64,000 bases of DNA. Origin: an uncultured Caulobacteraceae bacterium. Its GTDB lineage: Bacteria; Pseudomonadota; Alphaproteobacteria; Caulobacterales; Caulobacteraceae. The position numbers and the translations under genes are program-made. Below the pieces are notes generated by a model, which saw only the letters and a list, made by a program, of their open reading frames with translations, was not told the DNA's origin and made no database searches. Shown here in pieces: positions 1-64,000 of the stretch; the first letter of the stretch is position 1; each line of letters starts with the position of its first letter. Location of the stretch: positions 186,001-250,000 of the forward strand of contig CAKZPF010000006.1 in assembly GCA_937138625.1 (NCBI GenBank), written 5' to 3'.

Positions 1-414
1 GAGAAATTGGCCCAAGCCCTGCGGGCGGATATCAGCGGATTTGAAGACCTCGAGGCCATTGTGCATCCTCTGACCCGGCAAGCCCAAGCCGAGTTTATCC
101 GTGAAGCCCGCGCCGCCGGGCACAAGGTTGCGGTTCTGGATATCCCCCTTTTGTTTGAGACCGGCGGTGATGCGCATATGGACGCCGTGGTGGTGGTGAC
201 CGCCCCGCCCGAGGTCCAGCGTGATCGTGTTTTGGCCCGACCCCAAATGACCGAAGACAAATTCCAAGGCATTCTGGCCCGGCAAATGCCGGACGCGGAA
301 AAACGAACCCGTGCCGATTTCGTCATTGATACCTCACGGGGGCTTGAGGCCGCCCGCCAGGCCGTTCATGATATCCTTGAGGACCTAAAACAGCGGACCC
401 CGCCCCATGCGTGA
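1..414 (+). CDS. coaE: Dephospho-CoA kinase, C-terminal part (cut by window start)
   Basis: CoaE phosphorylates the 3'-hydroxyl of dephospho-CoA, the last step of coenzyme A synthesis in the cytoplasm. The reading frame is open from base 1, so the gene starts outside the window and the N-terminal P-loop is missing; 137 residues remain of a usual ~200. Seen here: the HPLTR segment, the DIPLLFE strand typical of CoaE, an R-x3-R lid region (DRVLAR), and the KRTRADFVIDT segment near the end that matches the family C-terminus. The stop overlaps the dnaQ start by 8 bases (ATGCGTGA), so the two are probably co-translated. CoaE next to DNA polymerase III epsilon is a standard alphaproteobacterial pairing. 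Confidence 0.93.
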   Translation, partial: EKLAQALRADISGFEDLEAIVHPLTRQAQAEFIREARAAGHKVAVLDIPLLFETGGDAHMDAVVVVTAPPEVQRDRVLARPQMTEDKFQGILARQMPDAEKRTRADFVIDTSRGLEAARQAVHDILEDLKQRTPPHA

Positions 415-1111
415 GATTGTCTTCGACACCGAGACCACAGGCTTTAACCCCCGCGGTGGGGACCGAGTGATTGAGATCGGGGCGGTGGAAATCATCGACC
501 TCATCCCCACGGGCCAGACCTTTCACTGCTATATCAATCCAGAACGGGACGTGCCGGCGGATGCTGTCAAGGTGCACGGCCTGACGGCTGATTTTTTGCG
601 CGACAAGCCGTTGTTTTCCCACCCGGAAGTGGGTCCGGCGTTTTATGAATTTGTCGGGGACGCGCGTTTGGTGGCCCACAATGCCAAATTCGACCGGGGC
701 TTTATTGATATGGAGCTGGAGCGCATTGGTTTGCCATTGTGGGGAGACGAGCAATGGCTCGATACCTATCGCCTGGCGCAGCAGCAGTTTCCGGGCTCCT
801 ACAATTCCTTGGATGCCTTGTGTAAGCGCTTCAACATCTCGCTCGAAAGCCGGGACCTGCACGGGGCCTTGATCGATGCCAAGCTGCTGGCCAGTGTATA
901 CCTCGAGCTGAATGGTGGCCGCGAACGCCGTCTGAGTTTCGGCGAGGTCAAAACCACAGAAACCAGCCAGACTGTTAGCCGGGTCTCGGTGGCTGTGCGC
1001 CCGGAACCCTTGCCCAGCCGCTTGACCGAGGCCGAGCGCGCCGCCCACGCGGAATTCATCGCCGAGCTGGGGGATGACAGTCTATGGGCCCAGGCGCAAT
1101 CACAGACCTAA
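407..1111 (+). CDS. dnaQ: DNA polymerase III epsilon subunit (3'-5' proofreading exonuclease)
   Basis: DnaQ is the proofreading exonuclease of the replicative polymerase. The 234-residue protein has the three DEDDh motifs in order: Exo I FDTETTG near residue 6, Exo II VAHNAKFD near residue 88, and Exo III HGALIDAKLLA near residue 150, with the catalytic His and Asp visible in the last. The C-terminal ~50 residues carry the part that normally binds the alpha subunit. The ATG lies inside the end of coaE (8-base overlap), indicating translational coupling. Length is normal for the family (E. coli 243). Confidence 0.96.
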   Translation: MREIVFDTETTGFNPRGGDRVIEIGAVEIIDLIPTGQTFHCYINPERDVPADAVKVHGLTADFLRDKPLFSHPEVGPAFYEFVGDARLVAHNAKFDRGFIDMELERIGLPLWGDEQWLDTYRLAQQQFPGSYNSLDALCKRFNISLESRDLHGALIDAKLLASVYLELNGGRERRLSFGEVKTTETSQTVSRVSVAVRPEPLPSRLTEAERAAHAEFIAELGDDSLWAQAQSQT

Positions 1112-1148
1112 GCCCACATTCAGGTCACGCTTCAGCCTTAATGCTTAT

Positions 1149-1177
1149 AAAAAAAAGCCCCCGGTAAGGGGGCTTTC
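1149..1177 (-). terminator. Intrinsic terminator of secB (possibly bidirectional)
   Basis: A GCCCCC/GGGGGC stem (1157-1162 with 1168-1173, loop GGTAA) is followed, read on the minus strand, by a run of eight T. It lies just downstream of the minus-strand secB and also just after the plus-strand dnaQ, where only three T follow the stem, so it should be strong for secB and weak for dnaQ. Confidence 0.85.
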
Positions 1178-1196
1178 TCAGATGGTGTTGGTTTGC

Positions 1197-1667
1197 TTAG
1201 GCTTCGCCAGCGGGCTGTTGCGAGCGCTGGGCAATGTAAAGGCCCAGGAAATCGATGGGTTCCAACATTAAGGGCGGGAAACCGCCATCCCGTGTCATAT
1301 CGCTGACCACACGGCGCGCAAAGGGGAACAGCAGGCGCGGGCATTCCACCAGCAACACGGGCTCGATGTCGCTTTCGCCCACTCCATCCACCAAGAAAAG
1401 ACCGGCATAGACCACCTCGACGACGAACAGCACGCCTTCGTCCCGCTTGCCGGTGGCATTGATGCGCAGTTCAACCTCATAGACTTTATCGCCTTGGCTG
1501 CGGGCCTGCATGTCCACGTTCAGCTCGATTTCCGGTTGGCCCTCGAGGCGCAGACTTTCCGGCGCATTGGGGTTTTCAAACGAGCTGTCTTTGACATATT
1601 GCGCCAGCACATTCAGCGTCAGCGGCATGGGATTGTTGGTTTGGGCTTCGGGTGTGTTTTCGGTCAT
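1197..1667 (-). CDS. secB: Protein-export chaperone SecB
   Basis: SecB is the cytoplasmic tetrameric chaperone that keeps exported precursors unfolded and hands them to SecA. The 156-residue product has the family hallmarks: an LTLNVLAQYVKDSSFENP segment near the N-terminus, the LRINATGK strand, an acidic-aromatic LFLVDG segment, and the LLFPFARRVVSDMTRDGGFPP block near residue 110 that forms the conserved interface. An AGGA motif sits upstream of the ATG. It is transcribed alone toward a strong terminator, opposite to dnaQ and divergent from the Tim44-like gene, the usual alphaproteobacterial arrangement. Confidence 0.96.
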   Translation of the reverse strand: MTENTPEAQTNNPMPLTLNVLAQYVKDSSFENPNAPESLRLEGQPEIELNVDMQARSQGDKVYEVELRINATGKRDEGVLFVVEVVYAGLFLVDGVGESDIEPVLLVECPRLLFPFARRVVSDMTRDGGFPPLMLEPIDFLGLYIAQRSQQPAGEA

Positions 1668-1877
1668 GTCTTGGCGTCCTATCTTTTCTTGGTGTCCTGT
1701 TTTTCTTGTCAGTCTTGATTATGTTTGGACCTAGCACGGGCATAAGCGCGGCGTCCAGCGTTTGACCCCAGCCCCCGGATTGCAGACGGCAAAATTTTAG
1801 GGATTTGCGCTGATTTTTTCTCGGAAAGCGCTGGGCAAGCGCGCGCAATGGACTATATTACCCGCAAGGAGACACAT

Positions 1878-2483
1878 ATGGCACAGGTTTTGGAATTGAT
1901 CGTTTTTGCGGCGCTGGCGGGCGTGGTGCTGTTTCAGCTTTATTCTGTCCTGGGCCGCCGCAGTGATGACGACAGCGTCGCGCGCGAACAGGAAAAACGA
2001 CCCCAACCGGTGCCCACCGTCGAGCCCATTCGCACAGAGACGCCCAAGGTTGGCGATCTGAGTGGGGTGGGCGTAGCCGCCGTGAAGGCTGCGGATCCTG
2101 GCTTTGAGGCTCCTGATTTTCTTTCCGGTGCCCGTGGGGCCTATGAGCTGATCGTCACGGCCTTTGCCCGTGGGGACAAAAAGGCCCTTAGGCCCCTGTT
2201 GAGTGATGAAATGTTCGCCGAGTTCGAAGCCGATATCGATGCCCGTGCCGATGCCGGCGAGTTGGGTCCCATCGAAGTGATCAACACCCCCCGTGCTGAA
2301 ATTGACAATGCCGAGGTCATAGACCGCCTGGCCCGGGTTCAGGTGCGCTTTGTGGCTCAAATCCGCCCCACCGATAGCGACGAAGAGGCCGAGGAAACCG
2401 AAGAGCTATGGACCTTCGAGCGCAATGTGGATGCCAAAGATCCCAACTGGACCTTGGTGGAAACCACCGAGGCCGAGGCGTGA
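1878..2483 (+). CDS. Tim44-like domain protein
   Basis: Inner-membrane protein of the bacterial Tim44-like family, related to the import-motor anchor Tim44 of mitochondria; its role in bacteria is thought to concern membrane protein assembly. The start was placed at the ATG preceded by AAGGAG at 7-nt spacing, giving 201 residues. Residues 3-21 form one membrane segment, then comes a charged linker rich in Asp, Arg and Pro, then the Tim44-like domain opening with GARGAYELIVTAFARGD and PLLSDEMFAEFEADI. The gene runs 4 bases into the MltA gene. Divergence from secB and coupling to mltA match other alphaproteobacteria. Confidence 0.88.
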   Translation: MAQVLELIVFAALAGVVLFQLYSVLGRRSDDDSVAREQEKRPQPVPTVEPIRTETPKVGDLSGVGVAAVKAADPGFEAPDFLSGARGAYELIVTAFARGDKKALRPLLSDEMFAEFEADIDARADAGELGPIEVINTPRAEIDNAEVIDRLARVQVRFVAQIRPTDSDEEAEETEELWTFERNVDAKDPNWTLVETTEAEA

Positions 2484-3739
2484 TCCAGGCTAGCGGACGT
2501 TTGCGCTCGCTGTTGATGGCGGTGGCGTTGACGGGTGGGGTGCTGGGCTGTGTCTCGACCCCGGAGCCCGAGCCCCCTGAGGACATCGTCGCCATTGCGC
2601 CCGAAAGCATTCGCCAACCAGGGCCCGAGGCCCTGCCGCCCTTTGATATTGGACCGTTGAATCTGACGGTGATTGGCTATGACCAGATCGACGGTTGGGC
2701 GACCGAGGACCACCGCCAGCCGTTCGAAGCTTTCAAGCGTTCGTGCCGTGTGATGATGCGCAAAGACATGGACGAGCTGTTGAATGAAAATGCGCCCTAT
2801 GCAGGCCAGCGCCGCGATTGGGTGCGGCCGTGTGATGCCATCATTCGCATTCCCGACGGTGATGCCTATGCGGCGCGTCGTTTTTTTGAATTGGAATTTC
2901 AGCCCTTTGCCGTCAAGGATGATGGGCTGATCACCGGGTACTATGAACCGAGTTTCGAAGCCCGGCGCGCCCGGTCCGCTGAATTCAGTGCGCCGCTGCT
3001 GGCCCCGCCGTCCCAGATGCGCAGTCGTCGGGTGGGCAGCGAAACTCTGGTGGAATATCGACAGGGGGTGAGCTATCGCCCTGTGCCGGTGCGGGCGGAT
3101 ATTGACGAGCGCTTTTCCCGTGTTTTGGCTTGGATGCGCCCCGAGGAGCTGTTTTTTCTGCAAATCCAGGGGTCGGGGCGTCTGAGCCTTGAGGATGGGC
3201 ACCAGGTGCTGGCGGCCTATGCCGGGCACAATGGCCAGCCCTATACCTCTATTGGTAAGGTCTTGGTCAGCAAAGGCGAGATGCGCCTGGATGAGGCCAG
3301 CGCCGACCGGATTTCTGCCTGGCTGCGGCAAAATAAGGGGGCACGGGCCGAAGGGATTATGAACGCCAATCCGCGGTATGTGTTTTTCTCGTTGCAACCG
3401 GCCCGACCTGTTGGCCTAGGGCCGGATGGGGCCCAGGGGGTGCCGCTGACGGCGGGCCGATCAATGGCGGTTGACCCCCGCTATCATGCCTATGGCGCCC
3501 CCATTTGGGTGGAGGCCAAAACCGCCCGTATCAAAGGCGCCCATGCCGAGCTGAAACGCTTACTGATCGCTCAAGACACCGGTGGGGCCATTATTGGCCC
3601 CGCGCGAGGGGATGTCTATTTTGGTTCGGGACCCGAGGCGGGCAAACGGGCCGGCGTGATGAACCACACCGCCAGTTTTGTGCTGTTGATCCCCCGGCGC
3701 TTGGCACAAAAATTGGTCACGGAAATGGCAGAGGACTAG
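2480..3739 (+). CDS. mltA: Membrane-bound lytic murein transglycosylase A (MltA), lipoprotein
   Basis: MltA cleaves the MurNAc-GlcNAc bond of peptidoglycan, forming 1,6-anhydro ends, from the periplasmic face of the outer membrane. The GTG start overlaps the previous stop (GTGA) and has GAGG 7 nt upstream. The N-terminus is a lipoprotein signal ending in a VLGC lipobox near residue 24. The double-psi barrel is marked by LITGYYEP near residue 155, and the C-terminal 3D domain by AQDTGGAIIGPARGDVYFG, where the first Asp is the expected catalytic acid. Length about 419 residues is usual for alphaproteobacteria. Confidence 0.94.
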   Translation: MIQASGRLRSLLMAVALTGGVLGCVSTPEPEPPEDIVAIAPESIRQPGPEALPPFDIGPLNLTVIGYDQIDGWATEDHRQPFEAFKRSCRVMMRKDMDELLNENAPYAGQRRDWVRPCDAIIRIPDGDAYAARRFFELEFQPFAVKDDGLITGYYEPSFEARRARSAEFSAPLLAPPSQMRSRRVGSETLVEYRQGVSYRPVPVRADIDERFSRVLAWMRPEELFFLQIQGSGRLSLEDGHQVLAAYAGHNGQPYTSIGKVLVSKGEMRLDEASADRISAWLRQNKGARAEGIMNANPRYVFFSLQPARPVGLGPDGAQGVPLTAGRSMAVDPRYHAYGAPIWVEAKTARIKGAHAELKRLLIAQDTGGAIIGPARGDVYFGSGPEAGKRAGVMNHTASFVLLIPRRLAQKLVTEMAED

Positions 3740-3748
3740 TGCCGGGGA

Positions 3749-4180
3749 CTAGTTCTGGCCCGGTGTGTAGGGCTTGCCTGAACAGGGCATAACGCCGGTG
3801 TCATGCGCTTGGCTGAATTTTTCTCGTAACCAATAGGACTGGCTGTCAAGATACAGCAAGGTGTTGTCCTCTACGGGGCCACTGTTGAACTCAGGCTGGT
3901 TGACCCACCAGTCATGGTAATCTCTCAAGAGCTGTTCGGTCTCACAAAAATCCAAGACACCATCTAGATTGCCATAGATGCCGTCGTATATTTCTATGAA
4001 TTTTTCGGCTTCCTTGATGCTCAGTTCGGGATCATCATCCAGGCTGACCCGCGTGCGAGCATATTGATTGATCAGACTGAGTAACTGCTCTTCATCCGAC
4101 GGGAATTTCTTATGTGCGGTGTTGTGCAGGCCACATATGGCTTGGGCATCGATGTGGGGAAAAACAGGGATGGGGGGCAT
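3749..4180 (-). CDS. Unrecognised protein with degenerate EF-hand-like pair
   Basis: No family was recognised. The 143-residue protein has no signal peptide or membrane segment. Around residues 45-80 it carries LDDDPELSIKEAEKFIEIYDG followed by NLDGVLDFCETE, which aligns by eye with the EF-hand region of the protein encoded at 52333-52920, although the first loop lacks the usual Gly and the second has an insertion. The C-terminus is rich in aromatic residues. GGAG lies 7 nt before the ATG and a TTGACA/TATTCT promoter lies upstream. It is convergent with mltA and divergent from smr, two genes that are normally adjacent and co-oriented in this order, so it looks like an insertion. A real gene is likely; calcium binding is only a guess. 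Confidence 0.75.
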   Translation of the reverse strand: MPPIPVFPHIDAQAICGLHNTAHKKFPSDEEQLLSLINQYARTRVSLDDDPELSIKEAEKFIEIYDGIYGNLDGVLDFCETEQLLRDYHDWWVNQPEFNSGPVEDNTLLYLDSQSYWLREKFSQAHDTGVMPCSGKPYTPGQN

Positions 4181-4211
4181 CTGGGATCTCCAAATTCATA
4201 AAAACAAGATC

Positions 4212-4240
4212 AGAATAAAGAAATGAATTTAATGTGTCAA
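4212..4240 (-). promoter_or_regulatory. Sigma70-like promoter for the orphan gene at 3749-4180
   Basis: Read on the minus strand: a perfect -35 TTGACA (4235-4240), a 17-nt spacer, and -10 TATTCT (4212-4217). It lies 32 nt upstream of the start codon in an AT-rich stretch that separates this gene from smr. Confidence 0.65.
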
Positions 4241-4295
4241 ATGGTGGGTGGATTTGTTATGTGGAGATGATGTGGTGATGTGATACAAGGCGTCT

Positions 4296-4829
4296 ATGGC
4301 CAAACGCATTCCACCCGCAGCGCAGCTCTCAAGCGATGACAAACGCTTGTGGAAACAGGTGGCCGAAACCTTGGACCATCACAAGCCCTTATCGTTTCAA
4401 ACTGACGACAGCCCCCATAGCCCGGCCCCAACACCAAAGCCAAAACCCAATGTGGTGACCAGACCGTCTTCCACAGGGCCAAAGTCTTTACCCTTGGCCA
4501 ACCTCAGCCCCCGTGAGCGCAACCGCATCCACCGCCAAGACCGTGTGGAGGCCCGTTTGGATTTACACGGCATGACCGAGCCCGAAGCCCATGCGGCCGT
4601 GCGCCACTTTGTCATCACCTGCCAAGCCCAAAGCCTGCGCCTGCTGTTGATCATCACCGGCAAGGGCCGTGGGGGCGATGGGGTGTTGCGGCGCGCTGTG
4701 CCGCGCTGGCTAGAAGACCCCAGCTTGCGCTCGGCGGTTTTGGGTTATGCCGAGGCTGGCCGTCGCCATGGCGGGGCCGGGGCGCTCTATGTGCAACTTC
4801 GGCGGCGCAAACGATCCGGCGGGCCTTAG
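4296..4829 (+). CDS. Smr domain protein
   Basis: Smr domains (small MutS-related) are nucleases or nucleic-acid-binding modules; the stand-alone alphaproteobacterial protein has no firmly assigned role. The 177-residue product has a variable, Pro/Lys-rich N-terminal ~80 residues and then the Smr domain: ARLDLHGMTEPEAHAAV near residue 86 and LLIITGKGRGGDGVLR near residue 112, with the conserved DLHG and TGKG motifs. AAGG lies 5 nt upstream of the ATG. Its stop overlaps the end of the convergent kinase gene by 4 bases. Proximity to mltA is a conserved pairing, here broken by the orphan gene. Confidence 0.92.
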   Translation: MAKRIPPAAQLSSDDKRLWKQVAETLDHHKPLSFQTDDSPHSPAPTPKPKPNVVTRPSSTGPKSLPLANLSPRERNRIHRQDRVEARLDLHGMTEPEAHAAVRHFVITCQAQSLRLLLIITGKGRGGDGVLRRAVPRWLEDPSLRSAVLGYAEAGRRHGGAGALYVQLRRRKRSGGP

Positions 4830-5824
4830 GCCGGTGTTTTCAACAAACCATCCAGTTTGACCTCGGGCCGGGCGCCATAATGAGAAATCACCTCGGCTGC
4901 TGCGACACTGGCGATGTGGCCGCATTCGGCCATGGGCTTGCCCCGCGCCAAGCCATACAGGAACCCAGCGGCATAAAGATCACCTGCGCCGGTGGTGTCG
5001 ACCACTTTGGGTACGGCAACGGCATGAATTTCAGTGGTGGCGCCATGATCAAAAACCACCGACCCCTGTTCCGAACGGGTTACCACCACCACCGGGCACA
5101 GGCTTTGGGCATGTTGCAAGGCGGCGGTCAGGTCATCGGTTTGGGCCAGGGCTTTCATTTCAGCTTCGTTGGCGAACAAAATGTCCACCTGGCTTTGGAT
5201 CAGGGCTTCAAATCCGTCACGGTGATTGTGTACGCAAAAGGTATCCGACAGCGTCAGGGCCACCTTGCGACTGTGGGTTTTGGCGAAGGCGGCGGCCTTG
5301 GCGAAGGCGCGTTTGGCCTCTTCGGGGTCGAACAAATAGCCCTCGAGGAAAGTGATCTGGGCGCTGGCGATGTCATCTTCGTAAATGTCATCGGGGCTGA
5401 GGTGTTGGGCCGCGCCCAACAGGGTCATCATGGTGCGCTCGCCATCGGGCGTGACATAGACCAAACAGCGGCCTGTGGGCGGCCCGTCTTGCAGGGGAAT
5501 GCTGGTGAATTTTACGCCGGTATCCAACAGGTCTTTGGCATAATGGGCCCCCAGCGCATCGTTGCCCACCTTGCCAATAAACCGCGGTTTGCCCCCCAAC
5601 GAGGCGATGCCCGCCGCCGTATTGGCCGCCGAGCCGCCCGAGACCACGGTGTGATCGCCCAAATTGGCGCTGAGGTGTTCGGCGGTTTGTGGGTCAATCA
5701 AACTCATGCCGCCTTTGGTGGCGTTGATGGCGGTCAGGTGGGCGTCATCACAGCTGGTGATCACATCCATAATGGCGTTACCAATGGCGACCACATCGTG
5801 AGTTTGGGCAGGGGATTGGGGCAT
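4826..5824 (-). CDS. PfkB-family carbohydrate/adenosine kinase
   Basis: Ribokinase-fold kinase that transfers phosphate from ATP to a sugar or nucleoside hydroxyl; close alphaproteobacterial relatives are annotated as adenosine kinases, but the substrate cannot be fixed from sequence. In 332 residues: the N-terminal AIGNAIMDVI strand, SGGSAANTAAGIASLGG near residue 55 for substrate binding, GKVGNDALG, and the PfkB signature VVDTTGAGDLYAAGFLYG near residue 280, whose Asp is the catalytic base and GAGD the anion hole. The start was set at the ATG with GGAGGT 8 nt upstream; an in-frame ATG 7 codons earlier lacks one. Confidence 0.9.
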   Translation of the reverse strand: MPQSPAQTHDVVAIGNAIMDVITSCDDAHLTAINATKGGMSLIDPQTAEHLSANLGDHTVVSGGSAANTAAGIASLGGKPRFIGKVGNDALGAHYAKDLLDTGVKFTSIPLQDGPPTGRCLVYVTPDGERTMMTLLGAAQHLSPDDIYEDDIASAQITFLEGYLFDPEEAKRAFAKAAAFAKTHSRKVALTLSDTFCVHNHRDGFEALIQSQVDILFANEAEMKALAQTDDLTAALQHAQSLCPVVVVTRSEQGSVVFDHGATTEIHAVAVPKVVDTTGAGDLYAAGFLYGLARGKPMAECGHIASVAAAEVISHYGARPEVKLDGLLKTPA

Positions 5825-5890
5825 CGACTTTGACCTCCGGTTCATGACAGACTGACGACCTCTAGCAGTGTCATGGGGAAAGGGCCAGAC

Positions 5891-6259
5891 GTGAGAGGTG
5901 AATTCTTAGCGGCCATAGGTGTCGGGGTGATGATATCGGGGGGTGCGATGGCGCAGACAACGCCGGTTGACCCGCTGGCTCAAGATGCCGTCCAAACACC
6001 CCTGAGCATGGAGGGCGTTCAGGCCCGCCTCGGCCCGCCCCATGTGGCGCGGCAAGAGGGCATGGGCGCGATGTGGACCTACAGCTGGCCCGATTGTGCG
6101 CTGTTTGTATTCTTCGAGGCCGCAGCCCCTGATCAGCCCTTGCGCTTTGTCGGGGCCTCGACGGGGCCACGGCGGCGGGGGGCCGCGGTTTTGCCCTTGG
6201 AGGCTTGCTTGGCCAGCAGACCGGGCGCTTCGCGAAAGGTATCAGACGCTTCTGAATAA
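5891..6259 (+). CDS. Small exported protein of unknown function
   Basis: A 122-residue protein with an N-terminal hydrophobic signal (cleavage expected after GGAMA) and a mature part containing LGPPHVARQEG, then WTYSWPDCALFVFF, and a late LEACLAS. The LGxPxxxRxEG...WxYxxxxC pattern resembles small exported alphaproteobacterial proteins of the SmpA-like type, but no function is known. GTG at 5891 has AAGGG at 6-nt spacing; an in-frame ATG lies 6 codons upstream at 5873 without one. Its last ~127 bases overlap the 3' end of nth on the other strand, which lowers certainty that the whole frame is translated. Confidence 0.55.
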   Translation: MRGEFLAAIGVGVMISGGAMAQTTPVDPLAQDAVQTPLSMEGVQARLGPPHVARQEGMGAMWTYSWPDCALFVFFEAAAPDQPLRFVGASTGPRRRGAAVLPLEACLASRPGASRKVSDASE

Positions 6260-6876
6260 CGCGGACACAAGGACCGCACCTCGCAATTGCGGCATTTGGG
6301 TTTGCGCGCCACGCAGGTATAGCGGCCATGCAAGATCAACCAATGATGGGCCCGGGTCAAAAAGCGCTCAGGGATTTTGCGCATCAGCTCGTCTTGCACA
6401 GCATCGGGGGTTTTGCCCTTGGCCAGGCCCAGGCGATGGCTGACCCGAAACACATGGGTGTCGACGGCGATGGCGGGCTCGATGCCCAGCTCATTCAAGA
6501 CCACGGATGCGGTTTTTCGCCCCACGCCGGGCAGGGCCTCCAGCGCCGTGCGGTTGTGTGGCACTTGGCCGTCATGGTGATCGATCAGGGCCTGGGAAAG
6601 GGCAATGATGTTTTTCGCCTTGTTGCGATAAAGCCCGATGGTTTTGATGGCCTCGCGGAACTTCTCTTCGCCAAAGGCCACCATGGCCTGGGGGGTGTTG
6701 ATGGTGGGGAAGATCTCTTTTGTGGCTTTGTTGACGGCCACATCGGTGGTCTGGGCTGAGATGGTCACCGCCACCAACAGCGTATAGGGATTTCTGTAGT
6801 TCAGCTCGGTTTTCGGATCGTCGTCCAGCCGTTCAAAGGTCTCGAACAGGGTTTCAATTTTGGCTTTGCTGAGCAT
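6133..6876 (-). CDS. nth: Endonuclease III (DNA glycosylase/AP lyase)
   Basis: Nth removes oxidised pyrimidines and nicks abasic sites in base excision repair. The 247-residue protein shows the helix-hairpin-helix LPGVGRKTASVVLNELG with the catalytic Lys, the VDTHVFRVSHRLGL segment with the catalytic Asp, and a [4Fe-4S] motif C-x6-C-x2-C-x5-C (residues ~186-202). About 43 residues follow the last Cys, longer than in E. coli; this basic, Pro/Arg-rich tail (APRRRGPVEAP) coincides with the overlap with the small exported gene on the other strand. Confidence 0.95.
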   Translation of the reverse strand: MLSKAKIETLFETFERLDDDPKTELNYRNPYTLLVAVTISAQTTDVAVNKATKEIFPTINTPQAMVAFGEEKFREAIKTIGLYRNKAKNIIALSQALIDHHDGQVPHNRTALEALPGVGRKTASVVLNELGIEPAIAVDTHVFRVSHRLGLAKGKTPDAVQDELMRKIPERFLTRAHHWLILHGRYTCVARKPKCRNCEVRSLCPRYSEASDTFREAPGLLAKQASKGKTAAPRRRGPVEAPTKRKG

Positions 6877-6910
6877 GCGTCATTTACCCTTAGCTTTGGC
6901 AACTCGACAA

Positions 6911-7025
6911 GAGGTCTCTGAAACGGATGAGACCAAAGGGTGCGCTTGTCCCCCGAGCGAGAGTGCGGGTGCGCGGGCGACGGCCCGCCTGGGCTTATGC
7001 CTCGTCCTTGTGGAGGCGTAAGGCC
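6911..7025. other. Hairpin-rich spacer, possible structured RNA
   Basis: The 222-base gap between nth and the Ada-like gene holds no convincing coding frame. It contains several consecutive inverted repeats: GGTCTC/GAGACC near 6913-6934, GCGGGC/GCCCGC at 6973-6988 with a 4-nt loop, and a long one at 6991-7003 with 7013-7025 (13 positions, one mismatch and one G-T pair, 9-nt loop). No tRNA T-loop, 4.5S apical loop or tmRNA tag was found. The strand of any transcript is unknown. Confidence 0.35.
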
Positions 7026-7098
7026 TATTGCCGAGCTGCCGTGAACAGAAACACAAGATCCGGGTGGTGTGGCGCGGGGCGCTGTGCTGAAGTGGGCT

Positions 7099-8004
7099 AT
7101 GGACCAGACCTTGCCACCCGTATCGGATCAGATCGCCGACTTGCCCACTGACTTGCCCACCCGTGCCCGGCACTATCAGCACATGGCCGAGATGCTGGCC
7201 TATCTGTGTGAAAATTGGCACCGACAGCCGCGGCTTGAGGATTTGGCGGCGCGCATGGGCCTCAGCCCTAGCCATTTTCAAAAGCTGTTTTGCCACTGGG
7301 CTGGTGTCAGCCCCAAGGCCTTGGTGGGCAGTTTGACGGTGGCCGAAGCGCGGCAGTGTTTGTTGGCGGGGGCGAGCGTTGAGGAAGCGAGCGATCACAC
7401 GCGCTTGTCCTCACCATCCCGGCTTTATGATCTGTGTGTGCGTCATGAGGGCTTGACGCCGGGGGCCCTGCGTCAGCGCGGGGCGGGCTTGGTGTTCAAA
7501 ACCGGGGTGGCGCCCTGTCCCTTTGGTTTGGCGGCGGTATTGCTGGCCCCCAAGGGCATTGCAGCGCTTGGGTTTGCAAACCTCGGCGAGGAAGAGGCCG
7601 CCTTGGCGGATCTGCAGGCGCGTTATCCCCAAGCTGAATTTATCGAAGACGAAGCGGCCTGTCAGCAGGCAGTGGCGGGGCTGTTTCCCCCAAGCCGTGC
7701 CGTGGCCTCGGCGAACTTGGCGCTTTATGGCCCACCCTTTCATCTGCAGGTCTGGAAGGCGTTGTTGGCCATCCCGCCTGGGCAAACCACGACCTATGGC
7801 GTTTTGGCCAAGGCAATTGGCAAACCCACAGCCGCCCGCGCCGTCGGGGCCGCCGTTGGGGCCAATCCGGTATCTTGGTTGATCCCGTGTCACCGGGTGT
7901 TGGCCTCGGATGGGCGTTTGAACGGCTATCATTGGGGCTTGCCGCGCAAGGCGGCCATGCTGAGCTATGAGGAGCCGGCCTACGCCACAGGATCCGATCA
8001 ATAG
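7099..8004 (+). CDS. Ada-like protein: AraC-type HTH plus O6-alkylguanine-DNA methyltransferase
   Basis: A two-domain repair/regulatory protein. Residues ~30-125 form an AraC-type helix-turn-helix (LEDLAARMGLSPSHFQKLF then SPSRLYDLC), and residues ~130-295 a suicide methyltransferase that moves the alkyl group from O6-methylguanine to its own Cys in the PCHRVLASDG motif; LNGYHWGLPRKAAML follows as expected. The zinc-binding, phosphotriester-sensing N-terminal domain of E. coli Ada is absent, so methyl-phosphotriester induction in the E. coli manner is unlikely. The start is uncertain: ATG 7099 is used; GTG 7069 would add 10 residues. Confidence 0.88.
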   Translation: MDQTLPPVSDQIADLPTDLPTRARHYQHMAEMLAYLCENWHRQPRLEDLAARMGLSPSHFQKLFCHWAGVSPKALVGSLTVAEARQCLLAGASVEEASDHTRLSSPSRLYDLCVRHEGLTPGALRQRGAGLVFKTGVAPCPFGLAAVLLAPKGIAALGFANLGEEEAALADLQARYPQAEFIEDEAACQQAVAGLFPPSRAVASANLALYGPPFHLQVWKALLAIPPGQTTTYGVLAKAIGKPTAARAVGAAVGANPVSWLIPCHRVLASDGRLNGYHWGLPRKAAMLSYEEPAYATGSDQ

Positions 8005-8504
8005 CGGGCAGGAAGCGGGGTCCAGATCACCTCAGCCGGTGCTGATAAATCGTTGTCGTGATAGCTGTAAATTTCGTGGCGTGCGACCGTGTTGACATCG
8101 TTTGATGGCAAGGTCTCGTTTTTCACATAGGCCACCAAGTCAAAGGAATTGGGGCTTTCGCCAGCTTCGGGCGCGTATTGCAGGTGGCGTTCGCTTTGGA
8201 TGATGATCTGATCCGGTTGGTCATCCCGGTCATCGGTCCGAAACACCATGTTGGCGGTGCTGCGATCCGTATGACTGGCCAGTGACCAATAGCGTTGGGT
8301 CGCGGATTTGGCTTTTTCTTCGGGTGTTAAAGGGTTCACGACACGAAACTCGGAGGTGACATTATGGCGTTGCCCTGTCTCGGCCACATCCAAATAGACC
8401 TGACCCGTGTCAAAATCGACCGTCAGCAGGTCCAACTCTGCGGACGCTTTGCCATTGTAATCCGCATGCACAGGCATGGTGACGCTGCTGTTCGGTAAGG
8501 TCAT
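7998..8504 (-). CDS. Unrecognised protein, paralogue of the next gene
   Basis: No family was recognised. The 168-residue product lacks a signal peptide and membrane segments and looks beta-rich. It aligns by eye with the neighbour at 8634-9125: LDLLTVDFDTGQVYL versus LDTVTVDFKNRTITA; VTSEF versus LTNEF; STANMVFRTDDRDDQPDQIIIQS versus STAGVVFRFDECDLTPDRLYIQS is the strongest block, and both end in a YxDN...VW...P.R pattern. Its 3' end overlaps the Ada-like gene by 7 bases in convergent orientation. A candidate promoter (TTGCCT, 17 nt, TACTCT) lies upstream. Real gene likely from the paralogy; function unknown. Confidence 0.75.
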   Translation of the reverse strand: MTLPNSSVTMPVHADYNGKASAELDLLTVDFDTGQVYLDVAETGQRHNVTSEFRVVNPLTPEEKAKSATQRYWSLASHTDRSTANMVFRTDDRDDQPDQIIIQSERHLQYAPEAGESPNSFDLVAYVKNETLPSNDVNTVARHEIYSYHDNDLSAPAEVIWTPLPARY

Positions 8505-8535
8505 TGCGTTTCTCTCTTGTCGTATTTATGTCAAA

Positions 8536-8564
8536 AGAGTAACGTATTTTTTCCTATAAGGCAA
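8536..8564 (-). promoter_or_regulatory. Candidate promoter for the gene at 7998-8504
   Basis: On the minus strand, -35 TTGCCT (8559-8564), 17-nt spacer, -10 TACTCT (8536-8541), about 32 nt before the start codon. The GTTACTCT string at the -10 also occurs before the gene at 39127. Confidence 0.4.
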
Positions 8565-8581
8565 GCTGGCTTTCCATAGAT

Positions 8582-8611
8582 AAAAAAACGGCACCGCCAG
8601 GGTGCCGTTTT
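8582..8611. terminator. Bidirectional intrinsic terminator between the two paralogues
   Basis: A perfect CGGCACC/GGTGCCG stem (8589-8595 with 8601-8607, 5-nt loop) is flanked by seven A on one side and four T on the other. Read on the minus strand it ends in seven T, a strong terminator 22 bases after the upstream paralogue, so the paralogues are probably separate transcription units. Confidence 0.85.
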
Positions 8612-8633
8612 GTTTCTTGTGTTTTGTCTTCAC

Positions 8634-9125
8634 TTATTCGCTACGGTAACTGGCAAACCGTGAAGGAATGGGGCCGTTCACTTGATCAGGCCAGCCTTCA
8701 TATGTGTTCCACACATCGCGCTGAGAGCGGAGCCCCCCATTGTTATCATAATAGGTGATGACTTCGGCGGGATAATTGGGGTTCAAGGGCTCGCCGTCCG
8801 TCAAGCGGTTGCTTTGAATATAAAGCCGGTCTGGGGTCAGATCGCATTCGTCAAAACGAAAGACCACACCCGCTGTGCTAGGGTTGGTCTTGCTTTGGAC
8901 CATCCAGCTGTCCACCTGTTTCCCATGGGGTTTGTCATGCGCCGGCAGGGGCAGAGTTTCAAACTCGTTGGTCAGGTCGACGCGGCGGCCATCTTCGCCC
9001 ATGACAGCGGTGATGGTGCGGTTTTTGAAATCGACGGTCACGGTATCCAGAATGTCTGAATATTGACGATCGTGGTCGATGTGGGCCTTAAAACTGACTT
9101 GGCCTGAGCCTGGGATTCCAGACAT
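8634..9125 (-). CDS. Unrecognised protein, paralogue of the previous gene
   Basis: No family was recognised. The 163-residue product shares several blocks with the protein at 7998-8504 (TVDF, LTNEF, PSTAGVVFRFDE, PDRLYIQSN, YYDN) and looks like a beta-rich, soluble, cytoplasmic or unconventionally exported protein. The start is set at the ATG with GGAGGG at 5-6-nt spacing; an in-frame ATG 20 codons earlier has no such site. A TTGACC/TATATT element lies upstream and a strong terminator downstream. The pair sits between the Ada-like gene and hslU; a local duplication is the simplest origin. Confidence 0.78.
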   Translation of the reverse strand: MSGIPGSGQVSFKAHIDHDRQYSDILDTVTVDFKNRTITAVMGEDGRRVDLTNEFETLPLPAHDKPHGKQVDSWMVQSKTNPSTAGVVFRFDECDLTPDRLYIQSNRLTDGEPLNPNYPAEVITYYDNNGGLRSQRDVWNTYEGWPDQVNGPIPSRFASYRSE

Positions 9126-9158
9126 AATTCCCTCCAATTGTGCAGAATTTACTATGGA

Positions 9159-9185
9159 AATATAAAGATGTCCGGCAAAGGTCAA
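9159..9185 (-). promoter_or_regulatory. Candidate promoter for the gene at 8634-9125
   Basis: On the minus strand, TTGACC (9180-9185) is followed by TATATT (9159-9164) at a short 15-nt spacer, or by TATTTC (9157-9162) at 17 nt. The region is AT-rich, in contrast to its surroundings. Confidence 0.4.
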
Positions 9186-9221
9186 GGGGATTTTTGTGAA
9201 TTTCCCGAAAGACTTGCGAGA

Positions 9222-10529
9222 TTATAGGATAAACTTGCTGAGATCGGCGTTTTTGCTAAGTTTATCCAGGCGTTCATGAACCATGTCGGCGGTGATGTCG
9301 ATGCGCTCGCCGTCTTTGTCAGGGGCGGTGAAGCTGATCTCCTCAAGCAATTGCTCAAGAATGGTGTGCAAACGCCGGGCGCCGATGTTTTCGACAGTGG
9401 AATTGATCTCGACCGTGATGTCCGCCAGGGCGGCAATGGCCTCGTCCGTGAACTCAAGCTCCAGCCCTTCGGTGGCCATCAGCGCTTTGTATTGGGTGAT
9501 CAGGCTGGCTTCGGGCTCTGTCAGAATGCGCTTGAAGTCATCCCGCGTCAGGGCTTTCAGCTCAACGCGGATGGGCAGGCGGCCTTGAAGCTCCGGCGAG
9601 AGATCCGAGGGCTTCGAGACATGAAACGCGCCCGAGGCGATGAACAAAATGTGATCAGTGCGCACGGGCCCATGTTTGGTGGCCACGGTGGTGCCCTCGA
9701 TCAGGGGCAGCAGATCCCGTTGCACGCCTTCGCGGCTGACATCTGCGCCACCGCGGTCGGCGCGATTGGCGATCTTGTCAATCTCGTCTAGGAAGACAAT
9801 GCCCTCGCTTTCCGCCAAGTGTACGGCTTCACGCAATATGGCATCTTGATCCAGCAAGCGTTCGCTTTCTTCCTCGACCAATGGTTTATGGGCCTCGCGC
9901 ACCTTCATGCGGGTGGGCTTGGTGCGCCCGCCCATGGCCTTGCCCATCAGGTCGGAGAGGTCCAACATGCCGATGGAAGCCCCCGGCTGGCCTGGGATGT
10001 CAAAGCCCTGAAACGGGGAAGCCGTGTCTTTCAACTCGATGTCCACATCCCGGTCATCCATCAGCCCGTCGCGCAGTTTTTTGCGGAAGCTTTCCCGGGT
10101 TTCCGGCTTGGCATCGGGGCCCACCAGGGCGTCCAGGATGCGGTCTTCGGCGGCTTGTTCGGCTCGGGCGCGCACATCTTTGGACCGGCGGGCTTTGACC
10201 AATGACACGGCGGCCTCGGTCAGGTCGCGGACAATGCTGTCGACATCGCGGCCAACATAGCCCACCTCGGTGAATTTGGTGGCCTCGATTTTCACGAACG
10301 GCGCATTGGCCAGTTTGGCCAGGCGGCGCGCGATTTCCGTTTTCCCCACACCGGTGGGGCCGATCATCAGAATGTTTTTGGGCGTGACCTCTTCGCGCAG
10401 GCCATCATCCAATTGTTTGCGCCGCCAACGGTTGCGCAGCGCAATGGCCACGGCCTTTTTGGCATCAGCTTGGCCGACGATGTGACGATCCAACTCGGAT
10501 ACGATTTCGCGAGGGCTCAGGTCGGTCAT
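9222..10529 (-). CDS. hslU: ATP-dependent protease ATPase subunit HslU
   Basis: HslU (ClpY) is the AAA+ unfoldase that feeds substrates to the HslV peptidase. In 435 residues: N-terminal [21 protein letters not shown], Walker A GPTGVGKT near residue 57, a long intermediate (I) domain from ~110 to ~240, Walker [11 protein letters not shown] near residue 248, sensor region [13 protein letters not shown] and a C-terminal tail ending DLSKFIL that docks into HslV. Start overlaps the hslV stop by 4 bases (ATGA). Length matches the family. Confidence 0.97.
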
Positions 10530-11077
10530 GTCCCGCTCTCGATTTCTTCAATGGTGGTGTTGGTATTGGTGTAAACGCAAACCTCGGCGGCGATGGCCAT
10601 GGCGCGTGTGGCGATTTCGGTGGATGTCAAGGGCTGGTCCATCAAGGCCATGGCGGCCGACTGCGCGTACAACCCGCCCGAGCCCACACCCACGACACCG
10701 TGTTCGGGCTCCAGCACATCGCCAAGCCCTGTGATCAAAAAGGTGTTGGTTTTGTCGGCCACCACCAACATGGCTTCCAGGCGGCGCAAATATCGATCCG
10801 TGCGCCAATCCTTGGCCAATTCCACACAGGCGCGGGCCAGTTGATCAGGCATTTGCTCTAGTTTTTGTTCCAGTCGCTCGATCAGGGTCAGGGCATCGGC
10901 GGTGGCACCGGCAAAACCTGCCAGCACCTTGCCACCGGCCAGAGTGCGCACCTTGCGGGCGGTGGATTTCACCACAGTGGGGCCCAGGGACACTTGCCCG
11001 TCGCCCACCAGCGTCAGTTTGTCGTCTTTGCGCACACACAAGATTGTGGTGCCGTGCCAAGAAGTGGTATCGCTCAT
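10526..11077 (-). CDS. hslV: ATP-dependent protease peptidase subunit HslV
   Basis: HslV (ClpQ) is the proteasome-beta-like threonine peptidase that forms the core of the HslUV complex. The 183-residue protein begins MSDTTSWHG before TTILCVRK; removal of this short propeptide exposes the catalytic Thr. Other family features are [24 protein letters not shown] and the [13 protein letters not shown] segment. It overlaps hslU by 4 bases. No Shine-Dalgarno sequence precedes the ATG, and a sigma32-like promoter lies 9-38 bases upstream, so a leaderless or near-leaderless heat-shock transcript is possible. Confidence 0.96.
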
Positions 11078-11085
11078 GGGGGTGC

Positions 11086-11115
11086 ATCTGGGGGCTTTGG
11101 TGCGGGCCCGTCAAG
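11086..11115 (-). promoter_or_regulatory. Sigma32 (RpoH)-like promoter of hslVU
   Basis: On the minus strand, CTTGACG (11109-11115), a 15-nt spacer, then CCCCAGAT (11086-11093), close to the heat-shock consensus CTTGAAA-N-CCCCATNT. It ends only 8 bases before the hslV ATG. hslVU belongs to the heat-shock regulon in many proteobacteria, which supports the call. Confidence 0.45.
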
Positions 11116-11137
11116 AGGCGGGGCAAAAAAAGCGGGA

Positions 11138-11923
11138 ATGAAGATCATGTTTTCTGAAGATGAAATCGAGCGCTATGCCCGGCATTTGATGCTGAAGGAA
11201 ATTGGCGGTGAGGGCCAGCAGCGCCTGAAACAGGCCACCGTCACCTTGGTGGGCCTTGGGGGGTTAGGCGGTACCGCCGGGCAGTATCTGGCGGCGGCCG
11301 GTGTGGGGCGTCTGCGCCTTGTCGACCCCGACACGGTGTCGCTGAGCAACCTGCAGCGCCAAGTGCCCTATGAAACCGCAGACCTGAATGCCCCCAAGCC
11401 CAAGGTCTTGGCTCGGCGTCTGCACGCCTTGAACCCCAATGTGGCCATTGAACACCATGAGCGCGCGTTTGAGGCAAATGATCTGCGGGGGGTGGATTTG
11501 GCTTTGGATGGTACCGACAGCTTCCCAGCGCGTTTTGCCATCAATCAGGCTTGTGTCGAGGCGGGCGTGACCTTGGTCAGTGGGGCTTTGGGGCCCTGGT
11601 CGGGGCAGGTGGGGGCCTTTGCGCCCCATGTGGGCGCCTATCAGCCTTGTTATGCCTGTTTCGTGCCCAGTGAACCGCCTGAAGCCGAGGCCTGTGCCGT
11701 GCATGGTGTGGTGGGGGCCTTGGCCGGTGTGGTGGCCTGTCAAATGGCGCTGGAGGCCATCAAGCTGATCACAGGTGCAGGCACACCACTGCTGGGGCGT
11801 TTGTGGATTTATGATGCCTTGAAAGCCGAGGGACGCACACTGAACATGGCCAAGGATCCAGCCTGCCCTGTATGTGCGGGGGCTGCCGCAGAAAAAAACA
11901 CCATCGCCCCATTGCCCCATTAA
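11138..11923 (+). CDS. MoeB/ThiF-family adenylyltransferase (E1-like)
   Basis: E1-like enzyme that adenylates the C-terminal Gly-Gly of a small sulfur carrier (MoaD or ThiS) for molybdopterin or thiamine synthesis. The 261-residue protein has RYARHLMLKEIGGEGQQRL at the start, the nucleotide loop VGLGGLGGTAGQYLAAAGVG, LSNLQRQ with the adenylation Arg, DGTDSFPARFAINQACV, and zinc ligands in CYAC and a C-terminal CPVC. No rhodanese domain follows. It is divergent from hslV. MoeB and ThiF cannot be told apart here. Confidence 0.9.
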   Translation: MKIMFSEDEIERYARHLMLKEIGGEGQQRLKQATVTLVGLGGLGGTAGQYLAAAGVGRLRLVDPDTVSLSNLQRQVPYETADLNAPKPKVLARRLHALNPNVAIEHHERAFEANDLRGVDLALDGTDSFPARFAINQACVEAGVTLVSGALGPWSGQVGAFAPHVGAYQPCYACFVPSEPPEAEACAVHGVVGALAGVVACQMALEAIKLITGAGTPLLGRLWIYDALKAEGRTLNMAKDPACPVCAGAAAEKNTIAPLPH

Positions 11924-11957
11924 CCCGCTGTTTATGGCCTGGTGTACACTGAAGGGG

Positions 11958-12506
11958 ATGCCCAAACGTTCACGGTCCTTGCCCCTGATGGCCTGTTGTG
12001 CGGCCCTTGTGTTGGGCGCCATGGCTCCCCATGCCAAGGCGCAAGCTCACGGCGCGGAGACAGTGCACAAGGCGCAGACGCCTTCGGGTTTGCCTGTGCC
12101 GCGGTATGTCAGCCTGCGCCATGACACCGTGAACGGACGCATCGGCCCCAGTTTGGATCACCCCATTCGCTGGGTTTTCCACCGCCAGGGCTTGCCGGTG
12201 CAAATCACCGCCGAGACCGAAAATTGGCGACGGGTGCGGGATCCGGCCGGGGACGTGGTGTGGGTCCACCGGTCGATGGTGTCGGGGCGGCGTACGGTGA
12301 TGGTGGGCACAGAACCCCATGGCGGGGTGATGCTGTACAAATCCCCTGACGAGACTGCGCGCCCCGTGCTGCGGCTGGGCAAAGGCGTGATCGCCACTTT
12401 GAAATCCTGTGAGCGGCAATGGTGTCAGTTGGATGTGGGGGACAAACAGGGCTGGGCGCAGGCCAAATATCTGTGGGGCCTGGGGCGGCAGGACACACAA
12501 AGGTAA
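11958..12506 (+). CDS. Exported SH3-domain protein
   Basis: A secreted protein with bacterial SH3 domains, a class that usually binds the cell wall. The signal peptide (SRSLPLMACCAALVLGA, cleavage near AKAQA) precedes PVPRYVSLRHDTVNGRIGPS and HPIRWVFHRQGLPVQITAE, then WRRVRDPAGDVVWVHRSMVSGRR and a second repeat-like part ending QGWAQAKYLWG. Relatives are widespread in alphaproteobacteria. The start is uncertain: ATG 11958 gives a clean signal peptide; ATG 11934 would add 8 residues. It begins shortly after the MoeB/ThiF stop and may be co-transcribed. Confidence 0.85.
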   Translation: MPKRSRSLPLMACCAALVLGAMAPHAKAQAHGAETVHKAQTPSGLPVPRYVSLRHDTVNGRIGPSLDHPIRWVFHRQGLPVQITAETENWRRVRDPAGDVVWVHRSMVSGRRTVMVGTEPHGGVMLYKSPDETARPVLRLGKGVIATLKSCERQWCQLDVGDKQGWAQAKYLWGLGRQDTQR

Positions 12507-12616
12507 AAGACGCCACGGCCCGTTTGGAAATATGCATTTGTCGTGCTCAGGCACCATGCCTCTTGTGAAATGGGGCAGGCCCATGCTAGGCCATGGCTTT
12601 CAACAGGGCGAGACGC

Positions 12617-13141
12617 ATGAGCCATCAAAAACAAAACCAATACAACAAACAAGAGCTTCTGGAATGCGGTCATGGTCGCATGTTTGGGCCGGGCAATGCC
12701 CAATTGCCGTTGCCCAATATGCTGATGTTTGATCGCATCACCGAAATCACCGAGGCAGGCGGGGCCCACAACAAGGGCTATTTGCAGGCTGAACTGGATA
12801 TCACCCCGGATTTGTGGTTCTTTGATTGCCACTTTGAAGGTGACCCGGTCATGCCGGGCTGCTTGGGCCTGGATGCCATGTGGCAGCTTGTGGGATTTTT
12901 CCTGGGCTGGTCCGGGGCGCCGGGTCGTGGTCGGGCCCTGGGTGTGGGCGAAGTCAAATTCACCGGGCAAGTCACCCCGGACATCACCAAGGTCACCTAT
13001 AAGGTCGATATGAAACGGGTGATCTTGCGCAAATTGGTCTTGGGCATTGCCGATGCGGTGATGCTGGCCGATGATAAGCCGATCTACACCGCCAAAGACC
13101 TGCGCGTGGGTCTGTTTCGGGCGGATCAAATGAATTTCTAG
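12617..13141 (+). CDS. fabA: 3-hydroxydecanoyl-ACP dehydratase/isomerase FabA
   Basis: FabA dehydrates 3-hydroxydecanoyl-ACP and isomerises trans-2 to cis-3-decenoyl-ACP, introducing the double bond of unsaturated fatty acids. The 174-residue protein has the active-site stretch [20 protein letters not shown] near residue 70, with the catalytic His and, 14 residues later, Asp. It also has [12 protein letters not shown] and [15 protein letters not shown] lies 8 nt before the ATG used here. fabB follows after 10 bases and fabI after that, forming a dedicated operon. Confidence 0.96.
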
Positions 13142-13151
13142 AGGGGACAGT

Positions 13152-14363
13152 ATGCGCCGCGTTGTCGTCACAGGCTTAGGTATCGTTTCATCCATTGGTC
13201 AGAATGCGGCCGAGGTGACCGCGTCCCTGAAGGCTGGTCGCTCGGGTATCGCTTTTGCGCCAGAGCAAGCCGAACATGGCTTCAAAAGCCAAGTGGCCGG
13301 TGCCCCCAGTGTGGAATGGGAACAGCAGGTCGACAAACGCCACGCGCGCTTTATGGGGCCAGGGGCCGGGTGGTCATATGTGGCCATGGACGAGGCCATT
13401 GCCGACGCGGGCCTCGAGAAAGATCACGTCTCCAACCCCCGTACGGGACTGATCATTGGCTCGGGCGGACCATCGACACGGGCCATTGTGGCCGCTGCCG
13501 ATACGGCGCGTGCCAAGGGACCGCGGCGCGTGGGGCCGTTTGTTGTGCCCAAGGCCATGTCCTCGACCTGTTCGGCGACATTGGCGACTTTTTTTGAGAT
13601 CAAAGGCCTGAGCTATTCGATCTCGTCGGCCTGTGCGACCTCGAGCCACTGCATCATGGACGCCGCTGACCAGATCAAACTCGGCCGGGCGGATGTGATG
13701 TTCGCTGGCGGCGGCGAGGAGCTCGATTGGACCTTGTCTGTGTTGTTTGATGCCATGGGGGCCATGTCATCGGCCTATAACGAAAGTGATCCCACACGGG
13801 CTTCGCGCCCCTTTGATAAAAACCGCGATGGCTTTGTCATTGCTGGGGGGGCCGGTGTCTTGGTGCTGGAAGATTATGAGCACGCCAAGGCCCGCGGCGC
13901 CAAGATTTATGCCGAGGTGGCCGGATATGGTGCCACCTCTGACGGTCATGACATGGTGGCCCCTTCGGGCGAGGGGGCAGCGCGTTGCATGAAACTGGCC
14001 CTTGAGGGCGTGTCCGGCTCGGTGGATTATCTCAACCCCCATGCCACCTCAACACCTGTTGGGGATGTGAAAGAGGCTGAAGCGCTGCGGGCGGTATTCG
14101 GCACCGACCTGCCGCCTTTGTCGGCCACCAAGGCCCTGACCGGGCATAGCCTGGGGGCAGCAGGCACGCAAGAAGCCATTTACAGCCTGCTGATGCAGCA
14201 CCATGGCTTTATCGCGCCGTCGGCCCATATCGAAGACTTGGATCCCGAGGTGGCGGATCTGAACATCGTGCGTGAGACCCGGGACGCCGACTTGAAAACC
14301 GTGCTCTCCAACTCGTTTGGTTTTGGCGGCACCAACGCCAGCTTGGTGTTTACGAAGGTTTAG
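13152..14363 (+). CDS. fabB: 3-oxoacyl-ACP synthase I FabB
   Basis: FabB is the condensing enzyme that elongates the cis-3-decenoyl-ACP made by FabA. In 403 residues the thiolase-fold catalytic triad is visible: Cys in [12 protein letters not shown] near residue 160, His in [12 protein letters not shown] near residue 297, and His in [12 protein letters not shown] near residue 331, with the C-terminal [19 protein letters not shown] lies just upstream of the ATG. Pairing with fabA marks the anaerobic-type unsaturated fatty acid route. Confidence 0.96.
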
Positions 14364-14424
14364 AAGAACACCTCAGAGGCATGGGGCCCTAAGCGCCCAT
14401 AACCGTGAGCGAAAGGAACGAAGG

Positions 14425-15249
14425 ATGGATGCAATGACCGAGATGCAAGTCGAAAAAGGCAATTTGTTCAAAGGCAAGCGCGGCTTGGTCATGGGTGTGG
14501 CCAACAAAAACTCGATCGCCTGGGGCATTGCTCAGGCGCTCTATAATCAGGGTGCGGAGTTGGCCTTTACCTATCAAGGCGAGGCGCTGGAGCGCCGGGT
14601 GAAGCCCCTGGCAGATGAGGTCGAGGCCAAGATCCTGACCCCCTGTGATGTCTCGGACGATGCCAGCATGGATGCGGCCTTTGCCGAAATTGACAGCCAG
14701 TGGGGCGGTTTGGATTTTCTGGTGCACGCCATTGCCTTTTCCGACAAAGACGAGCTGAAGGGGCAGTACCTGGATACCAGCCGTGAAAACTTCTTGAAAA
14801 GCATGGACATTTCTTGCTTTTCGTTTGTGGCGTGCGCCAAGCGGGCGGCGAAATTGATGAAGCCAGGCGGCTCCATGGTCACCTTGACCTATTTGGGGGC
14901 GGAACGTGTGGTGCCCAATTATAACGTCATGGGTGTGGCCAAGGCCGCCCTTGAGGCCTCGACCCGGTATTTGGCCCGTGATTTAGGCCCGGATGGCGTG
15001 CGCGTGAACGCGATCTCGGCGGGACCCATCCGTACGCTGGCCATGGCCGGGATTTCCGGTGGCCGCGAAATGCTGAGTTGGAACCGGGCGGCCTCGCCTT
15101 TGCGCTCGGACACCACCATTGAACAGGTGGGTGGAGCCGCGGCCTATTTGCTCTCTGACCTCGGCGCGGGCGTCACGGGCGAAGTGCTGCATGTGGACGG
15201 CGGTTTCCACATGGTGGGCATCCCGGACGTGCCCTTGGCGGCCGAGTAG
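14425..15249 (+). CDS. fabI: Enoyl-ACP reductase FabI (NADH)
   Basis: FabI performs the last reduction of each elongation cycle and is the target of triclosan-type inhibitors in many bacteria. The 274-residue SDR protein has the N-terminal GKRGLVMGVANKNSIAWGIA, DFLVHAIAF, and the catalytic Tyr-x6-Lys in NYNVMGVAKAALE; AISAGPIRTLAMAGI and VLHVDGGFHMVG complete the family pattern. AAGGA is 7 nt before the ATG. Together with fabA and fabB it makes a three-gene operon; the same cluster is common in alphaproteobacteria. Confidence 0.96.
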   Translation: MDAMTEMQVEKGNLFKGKRGLVMGVANKNSIAWGIAQALYNQGAELAFTYQGEALERRVKPLADEVEAKILTPCDVSDDASMDAAFAEIDSQWGGLDFLVHAIAFSDKDELKGQYLDTSRENFLKSMDISCFSFVACAKRAAKLMKPGGSMVTLTYLGAERVVPNYNVMGVAKAALEASTRYLARDLGPDGVRVNAISAGPIRTLAMAGISGGREMLSWNRAASPLRSDTTIEQVGGAAAYLLSDLGAGVTGEVLHVDGGFHMVGIPDVPLAAE

Positions 15250-15267
15250 GCGTTTACTGATCCGCTC

Positions 15268-15295
15268 ATCCTCCGGCTTGACCGGAGGATCCATC
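15268..15295. repeat. Left palindromic inverted repeat of the GIY-YIG cassette
   Basis: A 28-base unit made of a 9-bp palindrome ATCCTCCGG/CCGGAGGAT around CTTGA, plus CCATC. It is the exact reverse complement of the unit at 15597-15624. The stop codon of the GIY-YIG gene (15296-15298) abuts it directly. Confidence 0.97.
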
Positions 15296-15580
15296 TCAAA
15301 ATAAATCTTCGTAGAGATCACGCCAAGCAGGATTGAAGGCGTTGATGAGGTCGATTTTCCAATTTCTGTTCCAATGCTTTAGGCGGCGTTCGCGCTGGAA
15401 GGCAGCTTCGCGGGTATCATGCTGCTCGTACCAGACCAGAAATGTCACATCGTAGGTATCGGTAAAGCCTGATGTCAGATGATTCTTGTGCTCGTAGACA
15501 CGCTTAATTAGGTCGTCTGTATGCCCCACATATATAGCGCCAAAGGGTTTGTTTGCCAGCATATAGGTATAAAACGGCAT
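15296..15580 (-). CDS. Single-domain GIY-YIG endonuclease
   Basis: A 94-residue stand-alone GIY-YIG nuclease of the UPF0213/YhbQ type. The domain starts with FYTYMLANKPFGAIYVGHTDD, in which the YTY and YVG pair replaces GIY-YIG, followed by LIKRVYEHKN with the catalytic Arg and His, and a downstream Glu in REAAFQRERRLKHW. No second DNA-binding domain is present. No good Shine-Dalgarno sequence precedes the ATG. The gene fills the space between two perfect palindromic repeats, which suggests that it acts on those palindromes. Confidence 0.9.
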   Translation of the reverse strand: MPFYTYMLANKPFGAIYVGHTDDLIKRVYEHKNHLTSGFTDTYDVTFLVWYEQHDTREAAFQRERRLKHWNRNWKIDLINAFNPAWRDLYEDLF

Positions 15581-15596
15581 AAAGAATTTTGCTTTT

Positions 15597-15624
15597 GATG
15601 GATCCTCCGGTCAAGCCGGAGGAT
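15597..15624. repeat. Right palindromic inverted repeat of the GIY-YIG cassette
   Basis: Exact reverse complement of the unit at 15268-15295 (28 of 28 bases). Core hairpin arms ATCCTCCGG and CCGGAGGAT around TCAAG. It lies 16 bases upstream of the start codon of the nuclease gene and could also affect its transcript. Confidence 0.97.
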
Positions 15625-15663
15625 GATCGGTGTGGGAATTTGGGCGTTTTGTGACAAAAGGGC

Positions 15664-15810
15664 TTCTCAAAACGTGAGAATCAATGAATCTGTTTGATTG
15701 GCTAAGAATTATGGCGGGCTGCTGGCACAGCCCGCCATATATTGAAGGAAGTTAAGAGACCACTTCCTTGCTCGTTCACTAGGCCTGTTTGGCAAAGCCG
15801 TCAACAGGTC
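15664..15810. other. Four consecutive hairpins upstream of the small HTH gene
   Basis: The 240-base spacer between the cassette and the HTH gene has no convincing reading frame but four tidy inverted repeats: TTCTCA/TGAGAA (15664-15680, loop 5), a perfect 12-bp stem TATGGCGGGCTG/CAGCCCGCCATA (15710-15739, loop 6), AAGGAAGT/ACTTCCTT (15745-15769, loop 9), and GGCCTGTT/AACAGGTC with an inner GGC/GCC (15782-15810). None has a T-run, so they are not ordinary terminators. A structured leader or non-coding RNA is possible. Confidence 0.4.
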
Positions 15811-15865
15811 TGTCTCAGAGTTTAGTCAGTCCAAAGTGTCTCGTACGCTCATATAGGAGAATAAC

Positions 15866-16057
15866 ATGAGCAAATCACTGACCGAAACGGTCGTTTCAAT
15901 CGTAAAGCTGGCTCTTAAAAAGGGCTACATGCAGCACGACATAGCGGCTTATTTCGGCATCAACCAAGGCAGGATTTCAGAAATCAATACAGGAAAAAGG
16001 GGCACTGGTATTCTGCCTGCGCCATCATTGCCTGATGATTTTCCGGGCTCAGCCTAA
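15866..16057 (+). CDS. Small helix-turn-helix protein
   Basis: A 63-residue protein that is almost entirely one helix-turn-helix: VKLALKKGYMQHDIAAYFG followed by INQGRISEINTGKRG, the recognition-helix region. Small proteins with QHDIAAYFG-x-NQGRISEI occur widely in alphaproteobacteria, often near mobile or accessory DNA; their role is not established, though DNA binding is expected. AGGAG lies 6 nt before the ATG and a strong terminator follows immediately, so it is a single-gene unit preceded by the hairpin-rich spacer. Confidence 0.85.
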   Translation: MSKSLTETVVSIVKLALKKGYMQHDIAAYFGINQGRISEINTGKRGTGILPAPSLPDDFPGSA

Positions 16058-16065
16058 GTATGGTG

Positions 16066-16096
16066 GGGGTGGGCAAATGCCCACCCCTTTTTCTTT
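16066..16096 (+). terminator. Intrinsic terminator of the small HTH gene
   Basis: A perfect 9-bp stem GGGGTGGGC/GCCCACCCC (16066-16074 with 16079-16087, loop AAAT) followed by TTTTTCTTT on the plus strand. It partly abuts the 3' end of the convergent pnp gene; on the minus strand there is no T-run. Confidence 0.92.
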
Positions 16097-18230
16097 ACTC
16101 CGCTGGTTCTTTTTCTTTTTTGCTCAGGTCTTCGCCTGTTTCCTGGTCCACGGTCTTCATCGACAGCTTGACCTTACCACGATCATCGGTGCCCATGAAT
16201 TTGACCTTCACGGTTTGACCTTCCGAGACCACATCGGACACCTTGCCCACCTTTTCAGGGGCCAGTTGGCTGATGTGAACCAAGCCGTCTTTGGGGCCAA
16301 AGAAGTTTACAAAGGCACCAAAGTCCATGATCTTCACGACCTTGCCTTCATAAATCTCGCCCACTTCTGGCTCCGAGGTCAGTTGCTTGACCCAGTCCAT
16401 AGCGGCCTTAATGGCATCCCCGTCAGCGGCAGCGATCTTCACCAGACCATCATCGTTGATTTCGATTTTGGTGCCGGTTTTTTCGGTGATCTCGCGGATC
16501 ACTTTCCCGCCCGAGCCAATGACATCACGGATTTTGTCGACCGGGATGTTCAAGCTCTCGATGCGGGGGGCGTATTGGCCCAGCTCACCACGGCTTTCAT
16601 CCAGGGCTTTGTTCATCTCGCTCAGGATGTGCAGACGGCCATCTTTGGCTTGGGCCAAGGCTTGCTGCATGATGTCTTTGGTGATGCCGGGGATTTTGAT
16701 GTCCATCTGCAGGCTGGTGATGCCTTCAGAGGTGCCGGCCACTTTGAAGTCCATGTCCCCCAGATGATCTTCATCACCCAAGATATCGGACAGCACCACA
16801 AAGCCATCTTCCTCCAGCACCAGACCCATGGCGATCCCGGAAACCGGCCGAGACAAAGGCACACCAGCATCCATCAACGCGAGCGAGGTGCCACAGACGG
16901 TGGCCATGGACGACGAGCCATTGGACTCGGTGATTTCCGAGACCACACGCACGGTGTAGGGGAAGTCTTCTGACTTCGGCATCATCGGATGGATGGCCCG
17001 CCATGCGAGTTTCCCGTGACCGATCTCGCGACGGCCGGGGCTGCCCATGCGGCCCGCTTCCCCGACCGAATAGGGCGGGAAGTTGTAGTGCAGCAGGAAG
17101 TTTTCCTTGTAGCTCCCCTCGAGGGCGTCGATGTATTGTTCATCGTCGCCGGTGCCCAAGGTGGCCACCACAATAGCCTGGGTTTCCCCACGGGTGAACA
17201 AGGCCGAACCATGGGTGCGCGGCAGAATGCCCACTTCCGAGACGATGGGGCGCACTTGGTCAAGTTTGCGGCCATCGATGCGGATTTTGCTTTCCATCAC
17301 CCCACGGCGCAGGATGTGAGCCTCGAGGTCTTTCAGCACGCCTGCCAGCGTCACATCATCATAGCCATCGGGGTTCTCGTCGCTGACCAACAAGGCCTCT
17401 TTGGCTTTGGTTTTGGCAGCCGAGATGGCCTCTTGGCGATCTTGTTTGCTTTTGATCTCATAGGCAGCGCGCAGATCGGCTTCCACCAGATCTTTGACCT
17501 TGCCAAAGGCTTCGGAGTTGTCCTGAGGCTCAAAGTCCCAAGGCGCTTTGGCCGCAACTTCGGCCAGTTTGATGATGCCTTCGATGACGGGCTTAAAGCC
17601 ATCATGGGCCAGCATCACGGCCTCGAGCATTTGCTCTTCCGAGAGCTCGTGGGCTTCGGATTCCACCATCATCACGGCGTCTTCGGTCCCGGCCACAACC
17701 AGGTCAAGCTTGCTATCTGCCATTTGCTCGATGGTGGGGTTGACGGTCAATTTGCCATCCACGAGACCCACGCGCGAGGCGCCAATCGGACCCATGAAGG
17801 GCACACCCGACAGCGTCAGCGCCGCCGAGGCTGCCACCATGGCCACCACGTCGGGATCGTTCTCCATGTCGTGGGACATCACGGTCAGAACGACCTGGGT
17901 TTCGTGTTTGAAGCCCTTCACAAACAGGGGGCGAATGGGGCGATCGATCAGGCGGCTGACCAGGGTTTCTTTTTCACTGGGACGGCCTTCGCGCTTGAAA
18001 TACCCGCCGGGGATTTTACCGGCTGCAAAGGTTTTTTCTTGGTAATTCACAGTCAGAGGGAAAAAGTCGATGCCCTCTTTTGGGGTTTTGGCTGAAACCA
18101 CGGTGGCCAGCACCACAGTTTCGCCATAGGTGGCCAGCACGGCCCCGTCGGCTTGGCGGGCGATGCGGCCCGACTCAAGGGTCAATTTGCGTCCGGCCCA
18201 GTCAATGGATACGGATTTCTTGTCAAACAT
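16095..18230 (-). CDS. pnp: Polyribonucleotide nucleotidyltransferase (PNPase)
   Basis: PNPase degrades RNA 3' to 5' by phosphorolysis and is a core degradosome enzyme. The 711-residue protein contains two RNase PH domains (first ~1-225, second ~310-540 with [23 protein letters not shown]), a helical linker, a KH domain ([18 protein letters not shown] near residue 560) and a C-terminal S1 domain ([17 protein letters not shown]). It follows rpsO in the same direction, the classic rpsO-pnp arrangement. Confidence 0.97.
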
Positions 18231-18329
18231 AGTCGTTTCCTTCGTTCGTACAGGTTTGAGGGGTTAAGCCGACATGGGGCGGTTGGGCGAATTCCCGTGC
18301 GCGCCAAAATCGAACCCCCCAAACGATAA

Positions 18330-18349
18330 CGGACGTCCCCTGACGTCCG
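18330..18349 (-). promoter_or_regulatory. rpsO-pnp intercistronic hairpin
   Basis: A perfect CGGACGT/ACGTCCG stem with a 6-nt loop lies 14 bases after rpsO and about 100 bases before pnp. In E. coli this interval holds a terminator and an RNase III site through which PNPase controls itself; here only the hairpin is seen, with no clear T-run, so attenuation or processing is inferred by analogy. Confidence 0.5.
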
Positions 18350-18362
18350 CTTCGTATGGTGC

Positions 18363-18632
18363 CTATCGTCTTAGGCCCAGGGTTTGGATCAGAGCCTTGT
18401 AGCGCCCCATATCCTTTTTCATCAGATGGTCCAGCAAACGACGACGCTGCGAGACCAGTTTCAACAACCCCCGGCGGGAGTGGTTATCTTTTTTGTGATC
18501 TTTGAAATGTTCCGTCAGATTGGCAATGCGTTCTGTCAAAATGGCAACTTGCACTTCTGTCGAACCGGTATCGTCTTTGCCCCGGCCATGGTCTTTGATC
18601 AATTCTGCTTTACGCTCTTGTGTAATCGACAT
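18363..18632 (-). CDS. rpsO: 30S ribosomal protein S15
   Basis: S15 binds 16S rRNA helices in the central domain and helps assemble the small-subunit platform. The 89-residue protein has the expected length and sequence: [42 protein letters not shown] and a C-terminal [16 protein letters not shown] lies 8 nt before the ATG, inside the end of truB, which overlaps this gene by 23 bases in another frame. Confidence 0.98.
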
Positions 18633-19590
18633 CGGGTTTCTCCGTTTTTATAAACACCCGTTTGGGACTGAGCTGTCCGGCGCGGGCCTCACACAAGGCC
18701 ACCTCGTCCTGTCCCGCCATGGCCAGAACCCAGCGGTCATCTCCGGTGGGATCGTGATCCAGATGCTGAGCACGCAGCTCATCACGCACATGGGGCAGAA
18801 GGGCGATGGCCCGACCTTGCCTTAAATGTGAAGCCTCGGGTCCCGTCACGGCCACCGCCGGGATGTCGTCCAGCGCGGTCGCAATGGGCACTAAGGCCTC
18901 TAAGGCTCGGCCCTCATTACACATTTTTTCAAAAGAATCCAGTGAAATTGCACGGGCCTCTGCAAAGGCCCCCAGCTGTGTGCGCCGAAGCGCTGTCACA
19001 TGTCCCTCGGTGCCCAACACTGCGCACAAATCCCGCGCCAAGGCTCGCACATAGCCCCCCTTGCCACAACACATACGCAAAACGCAGTGATCGGCATCGG
19101 GGATGTCCACGACCTCGAGCGTATAAACGGTGATGGGTCGGGCTTCGAGCTCGACTTCTTCGCCATCGCGCGCCAGATCATAGGCACGCTCGCCATTGAC
19201 CTTGATGGCCGAGTATTTGGGCGGCACTTGCTGAATTTCGCCTGTGAATTGGGGCAGGGCGTTTTCGATGGCCTCACGGCTGGGGCGCACATCCGAGGTG
19301 GCGATGACCGCCCCTTCCGCGTCTTGGCTGTCGGTGCTTTGGCCCCATTGGATGGTGAACTCATAGGTTTTGTCGGCGTCCATGACAAAGGGCACGGTCT
19401 TGGTGGCTTCGCCCAGCGCGATGGGCAACAGCCCGGTGGCGAGCGGGTCCAGCGTGCCGGCGTGTCCGGCCTTTTGGGCTTGCAATAGCCAGCGCACGCG
19501 CCCCACAGCGGCCGTCGAGGTCATCTCCAGCGGTTTGTCCAGCACCAACCAGCCGGTGATGGGGTTGCCTTTTTTGCGACGTCGTCCCAT
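18610..19590 (-). CDS. truB: tRNA pseudouridine(55) synthase TruB
   Basis: TruB makes the universal pseudouridine 55 in the tRNA T-loop and also acts as a tRNA folding chaperone. The 326-residue protein has [13 protein letters not shown] near the N-terminus, the catalytic Asp in [20 protein letters not shown] near residue 45, [16 protein letters not shown] and a [15 protein letters not shown] motif. The C-terminal part is a PUA-like segment. The last 23 bases overlap the start of rpsO. It follows rbfA in the conserved rbfA-truB-rpsO-pnp order. Confidence 0.96.
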
Positions 19591-19607
19591 GTCTGTCGTC
19601 CTATGCC

Positions 19608-20066
19608 TTAGGTCTCGTTATTCCCAGGCGAAGGGTCATGGTCCTTGTCGGCATCCAAATCCCGCTTCACGTCCTCTGACAAAAACAGTGCGTCCATTTT
19701 CGCCGCATAATCATAGCTTTCGTCATGAAGGAATTTCAGATCGGGCGTAAACTTGGTTTCGATCTTCCGCCCCAATTTTCCCCGGATGAACTTGGCTGAT
19801 CGATTCAGACTATCGATCATATCTTCAATGTCGCTGCCCCCAAGATCACGCCCGCCCAAGGGTTCGACAAAGACGGTGGCATGGCGCAGATCGGGGCTGA
19901 GGCGCACCTCGGAAATGGTGATCATGGCCCCGCGCAGGGGACCATCATAAAGCTCCTCACGCTGTAAGATCTCCACCAAGGCATGGCGGATCAGCTCGCC
20001 GGCGCGCAATTGGCGCTGGCTGGGGCCTTTGTCGGGACTCTGGTGCTTAGATTTACGTCTGCTCAT
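19608..20066 (-). CDS. rbfA: 30S ribosome-binding factor RbfA
   Basis: RbfA binds the 30S subunit and helps mature the 5' end of 16S rRNA. The 152-residue protein carries RQLRAGELIRHALVEILQRE, TISEVRLSPDLRHATVFVEPLGG and a KFTPDLKFLHDESYD segment, matching the KH-like family fold. A charged C-terminal tail (DLDADKDHDPS) follows. It lies between infB and truB in the standard order, 17 bases before truB. Confidence 0.95.
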   Translation of the reverse strand: MSRRKSKHQSPDKGPSQRQLRAGELIRHALVEILQREELYDGPLRGAMITISEVRLSPDLRHATVFVEPLGGRDLGGSDIEDMIDSLNRSAKFIRGKLGRKIETKFTPDLKFLHDESYDYAAKMDALFLSEDVKRDLDADKDHDPSPGNNET

Positions 20067-20189
20067 AATTTAGACTTCTTGAAGTCCCTCTCATATCGAA
20101 GAGGGTAACAGGCCACGTCGGGTGAGGGGCGGAGATCTTTCGTTGGTCCTTCCGCACCCTTACCCTTACGGCGTCGGTGGGTTTGATGT
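20067..20189 (-). other. infB-rbfA spacer
   Basis: These 123 bases between infB and rbfA hold no gene. A short inverted repeat CCCTC/GAGGG (about 20083-20104) lies close to the rbfA start; no T-run follows, so read-through from infB is expected. Confidence 0.5.
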
Positions 20190-22820
20190 CTAATCCAAGG
20201 TGCGGGTGACGGTTTCCTCGGTAAAGCATTCGATGACATCACCAGGCTGCAAGTCATGGTAATTTTCAAAGCCCATGCCGCATTCCTGCCCGGTGACCAC
20301 TTCGGCCACTTCATCTTTGAAGCGCTTCAGGGTCGAGAGCTTGCCATCGTGAATGACCACACTGTCGCGCAGCAGACGCACACGCGCCCCGCGTTGCACT
20401 ACCCCTTCGGTGACGCGACAGCCAGCGACCTTGCCGACCTTGGAGATGTTGAACACCTCCAGGACCTCGGCATTGCCCAGGAAGGTTTCCCGGATCACAG
20501 GTTCCAACAGGCCAGACATGGCGGCTTTGATGTCATCCAACAGATCATAGATCACAGCGTATTGACGGATCTCGACCCCTTCCCGGTCCGCGAGGTCACG
20601 CGCACCTTTCATCGGGCGCACATTAAAGGCGATGATGGGCGCGCCTGCGGATTTCGCCAGCAAGACGTCACTTTCGTTCACCCCACCCACGGCGCTGTGA
20701 ATGATGCGTCCGCGCACCTCGTCGGTGCCCAACTTGTCGATGGATCCGGCAATGGCCTCGGCCGAACCTTGCACGTCGGCCTTGACGACCAAGGCCAGGT
20801 CTTTGATCTCATCGGTTTTCAGCTTGGCCATCATTTGCTCAAGCGAGCCCATAGCCACGGGCGCTGCCGATTGTTCGCGCTTTTTGCGCTGACGATATTC
20901 GGTGATTTCCCGGGCGCGCGCTTCACTTTCCACCACCGCAAAGGCTTCGCCGGGATCCGGGGCCCCATCAAGGCCCAAGATCACCACCGGTTGGGCAGGC
21001 TCGGCAGTTTTCAGCTGTTGATTGCGCTCGTCCACCAGGGCCCGCACCTTGCCCCATTGGCGACCGGCGACCACGATGTCACCGCGCTTCAGGGTGCCAC
21101 GCTTGACCAACAAGGTGGCGACCGGCCCACGGCCTTTGTCCAGTTGTGACTCGATCACCATGCCTTCGGCGCGGCAGTCGGGGTTGGCTTTCAACTCCAA
21201 CAGTTCCGCTTGCAGGGTGATGGCATCGGTCAGCCCATCCAAATTCATCTTTTTCAGGGCCGAAACCTCGACGGTTTGAATCTCGCCGCCCATGCTTTCC
21301 ACAATGACCTCGTGATTCAGCAGGTCGGTGTAAACGCGGTTAGGGTCGGCGCCTTCCTTGTCGATTTTGTTCACCGCCACAATCATCGGCACCTCGGCGG
21401 CCTTGGCGTGGTTAATGGCCTCGATGGTTTGGGGCATGATGCCGTCATCGGCGGCCACCACCAGAATAACTATATCGGTGGCCTGCGCTCCACGGGAACG
21501 CATGGCCGAAAAGGCCGCGTGGCCAGGGGTATCGAGGAAGGTGATGCGGCTTTTGTCTTTCAAGCGCACCTGATAAGCCCCGATGTGCTGGGTGATGCCG
21601 CCGGCCTCGCCCGCCACCACATCGGTTTCCCGCAAGGCATCAAGAAGTGACGTCTTGCCGTGGTCAACGTGACCCATGATGGTCACCACCGGTGGGCGGG
21701 GTTTCAGATCTTTGGGATCGTCTTGGGCGGTGTCGAGGAAGCCTTCTTCGACATCGGATTCCGACACGCGCTTGACGGTGTGGCCAAATTCAATGGCGAT
21801 CAGCTCGGCGGTGTCGGGATCAATCACATCATTGATCTTGGCCATGGTGCCTTGTTTCATCATATATTTGATGACCTCGGCGGCACGGGTGGCCATGCGG
21901 TTGGCGAGCTCTTGCACCGTGATGGCTTCGGGGATGACCACTTCGCGGCTGACGTGTTGGGCCTCGCCGGTGCCTTGCATGCGGGCGCGTTTTTCCCGCT
22001 CTTTTTCGCGGGCGCGTTTAACGGAGGCCAACGAGCGTGAGCGTTCATTGCCCTCCATATCGTTCAGCACCGATGTAATGGTCAGGCGGCCCTCGCGGCG
22101 TTTTCCGCCGCCCTTGCGCGAAGGTTTCGGGGCGCTGCGCTTGTCATTCTCGAAATCATCGCGGCGCGCATCCTTGCTGGGGCGGGCGCCACCGGCGGGC
22201 GGCGGCGGGGGCACATCGGCAGGCGAAGGCGCTTGGGGGTCAGGCTTGCGGGCCTCGGGCTTTTTCTCGGCTTTTGGCCCAGTGCGGGTCAGGCGACGCC
22301 CAGCCGAGCGCGGTCCGTCCATATTCTGTGTCCGCGTTGGCGCGTCTTCGGGGTTCAGGGCCGTGGCCGGGGAGGCGGGTTCGTCCTTGGCGGTGTCGTC
22401 TGCTTTATCTTCTGCCTTTTGCGCTTCGGCCTGCGCAGCTTTTTCAGCCGCGGCTTTGGCGGCAGCCTCTTCGGCTTTCTTTGCGTCCTCTTCCGCCTTC
22501 CGGCGGGCGGCTTCAGCCTTCTCGGCTTCGGCTTTGGTGGTGGCTTCGGCTTCCGCCTTTTTGGCGGCTTCGATGGCGCGCTGGCGGGCCTTCATTTCCT
22601 CGTCCGAGAGATGCGATGGTGCCTCGGGCTCAGGGCTTTGGCCGGGGGCCTTGCTTTGGCCCGGGCCCACCATGCGTTTGCGCTTGGTTTCCACCACAAC
22701 GGTTTTCGAGCGCCCATGGCTGAAGCTTTGGCGGACCACACCGGCCCCCACAGTTTTCTTCAGCGTCAACGGTTTGCGACCGGAGGCGGATTTTTTGTCG
22801 TCGTTCTTGTCTTCACTCAT
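20190..22820 (-). CDS. infB: Translation initiation factor IF-2
   Basis: IF-2 is the GTPase that delivers fMet-tRNA to the 30S subunit and promotes subunit joining. The start gives [14 protein letters not shown] and then [20 protein letters not shown], the usual alphaproteobacterial N-terminus. A long Ala/Glu/Lys-rich, probably coiled-coil region spans ~75-150, then a Pro/Arg-rich linker. The G domain has [17 protein letters not shown] and NKID motifs between ~380 and ~490. Two beta-barrel domains and the C2 domain complete ~876 residues. The first 8 bases overlap the ylxR stop. Confidence 0.97.
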
Positions 22821-23520
22821 GGTTCGCGATCTTCTGTTGTTGGGCATCAGCCGCTGAAAGCAGCGGCCGCAGCCAGGTTTCGGGCGTCAAAGGGCAAAAG
22901 GCGGCAAGGGTTGTGGCCAAGCGGCACCAGGCTTGACAAGCCGGACCCGGTCTGAAGGCCCCGTGTATGACATTCTCTTGGCCCAAAGCCAAGCCCAGGG
23001 CCTCAGAATCAAAGGCACCACAGACAAAAATGTCACGATCAGTGGCGTGCAGAAGCCGCAACAGCTTGTTGCGACCATCTTCGGCCCCGTCATGAGCTCC
23101 GATATAGGCACCCACTTGGCGGGCTTTCAAGGCCTTGGCCACATTTTCATGCCCCAGGATAATCTCACCAGACCGGCGGGCCAGACCCAGCCGGTTCAGC
23201 AGATCCTGGCGCAGTTGGTTTTCGATCTGTTGCGCCAAATCCCCGTTGATGGTCACGGTTTGGCGAAACCCGCGGGCAAACAGATTCTTCTGTTGCGCGG
23301 TGTTGATATGATCGCGATCAGCGCTGACCCAGACCCCGCGGCCGGGCAGGCGGGCTTTCAGGTCTGGCACCACAAGCCCATCGGGGCTCAGGGCGAACCG
23401 GATCAAGTCTGATGTCGGCCGCACGGCCTTGCTGACAAGGCATTGGCGCGTGGGCGTCGATGAGGTTCGGACCCCAGGATGACCTGCTGGGCTACATGGT
23501 GGTGTCGGCTTCTTCGTCAT
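22813..23520 (-). CDS. ylxR: YlxR-family RNA-binding protein fused to an L7Ae-like domain
   Basis: The nusA-infB operon protein YlxR (DUF448). Residues ~20-95 hold the YlxR domain: [24 protein letters not shown] and [13 protein letters not shown], a basic RNA-binding patch. Residues ~115-200 ([23 protein letters not shown]) resemble the ribosomal L7Ae/L30e-like fold usual in alphaproteobacterial versions. It overlaps the nusA 3' end by 29 bases and infB by 8, so the three genes are tightly coupled. Confidence 0.9.
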
Positions 23521-25096
23521 CGGAAGCCTCCTCCTCGGGCGTGGGCTCGATCCAGCCCAGCTTGACGCGAGCGGCCATGATCAAGTCCTCGGCCTGTTGT
23601 GATGTGACGCGGAAGTCTTCCAGGATGCCTGGCTCCCGCACGCGCTCGCCGTTTTTGGTCTCATACCAACCGCGAATGTCGTCAGGGGTCAGACCAGCAA
23701 AGTCTTCGAGCGTTTTGACGTCGTTCTCGCCCAAGGCCACATGCATGGCAGGGGTCAAGCCTTCCATGGCGATCAGATCATCAGCCACACCCAGCTCGCG
23801 ACGTTTTTCATCCAAGGCGATGGCCTCTTTTTCCAGATGCTCGCGGGCGCGGGCCTGCAGCTCCTCGGCGGTTTCCTCGTCGAAACCTTCGATATAGGCC
23901 AGCTCTTGCAGCTCGACATAGGCCACCTCTTCGATGGTGGCGAAGCCTTCGGTGGCCAGCAACTGGGCGATGACCTCATCAACATCCAGTGCCTCTTGGA
24001 AGAGCGCCGTGCGTTCGGTGAATTCTTTCTGGCGACGCTCAGATTCCTCAGCCTCGGTCATGATGTCAATGGTCCAGCCGGTCAGCTGCGAGGCTAGGCG
24101 CACATTCTGTCCGCGACGACCAATGGCCAGCGACAGTTGCTCGTCGGGGACCACCACTTCGACGCGGCCTTCGTCCTCGTCCAGCACCACCTTGGCAACC
24201 TCGGCGGGCGCCAGGGCGTTGACGATGAAGGTGGCAGGCTCGGGCGACCAGGGGATAATGTCCACCTTCTCACCTTGCAGCTCTCCGACCACCGCTTGCA
24301 CGCGGCTGCCGCGCATCCCCACACAGGCCCCGACGGGGTCAATGGACCCATCACGGGAAATCACCGCCATCTTGGCTCGCGAGCCTGGATCACGGGCCAC
24401 CGCCTGAATGGTGATGATGCCGTCATAAACCTCGGGCACCTCTTGGGTGAACAGCTTGGCCATGAAGTCAGGATGCGTGCGGGAGAGCAACAATTGCGGC
24501 CCCCGGTTTTCCCGGCGCACGTCCATCAAATAGGCGCGCACGCGGTCACCGGTGTTGAACATTTCGCGGGGAATGGTCTGATCCCGGCGCATCATGGCCT
24601 CGGCCCGGCCCAGGTCGACAATGACATTGCCGTACTCGACGCGCTTGACCACACCACTGAGGATCTCGCCCACGCGGTCTTTGTATTCTTCGTGCTGGCG
24701 TTCACGCTCGGCTTCGCGCACGCGTTGGGTGATAACCTGTTTGGCGGTTTGGGCTTGCACACGGCCAAAATCAAGCGGTGGCAGTTCGTCTTCGTAGACC
24801 TTACCCAGCTCGGCTTCGGGGTCGCTTTTCAGGGCGTCTTTCAGTGACAGCTCGCGCTCTTCGTTTTCCACCTCTTCCACAACGGTCACACAGCGGGTGA
24901 TGGTGGTCTCGCCGGTTTTGGGGTCGATGTGCACGCGGATGTCGCGCTCCGAGCCATAACGCGCCCGGGCGGCCTTTTGCATGGCCTCTTCCATGGCCGA
25001 GAGCACCAGGTGCTTTTCGATGGATTTTTCACGGGCCACGGCATCAGCAATTTGCAACAGCTCCAGCCGGTTGGCGGCAACACCTGCGTAACTCAT
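23492..25096 (-). CDS. nusA: Transcription termination/antitermination factor NusA
   Basis: NusA binds RNA polymerase and modulates pausing, termination and rRNA antitermination. The 534-residue protein has the N-terminal RNAP-binding domain ([14 protein letters not shown]), an S1 domain near 130-200 ([21 protein letters not shown]), KH1 and KH2 ([30 protein letters not shown]) and two C-terminal helix-hairpin-helix acidic repeats ([38 protein letters not shown]). It starts 4 bases before the rimP stop. The order rimP-nusA-ylxR-infB is conserved. Confidence 0.97.
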
Positions 25097-25644
25097 AGGG
25101 ATTCTCCGGTTGTGGTGTTCACAGTTTGGGTTTCAGGATCGATATCCACCTGGGGGGCAGATTTCAACATCTCGTCGGTGATCACCAGTTTGGCCTCGGT
25201 GATCCAACCAAAAGGCAACTCGGCCACTTGGTCATCTTCGCCATCAAGGGCGATCAAAACGGTGCTGCCCTCAATGCCTTCGATTTGGCCGCGGAAGCGT
25301 TTTTTGCCTTCCACCAAACGATCGAGGCTCAGCTTGATCCACGAGCCCGTATAGGTCTCAAAATCCTTCAGGCTGACCAAGGGCCGGTCCAGACCGGGTG
25401 ACGAGACCTCGAGCACATATTCATGGGTGATGGGGTCGTGTTCTTCCAAGGCGCTCGAGAAAGCCCGAGACAGGCGCGCGCAATTGTCCACTGTCATGCG
25501 GCCTTGGGCGTCTTCGGCAAAGATCTGCAGCACCGGGCGTTTGGATCCCGTCAGGCGCAGGCGCACGATCTCGAACCCCATACCCGTGGCAACAGGTTCC
25601 AGAAGGGCAAGAAGCTGATCTTCGAAAGGGGTCTTGGTGCGCAC
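25093..25644 (-). CDS. rimP: Ribosome maturation factor RimP
   Basis: RimP helps assemble the 30S subunit. The 183-residue protein has an N-terminal GMGFEIVRLRLTGSKRPVLQIF strand-helix pattern, ISRAF-like CARLSRAFSSALEE and YVLEVSSPGLDRPL near residue 85, the family signature, followed by the small beta-barrel C-terminal domain with KLSLDRLVEGKKRFRG. GTG is the probable start, without a good Shine-Dalgarno sequence. The gene heads the nusA-infB operon, behind a promoter and a two-hairpin leader. Confidence 0.94.
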   Translation of the reverse strand: MRTKTPFEDQLLALLEPVATGMGFEIVRLRLTGSKRPVLQIFAEDAQGRMTVDNCARLSRAFSSALEEHDPITHEYVLEVSSPGLDRPLVSLKDFETYTGSWIKLSLDRLVEGKKRFRGQIEGIEGSTVLIALDGEDDQVAELPFGWITEAKLVITDEMLKSAPQVDIDPETQTVNTTTGESL

Positions 25645-25676
25645 GAGAGGTAAGGCCTTTGCCGGTTTGATGTACG

Positions 25677-25727
25677 AAAAAAGCGGCCACCGTTTCCGAT
25701 GCCGCCTACATATTTGCCAGTATGTAG
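25677..25727 (-). promoter_or_regulatory. Attenuator-like leader of the rimP-nusA-infB operon
   Basis: Read on the minus strand from the probable start near 25736: first a perfect 7-bp hairpin CTACATA/TATGTAG (25706-25727, loop 8), then a GC-rich hairpin (25683-25705, GCGGC/GCCGC with a bulge) followed by six T (25677-25682). This is an intrinsic terminator placed about 33 bases before the rimP start, so transcription of the whole cluster could be attenuated. NusA or a ribosomal factor is the obvious candidate effector; none is shown. Confidence 0.6.
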
Positions 25728-25742
25728 TCTGAAGATGTGGGC

Positions 25743-25771
25743 ACTATAGGGGAAGTTCAGAAAAAAGTAAA
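25743..25771 (-). promoter_or_regulatory. Sigma70-like promoter of the rimP-nusA-infB operon
   Basis: On the minus strand, -35 TTTACT (25766-25771), exactly 17 nt, -10 TATAGT (25743-25748). It lies about 100 bases before the rimP start and directly upstream of the attenuator-like leader. Confidence 0.7.
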
Positions 25772-25873
25772 GGCCTTTGCGTGCTGGGGTCGAGACGTGG
25801 GCTTTCCTACGCGGCGCATACAGGATATAGGCGGGCGGTGTTCTGTTGCCAGCACCCACCCGGAGTGTTTTTA

Positions 25874-26422
25874 ATGACCCAGCCGACCCTACACCCCTAT
25901 GACCAGATCCTCGAGACGGCGAAAACCTACACGGAAAATCCCGATGGGTTCGAAGATCAATTGGCTCAAGAGGACAGCGCCCTACGGCACGACATCCGGG
26001 CCGCTGGCTATAAGCTGGTGCAAACGGAATGGGTGGATTGGGATGGTGACGAAGTGCCTGAATATGAGCGCTTTGTGTTCAGAGACGGCCAACAACGCGT
26101 ATTGGACAATGAAATCACCGTGACCCGCATCGACATGACCGAGGCGCGCCAGGTTTTGGAAGAGACCGGTGAGTATGATCCCCTTCTGCAGCGCATTGAT
26201 CAATACAATCTTAGACGCTACCAGCAGAACAGCGCGATCGACCCCGAGGCCCTTGAAATGGAAGCGGTGTTGCTAGAAGCCCAGGGGCCGATGCTGGAGG
26301 CCGAAGACGTGCCCGCCGCCGATGTGTATACGGCTTATGCGGCGACATTGGACGAGGCCAGCAGTCGGGTCTTTGCGGGCAACGTGGCCTTTAATTTTGT
26401 GCTGTTTGAGTGGCGTCAGTAG
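25874..26422 (+). CDS. Unrecognised acidic protein
   Basis: No family was recognised. The 182-residue, acidic protein has no signal peptide or membrane segment. Visible features are a DWDGDEVPEYERF stretch near residue 55, which has the spaced acidic residues of a calcium-binding loop but not a full EF-hand, and a helical, Glu/Ala-rich second half (LEMEAVLLEAQGPMLEAED). GGAG lies 8 nt before the ATG. It is the only plus-strand gene in this part and sits between trmB and rimP, inside an otherwise all-minus housekeeping block, pointing to insertion. A real gene is likely. Confidence 0.7.
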   Translation: MTQPTLHPYDQILETAKTYTENPDGFEDQLAQEDSALRHDIRAAGYKLVQTEWVDWDGDEVPEYERFVFRDGQQRVLDNEITVTRIDMTEARQVLEETGEYDPLLQRIDQYNLRRYQQNSAIDPEALEMEAVLLEAQGPMLEAEDVPAADVYTAYAATLDEASSRVFAGNVAFNFVLFEWRQ

Positions 26423-26438
26423 AGCCGGGTGGGCTCGT

Positions 26439-27119
26439 CTAGGACCCGCTTAAGCTCACATCGAAAAACACGGGCGCACAATCACCCAGGTTTTTATCTT
26501 GATAGCGTGTGGGGATGTGGTCGGCTGGCGGGGTGCGCCAGTCGTCTGCGCTGTGCGGTTGCCACGTCACCCTGGGGTGATGGTCAAATAGGGACAGCGC
26601 CTGGTTGGCGTAATCGGCCCAATCGGTGGCAAAGCGTAGCCGCGCACCAGGTTTTGATTTTGCCAGGATCAGCTCCAGAACCTCGGCATTCAACAGGCGG
26701 CGTTTGTGGTGGCGGGCCTTGGGCCAGGGGTCGGGAAACAGAATGAACAGACGGTCCAGACTGTGATTTGGTAAAATCTCCAGAAGTTCACGGGCATCGC
26801 CCTGAAAAATGTGCAGATTCTTCAGCGCTTCTTCCAGTTGGCTATCCAGTGCTTTGATGGCGCCGTCCTCAAACATCTCGATGCCGATGATGCCCACCTG
26901 AGGGTGGGCGCGGGCTTGGCCCAGCAGATGTTCGCCGGTGCCGAAACCGATTTCCAGCCAAATCTCGTTGACATGGCTAAACCAGGTGCGGGGGTCTGTG
27001 GGGGTGGCGGGCACACGCAAACTGTCGGCGTGTTCAGCCCTCAGGGCCTGTTGGCGGGGGCTGAGTTTGCGGCCCCGCTGTCGGCCTGTGGTTTGGATTT
27101 TGCGCTGTGTCTCGGGCAT
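26439..27119 (-). CDS. trmB: tRNA (guanine-N7-)-methyltransferase
   Basis: TrmB methylates G46 in the variable loop of tRNAs using S-adenosylmethionine. The 226-residue protein has the SAM-binding LEIGFGTGEHLLGQARAHP, IGIEMFEDGAI, and the signature FILFPDPWPKARHHKRRL near residue 135. An N-terminal basic RGRKLSPRQQ segment is usual. The ATG at 27119 was preferred over one 16 codons upstream that lies inside metK. It follows metK, which makes its co-substrate. Confidence 0.94.
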   Translation of the reverse strand: MPETQRKIQTTGRQRGRKLSPRQQALRAEHADSLRVPATPTDPRTWFSHVNEIWLEIGFGTGEHLLGQARAHPQVGIIGIEMFEDGAIKALDSQLEEALKNLHIFQGDARELLEILPNHSLDRLFILFPDPWPKARHHKRRLLNAEVLELILAKSKPGARLRFATDWADYANQALSLFDHHPRVTWQPHSADDWRTPPADHIPTRYQDKNLGDCAPVFFDVSLSGS

Positions 27120-27141
27120 GACCTGTGACGGACCCGTGCCC

Positions 27142-28341
27142 TTAGGCCATGGCGGTGTTGGCGCCAAAATGACGTTTCAAGCCATCCACCAAATCCAGGC
27201 GTTCCCAGCTGTAGCCCCCATCCGCCTGGGGGTCATAACCAAAATGACCATAGGCCGCCGTGCGCGCATAAATCGGCGCATTGAGGCCCAAATGGGTGCG
27301 AATGGCCCGGGGGGTCAATCCGTTCATCATCTCGGGCAGAATTTTCTCAAGCGCCAATGGGTCCACCTGGGCCTCTTCATCCAGATTGACATAGAAACTC
27401 AGAGGTTCCGAGACGCCGATGGCATAGCTGACTTGCAGGACGCAGCTTTTGGCCAGTCCTGCCGCCACCACGTTTTTAGCGAGATAGCGCAGGGCATAAG
27501 CCGCCGAGCGATCCACCTTGGTGGGGTCTTTGCCCGAGAACGCGCCACCGCCATGGGGCGCGGCACCACCATAAGTATCAACAATGATTTTTCGACCCGT
27601 CAGGCCGGCATCGCCATCGGGACCGCCAATGATGAACTGACCGGTGGGGTTCACAAACAGATCTTCGTCATCACACATCCAGCCCTCGGGCAGGCAGTTG
27701 GCGATATAAGGTTTGATCAGCTCGCGCACATCTCCAGGGGTCAGCCCGGCGGCGTGCTGGTGTGAGACCACGATTTTTTTGGCACCCACGGGACGGCCGT
27801 GCTCATAGGCCAAGGTCACCTGAGCTTTCGAGTCGGGCTCAAGCTCACTGAGGTCGCCCGAGTGTCGGGCCTCGGCCAGGGTGCGCAGAATTTTATGGGA
27901 CAGCGCGATGGGGGCGGGCATCAGCTCGGGCGTTTCATCGGTGGCATAGCCAAACATAATGCCTTGATCACCGGCGCCCTCGTCCTTGTCGCCATTGGCG
28001 TCAACGCCCATGGCGATATCTGCGGATTGAGCGTGCAGATGGCATTCATACTGGGCATTGGCCCAGTGGAAGCCTTTTTGGTGATAGCCGATGTCTTTGA
28101 CAGCCTTGCGGGCTTTATCCTCGAGCGAGCTGATCAGGCCCGCCATCAGATCATCTTGGGCGCGCACTTCACCGGCCAGGATGATGCGATTGGTGGTGAC
28201 CAGGGTTTCGCAGGCCACACGGGCCTCGGGGTCAGCAGCCAGAAAGGTATCGACCACTTCATCAGAGATGCGGTCGGCGACTTTGTCAGGGTGTCCCTCA
28301 GAAACACTTTCCGACGTAAACAGATGATGTGCACGTGCCAT
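27142..28341 (-). CDS. metK: S-adenosylmethionine synthetase
   Basis: MetK forms SAM from methionine and ATP. The 399-residue protein has [20 protein letters not shown] at the start, [12 protein letters not shown] near residue 121, [18 protein letters not shown] near residue 265 and [16 protein letters not shown] near the end, all family signatures. The start codon is immediately preceded by a perfect 7-bp hairpin and has no normal Shine-Dalgarno spacing, suggesting controlled initiation. The XRE-family regulator gene upstream is a conserved alphaproteobacterial neighbour. Confidence 0.97.
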
Positions 28342-28362
28342 AGGCTTTGACTAGCAAAGCCT
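28342..28362 (-). promoter_or_regulatory. Hairpin touching the metK start codon
   Basis: On the minus strand AGGCTTT-GCTAGTC-AAAGCCT forms a perfect 7-bp hairpin whose last base abuts the ATG of metK. The only purine-rich stretch (GAGG) lies in and before its 5' arm. No known SAM riboswitch motif was recognised, so this is recorded as a possible translational control element. Confidence 0.4.
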
Positions 28363-28394
28363 CAGGGGGGCGGCAATATAAAACTGGAGATGGG

Positions 28395-28805
28395 TTAGTG
28401 GCTATCGTCTTCTTCGGCCAGCTCGCGCATCAGCTCGATGATGCGCTTGCGCGCGCGAGGGCTTTTGATGCGGGGAAAGGTCGAGGCAATGGCCATCCCG
28501 TCAGGCGTCGAGAAGAAATCATAGACGAATTCACTTTCGGGTTCCGCCAGGCCGGCCGCCGGCTCACTTAGCCCGTCAAAAAAATATGAAATGGGCGTGG
28601 CCAAGGATTTGGCCACGTCATAGAGCCGAGACGCCGAGACCCGGTTCGAGCCATTTTCGTATTTCTGAACCTGTTGAAACGAGATCCCCAAGCTTTCGGC
28701 CAATTGTTCTTGGCTCAGTTTCATGGTCTGGCGCCGGAGGCGTATACGCAAACCCACATGGACATCCACAGGGTTCCGGTGCGGTTTGGTTCGAGTTATG
28801 GACAT
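28395..28805 (-). CDS. XRE-family transcriptional regulator
   Basis: A 136-residue protein with a helix-turn-helix of the Cro/CI type at residues ~18-75: VGLRIRLRRQTMKLSQEQLAE, LGISFQQVQKYENGSNRVSA, then SRLYDVAKSLATPISYFFDGL. A short helical C-terminal part ends RKRIIELMRELAEEDD. Such regulators next to metK are common in alphaproteobacteria. Upstream are a promoter and a perfect ACAAATTTGT palindrome at the predicted transcription start, consistent with autoregulation. Targets are unknown. Confidence 0.92.
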   Translation of the reverse strand: MSITRTKPHRNPVDVHVGLRIRLRRQTMKLSQEQLAESLGISFQQVQKYENGSNRVSASRLYDVAKSLATPISYFFDGLSEPAAGLAEPESEFVYDFFSTPDGMAIASTFPRIKSPRARKRIIELMRELAEEDDSH

Positions 28806-28820
28806 ATCGCGCGCTGCATC

Positions 28821-28862
28821 ACAAATTTGTATTATTATTGGGCGGAACGCCTATATTGACAA
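28821..28862 (-). promoter_or_regulatory. Promoter and palindromic operator of the XRE regulator gene
   Basis: On the minus strand, -35 TTGTCA (28857-28862), 17 nt, -10 AATAAT (28834-28839), then a perfect 10-bp palindrome ACAAATTTGT (28821-28830) spanning about +1 to +10. Its position over the start site fits a repressor operator. Confidence 0.5.
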
Positions 28863-30404
28863 TTTTTCTTCTGAACGCAAGCTGAATAATAAGCCGACCA
28901 GTATTGCTATGAACACAATCCTATGTTTCCAATTTTCGGCAAATAAAGTGGATTTTCTTCCTGTTATCTTTACATCTCGGTAACCAAACGCGCCAGGGTT
29001 TAGTCTGTTTTCATCTGCAACTTGGCCTTGTGCTGTTATGTAAGCACTGATGCCGGTGGGTGTGGCGCGGACCATAGGCACGCCGGTTTCAATGGCGCGA
29101 AAGCGAGCTTGGTTTAGATGTTGGTGCGGCCCGATGTCGTGGCCAAACCAAGCATCATTGCTGACATTGACCAAAAGATCGGCTTCACGAGCCCCACGCA
29201 TGGCTTGGGGGAACAGGGCTTCATAGCAAATCAAGGGGAACAGTGTGACGGTGTCGTTGCCCACAGGGATCTTGATGGGTGTGGGCTGGGCGCCGGGGGA
29301 AAAGCTGTCCCCAACACTGACCAGTTTTTTCAGGCCTAAACGACTGAAAATATCCTCGAAGGGCAAATATTCGCCAAAAGGCACCAAATGATGCTTGTCA
29401 TATGTCTTGAGGAGACGCAGATCATCGCCCGTGACTTCAAAAACCAATAGGCTGTTGTAGTATTGATTGCCGCTGTCTTGGCGTTTGACACGATAACTGC
29501 CCACCACCAGAATTTGCCCCTCGGACAGGTGCTGGGCAATGGCCGCTTGGGCGCTGGTGTCGTCCAGCAGCGCTGTGGGGATGGCCGCCTCTGGCCAGAC
29601 CAGAATATCTGCTGGGGTGTTGTCATCGGTACGGCTCAGCGCCAAATGATCAGCCAGAATTTGCGCGCGATGCTCGGGTCGCCACTTGTCGCCTTGGGTG
29701 ACGTTGGCCTGTACAAACCGCAGGGTGATGTCATGCGCCGGGGCTTCGGTCGCCAAGCGCTGAACGCCCCACAGCCCACTGGCCACAAAAATGGACAAGG
29801 CCACCACAAAGGGCGCGACGCTGCGGCCCTTGCGCGGGCGCAAAGCCACCTGTAAGGCGAAGGCCAAAAAGAATGTTAAACCCGTTAGGCCCAGCAAACC
29901 AAACAAAGCCGCCATCTGGCTGATGGCCTGGCCGGGATGCCAAATGGCCCCCGGCATGTTCCAAGGAAACCCAGTAAACAATACGCTGCGGCCCCATTCC
30001 GCCAATGTAAACACCGCCGCATAGACAAAGGGCTGGGCCGAGGGGAGGCGCGCAAGACGGGTGGCGACGCCACCTGCCACCGCCCAAAAGCTGGCCAAGA
30101 CCAGCGCCAACAGCAGCACAGCAATCCAAGCGAGGTCGCCAAACCGGTCGGCCTCGACATAAAAGGCATGGCGAACCCATATGACCGAGACAAAGAAATA
30201 GCCATAGCCAAAGGCCCCAGCACGCCACACCCCGGCCCAAAACGGGCGGCGGGTTTGCCGTGCGCTCTCCAGCGCCCAAGCCAGCGCCACAAAGCCAATG
30301 AACATCGTCCAGATCTGCGACCAGGGCGGATGGGCCAAAGCCGACAACGCCCCCAAACCCAGAAGCGGCAAAGCCATCCATTTCGACATCAAAAATCGGG
30401 GCAC
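28851..30404 (-). CDS. lnt: Apolipoprotein N-acyltransferase
   Basis: Lnt adds the third acyl chain to the N-terminal Cys of lipoproteins in the inner membrane. The 517-residue protein has several N-terminal membrane segments (~1-215) followed by a periplasmic nitrilase-like domain with the Glu in ILVWPEAAIPT, the Lys in KTYDKHHLVPFGEYLPF, and the Cys in FPLICYEALFP, then a last membrane segment near residue 495 (IVFIAILVGLLF). It follows corC, as in many proteobacteria. The XRE promoter overlaps its 3' end. Confidence 0.96.
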   Translation of the reverse strand: MPRFLMSKWMALPLLGLGALSALAHPPWSQIWTMFIGFVALAWALESARQTRRPFWAGVWRAGAFGYGYFFVSVIWVRHAFYVEADRFGDLAWIAVLLLALVLASFWAVAGGVATRLARLPSAQPFVYAAVFTLAEWGRSVLFTGFPWNMPGAIWHPGQAISQMAALFGLLGLTGLTFFLAFALQVALRPRKGRSVAPFVVALSIFVASGLWGVQRLATEAPAHDITLRFVQANVTQGDKWRPEHRAQILADHLALSRTDDNTPADILVWPEAAIPTALLDDTSAQAAIAQHLSEGQILVVGSYRVKRQDSGNQYYNSLLVFEVTGDDLRLLKTYDKHHLVPFGEYLPFEDIFSRLGLKKLVSVGDSFSPGAQPTPIKIPVGNDTVTLFPLICYEALFPQAMRGAREADLLVNVSNDAWFGHDIGPHQHLNQARFRAIETGVPMVRATPTGISAYITAQGQVADENRLNPGAFGYRDVKITGRKSTLFAENWKHRIVFIAILVGLLFSLRSEEKLSI

Positions 30405-30447
30405 GGGCGGGGGAACTCCTGGGGGTTACGCAATACAGGTCAGGGCT

Positions 30448-31299
30448 CTAGTCGGTGGTCACATCCTCGTCGGGCATGGGCACCCGTTTGGCGCGCACCC
30501 GTTTGATCTTGCGGGGATCGGCATCCACAACCTCGAACTCAAAGCCCAAGGGGTGCATGATCACCTCGCCGCGCCGGGGCACACGACCGGCCAACATAAA
30601 CACCAGCCCCCCCAGACTGTCGGCTTCGCCATTGTGATCATCCAGCTGCAGGGACTGCCCCACCAGATGTTCAAGGTCTTCGATGTCGGCGCGGGCGTCG
30701 GCTTCGAAACTGTTGGGGCCGATCATGGTGATGTCGGCGTCATCGGTGGCGTCGTGCTCGTCGGAAATTTCACCAAAGACTTGCTCCACCAAGTCCTCGA
30801 GCGTCACCAAACCATCGGTGCCGCCAAACTCATCTACCACCAGGGCAATGTGCAAATGCGTGGATTGCATGCGCACCAACAGATCCGCCGCAGGCATGGA
30901 GGCGGGCACAAACAGCACCTCGCGTTTCAGCTTGCCCAGCACTTGGTCCTGGGGGTTGGCGGTTTTGGCGATCAGCAGCGCGATCACATCTTTGATGTGC
31001 ACAAAGCCCGTGGGATCATCCAAGGTCTCGCGATAGACGGGCAGACGGGAATGCTGCGCCTCGGCAAACAGTTGCGCCAAGTCTTCAAGAGGCGTGCTTT
31101 CTTCCACAGCCACAATATCGGCACGCGGCACCATGATGTCCTTCAGCCGAACTTCGGCAAAGGCTTCGGCGCGGGTCAGCAATTGGTGCTCGCGCAGGCT
31201 GCGGATGGTGGGGGCCGCGTTGACCTCGGCCCTATGGCCGTTGGGGGCAAACAGACGAGACAACAAGGACGGACGTTCAGAGGGGTCAGGATCAGGCAT
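30448..31299 (-). CDS. CorC/HlyC-type CBS-domain protein
   Basis: A cytoplasmic CBS-pair protein of the CorC family, related to magnesium/cobalt efflux proteins and misleadingly called hemolysins. The 283-residue product has [21 protein letters not shown] and [21 protein letters not shown] in the CBS pair (~50-185), [21 protein letters not shown], and a C-terminal transporter-associated domain (~205-283). No membrane domain is present. The start at 31299 gives an 8-base overlap with ybeY. The ybeY-corC-lnt order is widely conserved. Confidence 0.93.
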
Positions 31300-31732
31300 A
31301 TGGGTCTTTGATGTTAAGGCGCGCAAGGATCACGCGTTCCAATGTTTCCATCTCTTCAGCTTCAGTGTCCACCATATGATCAAAGCCGTAAAGATGCAAA
31401 ACGCCATGGACCACCAAATGGCTCAGATGATTGGCCAAGCTCTTGGCTTGTTCATGGGCCTCGCGGGCACAGGTTTCATAGGCCAAGATCAGATCCCCGG
31501 CGTGCAGCTGATCTGTGGGGGGGGGTGCGGGAAAGGACAGCACATTGGTGGGCTTGTCTTGGTCGCGATACTGGGCGTTGAGGGTTTTCACCTCGGCGTC
31601 GTCACTCAGACGGATGACCAGGGATTGGGGCCCGGGTTTTGCCAAATGATCTTTGGTGGCTTGGGCGGCGGTCTGGGCGATGGTCTCGGCGTCTTTCGGC
31701 CAACCCGGGGCGGTGATATCAACACTGATCAT
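31292..31732 (-). CDS. ybeY: Endoribonuclease YbeY (rRNA maturation)
   Basis: YbeY is a zinc-dependent endoribonuclease needed for 16S rRNA 3'-end processing and ribosome quality control. In 146 residues: LNAQYRDQDKPTNVLSFP near residue 50, GDLILAYE, and the zinc motif HLVVHGVLHLYGFDHM near residue 110 with three metal-binding His. It follows phoH by 11 bases and overlaps corC by 8. The gene order is typical. Confidence 0.95.
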   Translation of the reverse strand: MISVDITAPGWPKDAETIAQTAAQATKDHLAKPGPQSLVIRLSDDAEVKTLNAQYRDQDKPTNVLSFPAPPPTDQLHAGDLILAYETCAREAHEQAKSLANHLSHLVVHGVLHLYGFDHMVDTEAEEMETLERVILARLNIKDPYA

Positions 31733-31743
31733 GGCTGCGGTTC

Positions 31744-32700
31744 TCAGGCATTTGGGGTGTTGGCCGCGTCATAGGCCGCCACGATGCGCCCCACCAGGGC
31801 ATGACGCACAATGTCTTTGGCGGTCAGGTGCACGGTGGTGATGCCCTCGACATCTGCCAAAATGTCCAAAGCTTCCAGCAGCCCCGATTGTGTGGCGTCG
31901 GGCAAATCCACTTGGCTGGGGTCACCGGTGACCACCATGCGCGAGCCATAACCCAAGCGCGTCAGCAGCATTTTCATTTGCAGGCGCGTGGTGTTCTGGG
32001 CCTCGTCGACAATCACAAAGGCATTGGACAGGGTGCGTCCGCGCATGAACGCGAGCGGCGCGATTTCAATCTCGCCCGCTGCGCGTCGCCGCAACATTTG
32101 CTCGCGGCCCATCAGGTCAAACAGGCTGTCCCAGATGGGCGCCAGGTAAGGGTCAATTTTGTCTTCAAGCGCGCCCGGCAGAAACCCCAGACGCTCGCCG
32201 GCCTCGACGGCGGGGCGGGTGATGACCAATCGGCCTACAAGGCCCTGCAACAACAAAGACACCCCCTGGGCCACGGCCAAAAAGGTCTTGCCCGTCCCCG
32301 CGGGGCCAGTGGCCAGGATCAACTCGTTACGTTTCAAAACCTCGATGTAATAGGCTTGTCCGGGGGTGCGTGCCAGGATTTGACCGCGTTTGGGGACATT
32401 CACACTGGTGGCGGGGTTGCTGCCTTCGCCGGCCTTGGTGAAGGCGATGGCGGCGCGCACCTGACCTTCGCTGAGGCGGGCGTGGCTGGCGAGTGTATCT
32501 TGCAAATGGCCCAGCACGGTGTGCACGCTTTTGATGCGTTCCGGCGCGCCATGGATGCGGATTTCGCCGCCAGGGGCCTCCAAGCTGACTTCAAAAGCCC
32601 GCTCGATCAGATCCAGCCAGGCGTTTTCTGGGCCGACAAGTTCCGGCAAAATATGGCTGGGCTCGGGGATGAAGCTGTCATGGGCGGATGGGTTGGTCAT
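31744..32700 (-). CDS. phoH: PhoH-family ATPase
   Basis: A PhoH-like (YbeZ) ATPase thought to cooperate with YbeY in rRNA processing. The 318-residue protein has an N-terminal KH-like region, the Walker A GPAGTGKTFLAVAQ near residue 135, ITRPAVEAGERLGFLPG, FVIVDEAQNTTRLQMKMLLTR as Walker B near residue 228, and VTGDPSQVDLP. It lies 5 bases after miaB and 11 before ybeY, so the block is one transcript. Confidence 0.95.
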   Translation of the reverse strand: MTNPSAHDSFIPEPSHILPELVGPENAWLDLIERAFEVSLEAPGGEIRIHGAPERIKSVHTVLGHLQDTLASHARLSEGQVRAAIAFTKAGEGSNPATSVNVPKRGQILARTPGQAYYIEVLKRNELILATGPAGTGKTFLAVAQGVSLLLQGLVGRLVITRPAVEAGERLGFLPGALEDKIDPYLAPIWDSLFDLMGREQMLRRRAAGEIEIAPLAFMRGRTLSNAFVIVDEAQNTTRLQMKMLLTRLGYGSRMVVTGDPSQVDLPDATQSGLLEALDILADVEGITTVHLTAKDIVRHALVGRIVAAYDAANTPNA

Positions 32701-32705
32701 GACGG

Positions 32706-34100
32706 TTATCTCACCAAATGGCCTTGCAAACTGTTCAAGGTGGCGCCGGTGATTTCCACATCCACAATCTCGCCCTTTAAATCTTCGGGGCCGTCCACAT
32801 AGACAGATTGCAAATAGGGGCTGCGGCCCTGCATCTGGCCAGGCTTGCGTCCGGGTTTTTCAAACAGCACCGGCAAGGTTTTGCCGATTTGCTCGTGATT
32901 GAAGGCCAAGGTTTGTTCCCGCAGCAGGGCCTGCAAACGTTGCAAACGTTCCGATTTCACAGCTTCGGGCACTTGGTCGTGTTTCTCGGCAGCCGGCGTG
33001 CCGGGACGTTCCGAGTACTTAAACGAATAGGCCATGGCAAAGGTCACGTCACGCACCAGCTGCATCGTGTCCTCAAAGTCCTGATCGCTCTCGCCCGGGA
33101 AGCCGACGATGAAATCAGACGAGAGCGCAATGTCCGGCCGGGCTTGGCGCAAATCATCGATCATTTGGCGATATTCGGCGGCGGTGTGTTTGCGGTTCAT
33201 CGCCTTGAGAATGGCATCCGAACCCGACTGGATGGGCAGATGCAAATAGGGCATCAGCTTCGGCGTGTCACCGTGGGCGGCAATCAAGTCATCATCCATG
33301 TCCCGGGGGTGCGAGGTGGTGAAGCGCAGACGATCAAGGCGATCAATCTTGGCCAAATGTCGGATCAGGCGCGCGAGCGTCCAACTGTTGCCATCCGGGC
33401 CCTGGCCGTGAAAAGCGTTGACGTTCTGGCCCAACAAATTGACCTCGCGCACACCATGTTGCACCAGGGCGCGAACTTCCTCGACGATGGCCTCGACGGG
33501 CCGCGAGACTTCGGCGCCGCGGGTATACGGCACCACGCAAAAGGCACAAAACTTGTCGCAGCCTTCTTGGACGGTGACAAAGGCACTGGGGCCGGTGATG
33601 GTGCGGTTCCCTTTCAAGGCTTTGAACTTGTCAGCCACATCAAACTCGGCGGCCACCCGCTCGCCCTTTTGGCTTTGGTCCAAAAGTTTGGGCAGATTTT
33701 GGTAACTTTGCGGCCCCACCACCAGGTCCACAACGGGCGCGCGCCTCAGAATCTCTTTGCCTTCGGCTTGGGCCACGCAGCCGGTGACGGCGATGGTGGT
33801 GGCCTTGCCTTCGGCTTGGCGTTTGGTTTTGTTGGCTTTCAAGCGGCCCAGATCGGAATAGACCTTTTCGGCGGCCTTTTCGCGAATGTGGCAGGTGTTC
33901 AAAATCACCAGATCTGCGTCATCAGGCTCGTCGGTTTCGCTGTAATCGCCTTTGATCAGGTCTTTCATACGCTCGGTGTCATAGACATTCATCTGACAAC
34001 CGAAGGTTTTGACAAAGACCTTTTTCTTTGGGGTGCCGGTTTTTTCTGGGGTGTCGGTCTTCGGGGTTTTGATGTCGGGCGTTGTGGTTTGTCCGCTCAT
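32706..34100 (-). CDS. miaB: tRNA-2-methylthio-N6-dimethylallyladenosine synthase
   Basis: MiaB is a radical-SAM enzyme that methylthiolates i6A37 of tRNAs. The 464-residue protein has an N-terminal UPF0004 domain ([31 protein letters not shown]), the radical-SAM Cys-x3-Cys-x2-Cys in [17 protein letters not shown] near residue 188, and a C-terminal TRAM domain ([19 protein letters not shown]). A Thr/Pro/Lys-rich leader of ~27 residues precedes it. The start overlaps the fur stop by 4 bases. Confidence 0.96.
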
Positions 34101-34522
34101 TCTGCGTCCTTTTCCGCCTCGTCAAGGGGAATGCCATAGAGATCCAATCGGTGATCCACCAATTTGTATCCCAGCTTGCGGGCGATTTCGTCTTTCAGTT
34201 TTTCGATCTCTTCGTTGTAGAACTCCAGCACTTGGCCGGTGCGCATGTCGATCAAATGGTCGTGATGCTCGTCGCCGGTTTGTTCATAACGGGCGCGGCC
34301 GTCGCGAAAGTCCAAACGCTCGATGATGCCGGCCTCCTCCAGCAGGCGCACCGTGCGATAAACGGTGGCGATCGAGATGTTCTCGTCGCGGGCATTGGCG
34401 CGGGCATGCACCTCTTCGACATCCGGGTGGTCATCGGCCTCGGCCAAAACCTGGGCGATGATCCGGCGTTGTTCGGTCAGGCGCAGACCTTTTTTTTGGC
34501 ACAGCTCTTCGATCGTGTTCAT
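34097..34522 (-). CDS. Fur-family metal-responsive regulator
   Basis: A Fur-family repressor of 141 residues. The winged helix ([36 protein letters not shown]) is followed by the metal-binding dimerisation domain with [18 protein letters not shown]. The CxxC zinc pairs of E. coli Fur are absent, as in many alphaproteobacterial Fur/Mur proteins, where the protein may sense manganese or iron; Irr is less likely because no heme-regulatory Cys-Pro is seen. It overlaps miaB by 4 bases, a conserved alphaproteobacterial pairing. Confidence 0.92.
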
Positions 34523-34552
34523 TGCGCGTTCCCTAGGTGAAAAGTTCCTGTA

Positions 34553-34996
34553 TCAGAGATTGATGGCCATGACGAGAGCGTCCACGCGCCCGGCCATGGT
34601 CAGGCTGTTGGTGGGATGAGGGTAATAGGCTGCTCGGCGGCCAACCTCGGTGGCGTTAAACCCATCATAAAGGCGGCGGGCGGCGGTGTTGTCTTCGGCA
34701 ACCTCCAGGACCACGGTGCGCACCGCTTGGGCGGGCAACTGTTCAAAACTGTGCTGCAGGATCTGGCGGCCATGGCCTTGTCGCTGGTGGTCAGGATCAA
34801 CGGCCAGGGTCAGCAGTTCCGCCTCGGGCGCACTGATCTGAAACAGCGCAAAGCCCACGTTCGGCTGCCCCCAACCCACAATCGCTGGGCGGTCGATCAT
34901 CTCGGCCAGGGTGCCCGCATCCCATTTGCGCGGCCCAAAGGCGGCGGCGTGCATAGGCGCATAGGCCGATATGGTGTGGGCATCAAGCGCGATCAT
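34553..34996 (-). CDS. rimI: Ribosomal-protein-alanine N-acetyltransferase RimI-like
   Basis: GNAT-fold acetyltransferase that in E. coli acetylates the N-terminal Ala of ribosomal protein S18. In 147 residues: the acetyl-CoA loop LAVDPDHQRQGHGRQIL near residue 65, and VLEVAEDNTAARRLYDGFNATEVGRR near residue 100, typical of RimI. It overlaps tsaB by 14 bases; tsaB-rimI is a conserved pair. Substrate identity is by family only. Confidence 0.9.
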   Translation of the reverse strand: MIALDAHTISAYAPMHAAAFGPRKWDAGTLAEMIDRPAIVGWGQPNVGFALFQISAPEAELLTLAVDPDHQRQGHGRQILQHSFEQLPAQAVRTVVLEVAEDNTAARRLYDGFNATEVGRRAAYYPHPTNSLTMAGRVDALVMAINL

Positions 34997-35666
34997 GTGG
35001 TGGTGACCAAAGGGCTGGACTTAGGGGGCTGGGTTTGGGCGGTGTTGCCCCTGGCGCGCGCAAATATAAGGGGCTGAGAGCACGAGGGGCTAAGGTGGCG
35101 GCGGTCAGCAGGCCCAAGGCCGTAGGCCCATCCAGGGGTTTGATGTCTGCATCAGGCCAATGGTTGTGCAGCAGCGCCGCACCCGAGCCCACGATCAGAT
35201 CAGGGGCCGGGGTGGAGGCGGCAAAGTCCGCGGCGCTGATGGCTTGGGGCTCGTCTGCGGGTTGACCATTTTCAAAGGCTTGGGCGTAGATCTGACCCCG
35301 CCGGGCGTCCAACGCCACCACCACAGCACCGGGATGGACAGCGCCTGACACCACACAGCCCATGGCCACCAGCGTGCTGACACCCACGGCGGGTATGTCG
35401 AGGGCGAGAGCCAATCCCCGCGCATAGGCCACGCCCACGCGTACGCCGGTAAACGACCCCGGCCCCACCGAAGCGATGATCCGACCGAGATCTTTTGGCG
35501 TGCAGCCTGCAGTCTCTGCCACTGTATCCACCATGGGGGCCAAGGCCTCGGCATGGCCACGGCTGATGGGATCGCAGCGATCGGCCACGATCTTATCCCC
35601 TTGCGCCAGCGCCACACGACACTGATCAAGGCCGGTGTCGATCAGCAGGGTTAGACGATTTGGCAC
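34983..35666 (-). CDS. tsaB: tRNA threonylcarbamoyladenosine biosynthesis protein TsaB
   Basis: TsaB (YeaZ) is the partner of TsaD in forming t6A37 on tRNAs that read ANN codons. The 227-residue ASKHA-fold protein has [14 protein letters not shown] at the start and the signature [23 protein letters not shown] near residue 68. The second half is divergent, as usual. GTG is the likely start, 16 bases inside the end of the nitroreductase gene. Confidence 0.92.
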
Positions 35667-36274
35667 GCGTCTTCGAAGCTGAGGCGCGGTGAGCGGGGAA
35701 ACAGCTTGTCCGGGTTCCCATGACCAACATTGATCAGGAAATTGGATTTGATCTCGGTGCCAGCAAAAAAGGCCTTGTCGACCCCTTCGTTGTCAAAGCC
35801 CGACATCGGTCCGCAATCTAGACCCAAGGCCCGTGCCGCGATGATGAAATAGGCCCCTTGCAGAGTGCCATTGCGGAAGGCGGTGTCGTGCTTGGTTTTG
35901 GGGTCAGTGAACCAATCTTTGGCTTCGGGGGCGTGGGGGAACAGCTGGGGAATTTTATCAGCAAAGGCCATGTCGTGGGCCACGATGACCGTGGCAGGTG
36001 CGGACATGGTTTTGTCCACATTGCTGTCCATCAGGTGGGGCTTCAGCTTATCTTTGCCGTCTTTCAAAGTGACAAACACAAAGCGCGCGGGGCAGCAGTT
36101 GGCCGAGGTGGGGCCCATACGCGTCAGGTCATAGACGGCCCGCAGCAGGGCTTCCGAAACGGGCTCGTCCTTCCAATGGGAATGGGTGCGGGCATCGCGA
36201 AAGATTTGATCCAGGCTGTCATCGGGCAATGGGGTGGCGTGGTCACCGTGCAGGTCCAGGGTGTCGGTGCTCAT
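35651..36274 (-). CDS. Nitroreductase-family protein, RutE/malonic semialdehyde reductase type
   Basis: FMN-dependent oxidoreductase of the nitroreductase fold. The 207-residue protein matches the RutE/YdfG-like malonic semialdehyde reductase subgroup: [25 protein letters not shown] near residue 45, [47 protein letters not shown] near residue 140, and [22 protein letters not shown] at the end. No rut operon is nearby, so the physiological substrate is uncertain. It begins 28 bases after the nifU-like gene, same strand. Confidence 0.88.
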
Positions 36275-36301
36275 GGGGGGTGTCTCCTGTGTGGTGTTAT
36301 T

Positions 36302-36877
36302 TTACATCACCGCTTCGACGCGGCTGACCTCGGGGATATAGCGGCGCAACATGTTCTCGACGCCAATTTTCAAAGTCATGGTCGAGGACGGACAGCCTGC
36401 ACACGCCCCCCGCATCGAAAGATACACCACGCCGCTGTCTTCTTCGAAACGGTCAAAAACAATATCGCCGCCATCGCGGGCAACGGCGGGGCGAATGCGC
36501 TCGTCGAGAACGGATTTGATCTCCTTCACCACCTGTTGGCCGCCTTCGGAATAATCGATGTCGCTTTCGGCCTCGTCAGCGGTGCCGGTGCCCTCGCCAT
36601 CATAAAGTGGCTGGCCCGAGGTATAATGATCCATGATGGCGGTCAGCACTGGGGCCTTCAGATGACGCCAGTCGATGTCGGCACCCGCTTTGGTCACCGA
36701 GACGAAATCCGGGCCAAAAAACACGGACGTGACATCGCCCAAATTCAGCAAGGCCCGCGCCAGCGGCGAGGGGGCTTGATCGGGATCGGTGAATTCGCGC
36801 GGTTCGGGGCTGACCTCGCGGCCAGGGCGGAACTTCATCACCAGCGGATTGGGGGTGTCTTCGGTTTCAATAAACAT
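36302..36877 (-). CDS. NifU-family Fe-S cluster carrier (Nfu type)
   Basis: An Nfu-type scaffold/carrier that delivers [4Fe-4S] clusters. Residues ~1-90 are the N-terminal Nfu domain (MFIETEDTPNPLVMKFRPG; FFGPDFVSVTKAGADIDWRHLK), and ~105-191 the NifU C-terminal domain with the cluster-binding Cys-x2-Cys in MRGACAGCPSSTMTLKIGVE. Unlike E. coli NfuA the N-terminal domain is the Nfu_N type found in alphaproteobacteria and mitochondria. The gene lies between the stress protein and the nitroreductase gene. Confidence 0.95.
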   Translation of the reverse strand: MFIETEDTPNPLVMKFRPGREVSPEPREFTDPDQAPSPLARALLNLGDVTSVFFGPDFVSVTKAGADIDWRHLKAPVLTAIMDHYTSGQPLYDGEGTGTADEAESDIDYSEGGQQVVKEIKSVLDERIRPAVARDGGDIVFDRFEEDSGVVYLSMRGACAGCPSSTMTLKIGVENMLRRYIPEVSRVEAVM

Positions 36878-36960
36878 GCCCGACAGATGGCCATTTTTTG
36901 CAAAAAGTCAAGTGTGGGACTCGGGTATTCATTTATCCATACTTTGTGTAAGGTCTTGTT

Positions 36961-37428
36961 TTAATTGGCCAAGGCTTTGATATCGTCTTCGGAGGCATTG
37001 CCCGGCACGATCAACACCGGCAAGGCGCGGTCTTGGAACAGGCCATCTTTGTTCAGGGCGCTGACCAGCGGGCCGGGGCCAGCCTTGCGGTCCACGCCCG
37101 CGGCCAGGATCAGGATCTTGATCTCGGGGTCTTTGGCGATGGTGGCTTCAAGGGCGGTTTTCAGGTCGCCCTCTTCGATGTGGCCTTCGGGTGTGTGCTC
37201 GGCAAGGCTTTCCGACAAAGAAACAAAATGGCTCAGACGGTTTTCCGCAGAGCTCCGGGCCTCGCGGGCCACTTCGTCGCGCACGGCGGCCCAATGTTCA
37301 AATCGCGTGGGCTGAATCACACTCAGGACCACGACGGTGGCGCCGGTGTTGCGCGCGCGCAAGGCCGCGTATTTCAAAGCGGTTTCGGCCTCGGCGCTGT
37401 CGTCGGCGATGACAAGAAGTTTACGCAT
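36961..37428 (-). CDS. Universal stress protein family
   Basis: A UspA-fold cytoplasmic protein of 155 residues: KLLVIADDSAEAETALKYAALRARNTGATVVVLSVI at the N-terminus, a helical middle, and ILILAAGVDRKAGPG then ALPVLIVPGN at the C-terminus. The usual ATP-binding G-x2-G-x9-G(S/T) pattern is not clear, so it may not bind ATP. The ATG at 37428 was preferred over one 6 codons earlier. Location next to nifU-like and trpS is common in alphaproteobacteria. Confidence 0.9.
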   Translation of the reverse strand: MRKLLVIADDSAEAETALKYAALRARNTGATVVVLSVIQPTRFEHWAAVRDEVAREARSSAENRLSHFVSLSESLAEHTPEGHIEEGDLKTALEATIAKDPEIKILILAAGVDRKAGPGPLVSALNKDGLFQDRALPVLIVPGNASEDDIKALAN

Positions 37429-37516
37429 GGCCCCAAGGTTTCGCAAAATCGTGGCCGTGTCTAGCCTGTATTATGTCTAGCCTGAAACGTCAAAACAGGC
37501 GACCCGCCCGGTTGCT

Positions 37517-37942
37517 CTATGGCCTGGTTTTAACCGGGGCTTTGATCTCCAGGGTGCTGCCATCGGAAAAGGTCAAGGTCACGGGCAGGGTGTCGCCGTC
37601 TTTCAGGGGCTGTTTCAAATCGAAAATCATCAAGTGCTTGCCATGGGGTTTCAGCACCACTTCGCCTTGGGCGGGGATGCTGAGACGGTCGACGGCCACC
37701 ATTTTCATAATGCCGTTTTCATGGATGTGATCGTGAATTTCCACGCGACCAGCACCGTCAGAAGCCGCGGACACCAAATCGATTTCTTGATCGCTGTCAT
37801 TTTTCACCACCAGATACCCGGCGGTGGTGGTGTTTTGGCCCAAGGGCGCGCGCACGGCGGCGTTTTCAACACTCAAGGATCCCGCCCAGGCACTGAGGGG
37901 GGCAAACACCAAGGCGGCGGCAAGAAGGGTGTGGGGTTTCAT
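37517..37942 (-). CDS. Periplasmic copper chaperone, PCuAC family
   Basis: An exported 141-residue protein that binds Cu(I) and supplies the CuA or CuB site of cytochrome oxidases. The signal peptide (LLAAALVFAPLSAWA) is followed by a cupredoxin-like fold with AAVRAPLGQNTTTAGYLVVKN and the copper ligands in EIHDHIHENGIMKM and, about 20 residues on, KPHGKHLMIF, matching the H-M-x10-M-x21-H-x-M pattern loosely. No Sco gene is adjacent. Confidence 0.92.
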   Translation of the reverse strand: MKPHTLLAAALVFAPLSAWAGSLSVENAAVRAPLGQNTTTAGYLVVKNDSDQEIDLVSAASDGAGRVEIHDHIHENGIMKMVAVDRLSIPAQGEVVLKPHGKHLMIFDLKQPLKDGDTLPVTLTFSDGSTLEIKAPVKTRP

Positions 37943-37968
37943 TGAAGTCTCCAGATGTTTGTGAGCCG

Positions 37969-38988
37969 TTAGGCTTGCCAGAAGCCGACGATCTCTTTGG
38001 TGCGTTTGACAACCGGGCCGGCGATGGTGCGGGCGCGTTCCGCCCCGCGCATCAAGGTGGCGTCCAGGTGCTGAGGTTCCGCCAACAATTGGGCCATTTT
38101 TTGACGCACGGGCCCCAGACGGTCGATCAGCACCTCGGTCAAGGCGGGTTTGAAGGCACCAAAGCCTTGCCCGGCATAATTGGCCAGCACCTCGGCCTTG
38201 GTTTGATCGCTTAGGGCGGCGAAGATCCCCACCAGATTGTCGGCTTCGGGCCGGGCGGCCAGGTCATCGGGATTGTCCGGCAAGGGCTCGGGGTCGGTTT
38301 TGGCTTTTTTGATTTTTTTGGCGATGTCATCATCACTGTCTTTCAGCGTGATGCGACTGAGGTCTGAAGGATCAGACTTCGACATCTTTTGCGTCCCGTC
38401 CCGCAGGCTCATGACCCGTGGCGCTGGGCCGCCGATCAGGGGCTCGGGGATGGGGAAAAAGTCAGGCACATTGAAATCTTGGTTGAACTTGCCGGCAATG
38501 TCGCGCGCAAGTTCGAGGTGTTGTTTCTGATCCTCGCCCACCGGCACATGGGTGGCATGATACAGCAAGATGTCGGCGGCCATCAGCACGGGATAGACAT
38601 ACAAACCCACCGAGGCCTTTTCCTTGTTTTTTCCTGCCTTGTCCTTGAACTGGGTCATGCGATTGAGCCACCCGATGCGGGCCACACAGTTGAAGATCCA
38701 GGCCAGCTCGGCATGTTCCGGTACGGCAGATTGGGCGAAAATGGCGGCCTGCCCGTCATCAACGCCGGCGGCCAGATACGCGGCGGCGATTTCCCGCGTT
38801 TGCTGAGCCAGGGCTTTCGGGTCTTGGGGCACGGTGATGGCGTGCAGATCGACAACACAATAAAGGCAATCGTGGCTGTCTTGCAGATCCACAAAGCGCT
38901 TGATGGCACCCAGATAATTGCCCAAATGCAGATTGCCGGTGGGCTGCACGCCGGACAACACGCGGGGCATGTGATGAATATCGCTCAT
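37969..38988 (-). CDS. trpS: Tryptophanyl-tRNA synthetase
   Basis: Class I aminoacyl-tRNA synthetase charging tRNA-Trp. In 339 residues: [21 protein letters not shown] with the HIGH-like motif near residue 19, [39 protein letters not shown], and the KMSKS loop [18 protein letters not shown] near residue 200. The ATG at 38988 was chosen; one lies 6 codons downstream and another frame extension upstream lacks family similarity. In this lineage trpS is normally followed upstream by murJ; here the two orphan genes lie between. Confidence 0.94.
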
Positions 38989-39062
38989 GACTGCGCTTGT
39001 GCGCGTTTCCCGCAAAGGGGTCAAGATCGTTTGGTATTTCGGCACACTGTCCCGACGCCATC

Positions 39063-39090
39063 TTGACAAAATAGGAATAAGTGTTACTCT
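39063..39090 (+). promoter_or_regulatory. Candidate promoter of the paralogous gene pair
   Basis: A perfect -35 TTGACA (39063-39068), 16-nt spacer and -10 TACTCT (39085-39090), about 37 bases before the GTG start at 39127, in an AT-rich stretch. The -10 context GTTACTCT is shared with the promoter upstream of 8504. Confidence 0.5.
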
Positions 39091-39126
39091 GGCTTTTTTA
39101 TTTGATTGTATTTGGAGATTTTTATC

Positions 39127-40197
39127 GTGACTGGTGTCGGTGCCCCTGCGGCTGGCGAAGCCCTTCTACATACACAGATGGATAACCTTGACCAAGGGCA
39201 GCGGGCCTCAGCCTTTGATGGGGCCACCCAGGCGGCCACATTGGTCACTGACCCCCCCAAAGATGTCGTATTGGTTATGGACAGTGCACACGGTTATGCC
39301 GGCTGGTCGGGAAAGGGGACCAATCCCTTATATGATGCCAAGCATTTCATACATACTCAGGGTAATGTGCCGGAGCACGGTGCAACCCTTTATGATTTGG
39401 ATGATGCTGACCCGGCGTTGCTGCATAGTTTTGCCGAGACCGACAATGAATATCTTTATATCGAAAATAGGGTCTATGATCATTTGATTGCCAAGGGGTC
39501 GATCGAAGATCTGATCATCAGCGGCCACGGTCTGGGCGTTAGCTCCTATTACGGGGACAGCCTGGTGCCCATCAAAACCTTGCAAGCCATTGAACGCGCC
39601 ATGGAACGCGCACGCGCAGAGGGCCATGATGTTGAGATTGAAAACAGCATTCAATTCCCCGGCTGTGGTTCGTTTAGGCGTCTGGATGAAAATGAAATTG
39701 CCTATATGCGGGATTTCAGTTTGCGCACAGGCATCGATCTGACGGGGCAGTTGGATAGTGTGATCGTTGGCCAAGGGGGCTCACTTGATAGCAAGGTTAT
39801 CACCAAGGATTCCTATCGCGTGACCTTCAAGGATGGCATTCCCTATATTGACTTGTCTTTACATCAGCCGGAACACAACAGCCACTACAACGGTCAGATC
39901 AGGTCTAGTCTATATGATGGGGCCGTTGAGTTGCGTTATTATATCCCCGAGTACGCACTCGACATCGTCAATCGTCCAGGTTTTGATCCTGACGATTTCG
40001 CCAGCTACCAAGAGCAAGCTTTGGACAATATTCGAGACCTTCATAAGGAATACAACGAGGTCTATTTTGGCAACGGTTGGCTTGAGACCCACATTGGAGT
40101 GACGGCTGAACAGGCAGCTATGAACAAAATGGTCCGCTTTCGGTATTATGAAACCGGTGGTGTCGAGCAGCCCCAAAATGCGTGGGCTCAGAAATGA
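39127..40197 (+). CDS. Putative clan-CD-like (caspase-fold) protein with His-Gly/Cys dyad, first of a pair
   Basis: No family could be named with certainty. The 356-residue protein has, at residues ~125-200, [17 protein letters not shown] (His134), then 46 residues on IQFPGCGSF (Cys180), and [12 protein letters not shown]. This hydrophobic-strand/HG...GC layout, followed by a TG-rich strand, is the pattern of clan-CD peptidases and of the DUF4347 and CHAT-type domains. No signal peptide is seen. The C-terminal half ([29 protein letters not shown]) is shared with the next gene. GTG start with GGAG at 9-nt spacing. Protease activity is inference. Confidence 0.72.
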
Positions 40198-41300
40198 CGA
40201 CTGTGGATGGGCCTGCTTCTCAGCATATCCTGGAAAGCGCCGAGCGCTACAGTGCTCCCCAGGGGGCTTCGGCTTTTGAAAACGTGGAATCGGTGGCGGG
40301 TGTGCGGAATCATCCCAAGCCCGAAAACGTCATTATTCGTTTACATTCCCGGCATCACACCGAGCGCGGGTTTGAAAACGAAGACATCTCAAATCCCTTC
40401 GTTGAACTTTTTTACAAGGACTTAGCCAACAGCAACAGCGACTGTTATGAATGTGGTGCCCCCCAATACAGTTATGATGATCTGAGTGTTCAGGAAGCGG
40501 CCTGTCTGTCCCAGTCCGATGCGGAATATGAGTTTATCGAAGACCAAGTCTATCAGCACCTCGTCACAAACGGTTCCATCGGGACCTTGATTATATCAGG
40601 ACACGGCACAGGGAGTGGAGGTCTGACCAGTGCACACTATGGTGATGAGGTTCTGCTGCGGCCAGCGTTGCAAGCGGTGGAGCGAGGTCTGAGGCGTGCC
40701 CAAACGGAATGCCCCGAAGTGACCATAGAAGACGGTGTTCATATCTTAGGGTGCAGCACCTTCAAATTCCTTGATGAAGACAAAAATATAGCCTTCGCCC
40801 GTGAGTTTAGCGTGCGAACGGGACTCGAGCTCAAAGGTGAGATTGAGGACACTCGGGTTGTAAGCGGTGGGGGGCGTAACGGTTTTGGTGCTGTAAACGC
40901 TCAGCACAGTGTGCGCTATCACACCGTGGTCTTTAAAGATGGCATTCCCTACGTCGATTTGCGCCCCTTCTCGTCGGACTCCTCCACGCTGTCTTATGGG
41001 CCGGAGACGGGGCAGATTGATGGCATTTCGTATGCTTGGGGCGATACCGAGGTGATTTATAGGGTGCCTGAGTATGCCCTTGATATCGTCAACACTCCAA
41101 ATTTCGATCCAGACGATCTGGCCTCTTATCAGGAAGCGGTTCTTGATGTCATGGCACAAGACCATGGTCGATACGGGTTTTGGCTTCAGGATCATGCGGG
41201 CGTCACGGCCGCCCAAGCTGAAATCAATGCCCAAACCCATTCACGGCTATTTCAGTCAGGGGGAACATTTCACCCCGATGCGATGTGGTCAGACCGCTAA
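40194..41300 (+). CDS. Putative clan-CD-like (caspase-fold) protein with His-Gly/Cys dyad, second of a pair
   Basis: Paralogue of the preceding protein, translationally coupled by a 4-base ATGA overlap. The 368 residues contain GSIGTLIISGHGTGSGG (His137), VHILGCSTFKF (Cys187) and FAREFSVRTGLELKGEIED, and later FKDGIPYVDLRP and [20 protein letters not shown], which match the first copy closely. N-terminal ~110 residues differ between the copies and here include a Cys-x2-Cys (CYECG). No signal peptide or membrane segment. Both putative catalytic residues are kept in both copies, which argues against one being a dead copy. Its stop overlaps murJ by 4 bases, convergent. Confidence 0.72.
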   Translation: MTTVDGPASQHILESAERYSAPQGASAFENVESVAGVRNHPKPENVIIRLHSRHHTERGFENEDISNPFVELFYKDLANSNSDCYECGAPQYSYDDLSVQEAACLSQSDAEYEFIEDQVYQHLVTNGSIGTLIISGHGTGSGGLTSAHYGDEVLLRPALQAVERGLRRAQTECPEVTIEDGVHILGCSTFKFLDEDKNIAFAREFSVRTGLELKGEIEDTRVVSGGGRNGFGAVNAQHSVRYHTVVFKDGIPYVDLRPFSSDSSTLSYGPETGQIDGISYAWGDTEVIYRVPEYALDIVNTPNFDPDDLASYQEAVLDVMAQDHGRYGFWLQDHAGVTAAQAEINAQTHSRLFQSGGTFHPDAMWSDR

Positions 41301-42850
41301 CCCCGGCGGCGCAGGGCCCCCAGAATTTGCTGGGGCGTGATGGCCTTCAGGCTGATGGTCAGCACCAGATACACGCCCCCTGACAGCACCACCAATACGG
41401 CAATCGAGATCACCGAGGGCAGCCCCCCGGCATCGAAATGTTTGGCCAGCATGCTTGAGACCAACAGGGCCATGGCCATTAGGCCCACGCAGCTCAGCGC
41501 CATACGCACCAGCCGCACCTTGCTGTCGGCATCCAGGCCAAAGTCGCCGCGCCGCTTCAGGGTCCAGATCAGCAAACTGACATTGACCCAGGCCGCCAGG
41601 GCCGTGGCCATGGCAATGCCCACATGCCCAATCAGCGGAAACAAAATCAACGAGCCGATGATGTTGGTGGCCACGGAACAGCTGGCATAAATCAATGGGG
41701 TTTTGGTATCTTCTCGCGCGAAATAAGCAGGCGTGAGCACCTTGATCAGCACATAGGCCGGCAAGCCCATGGCAAAAAACGACAAGGCCCGAGCCGTTTC
41801 ATAAGAAGCCGTGCGATCAAAGGCCCCGCGCTCAAACAGCGGCACGATGATTTCAAGCGGCACCACATACAGCGCCACCGCACACGGCAAGGTCAGGAAC
41901 ATGGCAAACTCGACGGCCCGGTTCAGCGCCATGCGGGCCCCCACATCATCATTATGGGCAAAGCGTTGCGAAAGCGCGGGCAGCAGCACCATGCCGACCG
42001 CAATGCCCACCACACCCAACGGCAATTGGTACAGGCGATCGGCATAATATAAATACGAGGCCGCACTGGCCTGATGGGTGGCGATGATGGTGCCCACCAG
42101 CACATTGATTTGGGTGACACCTGCCGACATGGCCCCCGGCACCGTCAGGGCAAAAAACTGTTTCACCCGAGGAGTGATGCCATAAAAGCGAAACGGCAAC
42201 AGGATCTTGGCGCGCTTAGCGGCGGCGATCATCCACAACAGCTGCAACCCGCCTGAAACCACCAAAGCCCAGGCCAAAAAGCGCCCGGTGGTGGCTTGGT
42301 CAACGTCGGCGATATGGGCGGCCACCAAGGCCCCGATCAGCATGATGTTCAACAAAATGGGCGCAGCCGCCGGGGCGGCAAACCGCCCCATGGCGGTCAG
42401 CACACCTGCGTATAGCGCGCACAAACCCATGAACAGCAAATAGGGAAAGGTGATGCGCGCGAGCTCGATGGTGAAAGCAAACTTGGTGGCGTCGTCTTGA
42501 AAGCCCGCCGCTACACCGCCCATCAACAGCGGCATCCAAATGACCACAGCAATGGAAAACACCAACAACACACTGGCCAGCAAAACCTGGGCGGTCATGG
42601 CAAAGCGCCGGGCGGCCTCGGGGCCCTCGACGGCGTGGGCTTTGGAAAACAAAGGCACAAAAGCGGCCGAAAAGGCCCCTTCGGCAAACAGAGAGCGAAA
42701 CAGGTTGGGGAAGCGCTGGGCCACCACAAAGGCATCATTGACCCAACCCGCCCCCAAGACCGCCGCCGTCAGCACATCGCGCACAAAGCCCAAAATCCGG
42801 CTGAGCAAGGTGAAAAACCCCACGACCGAGGCAGAACGCAGCAGGCTCAT
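41297..42850 (-). CDS. murJ: Lipid II flippase MurJ
   Basis: MurJ (MviN) flips the peptidoglycan precursor lipid II across the inner membrane. The 517-residue protein is a MOP-superfamily transporter with about 14 membrane segments; the conserved N-terminus LLSRILGFVRDVLTAAVLGAG, PNLFRSLFAEGAFSAAFVPLF and LPLGVVGIAVGMVLLPALSQ are visible. The start overlaps the glnD stop by 4 bases. glnD-murJ is a standard alphaproteobacterial pair. Confidence 0.96.
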   Translation of the reverse strand: MSLLRSASVVGFFTLLSRILGFVRDVLTAAVLGAGWVNDAFVVAQRFPNLFRSLFAEGAFSAAFVPLFSKAHAVEGPEAARRFAMTAQVLLASVLLVFSIAVVIWMPLLMGGVAAGFQDDATKFAFTIELARITFPYLLFMGLCALYAGVLTAMGRFAAPAAAPILLNIMLIGALVAAHIADVDQATTGRFLAWALVVSGGLQLLWMIAAAKRAKILLPFRFYGITPRVKQFFALTVPGAMSAGVTQINVLVGTIIATHQASAASYLYYADRLYQLPLGVVGIAVGMVLLPALSQRFAHNDDVGARMALNRAVEFAMFLTLPCAVALYVVPLEIIVPLFERGAFDRTASYETARALSFFAMGLPAYVLIKVLTPAYFAREDTKTPLIYASCSVATNIIGSLILFPLIGHVGIAMATALAAWVNVSLLIWTLKRRGDFGLDADSKVRLVRMALSCVGLMAMALLVSSMLAKHFDAGGLPSVISIAVLVVLSGGVYLVLTISLKAITPQQILGALRRRG

Positions 42851-45303
42851 GAGGTGGGATCCAGCAATTGGGCGGCGTCTTCAGGCTCCAGAATGGTCAA
42901 AAGATCCGCTTTCAGGCGCGCCCGGGCGTTCATGCTCATGTGGGGCAGGGTCCCTTCGTGTTGGACATAAAACACATCCACGGCCCGCGGGCCATATTTG
43001 TCGATATGAGCCGATAGAATATTAAGATTGTGTTGGCTGAAGCCATGGGCGAGCTCTGATAGCAGCCCAGGCCGGTCTCGGCCGGAGACCTCGATCACCA
43101 ATGCCCGCTCCGAGGCCGTGTCGTCAAAGGTGACCACCGGCGAAATGGCCATGGCCCGCGCACGACGGCTGAGGGGGGGTGGGGGGATGGGCGTGAAGTC
43201 CACCTCATCTTGCGGATCCTGGATAGAGGTCACCAGCGTGTTCAGCTCCGCCAGCAGACGATCCAGGCCCATGGGGTCCTTGGCGCCAAAGGCCTGCCCC
43301 CGGCGGTCTTGTAGCCAAAAACTATCGACGGCCATATCGCCTTCGGTGCGGATGCGGGCGGCCATCACACTGGCCCCGTGACGCGCCATTACCAATGTCA
43401 GGCTGGCCATCAGACCACCGTGATCGGGCGCGATGATGTCCACTTGGGTGGCGTCGTGCAGGCTGTTGGTGGGGGTTGGCGTTTGCAATCGCGCCCCCGG
43501 CACCAAGGGGTGTGGCAGCGTGTCGGACGATTGGCTTTTGCCACGAAAATGATCTTCCGTGTTGTGATACAGCTGGGTCATCAAACTGCCCTTCCAGCTG
43601 TTCCAAACCTGCGGGCCGACAGCCTGCATATCCATCACCGTCAGAACCATCAGTTGGCGTAGGCGATTGGGCGTTTTCACAATGGCGGCGAAATCCTTGA
43701 CGGTTGAAGGGTCGGCAAGGTCGCGTTTTTGGGCCACCTCGCTCATCAGCAAATGATGCTGCACCAGCCAGCCGATGCGTTTGATATCGCGTGGGGGCAG
43801 GCCCAGACGTTTGGCCGCCCGGCGTGCTCGGCGTGCCCCGGCGGTCAACTGATCACCGGTCCCCTTGCCCACATCATGCAACAGCACCGCAAGCTTCAAG
43901 ATATGGCTGTCTTCGATCTTTTGCATGGCCTCGGTGCACAGGGGGTGGCTGTCAGGGTGCTGTCCGGCTTCGACCTCCAGCAAAATGGCCAAGGCCCTAA
44001 GGGTGTGTTCGTCCACCGTATAGGCGTGGTGCATGTCAAACTGGCTCAGGCCGGTGATGCGGCGAAACTCCGGCAGGAACCAGCCCAAAAACCCGGTTTC
44101 ATGCATCAACCGAATGGCCCGCATGGCGTTGGGGCCGCGCGCCAGCAAGCTCAGAAAACGGGCGCTGGCATCGGGGTCTTGGCGGTCCTGAGACTTCAGA
44201 CGCCGCACCCCGCGTGCCACCGCCCCCAAGGTTTCGGGGTGGATGTCTAGGTTGTGCTGAGCCGCCAGGTCGAAAATGCCCATCATATCGGCGGCGGTGT
44301 CACGGAAGGCTTTGGCGGCCACTCGTAAACGTCCGCCGTGATGGCTGATATGACTGCTGATGCCTGGGGCCAGACGGGTGATGGGCCCTGTGATGGGAGT
44401 GGCGTTCATATCTTCAAGCCGGGTGCAGACGATGCGGGTCAAGGTGCGCACCTGTTGTGTGGTCCAGAAATAGCGATGCATCAGGCGCTGCACGCCGGTG
44501 TTGTCCCCATCGCCAAAGCCCATAGCCTGGGCCAAACGGGGTTGCAGATCAAAGGTCAGACGATCCTGGGCTCGGCCGGTCAATAGATGCATATGAAAGC
44601 GAACGGTCCATAAAAACGTTTGCCCGCGCGCAAACAGCCGACGCTCGTTGGCATCCAGAACAAAGGGCAGGGGGTTCTTGGCTTCAGGTGCCAGCGCACT
44701 GACAATCCAATAGAGCGTCTGCAAATCGCGCAAACCTCCGGGCCCGGATTTCACATCGGGCTCTACGGCAAATCGCGCGGCGCCGGCTTTTTCATGGCGC
44801 TCGTCGCGTTCGGCCAATTTGGCTTCGATAAAGGCGGTTCGGCGGGCTTTGTCGCCCATATGGGTGCGCACACAGGCCATCAACTCGTCCGCCATATGCC
44901 GATCCCCCCACAGCGGACGGGCGGTCATCAAACTGGTCAGCGCGGTGTGGTCCTCATCGATCAAGGCCAGCAAACTGTCAGGTGTATGCACAGATTGGCT
45001 GAGACGATAGCCACTGTCCCAAAGCGCATTGACAAAGGGGGTGATGCCGTCAGTGACCTCTTGGGTGGGTTGCAGGATCAAAATGTCCACGTCGGAAAAT
45101 GGGGCCAAATGTCCCGCGCCATAGCCGCCAGTGGCGATGACACACAAGGCGGGGTGCAGATGTTGTTTTGCCAAGGCTTTGACAGTTCTATCCGTCAGTT
45201 TGGCCAGGCGCTGGGCGGCCTTCAGACCGCCGGTGCTGTGCAAAAGGGGCATGACGGCCTTGAGGGCCAGGGCGTGGGGGCTGTCGGCAGGCAGGCCGGG
45301 CAT
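42847..45303 (-). CDS. glnD: PII uridylyltransferase/uridylyl-removing enzyme GlnD
   Basis: GlnD senses glutamine and uridylylates or deuridylylates PII proteins, the top of nitrogen control. The 818-residue protein has an N-terminal nucleotidyltransferase (TGGYGAGHLAPFSDVDILIL), GlnE-like helices with VKSGPGGLRDLQTLYW, an HD domain (TVDEHTLRALAIL; LAVLLHDVGKGTGDQ) and two C-terminal ACT domains (DHGGLMASLTLVMARHGASV; VSGRDRPGLLSELAHGFSQHNL). The usual GGYGRGEL reads GGYGAGHL here, and the protein is ~100 residues shorter than most, mainly at the N-terminus. Confidence 0.95.
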   Translation of the reverse strand: MPGLPADSPHALALKAVMPLLHSTGGLKAAQRLAKLTDRTVKALAKQHLHPALCVIATGGYGAGHLAPFSDVDILILQPTQEVTDGITPFVNALWDSGYRLSQSVHTPDSLLALIDEDHTALTSLMTARPLWGDRHMADELMACVRTHMGDKARRTAFIEAKLAERDERHEKAGAARFAVEPDVKSGPGGLRDLQTLYWIVSALAPEAKNPLPFVLDANERRLFARGQTFLWTVRFHMHLLTGRAQDRLTFDLQPRLAQAMGFGDGDNTGVQRLMHRYFWTTQQVRTLTRIVCTRLEDMNATPITGPITRLAPGISSHISHHGGRLRVAAKAFRDTAADMMGIFDLAAQHNLDIHPETLGAVARGVRRLKSQDRQDPDASARFLSLLARGPNAMRAIRLMHETGFLGWFLPEFRRITGLSQFDMHHAYTVDEHTLRALAILLEVEAGQHPDSHPLCTEAMQKIEDSHILKLAVLLHDVGKGTGDQLTAGARRARRAAKRLGLPPRDIKRIGWLVQHHLLMSEVAQKRDLADPSTVKDFAAIVKTPNRLRQLMVLTVMDMQAVGPQVWNSWKGSLMTQLYHNTEDHFRGKSQSSDTLPHPLVPGARLQTPTPTNSLHDATQVDIIAPDHGGLMASLTLVMARHGASVMAARIRTEGDMAVDSFWLQDRRGQAFGAKDPMGLDRLLAELNTLVTSIQDPQDEVDFTPIPPPPLSRRARAMAISPVVTFDDTASERALVIEVSGRDRPGLLSELAHGFSQHNLNILSAHIDKYGPRAVDVFYVQHEGTLPHMSMNARARLKADLLTILEPEDAAQLLDPTS

Positions 45304-48014
45304 CAGGCCCCCTGACCCAGTGTGGTCTTGAGTTGATAGAGCGCCTCGAGGGCGGCCTTGGGGCTGAGGTCATCGGGTGTGATCTCGGCCAACATCTCAA
45401 GGGTGGCTTGGTGCTCGGGGCGAAGGGCCGCCTCGGGTTCGGGCGCGTGCGCGGCGGGCGCTGTAAAGAGCGGCAAGGCGTCCTGGCCCGAGACCGGGCT
45501 TTGCTGTTCAAGACGGTCCAGAACTTGCCGGGCGCGGCTGACGACAGCACGGGGCACGCCAGCAAGCTTTGCCACCTGCACACCATAGGACCGGTCGGCA
45601 GGTCCCCGACCCACGCTGTGCAAAAACACCAGATCTCCCTTCCACTCTTCGGCTTTCAGGCTGTGGTTTTCGCAAGCCTCCAAGGTGTGTTCGAGGTGGG
45701 CGAGCTCGTGGTAATGCGTAGCAAACAGGGTGCGCGCTTGGTTTTTGCTGTGCATGGCCTCGGCCACGGCCCAGGCGATGGCCAGGCCATCATAGGTGGC
45801 GGTGCCGCGCCCAATTTCATCCAAAATGACCAGGGATTTATCCGTGGCCTGGGCCAGGATGGTGGCGACCTCGACCATTTCCGCCATGAAGGTCGACCGC
45901 CCCCGGGCCAGATCATCCGCCGCCCCCACCCGACTGAACACGCGGTCCACCAGACCGATATGGGCCTCTGTGGCGGGCACGAAACTGCCCATTTGCGCCA
46001 AGATGACCAGCAAAGCGTTTTGCCGCAAGTATGTCGATTTCCCCGCCATATTGGGCCCGGTGATCAGCATCAAACGCGGCCCTTGGGCCCCGCGGCCGTC
46101 CAGGTGGCAATCATTGGCCACGAACTCAGCGCCCGTGCGTTTCAAATGGGCCTCGACCACAGGGTGACGCCCGCCGCTGATGACAAAGGCCTGGCTGTGA
46201 TCAAGGCTTGGGCGGGTGGCGTTCACCTCTTCGGCCCAGGTCGCCAAGGCCATCAACACATCAATTTCGGCCAAGGCTTCGGCGGCCATGTGAATGGTCT
46301 CGGCGTGGCGCTGCACCTGATCGAGTAGCCCCGCAAAGATTTCCTGCTCGCGGGCCAGGGCGCGATCCCCCGCCATGGTGATTTTGCTGTCGAGTTCCGA
46401 GAGCTCGGTGGTGGTGAAGCGCACCTGGTTGGCCAGGGTTTGGCGATGAATAAAGGTCGATTGCCAGTCCGGCATCATCAGAGTGTCGGCCTGTTTGGCG
46501 CTGACGTCGATGAAATAGCCCAGCACGCCGTTGTGCTTGATTTTCAGGGTGCTGAGCCCGGTTTGGTTTTGCAGGTCCGATTGCAAGGTGGCGATGATGC
46601 GGCGGCTTTCGTCCCGCAGAGTGCGCAGCTCATCAAGCGCTTGGTCGGCACCCTTGCGCACAAAGCCACCATCCCGGGCAAAGGTGGGCAGCTCGTCAGC
46701 CAAGGTGCGGCTCAGAGCCTCGAGGATATGTCCCAAGCCTGGATTTTGACTGTGGCTGATGGCCTTGGTCAATGCTTGCAACCGCGCGGGCAGGGGTTTG
46801 GGGCGGAGGGGTTCGGGGATTTGGGTCAAGGTTTCGGCCAGGCTTTGGGCCGCTTGCAGCCCCGTTTGCAGAACCCCCAGGTCTCGGGGGCCACCACGGT
46901 TTAAGCTGAGGCGCGTCAGGGCGCGGGCCATATCGCCGGCAGCCTTCAGGGCTTGGCGCACTGTGGCGCGGATCTCAGGCGTCTCGAGGCCAAAGGCCAC
47001 GGCGTCTTGGCGGGCGGTGATCGCCTCAAGGGTGCTGAGGGGGCGGGCCAACCAATCGGCCAAAACACGCCCGCCAGCCCCGGTGACGGTGCGATCCAGG
47101 CTGTGCAGCAAACTGCCATGGCGCTCGCCCGATTGGGTTTGCAGCAACTCAAGCGAGGTGCGTGCCGCCGCATCAATGATCATATGGTCTTGGGATTTGA
47201 TCTGGTGAGGCGGGTTAAGGCGCACGGCCTCGCCGGGTTGTGTCAGGGCGATGTAGTCGAGCACCAGCCCAAGCGCCGAAAGCTCGGCGGTGTTGAAGTC
47301 GCCATAGGCCTCGAGGCTTTTGACGCCATAGGTTTGCTCGATCAGACGCTCGGCCGTGCTGCGTTCGGCCTTGGCGCGTGGGCGGGGTTGGACAGGGGCC
47401 TCGATCAGCTCAAGGGCCATTTGTAGATCTGGATCTTCCCAATGGGCGTCACTGATCAGCACCTCGGCGGGATGAAGGGCACTGAGATGGGCGGCCAGTT
47501 GATCGGCTTCGATATGCTCAACGCTTAGGTGACCGGTGGAGACCTCGGCGGCGGCAAGGGCATAGGTGGATCTGTTTTTTGTCACCGCCACCAGGCGGTT
47601 GCGCTGTTTGGCCTCGAGCAGTCCATCATCGGTCAAGGTGCCTGGGGTGATCACCCGCACCACATCCCGGCGCACGACGGCCTTATAGCCACGCTTTTTG
47701 GCTTCGGCCGGAGTTTCCAATTGCTCACAGATGGCCACGGTGTGCCCGGCGCGGATCAGGCGGGGCAAATAGCCCTCCAGGGCATGCACGGGCACGCCGG
47801 CCATGGGGATGTCCTCGCCCGCGTTTTTGCCCCGCTTGGTCAGGGCTATGCCCAAGCACGCGGCGGCGGTGACGGCATCGTCGTAAAACAGCTCGTAAAA
47901 GTCGCCCATGCGAAACAGCAACAAGGCCTCGGGGTGTTTGGCCTTGGCTTTGAAATATTGTTCCATCACAGGCGTGGTGCCCGGCGGCATGGTGGGTGGT
48001 GTGGGTGCGTTCAT
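45303..48014 (-). CDS. mutS: DNA mismatch repair protein MutS
   Basis: MutS recognises mismatches and starts repair. The 903-residue protein has [34 protein letters not shown] at the N-terminus (mismatch-contact Phe-x-Glu shown by FYELF), connector and lever domains, and the ATPase core with Walker [18 protein letters not shown] near residue 630, [12 protein letters not shown] and [23 protein letters not shown], then [12 protein letters not shown]. The C-terminal dimerisation tail is present. The stop shares one base with the glnD start (TGATG). Confidence 0.97.
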
Positions 48015-48147
48015 GGGGGCAGATTAGCGCTATTGCGGTGGGCTTAAAAGCGTTTCCGACCTTCTTTTTCAAATTCCTGTTGTGAAGCGGGGACGCACTG
48101 GCTAGTTTGGCGCCCTGAAAAATCACCACATTCGGGATGGATGCCTT

Positions 48148-50415
48148 ATGCCCACCAACAAATACAACATCACCGACGAAGAAGCCCTGGCCTTTCACAA
48201 ATATCCGAAACCAGGAAAAATCGGCGTCGAGGCCACCAAGCCCATGGCCACGCAACGCGACCTGAGCTTGGCCTACTCCCCTGGTGTGGCTGTGCCTGTA
48301 CGCGCCATCGCGGAAAACGAAGACCTGGCGTATGACTATACCTCCAAAGGCAATTTGGTGGCGGTGATCTCCAACGGGACGGCGATTTTGGGTCTGGGGA
48401 ATTTGGGGGCCTTGGCCTCGAAACCCGTGATGGAAGGGAAATCGGTTCTGTTTAAACGCTTTGCCGATGTGGACAGCATCGACATTGAGCTGAGCACTGA
48501 AGACGTTGATGAGTTTATCACCACGGTCAAGAACATTGCCCCCACATTTGGTGGTGTGAACCTCGAAGACATCAAAAGTCCCGAATGCTTTATTATCGAA
48601 AGCCGCCTGCGCGAGATTTGCGATATTCCCATTTTCCATGACGACCAACACGGCACGGCCATCATCGCGGCGGCCGGTTTGATCAACGCCTGTCGCATCA
48701 CCAAACGCAAGGTCGAAGATCTGAAGATCGTCTTGTGTGGTGCGGGGGCGGCGGGTATCGCCACCATCGAGCTGATCAAAGCCATGGGTGCACGTCACGA
48801 AAACTGCATCGCCGTTGATAATATGGGTGTGATCTACAAGGGCCGCACCGAGGGCATGAGCCAGTGGAAAGCGGCCCACGCCATCGAGACCGACAAGCGC
48901 ACTTTGGCCGAAGCCTTGGACGGGGCGGATTGCTTCATTGGTCTGTCGGTGAAAGGGGCGCTGACGCCAGAAATGGTCAAGGGTATGGCCAAAAACCCGA
49001 TCATTTTCGCCATGGCCAACCCTGATCCTGAAATCACCCCCGAAGAGGTCGAGGCCGTGCGTGATGATGCGATCGTGGCCACGGGTCGGTCAGACTATCC
49101 GAACCAAGTCAACAATGTATTAGGTTTTCCTTATATTTTCCGAGGCGCTTTGGATGTGCGGGCGCGCACCATCAATGACGAGATGAAAATCGCTGCCGCC
49201 CGCGCCTTGGCGGATTTGGCGCAGCAGGATGTGCCTGACGAGGTGGCGGCCATATATTCTGGCAAGCAGCTTAAATTTGGGCCGAAATATATCATTCCCA
49301 CGCCGTTTGACCCGCGCCTGATTTGGTACATTCCCCCATACGTGGCCCAAGCCGCCATGGACACGGGCGTTGCGCGCAAACCCATCAAGGATATGGATGC
49401 CTATCGCGATGCCTTGGCCCAGCGCCAGGACCCGACCGCGAGTTTGATGCAAAAGATCTCGGCCACCGTACGCGCCGAGCCCAAACGCATTGTCTTTGCC
49501 GAAGGTGAAGAGCCTGCCGTTATCCGCGCGGCTTACGCGTTCCAGCAGCAAGGTCTTGGCAAGGCCATTTTGATCGGTCGCGAAAACCAGGTGAAAGACA
49601 ACATCCATCGCTTGGGCTTGGACAACGAGGTTGATCTGCAGATCGTGAACGCCAAGCTGTGGGACCACAACGCCGAATATGTGGAAACACTGTACAAGCG
49701 CCAGTGCCGCGAAGGGCTGTTGCTGAGGGATGTGCAGCGCTTGGTCAATCAAGACCGCAATGTTTTCGGGGCCAGCATGTTGGCCCATGGTCATGCCGAC
49801 GGGATGGTCACTGGTGTCACCCGTAACTTTGATGTGGCCCTGACGGATGTGCGCTCGGTGATCGACCCGATCCCCGATGGTCGAGTGATGGGCATGACGG
49901 TGGCCATCACGCGGGGTCGGCCCGTGTTCATTGCCGACACCCATGTGGCCCAGGTGCCGGAGCCTGAAGAGATCGCCGAGATTGCCATTGAAACCGCCAA
50001 CGCCGTGCAACGTTTGGGCATTCAGCCGCGGGTGGCGATGATTTCCTATACCAACTTCGGTAACCCTGACAGCGACCGCGGCCAGCGGGTGCGTGCCGCC
50101 GTCGAGGAGCTGAACCGTCGCGGGGCAGATTTTGAATACGAAGGCGAGATGAACGTCGATGTGGCTTTGGATCCGAACATCAAAAAGATCTATCCGTTCT
50201 CACGCCTAACGGGGCCTGCCAACATTCTGATCATGCCGGCCATTCAATCGGCCAGCATTTCCGCCCGGATGTTGCAATCCATGGGCGAGGCCACGGTCAT
50301 CGGCCCGGTGTTGTTGGGCCTTTCAAAGCCTGTGCAGATTTGCCGTTTGGCAGCCCCTGTTTCAGATATTGTCACCATGGCGACCATCGCCGCCTATGAC
50401 ATCTCGCGGCACTAG
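48148..50415 (+). CDS. maeB: NADP-type malic enzyme with phosphotransacetylase-like C-terminus
   Basis: MaeB decarboxylates malate to pyruvate. The 755-residue protein has the N-terminal malic domain (SLAYSPGVAVPVRAIAEN; DVDSIDIELSTEDVDEF; FHDDQHGTAIIAAAGLINACRI) and the NAD(P)-binding domain (LKIVLCGAGAAGIATIELIKAMG; AMANPDPEITPEE). From ~430 on comes the phosphotransacetylase-like domain (RIVFAEGEEPAVIRAAY; NPDSDRGQRVRAAVEEL; NILIMPAIQSASISARM), which is regulatory in this family. It stands alone, divergent from mutS; its stop overlaps the permease gene by 4 bases, convergent. Confidence 0.96.
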   Translation: MPTNKYNITDEEALAFHKYPKPGKIGVEATKPMATQRDLSLAYSPGVAVPVRAIAENEDLAYDYTSKGNLVAVISNGTAILGLGNLGALASKPVMEGKSVLFKRFADVDSIDIELSTEDVDEFITTVKNIAPTFGGVNLEDIKSPECFIIESRLREICDIPIFHDDQHGTAIIAAAGLINACRITKRKVEDLKIVLCGAGAAGIATIELIKAMGARHENCIAVDNMGVIYKGRTEGMSQWKAAHAIETDKRTLAEALDGADCFIGLSVKGALTPEMVKGMAKNPIIFAMANPDPEITPEEVEAVRDDAIVATGRSDYPNQVNNVLGFPYIFRGALDVRARTINDEMKIAAARALADLAQQDVPDEVAAIYSGKQLKFGPKYIIPTPFDPRLIWYIPPYVAQAAMDTGVARKPIKDMDAYRDALAQRQDPTASLMQKISATVRAEPKRIVFAEGEEPAVIRAAYAFQQQGLGKAILIGRENQVKDNIHRLGLDNEVDLQIVNAKLWDHNAEYVETLYKRQCREGLLLRDVQRLVNQDRNVFGASMLAHGHADGMVTGVTRNFDVALTDVRSVIDPIPDGRVMGMTVAITRGRPVFIADTHVAQVPEPEEIAEIAIETANAVQRLGIQPRVAMISYTNFGNPDSDRGQRVRAAVEELNRRGADFEYEGEMNVDVALDPNIKKIYPFSRLTGPANILIMPAIQSASISARMLQSMGEATVIGPVLLGLSKPVQICRLAAPVSDIVTMATIAAYDISRH

Positions 50416-51827
50416 GCGGCTGTGTCCGATGTGGTCTTTGATGTGTTCAGGGGCCCGCGCACAGCCAACCACCAGGCGATGATCACCGCGGGCACCCCCA
50501 GCGCAAAGGTATACAGGAAGAACACCCCATAGCCCCCCAACAGGGCCGTGGGCGCGACGCCAACCTTGGCGGCGCCTTCGGCCAAACTGGGGCCACCCAG
50601 CGTGGGAAACAGCATAAGATAGGATGCGGGCAGGTGGCGGGCCACGCCCTCGACAATGGCACCCGAGGCCCCGCCCAACAGTTTGCCCGGCAAGGAATAA
50701 ACCGAACTGAGCAAAGCATATTGCGTGGCCGTGTGTTTGTGGTTCACGAGGCTTGACATAAAGGCGATCAAACAGGCCCCGGCAAAGCCCGAGAAAAAAT
50801 TATCAATGCCGATGGTCACAAACAGGGCGGGCAGAGAGTGGCCCTGGGTGGCCAGCCAGAAAAACAACAGATTGGTCACCGCTGAGCCCACGGCTCCCCA
50901 GAAAAACGGCCAACGAATGCCATAGCGCGTGATCAGCACCCCGCCGGTGAACACCCCCACCATGGAAGCGATGACGCCGAAAACCTTGCGCACCTCGGCA
51001 ATTTCGGTCTTGGAAAAACCAAGATCGAGGTAAAAGGGGTTCATGATGGTCAGGGTGAAATCCGTTAGACGATAGAGGCAAATCACCGCCAACAGCGCCA
51101 CGGCCATCCAGCCATAACGCCGAAAAAAGTCCGCCAAGGGGTCGAGGAGAAAGGCCCGCACGGACAGTTGGACCCGTTCGGTTTTGATATCGCCCTCGGG
51201 CACGGGGGCCAACAGGGTTCCCAGAAGGCCCACGGCCATCAAGCCCGCCATCAGCGCATAGGCCCCGGGCCAGCCCAAAGGCTCGGCCAGCAACAGCGGC
51301 AAGGCACCGGCCACAATGATGGCCAGGCGGTATCCGGCCTGGTAAACAGCCGCCATGCTGCCTTGCAGACGGTCCTCGGCGGCCTCGATGCGCCAAGCGT
51401 CAATGACGATATCCTGGGTGGCTGAGGTGAAGGCCACGCTCACGGCCAACAGCGCCGTCAGGGCCAAATTGCCCGACGCCCCTGTGCCCGCCACCGTCAG
51501 CAATAAGCCTATGATGAGCGCTTGGCAGACAAGCATCCAACTGCGGCGTTTGCCCATCAGGCGACTGAGGCCAGGAATGGTCAGGCGGTCCACAAACGGT
51601 GCCCACAACACCTTGAAGGAATAGGCGAGCCCCACCAGGGAGAAAAGCGCGATGGCCTTCAGCTCGATGCCGTCTTCTCGCAGCCAGGCCGACAGGGTGT
51701 CCGCCACCAACAAATTTGGCAGGCCGGCGGCAAAGCCCAGCAGGGCCATCGCGATCAAGGGGCGTTGGGTATAGACCCTTATGGCTTCGGCAAAGGATAC
51801 AGATTTGACCATACCCCTTTGTTCCAT
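50412..51827 (-). CDS. ampG: AmpG-like major facilitator permease
   Basis: A 12-TM MFS transporter of the AmpG type, which imports anhydro-muropeptides for peptidoglycan recycling. The ~471-residue protein has PLIAMALLGFAAGLPNLLVADTLSAWL at the N-terminus, YSFKVLWAPFVDRLTIP (the family's conserved loop 2-3), ATQDIVIDAWRIEAAEDRLQG near residue 130 and an FFSGFAGACLIAFMSSLVN segment. MltA at 2.5 kb would supply its substrates. The start is uncertain: ATG 51827 is used; ATG 51812 or TTG 51836 are possible. Confidence 0.9.
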   Translation of the reverse strand: MEQRGMVKSVSFAEAIRVYTQRPLIAMALLGFAAGLPNLLVADTLSAWLREDGIELKAIALFSLVGLAYSFKVLWAPFVDRLTIPGLSRLMGKRRSWMLVCQALIIGLLLTVAGTGASGNLALTALLAVSVAFTSATQDIVIDAWRIEAAEDRLQGSMAAVYQAGYRLAIIVAGALPLLLAEPLGWPGAYALMAGLMAVGLLGTLLAPVPEGDIKTERVQLSVRAFLLDPLADFFRRYGWMAVALLAVICLYRLTDFTLTIMNPFYLDLGFSKTEIAEVRKVFGVIASMVGVFTGGVLITRYGIRWPFFWGAVGSAVTNLLFFWLATQGHSLPALFVTIGIDNFFSGFAGACLIAFMSSLVNHKHTATQYALLSSVYSLPGKLLGGASGAIVEGVARHLPASYLMLFPTLGGPSLAEGAAKVGVAPTALLGGYGVFFLYTFALGVPAVIIAWWLAVRGPLNTSKTTSDTAA

Positions 51828-51872
51828 GGAACTCAAAAGGGGCCAAGCGGTTTTCTGGGATTGGGGATGGCT

Positions 51873-52298
51873 TTAGATGGCCGAGGCGCTGGGGCCGTGA
51901 TGGGTAAAACGCGCCAGAACGCCACGGAAGTCTTCAAGTGTTATGGGTTTGGCCAGAAAATCATTCATGCCCGCCTCCATACACGCCAGGCGATCACGAT
52001 CAAAGGCATTGGCCGTCAGGGCCACGATGGGGGTGGTGCCGCCCTGGGCGCGGTATTGCCGTGTGGCCTCGAGGCCATCCATTTCCGGCATACGCATATC
52101 CATCAACACCAGGTCATAATTGCCAGTTTCGAGATGGTGCAGGGCTTCACGGCCGTTTTCCGCTAGGTCAAATGTGCAGGTGTGCGCCGCCAACAGGGCC
52201 GCCGCTAGGCGGGCATTGACGGGATTGTCTTCGGCCAGCAGCACGTGGACGGCTTTGCGGGGGGCGGGCGTATTGGTATTGGCGGCATGCAGTTCCAT
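51873..52298 (-). CDS. Single-domain response regulator (CheY-like receiver)
   Basis: A 141-residue receiver domain without output domain. The acidic pocket HVLLAEDNPVNARLAA, the phospho-acceptor Asp in YDLVLMDMRMPEMDGLEATRQY near residue 70, the Thr in PIVALTANAF and the Lys in DFLAKPITLEDF are all present, and resemble the receiver domains at the C-terminus of hybrid kinases. AGGG lies 7 nt before the ATG used; GTG two codons upstream is an alternative. No kinase is encoded nearby, so its partner is unknown. Confidence 0.93.
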   Translation of the reverse strand: MELHAANTNTPAPRKAVHVLLAEDNPVNARLAAALLAAHTCTFDLAENGREALHHLETGNYDLVLMDMRMPEMDGLEATRQYRAQGGTTPIVALTANAFDRDRLACMEAGMNDFLAKPITLEDFRGVLARFTHHGPSASAI

Positions 52299-52332
52299 GG
52301 CCACACCCTAGCAAACTGAGCTTAAAGAACCC

Positions 52333-52920
52333 TCAAAGCGTGATGTCACTGTAATCGATCTCCTGGAAATCGGGAAAATCGAATAGGCGTCGATCGTCAC
52401 AGCTTTGGGCGCGGGCTTGATTATTCTGAATGGTGGTTTGCTGCTGGGGGCTGAGATCGAGTGTGTATTGCCGCGCTTGGCATTGGTCTTTCAGGAAGTT
52501 TTCAGCATCCTGATGGCGACTGTGGTTATAAGGAATGCGTTTTTGGCGCTTGAATATATCCTTGAGACTGGCGTGCAGCACACCGCCGAGTGTGGTATAA
52601 TTGGTTTGCCGATACTCCCCTAAAAATATACTGTCCTCGGCAATGATGCGCTCGTAAGTGGACAGGGTGACGGCCTGCTCCTCGGGGTCTAGGCGACCAT
52701 CCCCATTGTCATCAAACCGATCAATGAAGGCTTTGGCCTCGGCCTCGGAGACGCCATCGTCTGTAGACCAAATCCAATCGTTCCAATGCTTTTGGCTGCT
52801 TTTGTCTGTGTCGGCCATGCGATTGAAAAACAGAGCGCGTTTGTCCTCCACCGCTTCCGGCATCATACCCATGATGTCTTCTGCGTCTATCGACAATGGT
52901 ATGGATGGTGATGTCGTCAT
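52333..52920 (-). CDS. EF-hand protein of unknown function
   Basis: A 195-residue protein with one canonical EF-hand calcium loop, FDDNGDGRLDPEEQAV (D70, N72, D74, G75, E81), preceded by a degenerate one (STDDGVSEAEAKAF). The N- and C-terminal parts are unrecognised and mostly polar; two Cys occur in the last 60 residues. No signal peptide is seen. The EF-hand pair aligns by eye with the protein at 3749-4180. AGAAGAG precedes the chosen ATG; another ATG lies 5 codons upstream. It lies between the response regulator and comM. Confidence 0.78.
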   Translation of the reverse strand: MTTSPSIPLSIDAEDIMGMMPEAVEDKRALFFNRMADTDKSSQKHWNDWIWSTDDGVSEAEAKAFIDRFDDNGDGRLDPEEQAVTLSTYERIIAEDSIFLGEYRQTNYTTLGGVLHASLKDIFKRQKRIPYNHSRHQDAENFLKDQCQARQYTLDLSPQQQTTIQNNQARAQSCDDRRLFDFPDFQEIDYSDITL

Positions 52921-53005
52921 ATTTGCTCTTCTCATGCGTTATGGCTGGAAGTGATAGCGCAAGTCTTTGAAAACGGAAAGGTCTCGGGGCACACTTGCTT
53001 GCAAG

Positions 53006-54550
53006 TCAAACGGTCACAGCTGGGGTGGCCGTTTGGGGTGTGCCGGCTTCCAGGCGCCGTAGCGATAGCGCCTCGGCGATATGCACTCGTTTGATGCCAT
53101 CATGACCGTCCAAATCCGAAATGGTGCGCGCCACCCGCAATATGCGATGCCAGCCGCGCGCGGTTAGGCGGCCTGCCTCCGCGGCCTTGGCCATCAAGGC
53201 GCGGCCCCCTTCGTCGGGTGTGGCCACCTGATCGAGAACACCGCCGTCTGCCCGAGCATTCAAGGCATAGGGCGCATCCAAACCATCGTAACGCGCGCTT
53301 TGGGCTTGGCGGCAGGCCCGCACACGGGCCGAGACCTCGGCGGTGCCTTCTTGGGGCGGGGGCAGAGCCAGATCGGCAGGCGTGACAGGGGGCACATCGA
53401 TTTGCAAGTCAAACCGGTCCATCAGTGGCCCCGAGACCCGGGCCTGGTAATCGGCAGCACATTTGGGACCTCGCTTACAGCTGACCCCACCCCAGCCGCC
53501 ATGGCCACATCGACACGGGTTCATGGCCGCCACCATTTGTACCCGCGCGGGGAAGGTGACATGGGCATTGGCCCGGGCCACCATAATTGTGCCGGTTTCA
53601 AGGGGTTGGCGCAGGCTATCCAGCACCTGGGGCGAAAATTCGGGCAATTCATCCAAAAACAACACGCCATTGTGCCCCAAAGACACCTCGCCCGGCTTCA
53701 CGCGCGCACCACCGCCCACCATAGCGGCCATGCTGGCCCCGTGATGAGGCGTACGAAACGGCCGATGACGACTAAGCTGCCCCCGTTCCAAAACGCCCGC
53801 CAAGGATTGAATCATCGAGGTTTCCAATAGCTCGGCCGAGGTTAAGGGGGGCAAAATGCCCGGAAGACGCGCGGCCAGCATGGATTTCCCTGATCCCGGT
53901 GGGCCAACCATCAACAGATTGTGTCCACCCGCGGCTGCGATCTCGAGCGCGCGTTTGGCGGTTTCCTGGCCTTTGACGTCACGCAAATCGGGTGCCTCTC
54001 CGCCCTCCAGCAGGTCGCCGGGTTCAGGAGCTGACAGCACCTGTGTGCCTTTGAAATGATTAACCAGCGCCAGCAAACTGTTGGCGGCCAAAATCGACAT
54101 ATCCCCGGCCCAGGCCGCTTCAGGTCCGACGGCTTCGGGGCAGATCAGGCCAAGTTCGCGTTCATTGGCGGCAACAGCGGCGGGCAGGGCCCCCGCCACG
54201 GGCGCGATGCGACCATCAAGCCGCAACTCACCGATGGCGGCGTAACCCAGCAAGGCATCGGTCGGGATTGCGCCCATGGCGGCCATTAGCCCGAGCGCGA
54301 TGGGCAGGTCATAATGAGAGCCCTCTTTGGGCATATCGGCGGGCGCCAGGTTCACGACAATGCGTTTTGGTGGCAGCGATAACCCCAGTGAAGCAAAGGC
54401 CGCCCGCACCCGCTCGCGGCTTTCGGCAACGGCCTTGTCGGCCAGGCCCACAATGGCAAAATGCGGCAGACCGCCTGCCAATTGCACCTCGACGTCCACC
54501 GGTTTGGCGGTGACGCCCTCAAAGGCGAAGGTGGTGATCCGTGCCAACAT
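53006..54550 (-). CDS. comM: YifB/ComM-family Mg-chelatase-like AAA+ ATPase
   Basis: ComM is a hexameric helicase that promotes branch migration during natural transformation; many non-competent bacteria also keep it (YifB). The 514-residue protein has an N-terminal Lon-like domain (FAFEGVTAKPVDVEVQLAGGLPHFAIVGLADKAV), the AAA+ core with Walker A VGPPGSGKSMLAARLPGILPPL, GVLFLDELPEFSPQVLDSLRQPLE, a Cys-rich segment MNPCRCGHGG...CKRGPKC and the C-terminal Mg-chelatase lid (LTARGWHRILRVARTISDLDG). GGGAGG is 7 nt before the ATG. Confidence 0.94.
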   Translation of the reverse strand: MLARITTFAFEGVTAKPVDVEVQLAGGLPHFAIVGLADKAVAESRERVRAAFASLGLSLPPKRIVVNLAPADMPKEGSHYDLPIALGLMAAMGAIPTDALLGYAAIGELRLDGRIAPVAGALPAAVAANERELGLICPEAVGPEAAWAGDMSILAANSLLALVNHFKGTQVLSAPEPGDLLEGGEAPDLRDVKGQETAKRALEIAAAGGHNLLMVGPPGSGKSMLAARLPGILPPLTSAELLETSMIQSLAGVLERGQLSRHRPFRTPHHGASMAAMVGGGARVKPGEVSLGHNGVLFLDELPEFSPQVLDSLRQPLETGTIMVARANAHVTFPARVQMVAAMNPCRCGHGGWGGVSCKRGPKCAADYQARVSGPLMDRFDLQIDVPPVTPADLALPPPQEGTAEVSARVRACRQAQSARYDGLDAPYALNARADGGVLDQVATPDEGGRALMAKAAEAGRLTARGWHRILRVARTISDLDGHDGIKRVHIAEALSLRRLEAGTPQTATPAVTV

Positions 54551-54623
54551 GTCTGAGCCTCCCACCCCTTAATAAGGCACAGGGTGGCTGAGACGTCAAA
54601 AACAAAAAAGGAACGCGTGAGGC

Positions 54624-54652
54624 TTGACATGATCTGATCTCATGTATATGAA
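54624..54652 (+). promoter_or_regulatory. Sigma70-like promoter of the orphan gene at 54685
   Basis: A perfect -35 TTGACA (54624-54629), 17-nt spacer and -10 TATGAA (54647-54652). The spacer holds CATGA...TCATG (54628-54644), a possible small operator. It is 32 bases before the ATG. Confidence 0.6.
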
Positions 54653-54684
54653 AAAATCATGTAATATATTTGGGAGAATTAAAA

Positions 54685-55638
54685 ATGGGCAGTGGTGGAC
54701 AGAGTGTCGGGGCGCAAGGGGCAGGTGAGGCCGTGTATCTAGAGGGGTATCGAGAACCTGATATTCCCCGTCGTGGCGGTGTGCCTGCGCAGGGTGACCC
54801 TATTGATCTTCTGACGGCAGAGGATGATTTTGCTAGGTTATTTAAGCGCGCGACTTTTGATCATGGTGTGAAGCAGGAATATACCTATAATCATTTGGAA
54901 GAAAAATACGAACAAGGGTATATTGAATCCGGCGATAACCGTGATCGGTATACACTTCCAACCATTCATAAATTTATTAGAGATGCAGACCTTTATGGCT
55001 CGGTGGACGAAATCGGGCAGTATTCAAAAGACGATGTGGGTTTGTATGCCTTGCACCAGATCGGAGAAGAGCACGCAGCCAGCCAAGACTGGATCCAGTC
55101 GATGACTGAAACGGTTGGGGACAAGATCGAAGCCCTGCAAGATAAAATCAATAATTATAGCAGAATAATCAGTGAGTTAAAAAAGGAAATAAAAAACGGG
55201 GGGGACAAGATTGAGCTGGGCAGGCTTATTCAAGGCCTTCTAGATAGGCAGGTGCAGTACGGTGGGCTAATCACTCTCCTAAAAACCAACCTGCCCATCG
55301 AGATCACCAAGCGCGAGAACGTGGCCGAGACCCGTATTCAGTTCTACGAGGCCATGGCCGAGGCCAGCTTTGACGGGGAAGAGGTTCGCCTTGAGCGCAA
55401 AGGGCGTGGCGAGGCCTTTGGCGGGTCTTTTTCGGAAAAGGGTGTGGGGGCGTTCTGGAGTGCTGATACATACCAGCAGCTTTACAACCCCACGGCGATG
55501 AATGTGGTCAGAACCCCAAACCCCGATGACCAGCCCAACGATTGCGAGTGTAACCTCGATCCCATCATTAAACGCTTCGAGGACGTACAAGCTAACTACC
55601 GCGAGCCTACGCTCGAGGATCTGATGGGCACCGATTAG
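54685..55638 (+). CDS. Unrecognised, AT-rich orphan gene with coiled-coil region
   Basis: No family was recognised. The 317-residue protein has no signal peptide; it opens with a Gly-rich stretch (MGSGGQSVGAQGAGEA), has a helical, charged middle (~145-200: VGDKIEALQDKINNYSR; ISELKKEIKNG) suggestive of a coiled coil, and a C-terminal CECNLDPIIKRFEDVQANYRE. Base composition of the first two thirds is clearly more AT-rich than its neighbours, with A-runs, a sign of recent acquisition; the last third is GC-rich like the host. GGAG lies 8 nt before the ATG. It lies between comM and gshB, normally adjacent, on the opposite strand. Confidence 0.78.
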   Translation: MGSGGQSVGAQGAGEAVYLEGYREPDIPRRGGVPAQGDPIDLLTAEDDFARLFKRATFDHGVKQEYTYNHLEEKYEQGYIESGDNRDRYTLPTIHKFIRDADLYGSVDEIGQYSKDDVGLYALHQIGEEHAASQDWIQSMTETVGDKIEALQDKINNYSRIISELKKEIKNGGDKIELGRLIQGLLDRQVQYGGLITLLKTNLPIEITKRENVAETRIQFYEAMAEASFDGEEVRLERKGRGEAFGGSFSEKGVGAFWSADTYQQLYNPTAMNVVRTPNPDDQPNDCECNLDPIIKRFEDVQANYREPTLEDLMGTD

Positions 55639-56561
55639 GATCCCTCAATCACATCCCAGCATTTGGCCAGGGCGTTGGGTCCGCCCAAATCGCGAATGAC
55701 CACGGGGCCGGTGGGCGAGGTGACATTGATCTCGGTCAAATAGGGGCCAATGACGTCAATGCCCACCAACATGAGGCCGCGACCTTGCAATTCTGGCCTT
55801 AGGCGCGCGCAAATCTCCCGGTCATGGGCACTGAGCTCGGCCAGTTCGCCGCGCCCCCCAACAGCGAGGTTCGAGCGCACGTGCCCCGCCGCGGGCACCC
55901 GGTTCAGCACCCCACAGGGCTCGCCATTTACCAGCACGATGCGTTTGTCCCCGCCCGCGACCTCGGGCAAAAAGGCCTGGGCAATCAGGGGCTCGCGATC
56001 ACGGGCCAACAGCATCTCGAGCACGCTGTCGAAGTTGCTATCGCCGGCGCGCAACAAGAACACACCCCCGCCACCCCAACCATAGAGCGGTTTTAGCACC
56101 ACGTCCGTGTGACGCGCGCGAAAGTCAGCCAGGGCCTCGGGGTCGCGGGAGATCAAGGTGGGCGGCATCAGATCAGCAAATTGAGTAACAAACAGCTTTT
56201 CAGGGCAATTGCGCACTTCGGTGGGGTTGTTGACCACGCGTGTGCTGGGGGGCAATTGTTCGAGCATATAGGTGGTGCTGAGATAGGCCATGTCAAAGGG
56301 CGGGTCTTGGCGCAGCCAAACCACGTCAAAATCTGCCAGATCCCGCACGGCGGCTTCGCCTTCCCCCAGCCGATCTGGTCCGAGCACCACCGGTTGCATA
56401 CGGGCAAAGATGCGGGTGCCGTCTTGCGATAGGGCTTCGGGGGGGTAGTGCCACACCTCATGTCCGCGTCTTACGGCCTCGGTGATCAGGCCATAGGTGG
56501 TGTCGGTTTTCGGATTGACACCCATCAACGGGTCCATTTGCACGGCTACACGAAGGGTCAT
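55635..56561 (-). CDS. gshB: Glutathione synthetase
   Basis: GshB joins gamma-glutamylcysteine and glycine to glutathione. The 308-residue ATP-grasp protein has RVAVQMDPLMGVNPKTDTTYGLI at the start, RQDPPFDMAYLSTTYMLE, NNPTEVRNCPEKLFVTQF, the glycine-rich loop PLYGWGGGGVFLLRAGD near residue 155, and INVTSPTGPVVIRDLGG near the end. AAGG is 8 nt before the ATG. Its 3' end overlaps the orphan gene by 4 bases, convergent. Confidence 0.96.
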   Translation of the reverse strand: MTLRVAVQMDPLMGVNPKTDTTYGLITEAVRRGHEVWHYPPEALSQDGTRIFARMQPVVLGPDRLGEGEAAVRDLADFDVVWLRQDPPFDMAYLSTTYMLEQLPPSTRVVNNPTEVRNCPEKLFVTQFADLMPPTLISRDPEALADFRARHTDVVLKPLYGWGGGGVFLLRAGDSNFDSVLEMLLARDREPLIAQAFLPEVAGGDKRIVLVNGEPCGVLNRVPAAGHVRSNLAVGGRGELAELSAHDREICARLRPELQGRGLMLVGIDVIGPYLTEINVTSPTGPVVIRDLGGPNALAKCWDVIEGS

Positions 56562-56606
56562 GGTTGAGGCCTTGTGGGGTTGGGGTGGCAAGGTTTAACG
56601 CTGACC

Positions 56607-57158
56607 TCAGTAGGGTTTGACATCCGCCAGCACCACCACCCGCTGGACACCGCGCACCCGGGCCAAAATTTCTGCGGCACGGCCCAGCTCTTCGCGGGTG
56701 CGCGCCCGGCCCAGCAGATACACAACCCCGTCATAGACCTCAATGGCGAAATTGATCGAGCGCACATAGGCATCACCCGTCAAGGCCGCCCGCGCCTGAC
56801 CCGCGAGCCAACTGTCCATGGGCCGGGATGCGGCGGTGGTGCTGATCTCCAGGGCGTTTTCAATGCGGCGGGAATGGGTACGATCATAGGCGATTTTTTC
56901 GGCTACCTTTTTGGCCTCGGGCGTGGCCACGGCGCCCACCAAAAGCACCGTGCCCTCGGCGGCGCGCACGCGCACAAAAGAAAAGTCATGCTCGCGGTCA
57001 AGGGCCAAACCATTGCGCACGGCCTGGCCCGCCGAGATATCGGTCACGCCTTCTTCCACCGGCCGATCTTGGGCGGCCAAGACGCCACCGGTGCCCGCCA
57101 CGGCCAAACAGCCCGAAAGCGGGATCAACAGAAGCAAAACCAAAAACCGGGTGATCAT
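56607..57158 (-). CDS. BON-domain lipoprotein
   Basis: A 183-residue outer-membrane or periplasmic lipoprotein: signal LVLLLLIPLSGC with the lipobox LSGC at Cys17, then two BON domains (SFVRVRAAEGTVLLVGAVATPE near residue 62; INFAIEVYDGVVYLLGRARTREELGRAAEI near residue 133). This is the DolP/OsmY-like class linked to envelope integrity. It precedes gshB and follows yraN, a conserved cluster in alphaproteobacteria. Confidence 0.92.
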   Translation of the reverse strand: MITRFLVLLLLIPLSGCLAVAGTGGVLAAQDRPVEEGVTDISAGQAVRNGLALDREHDFSFVRVRAAEGTVLLVGAVATPEAKKVAEKIAYDRTHSRRIENALEISTTAASRPMDSWLAGQARAALTGDAYVRSINFAIEVYDGVVYLLGRARTREELGRAAEILARVRGVQRVVVLADVKPY

Positions 57159-57223
57159 ACCGCCAGGCTATCGTGATCCGTGGGGTGGGGAAAGGTGTAT
57201 TTGCGGGGTGTATTTACGAGGCG

Positions 57224-57598
57224 CTAAGGCCGCCAGGCATCCGCCAGGTGGTGGGGCAGGCGGCCGGGGCAACAGATAACGGCATCAAACCGCATATCCA
57301 AATCTGCATATTGGGGGTGTTGGGCCAAAAAGGCCTCGGCGGCGGCCAGGATACGGGCCTGCTGGTGGGGGGTGATGGCCTCGAGGCCATCGCTGTGCTG
57401 TTGGCGCGCTTTGACCTCGACAAAGATCAACAACCGTCCACGCCGGGCCACCAGGTCGATCTCGCCCACCGGGGTTTTTACCCGAGAGCCAAGAATCTTG
57501 AAGCCTTTCAGCCGCAAGGCGGTGGCGGCAGCCAGCTCGGCTTTGCGGCCTTTGGCCTCGGCGGCTTGGCGCTTGGCAGAGGGCGCAGGCTTAGCCAT
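57224..57598 (-). CDS. YraN-family putative endonuclease (UPF0102)
   Basis: A 124-residue protein of the UPF0102 family with the restriction-endonuclease-like core: KAELAAATALRLKGFKILGSRV, GEIDLVARRGRLLIFVEVKARQQ near residue 65 with the Asp and ExK of the nuclease motif, and ILAAAEAFLAQHPQYADLDMRFD. Its biological target is not established. The gene starts 8 bases inside the end of rsmI, a conserved coupling. Confidence 0.9.
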   Translation of the reverse strand: MAKPAPSAKRQAAEAKGRKAELAAATALRLKGFKILGSRVKTPVGEIDLVARRGRLLIFVEVKARQQHSDGLEAITPHQQARILAAAEAFLAQHPQYADLDMRFDAVICCPGRLPHHLADAWRP

Positions 57599-58460
57599 TT
57601 TTTAGCTCAACCGCCCGAGCATAGAGGTCACGTTTGGGGATGCCGGTGGCCTTGGCCACATGGGCCGCGGCGGCCGAGGGGGACATTTCGGCGAGTGCTG
57701 CATTCAGCGCGGCATCGATATCAACCTCAGGCGTTGTGGTGTCATCGGGTGGGCCGATCAGCACGACAATTTCCCCGCGCGGGCTCTCAGCCTCATAATG
57801 GGCAATGATCTCGGGCAGGGGGCCGCGCACGCAACTCTCATATAGCTTGGTCAACTCACGAGCCACCGCCGCGGGCCGGGGGCCAAAGACCGCTACCATA
57901 TCGCGCAAACTGTCCAACAGGCGGTGGGGACTTTCATAAAAGATCAGGGTCGCATCCGTCGTGACAAAGCGTTGCAAATGGCTGCACCGCGCGCCGGATT
58001 TGGCGGGGGGGAAGCCTGCAAACACAAAGGGCTCAGGCGGCAGGCTCGATACCGACAAAGCGCTCAGCACCGCGCTCGGACCCGGGATGGGGATGACGGG
58101 GTGGGCGGCCTCAAGGGCTGCGGTGACCAATTTATACCCAGGATCGGAAACCAGGGGCGTGCCCGCGTCGGAAATCAAGGCCAGCGCTTGGCCCCCTTCC
58201 AGGGCCGCCAGCACTTGATCGCGCACGCGGGCGGCGTTGTGCTCGTGGTAAGGCTTCATGGGCGTGCTGATGCCGTAATGTTTCAACAGCTTGCCGCTGG
58301 TGCGGGTGTCCTCGGCCAAGATCAGGTCGGCGCTGCGCAAAACCCGCAAGGCTCGCAGGGTGATATCCTCGAGATTGCCAATGGGGGTCGCAACAAGGTA
58401 TAGCCCTGGCGACAGCGGGGGTGTTTGCATGTCCGCAACAGAAACATCAGGAGTGACCAT
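57591..58460 (-). CDS. rsmI: 16S rRNA (cytidine-2'-O)-methyltransferase RsmI
   Basis: RsmI methylates the 2'-O of C1402 of 16S rRNA. The protein has GLYLVATPIGNLEDITLRALRVL at the start, LAEDTRTSGKLLKHYGI, ISDAGTPLVSDPGYKLVTAA, IPIPGPSAVLSALSVSSLPPEPFVFAGFPP and ESPHRLLDSL, the full tetrapyrrole-methylase-like pattern. The start is uncertain: ATG 58460 shares the bases CATG with the divergent LpoA-like gene; ATG 58430 would shorten it by 10 residues. Its 3' end overlaps yraN by 8 bases. Confidence 0.94.
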   Translation of the reverse strand: MVTPDVSVADMQTPPLSPGLYLVATPIGNLEDITLRALRVLRSADLILAEDTRTSGKLLKHYGISTPMKPYHEHNAARVRDQVLAALEGGQALALISDAGTPLVSDPGYKLVTAALEAAHPVIPIPGPSAVLSALSVSSLPPEPFVFAGFPPAKSGARCSHLQRFVTTDATLIFYESPHRLLDSLRDMVAVFGPRPAAVARELTKLYESCVRGPLPEIIAHYEAESPRGEIVVLIGPPDDTTTPEVDIDAALNAALAEMSPSAAAAHVAKATGIPKRDLYARAVELKNG

Positions 58461-59817
58461 GATTTCGACACTTTCACGGACAAGGGCCTGGGCTGTCCAG
58501 TGCTTTCTCCTGGTGGCCATGATTTTTACTCTTGTGGCCGGGGCAGCGCGGGCCGAGGCCACACGCGTCGGCCTCGTGTTGCCCTTGTCGGCACAAACGG
58601 TGGCGTTGAAAACCGAGGCGCGCGGGCTTTATGACGCGGCGCTGTTGGCCACCTTTGATGCGGCGGACGTGGAGCTGGTGTTGGTGCCCAAAGACAGCGG
58701 CACCGATGACGCCACGGCGCAGCGGGCGCGGGCGCAGCTGCAAGGCCAGGTGGACATGATTGTCGGGCCGTTGTTTTCCACCCAAACCACCGAATTTATC
58801 GATCTGGCCGTACCCATCCTGAGCCTGTCCAACAACCGCCGTTTGGCGGCCCCTGGTGTGTATCCGCTGGGTGTCGCCCCCGAAGATGAAGTGACGCGCT
58901 TGATGCAACACGCCTGTGCCTTGGGCTGGCGACGGGTGATGATGTTCGCGCCCAAGGGCGATCTGTTTGATCGCCTGGAGCCCAGTGCCGTGGCGGGGGC
59001 CGATGCCTGTCCGGGGGCGGCGTTGATGGCGGTGACCTTCAGTGACACGGAAAACGGCATCAAAAATAGCGCCGAGACCTTGGCGAAGATGCAGTCTGCC
59101 TTTGATGCGGTTCTTTTGCCTGTGGGCGGGGCCCAAGGCCGTGCTGTCATCCAAAGCTTGCGGGCGGCGGGGATGTCGCCCGAGGATCTGCCAATGATGG
59201 CGTTGTCGAGTGTACGAGATGGCCACCCTCATCCCGCCCTGAGGGGAGTGGTGATCGCGGGACCGAACCCTCAAGACCGTCAGGCCTTTGAGCGTCGGTT
59301 CTTGCGCGCCTTTGGTCGCCCGCCCACCCGGTTGTCGGGGCTGAGTTATGATGCGGTGATGGTGGCGGCGCACCTCAGCCGCCGCCAGGACCCCGAGGCC
59401 TTGTTCACCCCCGGTGGCTTTGCCGGGGCCGATGGGCGCTTTCGTATCAATCGCGATGGGCGGGTGACGCGGCGTTTGGCGGTGCTGGCCAATGGGCCAC
59501 AAGGCTGGACCCTGCAGGCGGGCACCACGACACCGCCGCCGGTTGCAGACCCGAACCCTGCGCCTGCGCCCGTGCCTACGCCCGAGGTGCGCATGGCCCC
59601 CATCCCCGATGCCGCTGAAACGCCCATGCCGCCCCGCGCCCCGCAGCCGGGCCATGACTCACAGCCAGGTCTAAGCCGTCAGCCGCAGCAGAACATGATC
59701 CAACAGCCGCCGGCCCCGGCCCGTCAGGCGCAAACGCCCCCCGAGCCGGCTGTCGCCGAGCCCGCGGCCACGCCCGAGGGTGAAGAGATCTCCATCGACG
59801 AGACCTTCTTCCGCTAA
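58459..59817 (+). CDS. Penicillin-binding protein activator LpoA-like periplasmic protein
   Basis: A periplasmic type-I binding-fold protein related to the C-terminal domain of LpoA (an activator of PBP1A) and to leucine/isoleucine/valine-binding proteins. Signal peptide AVQCFLLVAMIFTLVAGAARA, then RVGLVLPLSAQTVALKTEARGLYDAALLATFD, VDMIVGPLFSTQTTEF and a SGLSYDAVMVAAHLSR segment. After ~345 comes a Pro/Ala-rich tail ending EEISIDETFFR. The tail overlaps the hemW 3' end for 147 bases on the other strand. AGGAG is 6 nt before the ATG. Lies opposite rsmI-yraN, as YraM/LpoA does in E. coli. Confidence 0.9.
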   Translation: MISTLSRTRAWAVQCFLLVAMIFTLVAGAARAEATRVGLVLPLSAQTVALKTEARGLYDAALLATFDAADVELVLVPKDSGTDDATAQRARAQLQGQVDMIVGPLFSTQTTEFIDLAVPILSLSNNRRLAAPGVYPLGVAPEDEVTRLMQHACALGWRRVMMFAPKGDLFDRLEPSAVAGADACPGAALMAVTFSDTENGIKNSAETLAKMQSAFDAVLLPVGGAQGRAVIQSLRAAGMSPEDLPMMALSSVRDGHPHPALRGVVIAGPNPQDRQAFERRFLRAFGRPPTRLSGLSYDAVMVAAHLSRRQDPEALFTPGGFAGADGRFRINRDGRVTRRLAVLANGPQGWTLQAGTTTPPPVADPNPAPAPVPTPEVRMAPIPDAAETPMPPRAPQPGHDSQPGLSRQPQQNMIQQPPAPARQAQTPPEPAVAEPAATPEGEEISIDETFFR

Positions 59818-60846
59818 TTGTCTCAGCGTTTTGGGGTCTATCGCGAGGGCGTGCAGGCGTGCGGCCTCGACGCCTTCGTCTAGGCGCAAACCCATAATCA
59901 GGGCTTCGAGCGCTTGGTCGGTGTCCGATAAGGGGTCTGGCGGTTTTGAGCCTGTGCCGGTGGTGCTCACGGCCTCGACATAGGGTTTGGGTTGCAGATG
60001 GGTCTCGGTGGCCAAACGCTGACCATCAAGGGTCAAGCGTCCATGAGCCCCGGGGCCAAGGCCAAGCCAATCATCAGATTGCCAATAGAGCCGGTTGTGG
60101 CGGCTTTGGGCGGCAGGGTGGCGGGCGAAATTCGAGACCTCATAATGGGTAAAACCCGCCCCCCTTAGGGTGTCGACGGTGATGTCATACAGGGTGCTGG
60201 CGGTCTCATCATCAGGGGGGATCAAATCGCCACGGTCTTGTTGACGCGCGAAGGCGGTGCCGGGCTCGATGGTCAGGCCATAAACCGAAAGATGATCGAG
60301 ATCATACCGAAGTATGTCCTGAAGTTCGGCGTGCCATTGCGTCGGCGTTTGGCCTTCACGGGCGGTGATCAGATCCACCGACACCCGCGGGAACAACACC
60401 AAAGCATCTTCGAGCGCCGCCAAACCCTGTCGCACGCCGTGATCGCGGCCTAAGCGCTTCAGATCCGGATCATTTAGCGCTTGCAGGCCCAGGGACAGAC
60501 GCTCGATGCCCGCCTGGCGGATCTCGGCCAGGCTTTGGTGGTCGGTGGGATTGGCCTCGAGGCCGATTTCCAGATTGTCGAGCGGAGGAAACAGGGCGCA
60601 GACCTGGTCGATCATCTTGGCCAAGGTGGTTGGCGGCAACAAGGACGGCGTGCCGCCGCCGAAATGCAAACTCGTCAGGGGGCGTGGCCCCAGCCGCTGT
60701 CGCCAATGGTGCAGATCCGCCAAAATGGCGTCCGCCAAGGCCTGATCATCGCCACGGGCCTTATAAACATTGAAATCGCAATAGGGGCAGATGCGCCGAC
60801 AATAGGGCCAGTGGATGTAAACCCCGAAAGCGGGCATGTCTGCCAT
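59671..60846 (-). CDS. hemW: HemW, radical-SAM heme chaperone
   Basis: HemW, formerly called oxygen-independent coproporphyrinogen oxidase-like, binds heme and inserts it into respiratory proteins. In 391 residues: VYIHWPYCRRICPYCDFNVY with the Cys-x3-Cys-x2-Cys motif near residue 15, SLHFGGGTPSLLPPTTLAKMI, IGLEANPTDHQSLAEIRQAGIERLSLGLQALND, and the HemW C-terminal domain ending LRLTGRGRRLLDHVLLRL. The genuine C-terminus lies in the overlap with the LpoA-like gene. It follows rdgB by 3 bases, same strand. Confidence 0.95.
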   Translation of the reverse strand: MADMPAFGVYIHWPYCRRICPYCDFNVYKARGDDQALADAILADLHHWRQRLGPRPLTSLHFGGGTPSLLPPTTLAKMIDQVCALFPPLDNLEIGLEANPTDHQSLAEIRQAGIERLSLGLQALNDPDLKRLGRDHGVRQGLAALEDALVLFPRVSVDLITAREGQTPTQWHAELQDILRYDLDHLSVYGLTIEPGTAFARQQDRGDLIPPDDETASTLYDITVDTLRGAGFTHYEVSNFARHPAAQSRHNRLYWQSDDWLGLGPGAHGRLTLDGQRLATETHLQPKPYVEAVSTTGTGSKPPDPLSDTDQALEALIMGLRLDEGVEAARLHALAIDPKTLRQLAEEGLVDGDLFTLGRGRGLGDSRLGGRLRLTGRGRRLLDHVLLRLTA

Positions 60847-60849
60847 GCG

Positions 60850-61434
60850 CTAGGCCCCCAACAGGGTCTTCAGCTGGCGGAAGGCATCGGCGCGGTGGCT
60901 GATGGCGTGTTTGTGGTCGGGCGCCAGCTCGCCAAAGGTCTGGTCATAACCATCCGGCGTGAACACCGGGTCATAGCCAAAACCATTTTCGCCCCGCGGT
61001 GGCCAGGTGAAGGTGCCGTCTACGCGCCCCTCGACCACATGTTCACGACCATCGGGATAAACAAGCGCCAGGGCGCAGATGAAATGGGCGGCGCGGTTGT
61101 CGGTGTTTTGGCTTGTCCAAGCGCTGTGCACCTTGTCCATGGCCAATTTGAAGTCCTTGTCCGGTCCTGCCCAGCGGGCGGACAACACGCCGGGGTCCCC
61201 CCCAAGGGCTGTCAGGCAAAAGCCGCTGTCATCGGCGAGCGCGGGCAGGTTGGCGGCGTGGGCGGCGGCGCGGGCTTTGATCAGGGCGTTGCCCGTAAAG
61301 GTGTTTTCGGTTTCGTCGGGCTCGGGCAGGCCCAGGCTGCCAGCGGTGATGACCTCTTGCACCATGCCCCTTAATAGGTACGCGATTTCACGGGCCTTGC
61401 CCGGGTTATGGGTGGCGATCACAAGTTTATCCAT
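60850..61434 (-). CDS. rdgB: dITP/XTP pyrophosphatase (Ham1/RdgB)
   Basis: RdgB removes non-canonical purine nucleotides (dITP, XTP) from the pool. The 194-residue protein has LVIATHNPGKAREI at the N-terminus, TFTGNALIKARAAA, ADDSGFCLTALGGDPGVLSARWAG and FGYDPVFTPDGYDQTFGEL, then KHAISHRADAFRQL, all family motifs. The ATG at 61434 has GAGG at 6-nt spacing; an in-frame ATG at 61449 would share one base with the methyltransferase stop. hemW follows directly, a conserved pair. Confidence 0.95.
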   Translation of the reverse strand: MDKLVIATHNPGKAREIAYLLRGMVQEVITAGSLGLPEPDETENTFTGNALIKARAAAHAANLPALADDSGFCLTALGGDPGVLSARWAGPDKDFKLAMDKVHSAWTSQNTDNRAAHFICALALVYPDGREHVVEGRVDGTFTWPPRGENGFGYDPVFTPDGYDQTFGELAPDHKHAISHRADAFRQLKTLLGA

Positions 61435-61448
61435 GGGCGTCCTCGTCA

Positions 61449-62123
61449 TCAGGCCTTCACCACCAGCGACACCCCATCGCCGATGCTGGCCAGGGTGTGG
61501 TGCACACGGGGGTCTTGGTGGATGTGGTGGGCCAGGGTGCGCAGGGCCACGGTTTCGGGGTCGGTGATGGTCTCGTCGGCCACCTGGCCTGACCACAACA
61601 TGTTGTCCAGCATCATCAACCCACCAGGGCGCAATAGCGTCAGCCCGTGTTCGTAATAGGTTTGATAGGTTTCCTTGTCGGCATCAATAAAGATCAGATC
61701 CACCTGACCGCTCAGGCCATCATCCTGCAATGCCGGCAAGGTCTCTTCGGCCGGTCCTTGGCGGGGGCTGATCAAATGGTCAACTTTGGCCTCTTGCCAA
61801 TAGTCTTGGGCTTGGCGCAGATATTTATCCGACAGGTCACAGGCATAAAGCTGGCCTTTGTCATCGTGTATTTCCTTCAGGACCAGGGCCATGGCCAGAG
61901 CCGAATAGCCGGTAAAGGTGCCGACCTCGACAATAGTTTTCGCCCCCATCAGCCGCACCATCAGCTGCATAAAGGCCCCTTGCTCGGGGCTGATTTGCAT
62001 GCGGGCACGGGTGCCCATGGCGTTGGTATCCTGGCGGCAGCGCTGCAGTTCGGGGTGTTCGCGCACGCCCAGGCGCTGCACATAGCCAAGAACATCATCA
62101 GACAGCATAAAGGATCGCGACAT
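61449..62123 (-). CDS. SAM-dependent O-methyltransferase (caffeoyl-CoA type)
   Basis: Class I methyltransferase of the caffeoyl-CoA/catechol O-methyltransferase family. The 224-residue protein has the N-terminal QISPEQGAFMQLMVRLMGAKTIVEVGTFTGYSALAMALVL (SAM motif I), YACDLSDKYLRQAQDYWQEA, LIFIDADKETYQTYYEHGLTLLRPGG with metal-binding Asp, and LMMLDNMLWSGQV. The substrate cannot be inferred. It lies between rdgB and the ccm genes in the same direction. Confidence 0.9.
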   Translation of the reverse strand: MSRSFMLSDDVLGYVQRLGVREHPELQRCRQDTNAMGTRARMQISPEQGAFMQLMVRLMGAKTIVEVGTFTGYSALAMALVLKEIHDDKGQLYACDLSDKYLRQAQDYWQEAKVDHLISPRQGPAEETLPALQDDGLSGQVDLIFIDADKETYQTYYEHGLTLLRPGGLMMLDNMLWSGQVADETITDPETVALRTLAHHIHQDPRVHHTLASIGDGVSLVVKA

Positions 62124-62198
62124 AAGACCTCCGGTGGTTGTCCCCTGGGGTGGCAGTCTGGCGGGGAAAGGTCAAGGCTGGTGACGACGCGGGGAGGT

Positions 62199-62711
62199 CT
62201 AGTTCTGCAAGGCGGGCAGGATGCGCTGACGATACAGGTCTTCGTCAATAATGCCGACAATGTGAAAGCGCACGATGCCGTGGCGATCCACCACAAAGGT
62301 TTCTGGCGCACCCGAGACCCCCAGCGACAAGGCCACCTCGCCTTTGGGATCAAGGCCCACAAGGCGGAAGGGATTGCCCTCGGTTTTCAACAGGCGGTCG
62401 GCTTGGCTCCAGGTGTCTTTGTACAGCAGGCCGTGGATGGCCAGACCATCCTTTTGAATCTGCATCAGGGTCGGGTGCTCGACACGACAGGGCGCACACC
62501 AACTGGCCCAAACGTTGAGCAAATAAGGGCCGCTGGCTTGGGCCAAATTGACCTCGGGGCCAGCGGGGCTCGGGGTCATCAAGGGTGGCAAGGTTTGTCC
62601 CAGCAGCGGGCTGTCGCGTAGGCGCGGATCCTTTTGCAGGCTGCTGATGCCAAACAGCCCCACCAGGGCCAGGATGGCCAAAACTGGCAAGAAGGCCCAC
62701 CAGCGTTTCAT
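62199..62711 (-). CDS. ccmG: CcmG/DsbE thiol-disulfide oxidoreductase
   Basis: Periplasmic thioredoxin-like protein that reduces apocytochrome c cysteines in cytochrome c maturation system I. The 170-residue protein has one N-terminal membrane anchor (WWAFLPVLAILALVGLF), then the redox motif NVWASWCAPCRVEHP near residue 81 and a GVSGAPETFVVDRHGIV cis-Pro loop. It overlaps ccmD by 4 bases and forms a ccmB-C-D-G run. Confidence 0.94.
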   Translation of the reverse strand: MKRWWAFLPVLAILALVGLFGISSLQKDPRLRDSPLLGQTLPPLMTPSPAGPEVNLAQASGPYLLNVWASWCAPCRVEHPTLMQIQKDGLAIHGLLYKDTWSQADRLLKTEGNPFRLVGLDPKGEVALSLGVSGAPETFVVDRHGIVRFHIVGIIDEDLYRQRILPALQN

Positions 62712-62860
62712 TGCTCTTGTGCCTTTGTATTGACCGCCCGTTGCGCCCGCCGATAGGCCCAGCGCGCCTGCAGCACCAGCCCCCCATAGACCACCACCAT
62801 GGCGACAAAGCACGGCCAGACAAAAGCGCCATAGCCCCCCATGCTAGGATCAAAGCTCAT
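62708..62860 (-). CDS. ccmD: Heme exporter protein CcmD
   Basis: A 50-residue single-pass membrane protein that helps release holo-CcmE from the CcmABC complex. MSFDPSMGGYGAFVWPCF precedes one membrane segment (FVAMVVVYGGLVLQA) and a basic cytoplasmic tail (RRAQRAVNTKAQEQ), the CcmD pattern. It overlaps ccmC by 4 bases (ATGA) and ccmG by 4 bases, so the four genes are translationally coupled. Confidence 0.88.
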   Translation of the reverse strand: MSFDPSMGGYGAFVWPCFVAMVVVYGGLVLQARWAYRRAQRAVNTKAQEQ

Positions 62861-63576
62861 CGGGCGCGCTCCGCCAATTTCAAAAACGCCTGCCGCCGCA
62901 GCACAAGGGTGCGAATGCGCAGCAACCAGACATAGCCAAACCAAGCGGCCACACCCGCCGCCATCACCAATAAGGGGGTCAACATCTCAGGATGAATGGC
63001 CGCGCCCCCTTTGCGCAACAGGCTGGCGGGTTGATGCAGCGTGTTCCACCAATCGACAGAAAACTTGATGATGGGCAAATTGATGGCCCCGACCAAACAG
63101 ACGATGGCGGCAATGCGGGCGGCCAAGGGTTCGTCATCAATGGTGGCGTGTATGGCCATGTAGCCAAGATAAAACAAAAACAGCACCAGCATGCTGGTCA
63201 AGCGCGCGTCCCACACCCAATAGGCCCCCCACATCGGCTTGCCCCACAAGGCCCCCGTGAACAGCGCCAAAAAGGTCAGGCTGGCCCCAATGGGGGCAGC
63301 GGCGCGGGCTGCCAGATCCGCCAGCACATGCCGGAACACCAGCCCCAGAACCGAGGCCACGGTCATCGCCCCATAGACCCCCATGGCCCACCAGGCGGCG
63401 GGCACATGCACATACATGATGCGGGCGGTGTCGCCCTGTTGGTAATCGGGCGGGGCCACAAAAAGCGCGAGGTAAGTCCCCAACACGATTAATCCCAAGG
63501 CCAATATCCCCAACACAGGCGTCAGCCAGCGGGCCAGGCCCTCGAACCGGGCGGGATTGGCGAAATACGAAAACAT
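62857..63576 (-). CDS. ccmC: Heme exporter protein CcmC
   Basis: CcmC presents heme to CcmE during cytochrome c maturation. The 239-residue, six-TM protein has the Trp-rich periplasmic signature GKPMWGAYWVWDARLTSML near residue 120 and heme-ligand His residues in YVHVPAAWWAMGVY and FSVDWWNTLHQPAS. The start at 63576 was chosen, since the frame upstream has no CcmC similarity. A ~100-base gap separates it from ccmB. Confidence 0.95.
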   Translation of the reverse strand: MFSYFANPARFEGLARWLTPVLGILALGLIVLGTYLALFVAPPDYQQGDTARIMYVHVPAAWWAMGVYGAMTVASVLGLVFRHVLADLAARAAAPIGASLTFLALFTGALWGKPMWGAYWVWDARLTSMLVLFLFYLGYMAIHATIDDEPLAARIAAIVCLVGAINLPIIKFSVDWWNTLHQPASLLRKGGAAIHPEMLTPLLVMAAGVAAWFGYVWLLRIRTLVLRRQAFLKLAERAR

Positions 63577-63675
63577 CACGGCACTTTTAGCCCGAGAGCA
63601 CCACGCCCACAAGCGACAGATGCGCGCAGGCCAGCAATTCTTAGAACACATCCAATTCTTAGGACACACCCAAGG

Positions 63676-64000
63676 TCAGGATAGGTCTAAGGCCCGCAGG
63701 GCCGCAGCAATGCCCAGGGGGCAGAGCACAACCGCCATCAGGGTGATCGCTACCACCAGTCCCCAGGCACCTGGGCGTTCGGGTACGCCAGCCCCAAACA
63801 CCGCCAAGGGCACGTACAATGGCAGGGCCAAGATCGCCATCACCACGCCGGGGCGGCGCGAGGCCACGGACAAGGCCGCCGCCAGACTGCCGATGGCGGA
63901 AAAGCCCAGGCCACAGACCGCAACAATCGCCGCCCAAGTCAGGCTTTGGGCGGGCGGCAGGCCCAACATGATGCCATAGACCGGTGTGATCACCGCAAGC
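63676..64000 (-). CDS. ccmB: Heme exporter protein CcmB, C-terminal part (cut by window end)
   Basis: CcmB is a membrane component of the CcmAB heme-handling transporter. Only the last ~107 residues are in the window: SLAAALSVASRRPGVVMAILALPLYVPLAVFGAGV with the conserved PLYVPxxIFG segment, and the final membrane helix VVAITLMAVVLCPLGIAAALRALDLS. The frame stays open to the window edge, so the gene continues beyond it. Confidence 0.92.
   Translation of the reverse strand, partial: LAVITPVYGIMLGLPPAQSLTWAAIVAVCGLGFSAIGSLAAALSVASRRPGVVMAILALPLYVPLAVFGAGVPERPGAWGLVVAITLMAVVLCPLGIAAALRALDLS

Follow-up and report, generated by a model that had tools for sequence, protein, structure and literature searches.

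An islet of two overlapping, paralogous genes, whose products have a histidine and a cysteine in common at aligned positions, is established between trpS and murJ in the genome of an uncultured Caulobacteraceae bacterium. We put at roughly 0.58 the probability that the two proteins, here called A and B, are lineage-restricted, co-translated intracellular His/Cys peptidases that belong to a branch near clan CD without a sequence assignment, with a fold and a dyad that are both predicted. All positions refer to the window, which is the whole stretch of 64,000 nucleotides that was analysed (contig CAKZPF010000006.1, positions 186,001 to 250,000).

A pair of paralogs with predicted translational coupling

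ORF A (39127-40197, + strand) runs from a GTG at 39127 to a TGA at 40195-40197 and encodes a putative caspase-fold protein of 356 amino acids, and ORF B (40194-41300, + strand) runs from an ATG at 40194 to a TAA at 41298-41300 and encodes its putative caspase-fold paralog of 368 amino acids. A GGAG at 39114-39117 (+), 9 nt 5' of the GTG of ORF A, resembles a Shine-Dalgarno sequence and may have that role. The original prediction called the pair translationally coupled, and the DNA agrees with this: the stop of A and the start of B overlap in the ATGA at 40194-40197 (+), and translation of B is expected to be coupled to that of A. At the other end, the stop of B overlaps the stop of the convergent murJ gene.

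The two proteins align from end to end with 41% identity (MAFFT), and a second aligner found 140 identical residues among 348 aligned, giving an overall value of about 40%. Identity by codon position is 0.53, 0.63, and 0.33 for positions 1, 2, and 3, where 0.28, 0.27, and 0.27 are expected. As the first two positions are far more alike than the near-random third, both genes have been under selection for their protein products ever since they arose by an ancient duplication. The dN value is about 0.61 and dS was not computable, as expected at saturation. It had been claimed that the N-termini differ, but residues 1 to 44 of A can be aligned with B (0.36 identical across 42 aligned residues) and the lowest identity is found elsewhere, at A45-105 (0.21). 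Between the second helix and the His loop, identity rises to 0.62. Conservation peaks not at the dyad but in the C-terminal block A271-300 (the EYALDIVN region), which is 0.77 identical; according to the paralog alignment, the conserved C-terminal block within it occupies 39949-40014 (+) in A and 41070-41135 (+) in B. A hairpin corresponding to predicted strands 6 and 7 is also conserved, as FKDGIPY.DL in A (39826-39855, +) and FKDGIPYVDL in B (40932-40961, +).

Genomic setting

Both genes lie on the strand opposite to trpS and murJ, among neighbours that read as housekeeping genes (Pfam was run for three of them). All 60 genomes searched have murJ, and we examined 30 of the loci, one of which is that of the own genome. 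In 25 of the 29 loci from relatives trpS adjoins murJ, and the gap between them is roughly -4 to 1073 bases; in the other four there is no trpS within the locus, and one of these (L118) ends at a contig edge. The junction is short (at most 235 bases) in 23 of the 29 relatives, which supports the claim that the pair is inserted between trpS and murJ. The GC3 of the pair is 0.55, against 0.71 to 0.75 in trpS, murJ, and glnD, and, as there is no relative of the pair in the sets searched either, it looks like a lineage-restricted gain. The islet may be a two-gene operon that was acquired by this lineage. No long repeat flanks it within 38900-41500, and a promoter scan returned sites no more often than chance, with none 5' of A.

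Two relatives (L113 and L116) have longer murJ-trpS gaps, of 582 and 1073 bases, that hold other ORFs, which suggests that this junction may accept insertions repeatedly. Elsewhere in the window, a second tandem paralog pair (7998-8504 and 8634-9185, both - strand; 35% identity over 102 amino acids, E 1e-16) lies in another low-GC islet and has no Pfam match at E 0.1. A further low-GC islet (GC3 0.55) holds a 317-amino-acid protein (54685-55638, +), also with no Pfam match at E 0.1, whose N-terminal VGAQGAGEAV resembles a ten-residue stretch of A at 7 of 10 positions, a likeness that may be due to chance (E 3). Two short ORFs (3749-4180 and 52333-52935, both - strand) show a possible distant similarity to each other (E 0.16); EF-hand models match the second weakly, short of the Pfam cut-off, and do not match the first.

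The His/Cys layout

The original prediction pointed to GSI..LIISGHG and a later GC in both proteins, and these are present at the positions it gave. In A, the segment at 39496-39528 (+) is predicted to form strand 3, which ends at His134 (codon 39526-39528), and Cys180 (39664-39666, +) is located three residues past predicted strand 4. In B, His137 (40602-40604, +) is at the end of predicted strand 3 and Cys187 (40752-40754, +) is two residues past predicted strand 4. His134 and Cys180 align with His137 and Cys187, confirming that both copies retain the two residues. Cys180 is the only cysteine of A, and among the five cysteines of B only its counterpart Cys187 is common to both proteins; five histidines are common, including His134/His137. 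The Gly beside the putative catalytic His, a clan CD feature, is present as GHG in A and in B. The His-Cys spacing is 46 in A and 50 in B, as had been proposed, and both values fall among those published for clan-CD-type proteins, which are given as 46 for PmC11 (PMC4850288), 49 for MARTX-CPD (PMC4357240), and 45, 54, and 50 for TcdB, Tce1, and Tce2, respectively (PMC13323088). The dyad of clan CD is described as lying at the C-terminal ends of core strands 3 and 4 in all members (PMC4357240).

A strict pattern that was composed after the pair had been seen (a hydrophobic strand, GHG or SHG, 30 to 60 residues, and then hydrophobic residues followed by GC) was matched by 10 of 800 ORFs of at least 200 amino acids; nine of the ten are copies of A or B and one is an unrelated frame in another locus (L121). 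With a looser His/Cys pattern, B was matched and A was not. The layout is real and uncommon, yet alone it is no proof of a family.

Searches for relatives and families

Matches to A or B were obtained in 1 of 100 relatives, 1 of 398 genomes of the order, 2 of 385 of the class, and 4 of 398 of the phylum; these sets overlap, and the own genome is one of the matches in each. Four non-self matches are weak (E 0.0016 to 0.0097), and all were rejected: one overlaps a priA-like gene, apparently in antisense (G316), two are located inside genes that by inspection are dapD-like (G666 and G509), and one contains four stops within the matched stretch (G741). Bacterial genome contigs and viral contigs gave nothing in a pattern-plus-tblastn search, which detects only sequences with a common short peptide pattern, and neither did plasmids and phages searched by tblastn with A and B. 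Sequence searches of the PDB with A and B returned merely unrelated weak rows and no Tce1-type chain. Homologues and conserved partners, which the original prediction proposed to look for, were not found across the collections searched, and no relative of A or B beyond the own genome was seen in any of them; conservation of His and Cys rests on two copies.

There was no match for A or B in NCBIfam, PADLOC, or PHROGs. A Pfam scan of both proteins up to E 10, with the HMMER filters on, gave a single row, unrelated and with B as the query (E 0.19), and no row for CHAT, C14, C13, C11, DUF4347, or Peptidase C80. The own genome likewise contains no C14, CHAT, C13, or DUF4347 match. In a 2025 review, clan CD is described as being defined by structure and function and not by sequence (PMC12445089).

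For profile comparisons we used alignments of 21 of 23 DUF4347 loci, 23 of 30 C14 loci, 24 of 30 CHAT loci, and 6 of 7 C13 loci, the omitted ones being mostly partial, stop-containing, or contig-edge matches. Comparison of the combined A and B core with DUF4347 by hhalign gave a score of 24.98 (E 0.0043 for this single comparison; probability, 8%) over 31 columns of the Cys half (strand, GC, helix, and TG), in which GC pairs with GC and TG with TG. This score was reached by none of 200 column shuffles (best, 23.95) and by none of 80 window ORFs, each of which was used as a single sequence and compared with DUF4347 and C14; the reversed alignment scored 16.3. When A and B were compared singly with DUF4347, their scores were reached by 10 and 2 of the 80 window ORFs, respectively. 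The core scored 20.65 against C14, with SGHG aligned to AGHG, and this was reached by 6 of 200 shuffles and 3 of 80 ORFs, while the reversed core scored 20.5. The scores against CHAT and C13 were reached by 71 and 28 of 200 shuffles, respectively. Using hmmsearch --max with DUF4347, which reported 520 sequences, B came in at rank 19 and A at rank 187, below shuffles, and with C14, CHAT, and C13 the two proteins did no better and fell among the shuffles (A was 19th of 575 with C13). A two-block His/Cys profile, built on the 10 of 21 DUF4347 and 16 of 23 C14 sequences that fitted the motif pattern, with the others dropped, picked His134 and Cys180 in A with either family but other positions in B, and did not place A or B above decoys (9 to 79 of 321 decoys scored equally or higher).

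The likeness to DUF4347 that had been suggested is therefore retained in part: the hhalign result for the Cys half is a marginal link, a hint and no proof of kinship, set against a probability of 8% and the lack of a Pfam match. The suggested likeness to CHAT is not upheld, given that there is no Pfam match and that 71 of the 200 shuffles reach its hhalign score. DUF4347 (PF14252) resembles A and B in having HG, a strand ending in GC, a helix, and TG in equal order. It differs in that 15 of 23 matches in the class lie in frames of at least 800 amino acids, whereas A and B are short, and in a His-Cys spacing of 41 to 44 in the 10 of 21 sequences where it could be measured, compared to 46 and 50. 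Our literature search found nothing that joins DUF4347 with the term "caspase-like." In C14 (caspases and metacaspases), the Cys motif of the bacterial loci is LD[AS]C and not GC; the likeness to A and B is in the SGHG/AGHG pairing and in the structure searches described below. The C11 family (clostripain and PmC11) resembles A, as His133 and Cys179 of PmC11 are reported to be 46 residues apart at strand ends (PMC4850288), but the motif given for C11 is His-Gly...Ala-Cys (PMC12445089) and not Gly-Cys as in A and B.

Predicted fold

Template-free models, of whole A and of the B core, were made from the two-sequence alignment of A and B. The whole-A model has a mean pLDDT of 45.5 and a pTM of 0.49; block means exceed 70 in parts of 111-200 but drop to 41 in 131-140, where His134 is located, and pLDDT is below 50 over A134-145, a stretch that starts at His134. 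The B-core model has a pLDDT of 60.6 and a pTM of 0.66, the five models spanning pLDDT values of 43.6 to 60.6, and falls below 50 over core residues 98 to 113, starting at His98 (His137 of B). Both of these low-confidence models predict the order b-a-b-a-b(His)-a-b(Cys)-a-b-b-b, which is of the caspase type. In the whole-A model, His134 is the last residue of strand 125-134, and Cys180 follows strand 170-177; in the B core, His98 is the last residue of strand 89-98, and Cys148 (Cys187 of B) follows strand 138-146. Both models, at low confidence, therefore show the clan-CD arrangement in which the two residues sit at the C-terminal ends of strands 3 and 4.

Structure searches with these models gave mixed results. 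For the B core, 49 of the best 50 VIA rows are chains of glutamate receptors and the remaining one is a Tce1 chain, with Z values of 6.4 to 7.8; every VIA match has a Z below 8, a level that the tool itself describes as common. The Tce1 chain (9qpe_G, judged to be Tce1 by its numbering) aligns at Z 7.0 and an rmsd of 3.6 over 144 of 178 residues (model residues 3 to 222), with 22 glutamate-receptor rows above it. With the whole-A model, a chain of a caspase-3 complex appears at row 50 (Z 6.4). Foldseek with the B core gave no match at E <= 0.001; caspase entries are 6 of the best 50 rows (five of them caspase-1; E 0.018 to 0.045, TM below 0.35). No caspase is present among the best 50 Foldseek rows for whole A. 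Against viral structures there was no Foldseek match at E <= 0.001, and giant-virus caspase proteins make up 3 of the best 50 weak rows.

Tce1 and Tce2 are described as TcdB-like putative cysteine proteases, C80-like, of the Pseudomonas aeruginosa H3-T6SS (PMC13323088). They resemble the pair in having a compact caspase-like core and a comparable spacing (50 to 54, versus 46 to 50 in A and B), and the Tce1 domain aligns across the whole B core. Unlike Tce1 and Tce2, A and B form a coupled tandem pair with a C-terminal part of their own.

The main alternative, possible but clearly less probable than a peptidase pair, is that A and B are non-proteolytic Rossmann-like alpha/beta proteins (ligand binding or another type of enzyme), with GHG and GC serving as structural turns, and that the caspase likeness reflects a common alternation of strands and helices. 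Glutamate-receptor N-terminal domains align no worse than clan-CD chains with both models, and for whole A a phenazine-biosynthesis protein and Cra also score at least as high. The best Foldseek rows are KaiC for whole A and SUMO E1 and Elp456 for the B core, and among the family profiles C14, CHAT, and C13 gave nothing above controls, with DUF4347 marginal. Against this, the single Cys of A and the GHG are kept at clan-CD strand ends with a spacing in the published range, which would be unexpected for a random Rossmann fold. The pattern on which the original prediction was based is real and nontrivial, and its idea of a clan-CD caspase fold is plausible and partly supported: element order, the positions and spacing of His and Cys, and the caspase and Tce1 rows favor it, while pLDDT is low to middling and Rossmann-like folds of no relation score as well as the caspase-like matches do.

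Possible function and significance

If A and B are indeed such peptidases, they would be soluble, acidic paralogs with a predicted alpha/beta core of the caspase-haemoglobinase type and a predicted helical C-terminal tail. The His at the end of strand 3 would activate the Cys just past strand 4, and this Cys would then attack the peptide bond. The ATGA overlap would yield similar amounts of A and B, and the two proteins would therefore most likely act together in a hetero-oligomer that has two potential active sites, a partnership that we infer from coupling and paralogy. As A and B have no strongly hydrophobic 19-residue stretch, they are most simply placed in the cytosol. Their role may be a regulated accessory or conflict function inside the cell, and whether this is defence, regulation, or some other accessory task is a matter of guesswork. 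It is doubtful, in our estimate, whether one can go as far as a new clan-CD family of obligately paired, co-translated proteins that form a hetero-oligomer via a conserved C-terminal segment of 18 residues and have two differing specificities.

Caspase-like proteases are reported from prokaryotic defence (PMC9729208), and the accessory islet, the two-gene operon, and the caspase-like layout would suit an abortive-infection or other phage-defence module where infection switches on one of the peptidases or both, similar to the caspase-like CHAT protease in Craspase. We consider such a module unlikely, as there is no PADLOC match, no evident sensor or pore partner adjoins the pair, and the neighbours are housekeeping-like. 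A secreted or injected pair of caspase-like effectors, comparable to Tce1 and Tce2 of P. aeruginosa, is the least probable: effector genes commonly take the form of orphan low-GC islets, the pair is such an islet, and the B core is matched in structure by the Tce1 domain over its full length, but the genome, which is 98.8% complete, has no match to VipB (the T6SS sheath, and the T6SS gene searched), its two VirB4-type matches are far from the pair in what by inspection read as Trb-type conjugation loci, and neither A nor B has a hydrophobic N-terminus. Two TrbE/VirB4-type genes with Trb-like neighbours, in loci L130 (G000:C6:86000-104000) and L131 (G000:C3:505000-523000) of one 2.0-Mb genome, do not differ over the initial 70 residues compared, suggesting two related conjugative elements.

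If the reading of A and B as intracellular His/Cys peptidases is wrong, the case would illustrate how far a His/Cys layout alone can mislead. If both the fold and the activity are true, sequence surveys would be overlooking branches of bacterial caspase-like proteases, including coupled pairs, in which the divergence of protease partners could be studied on a small natural scale.
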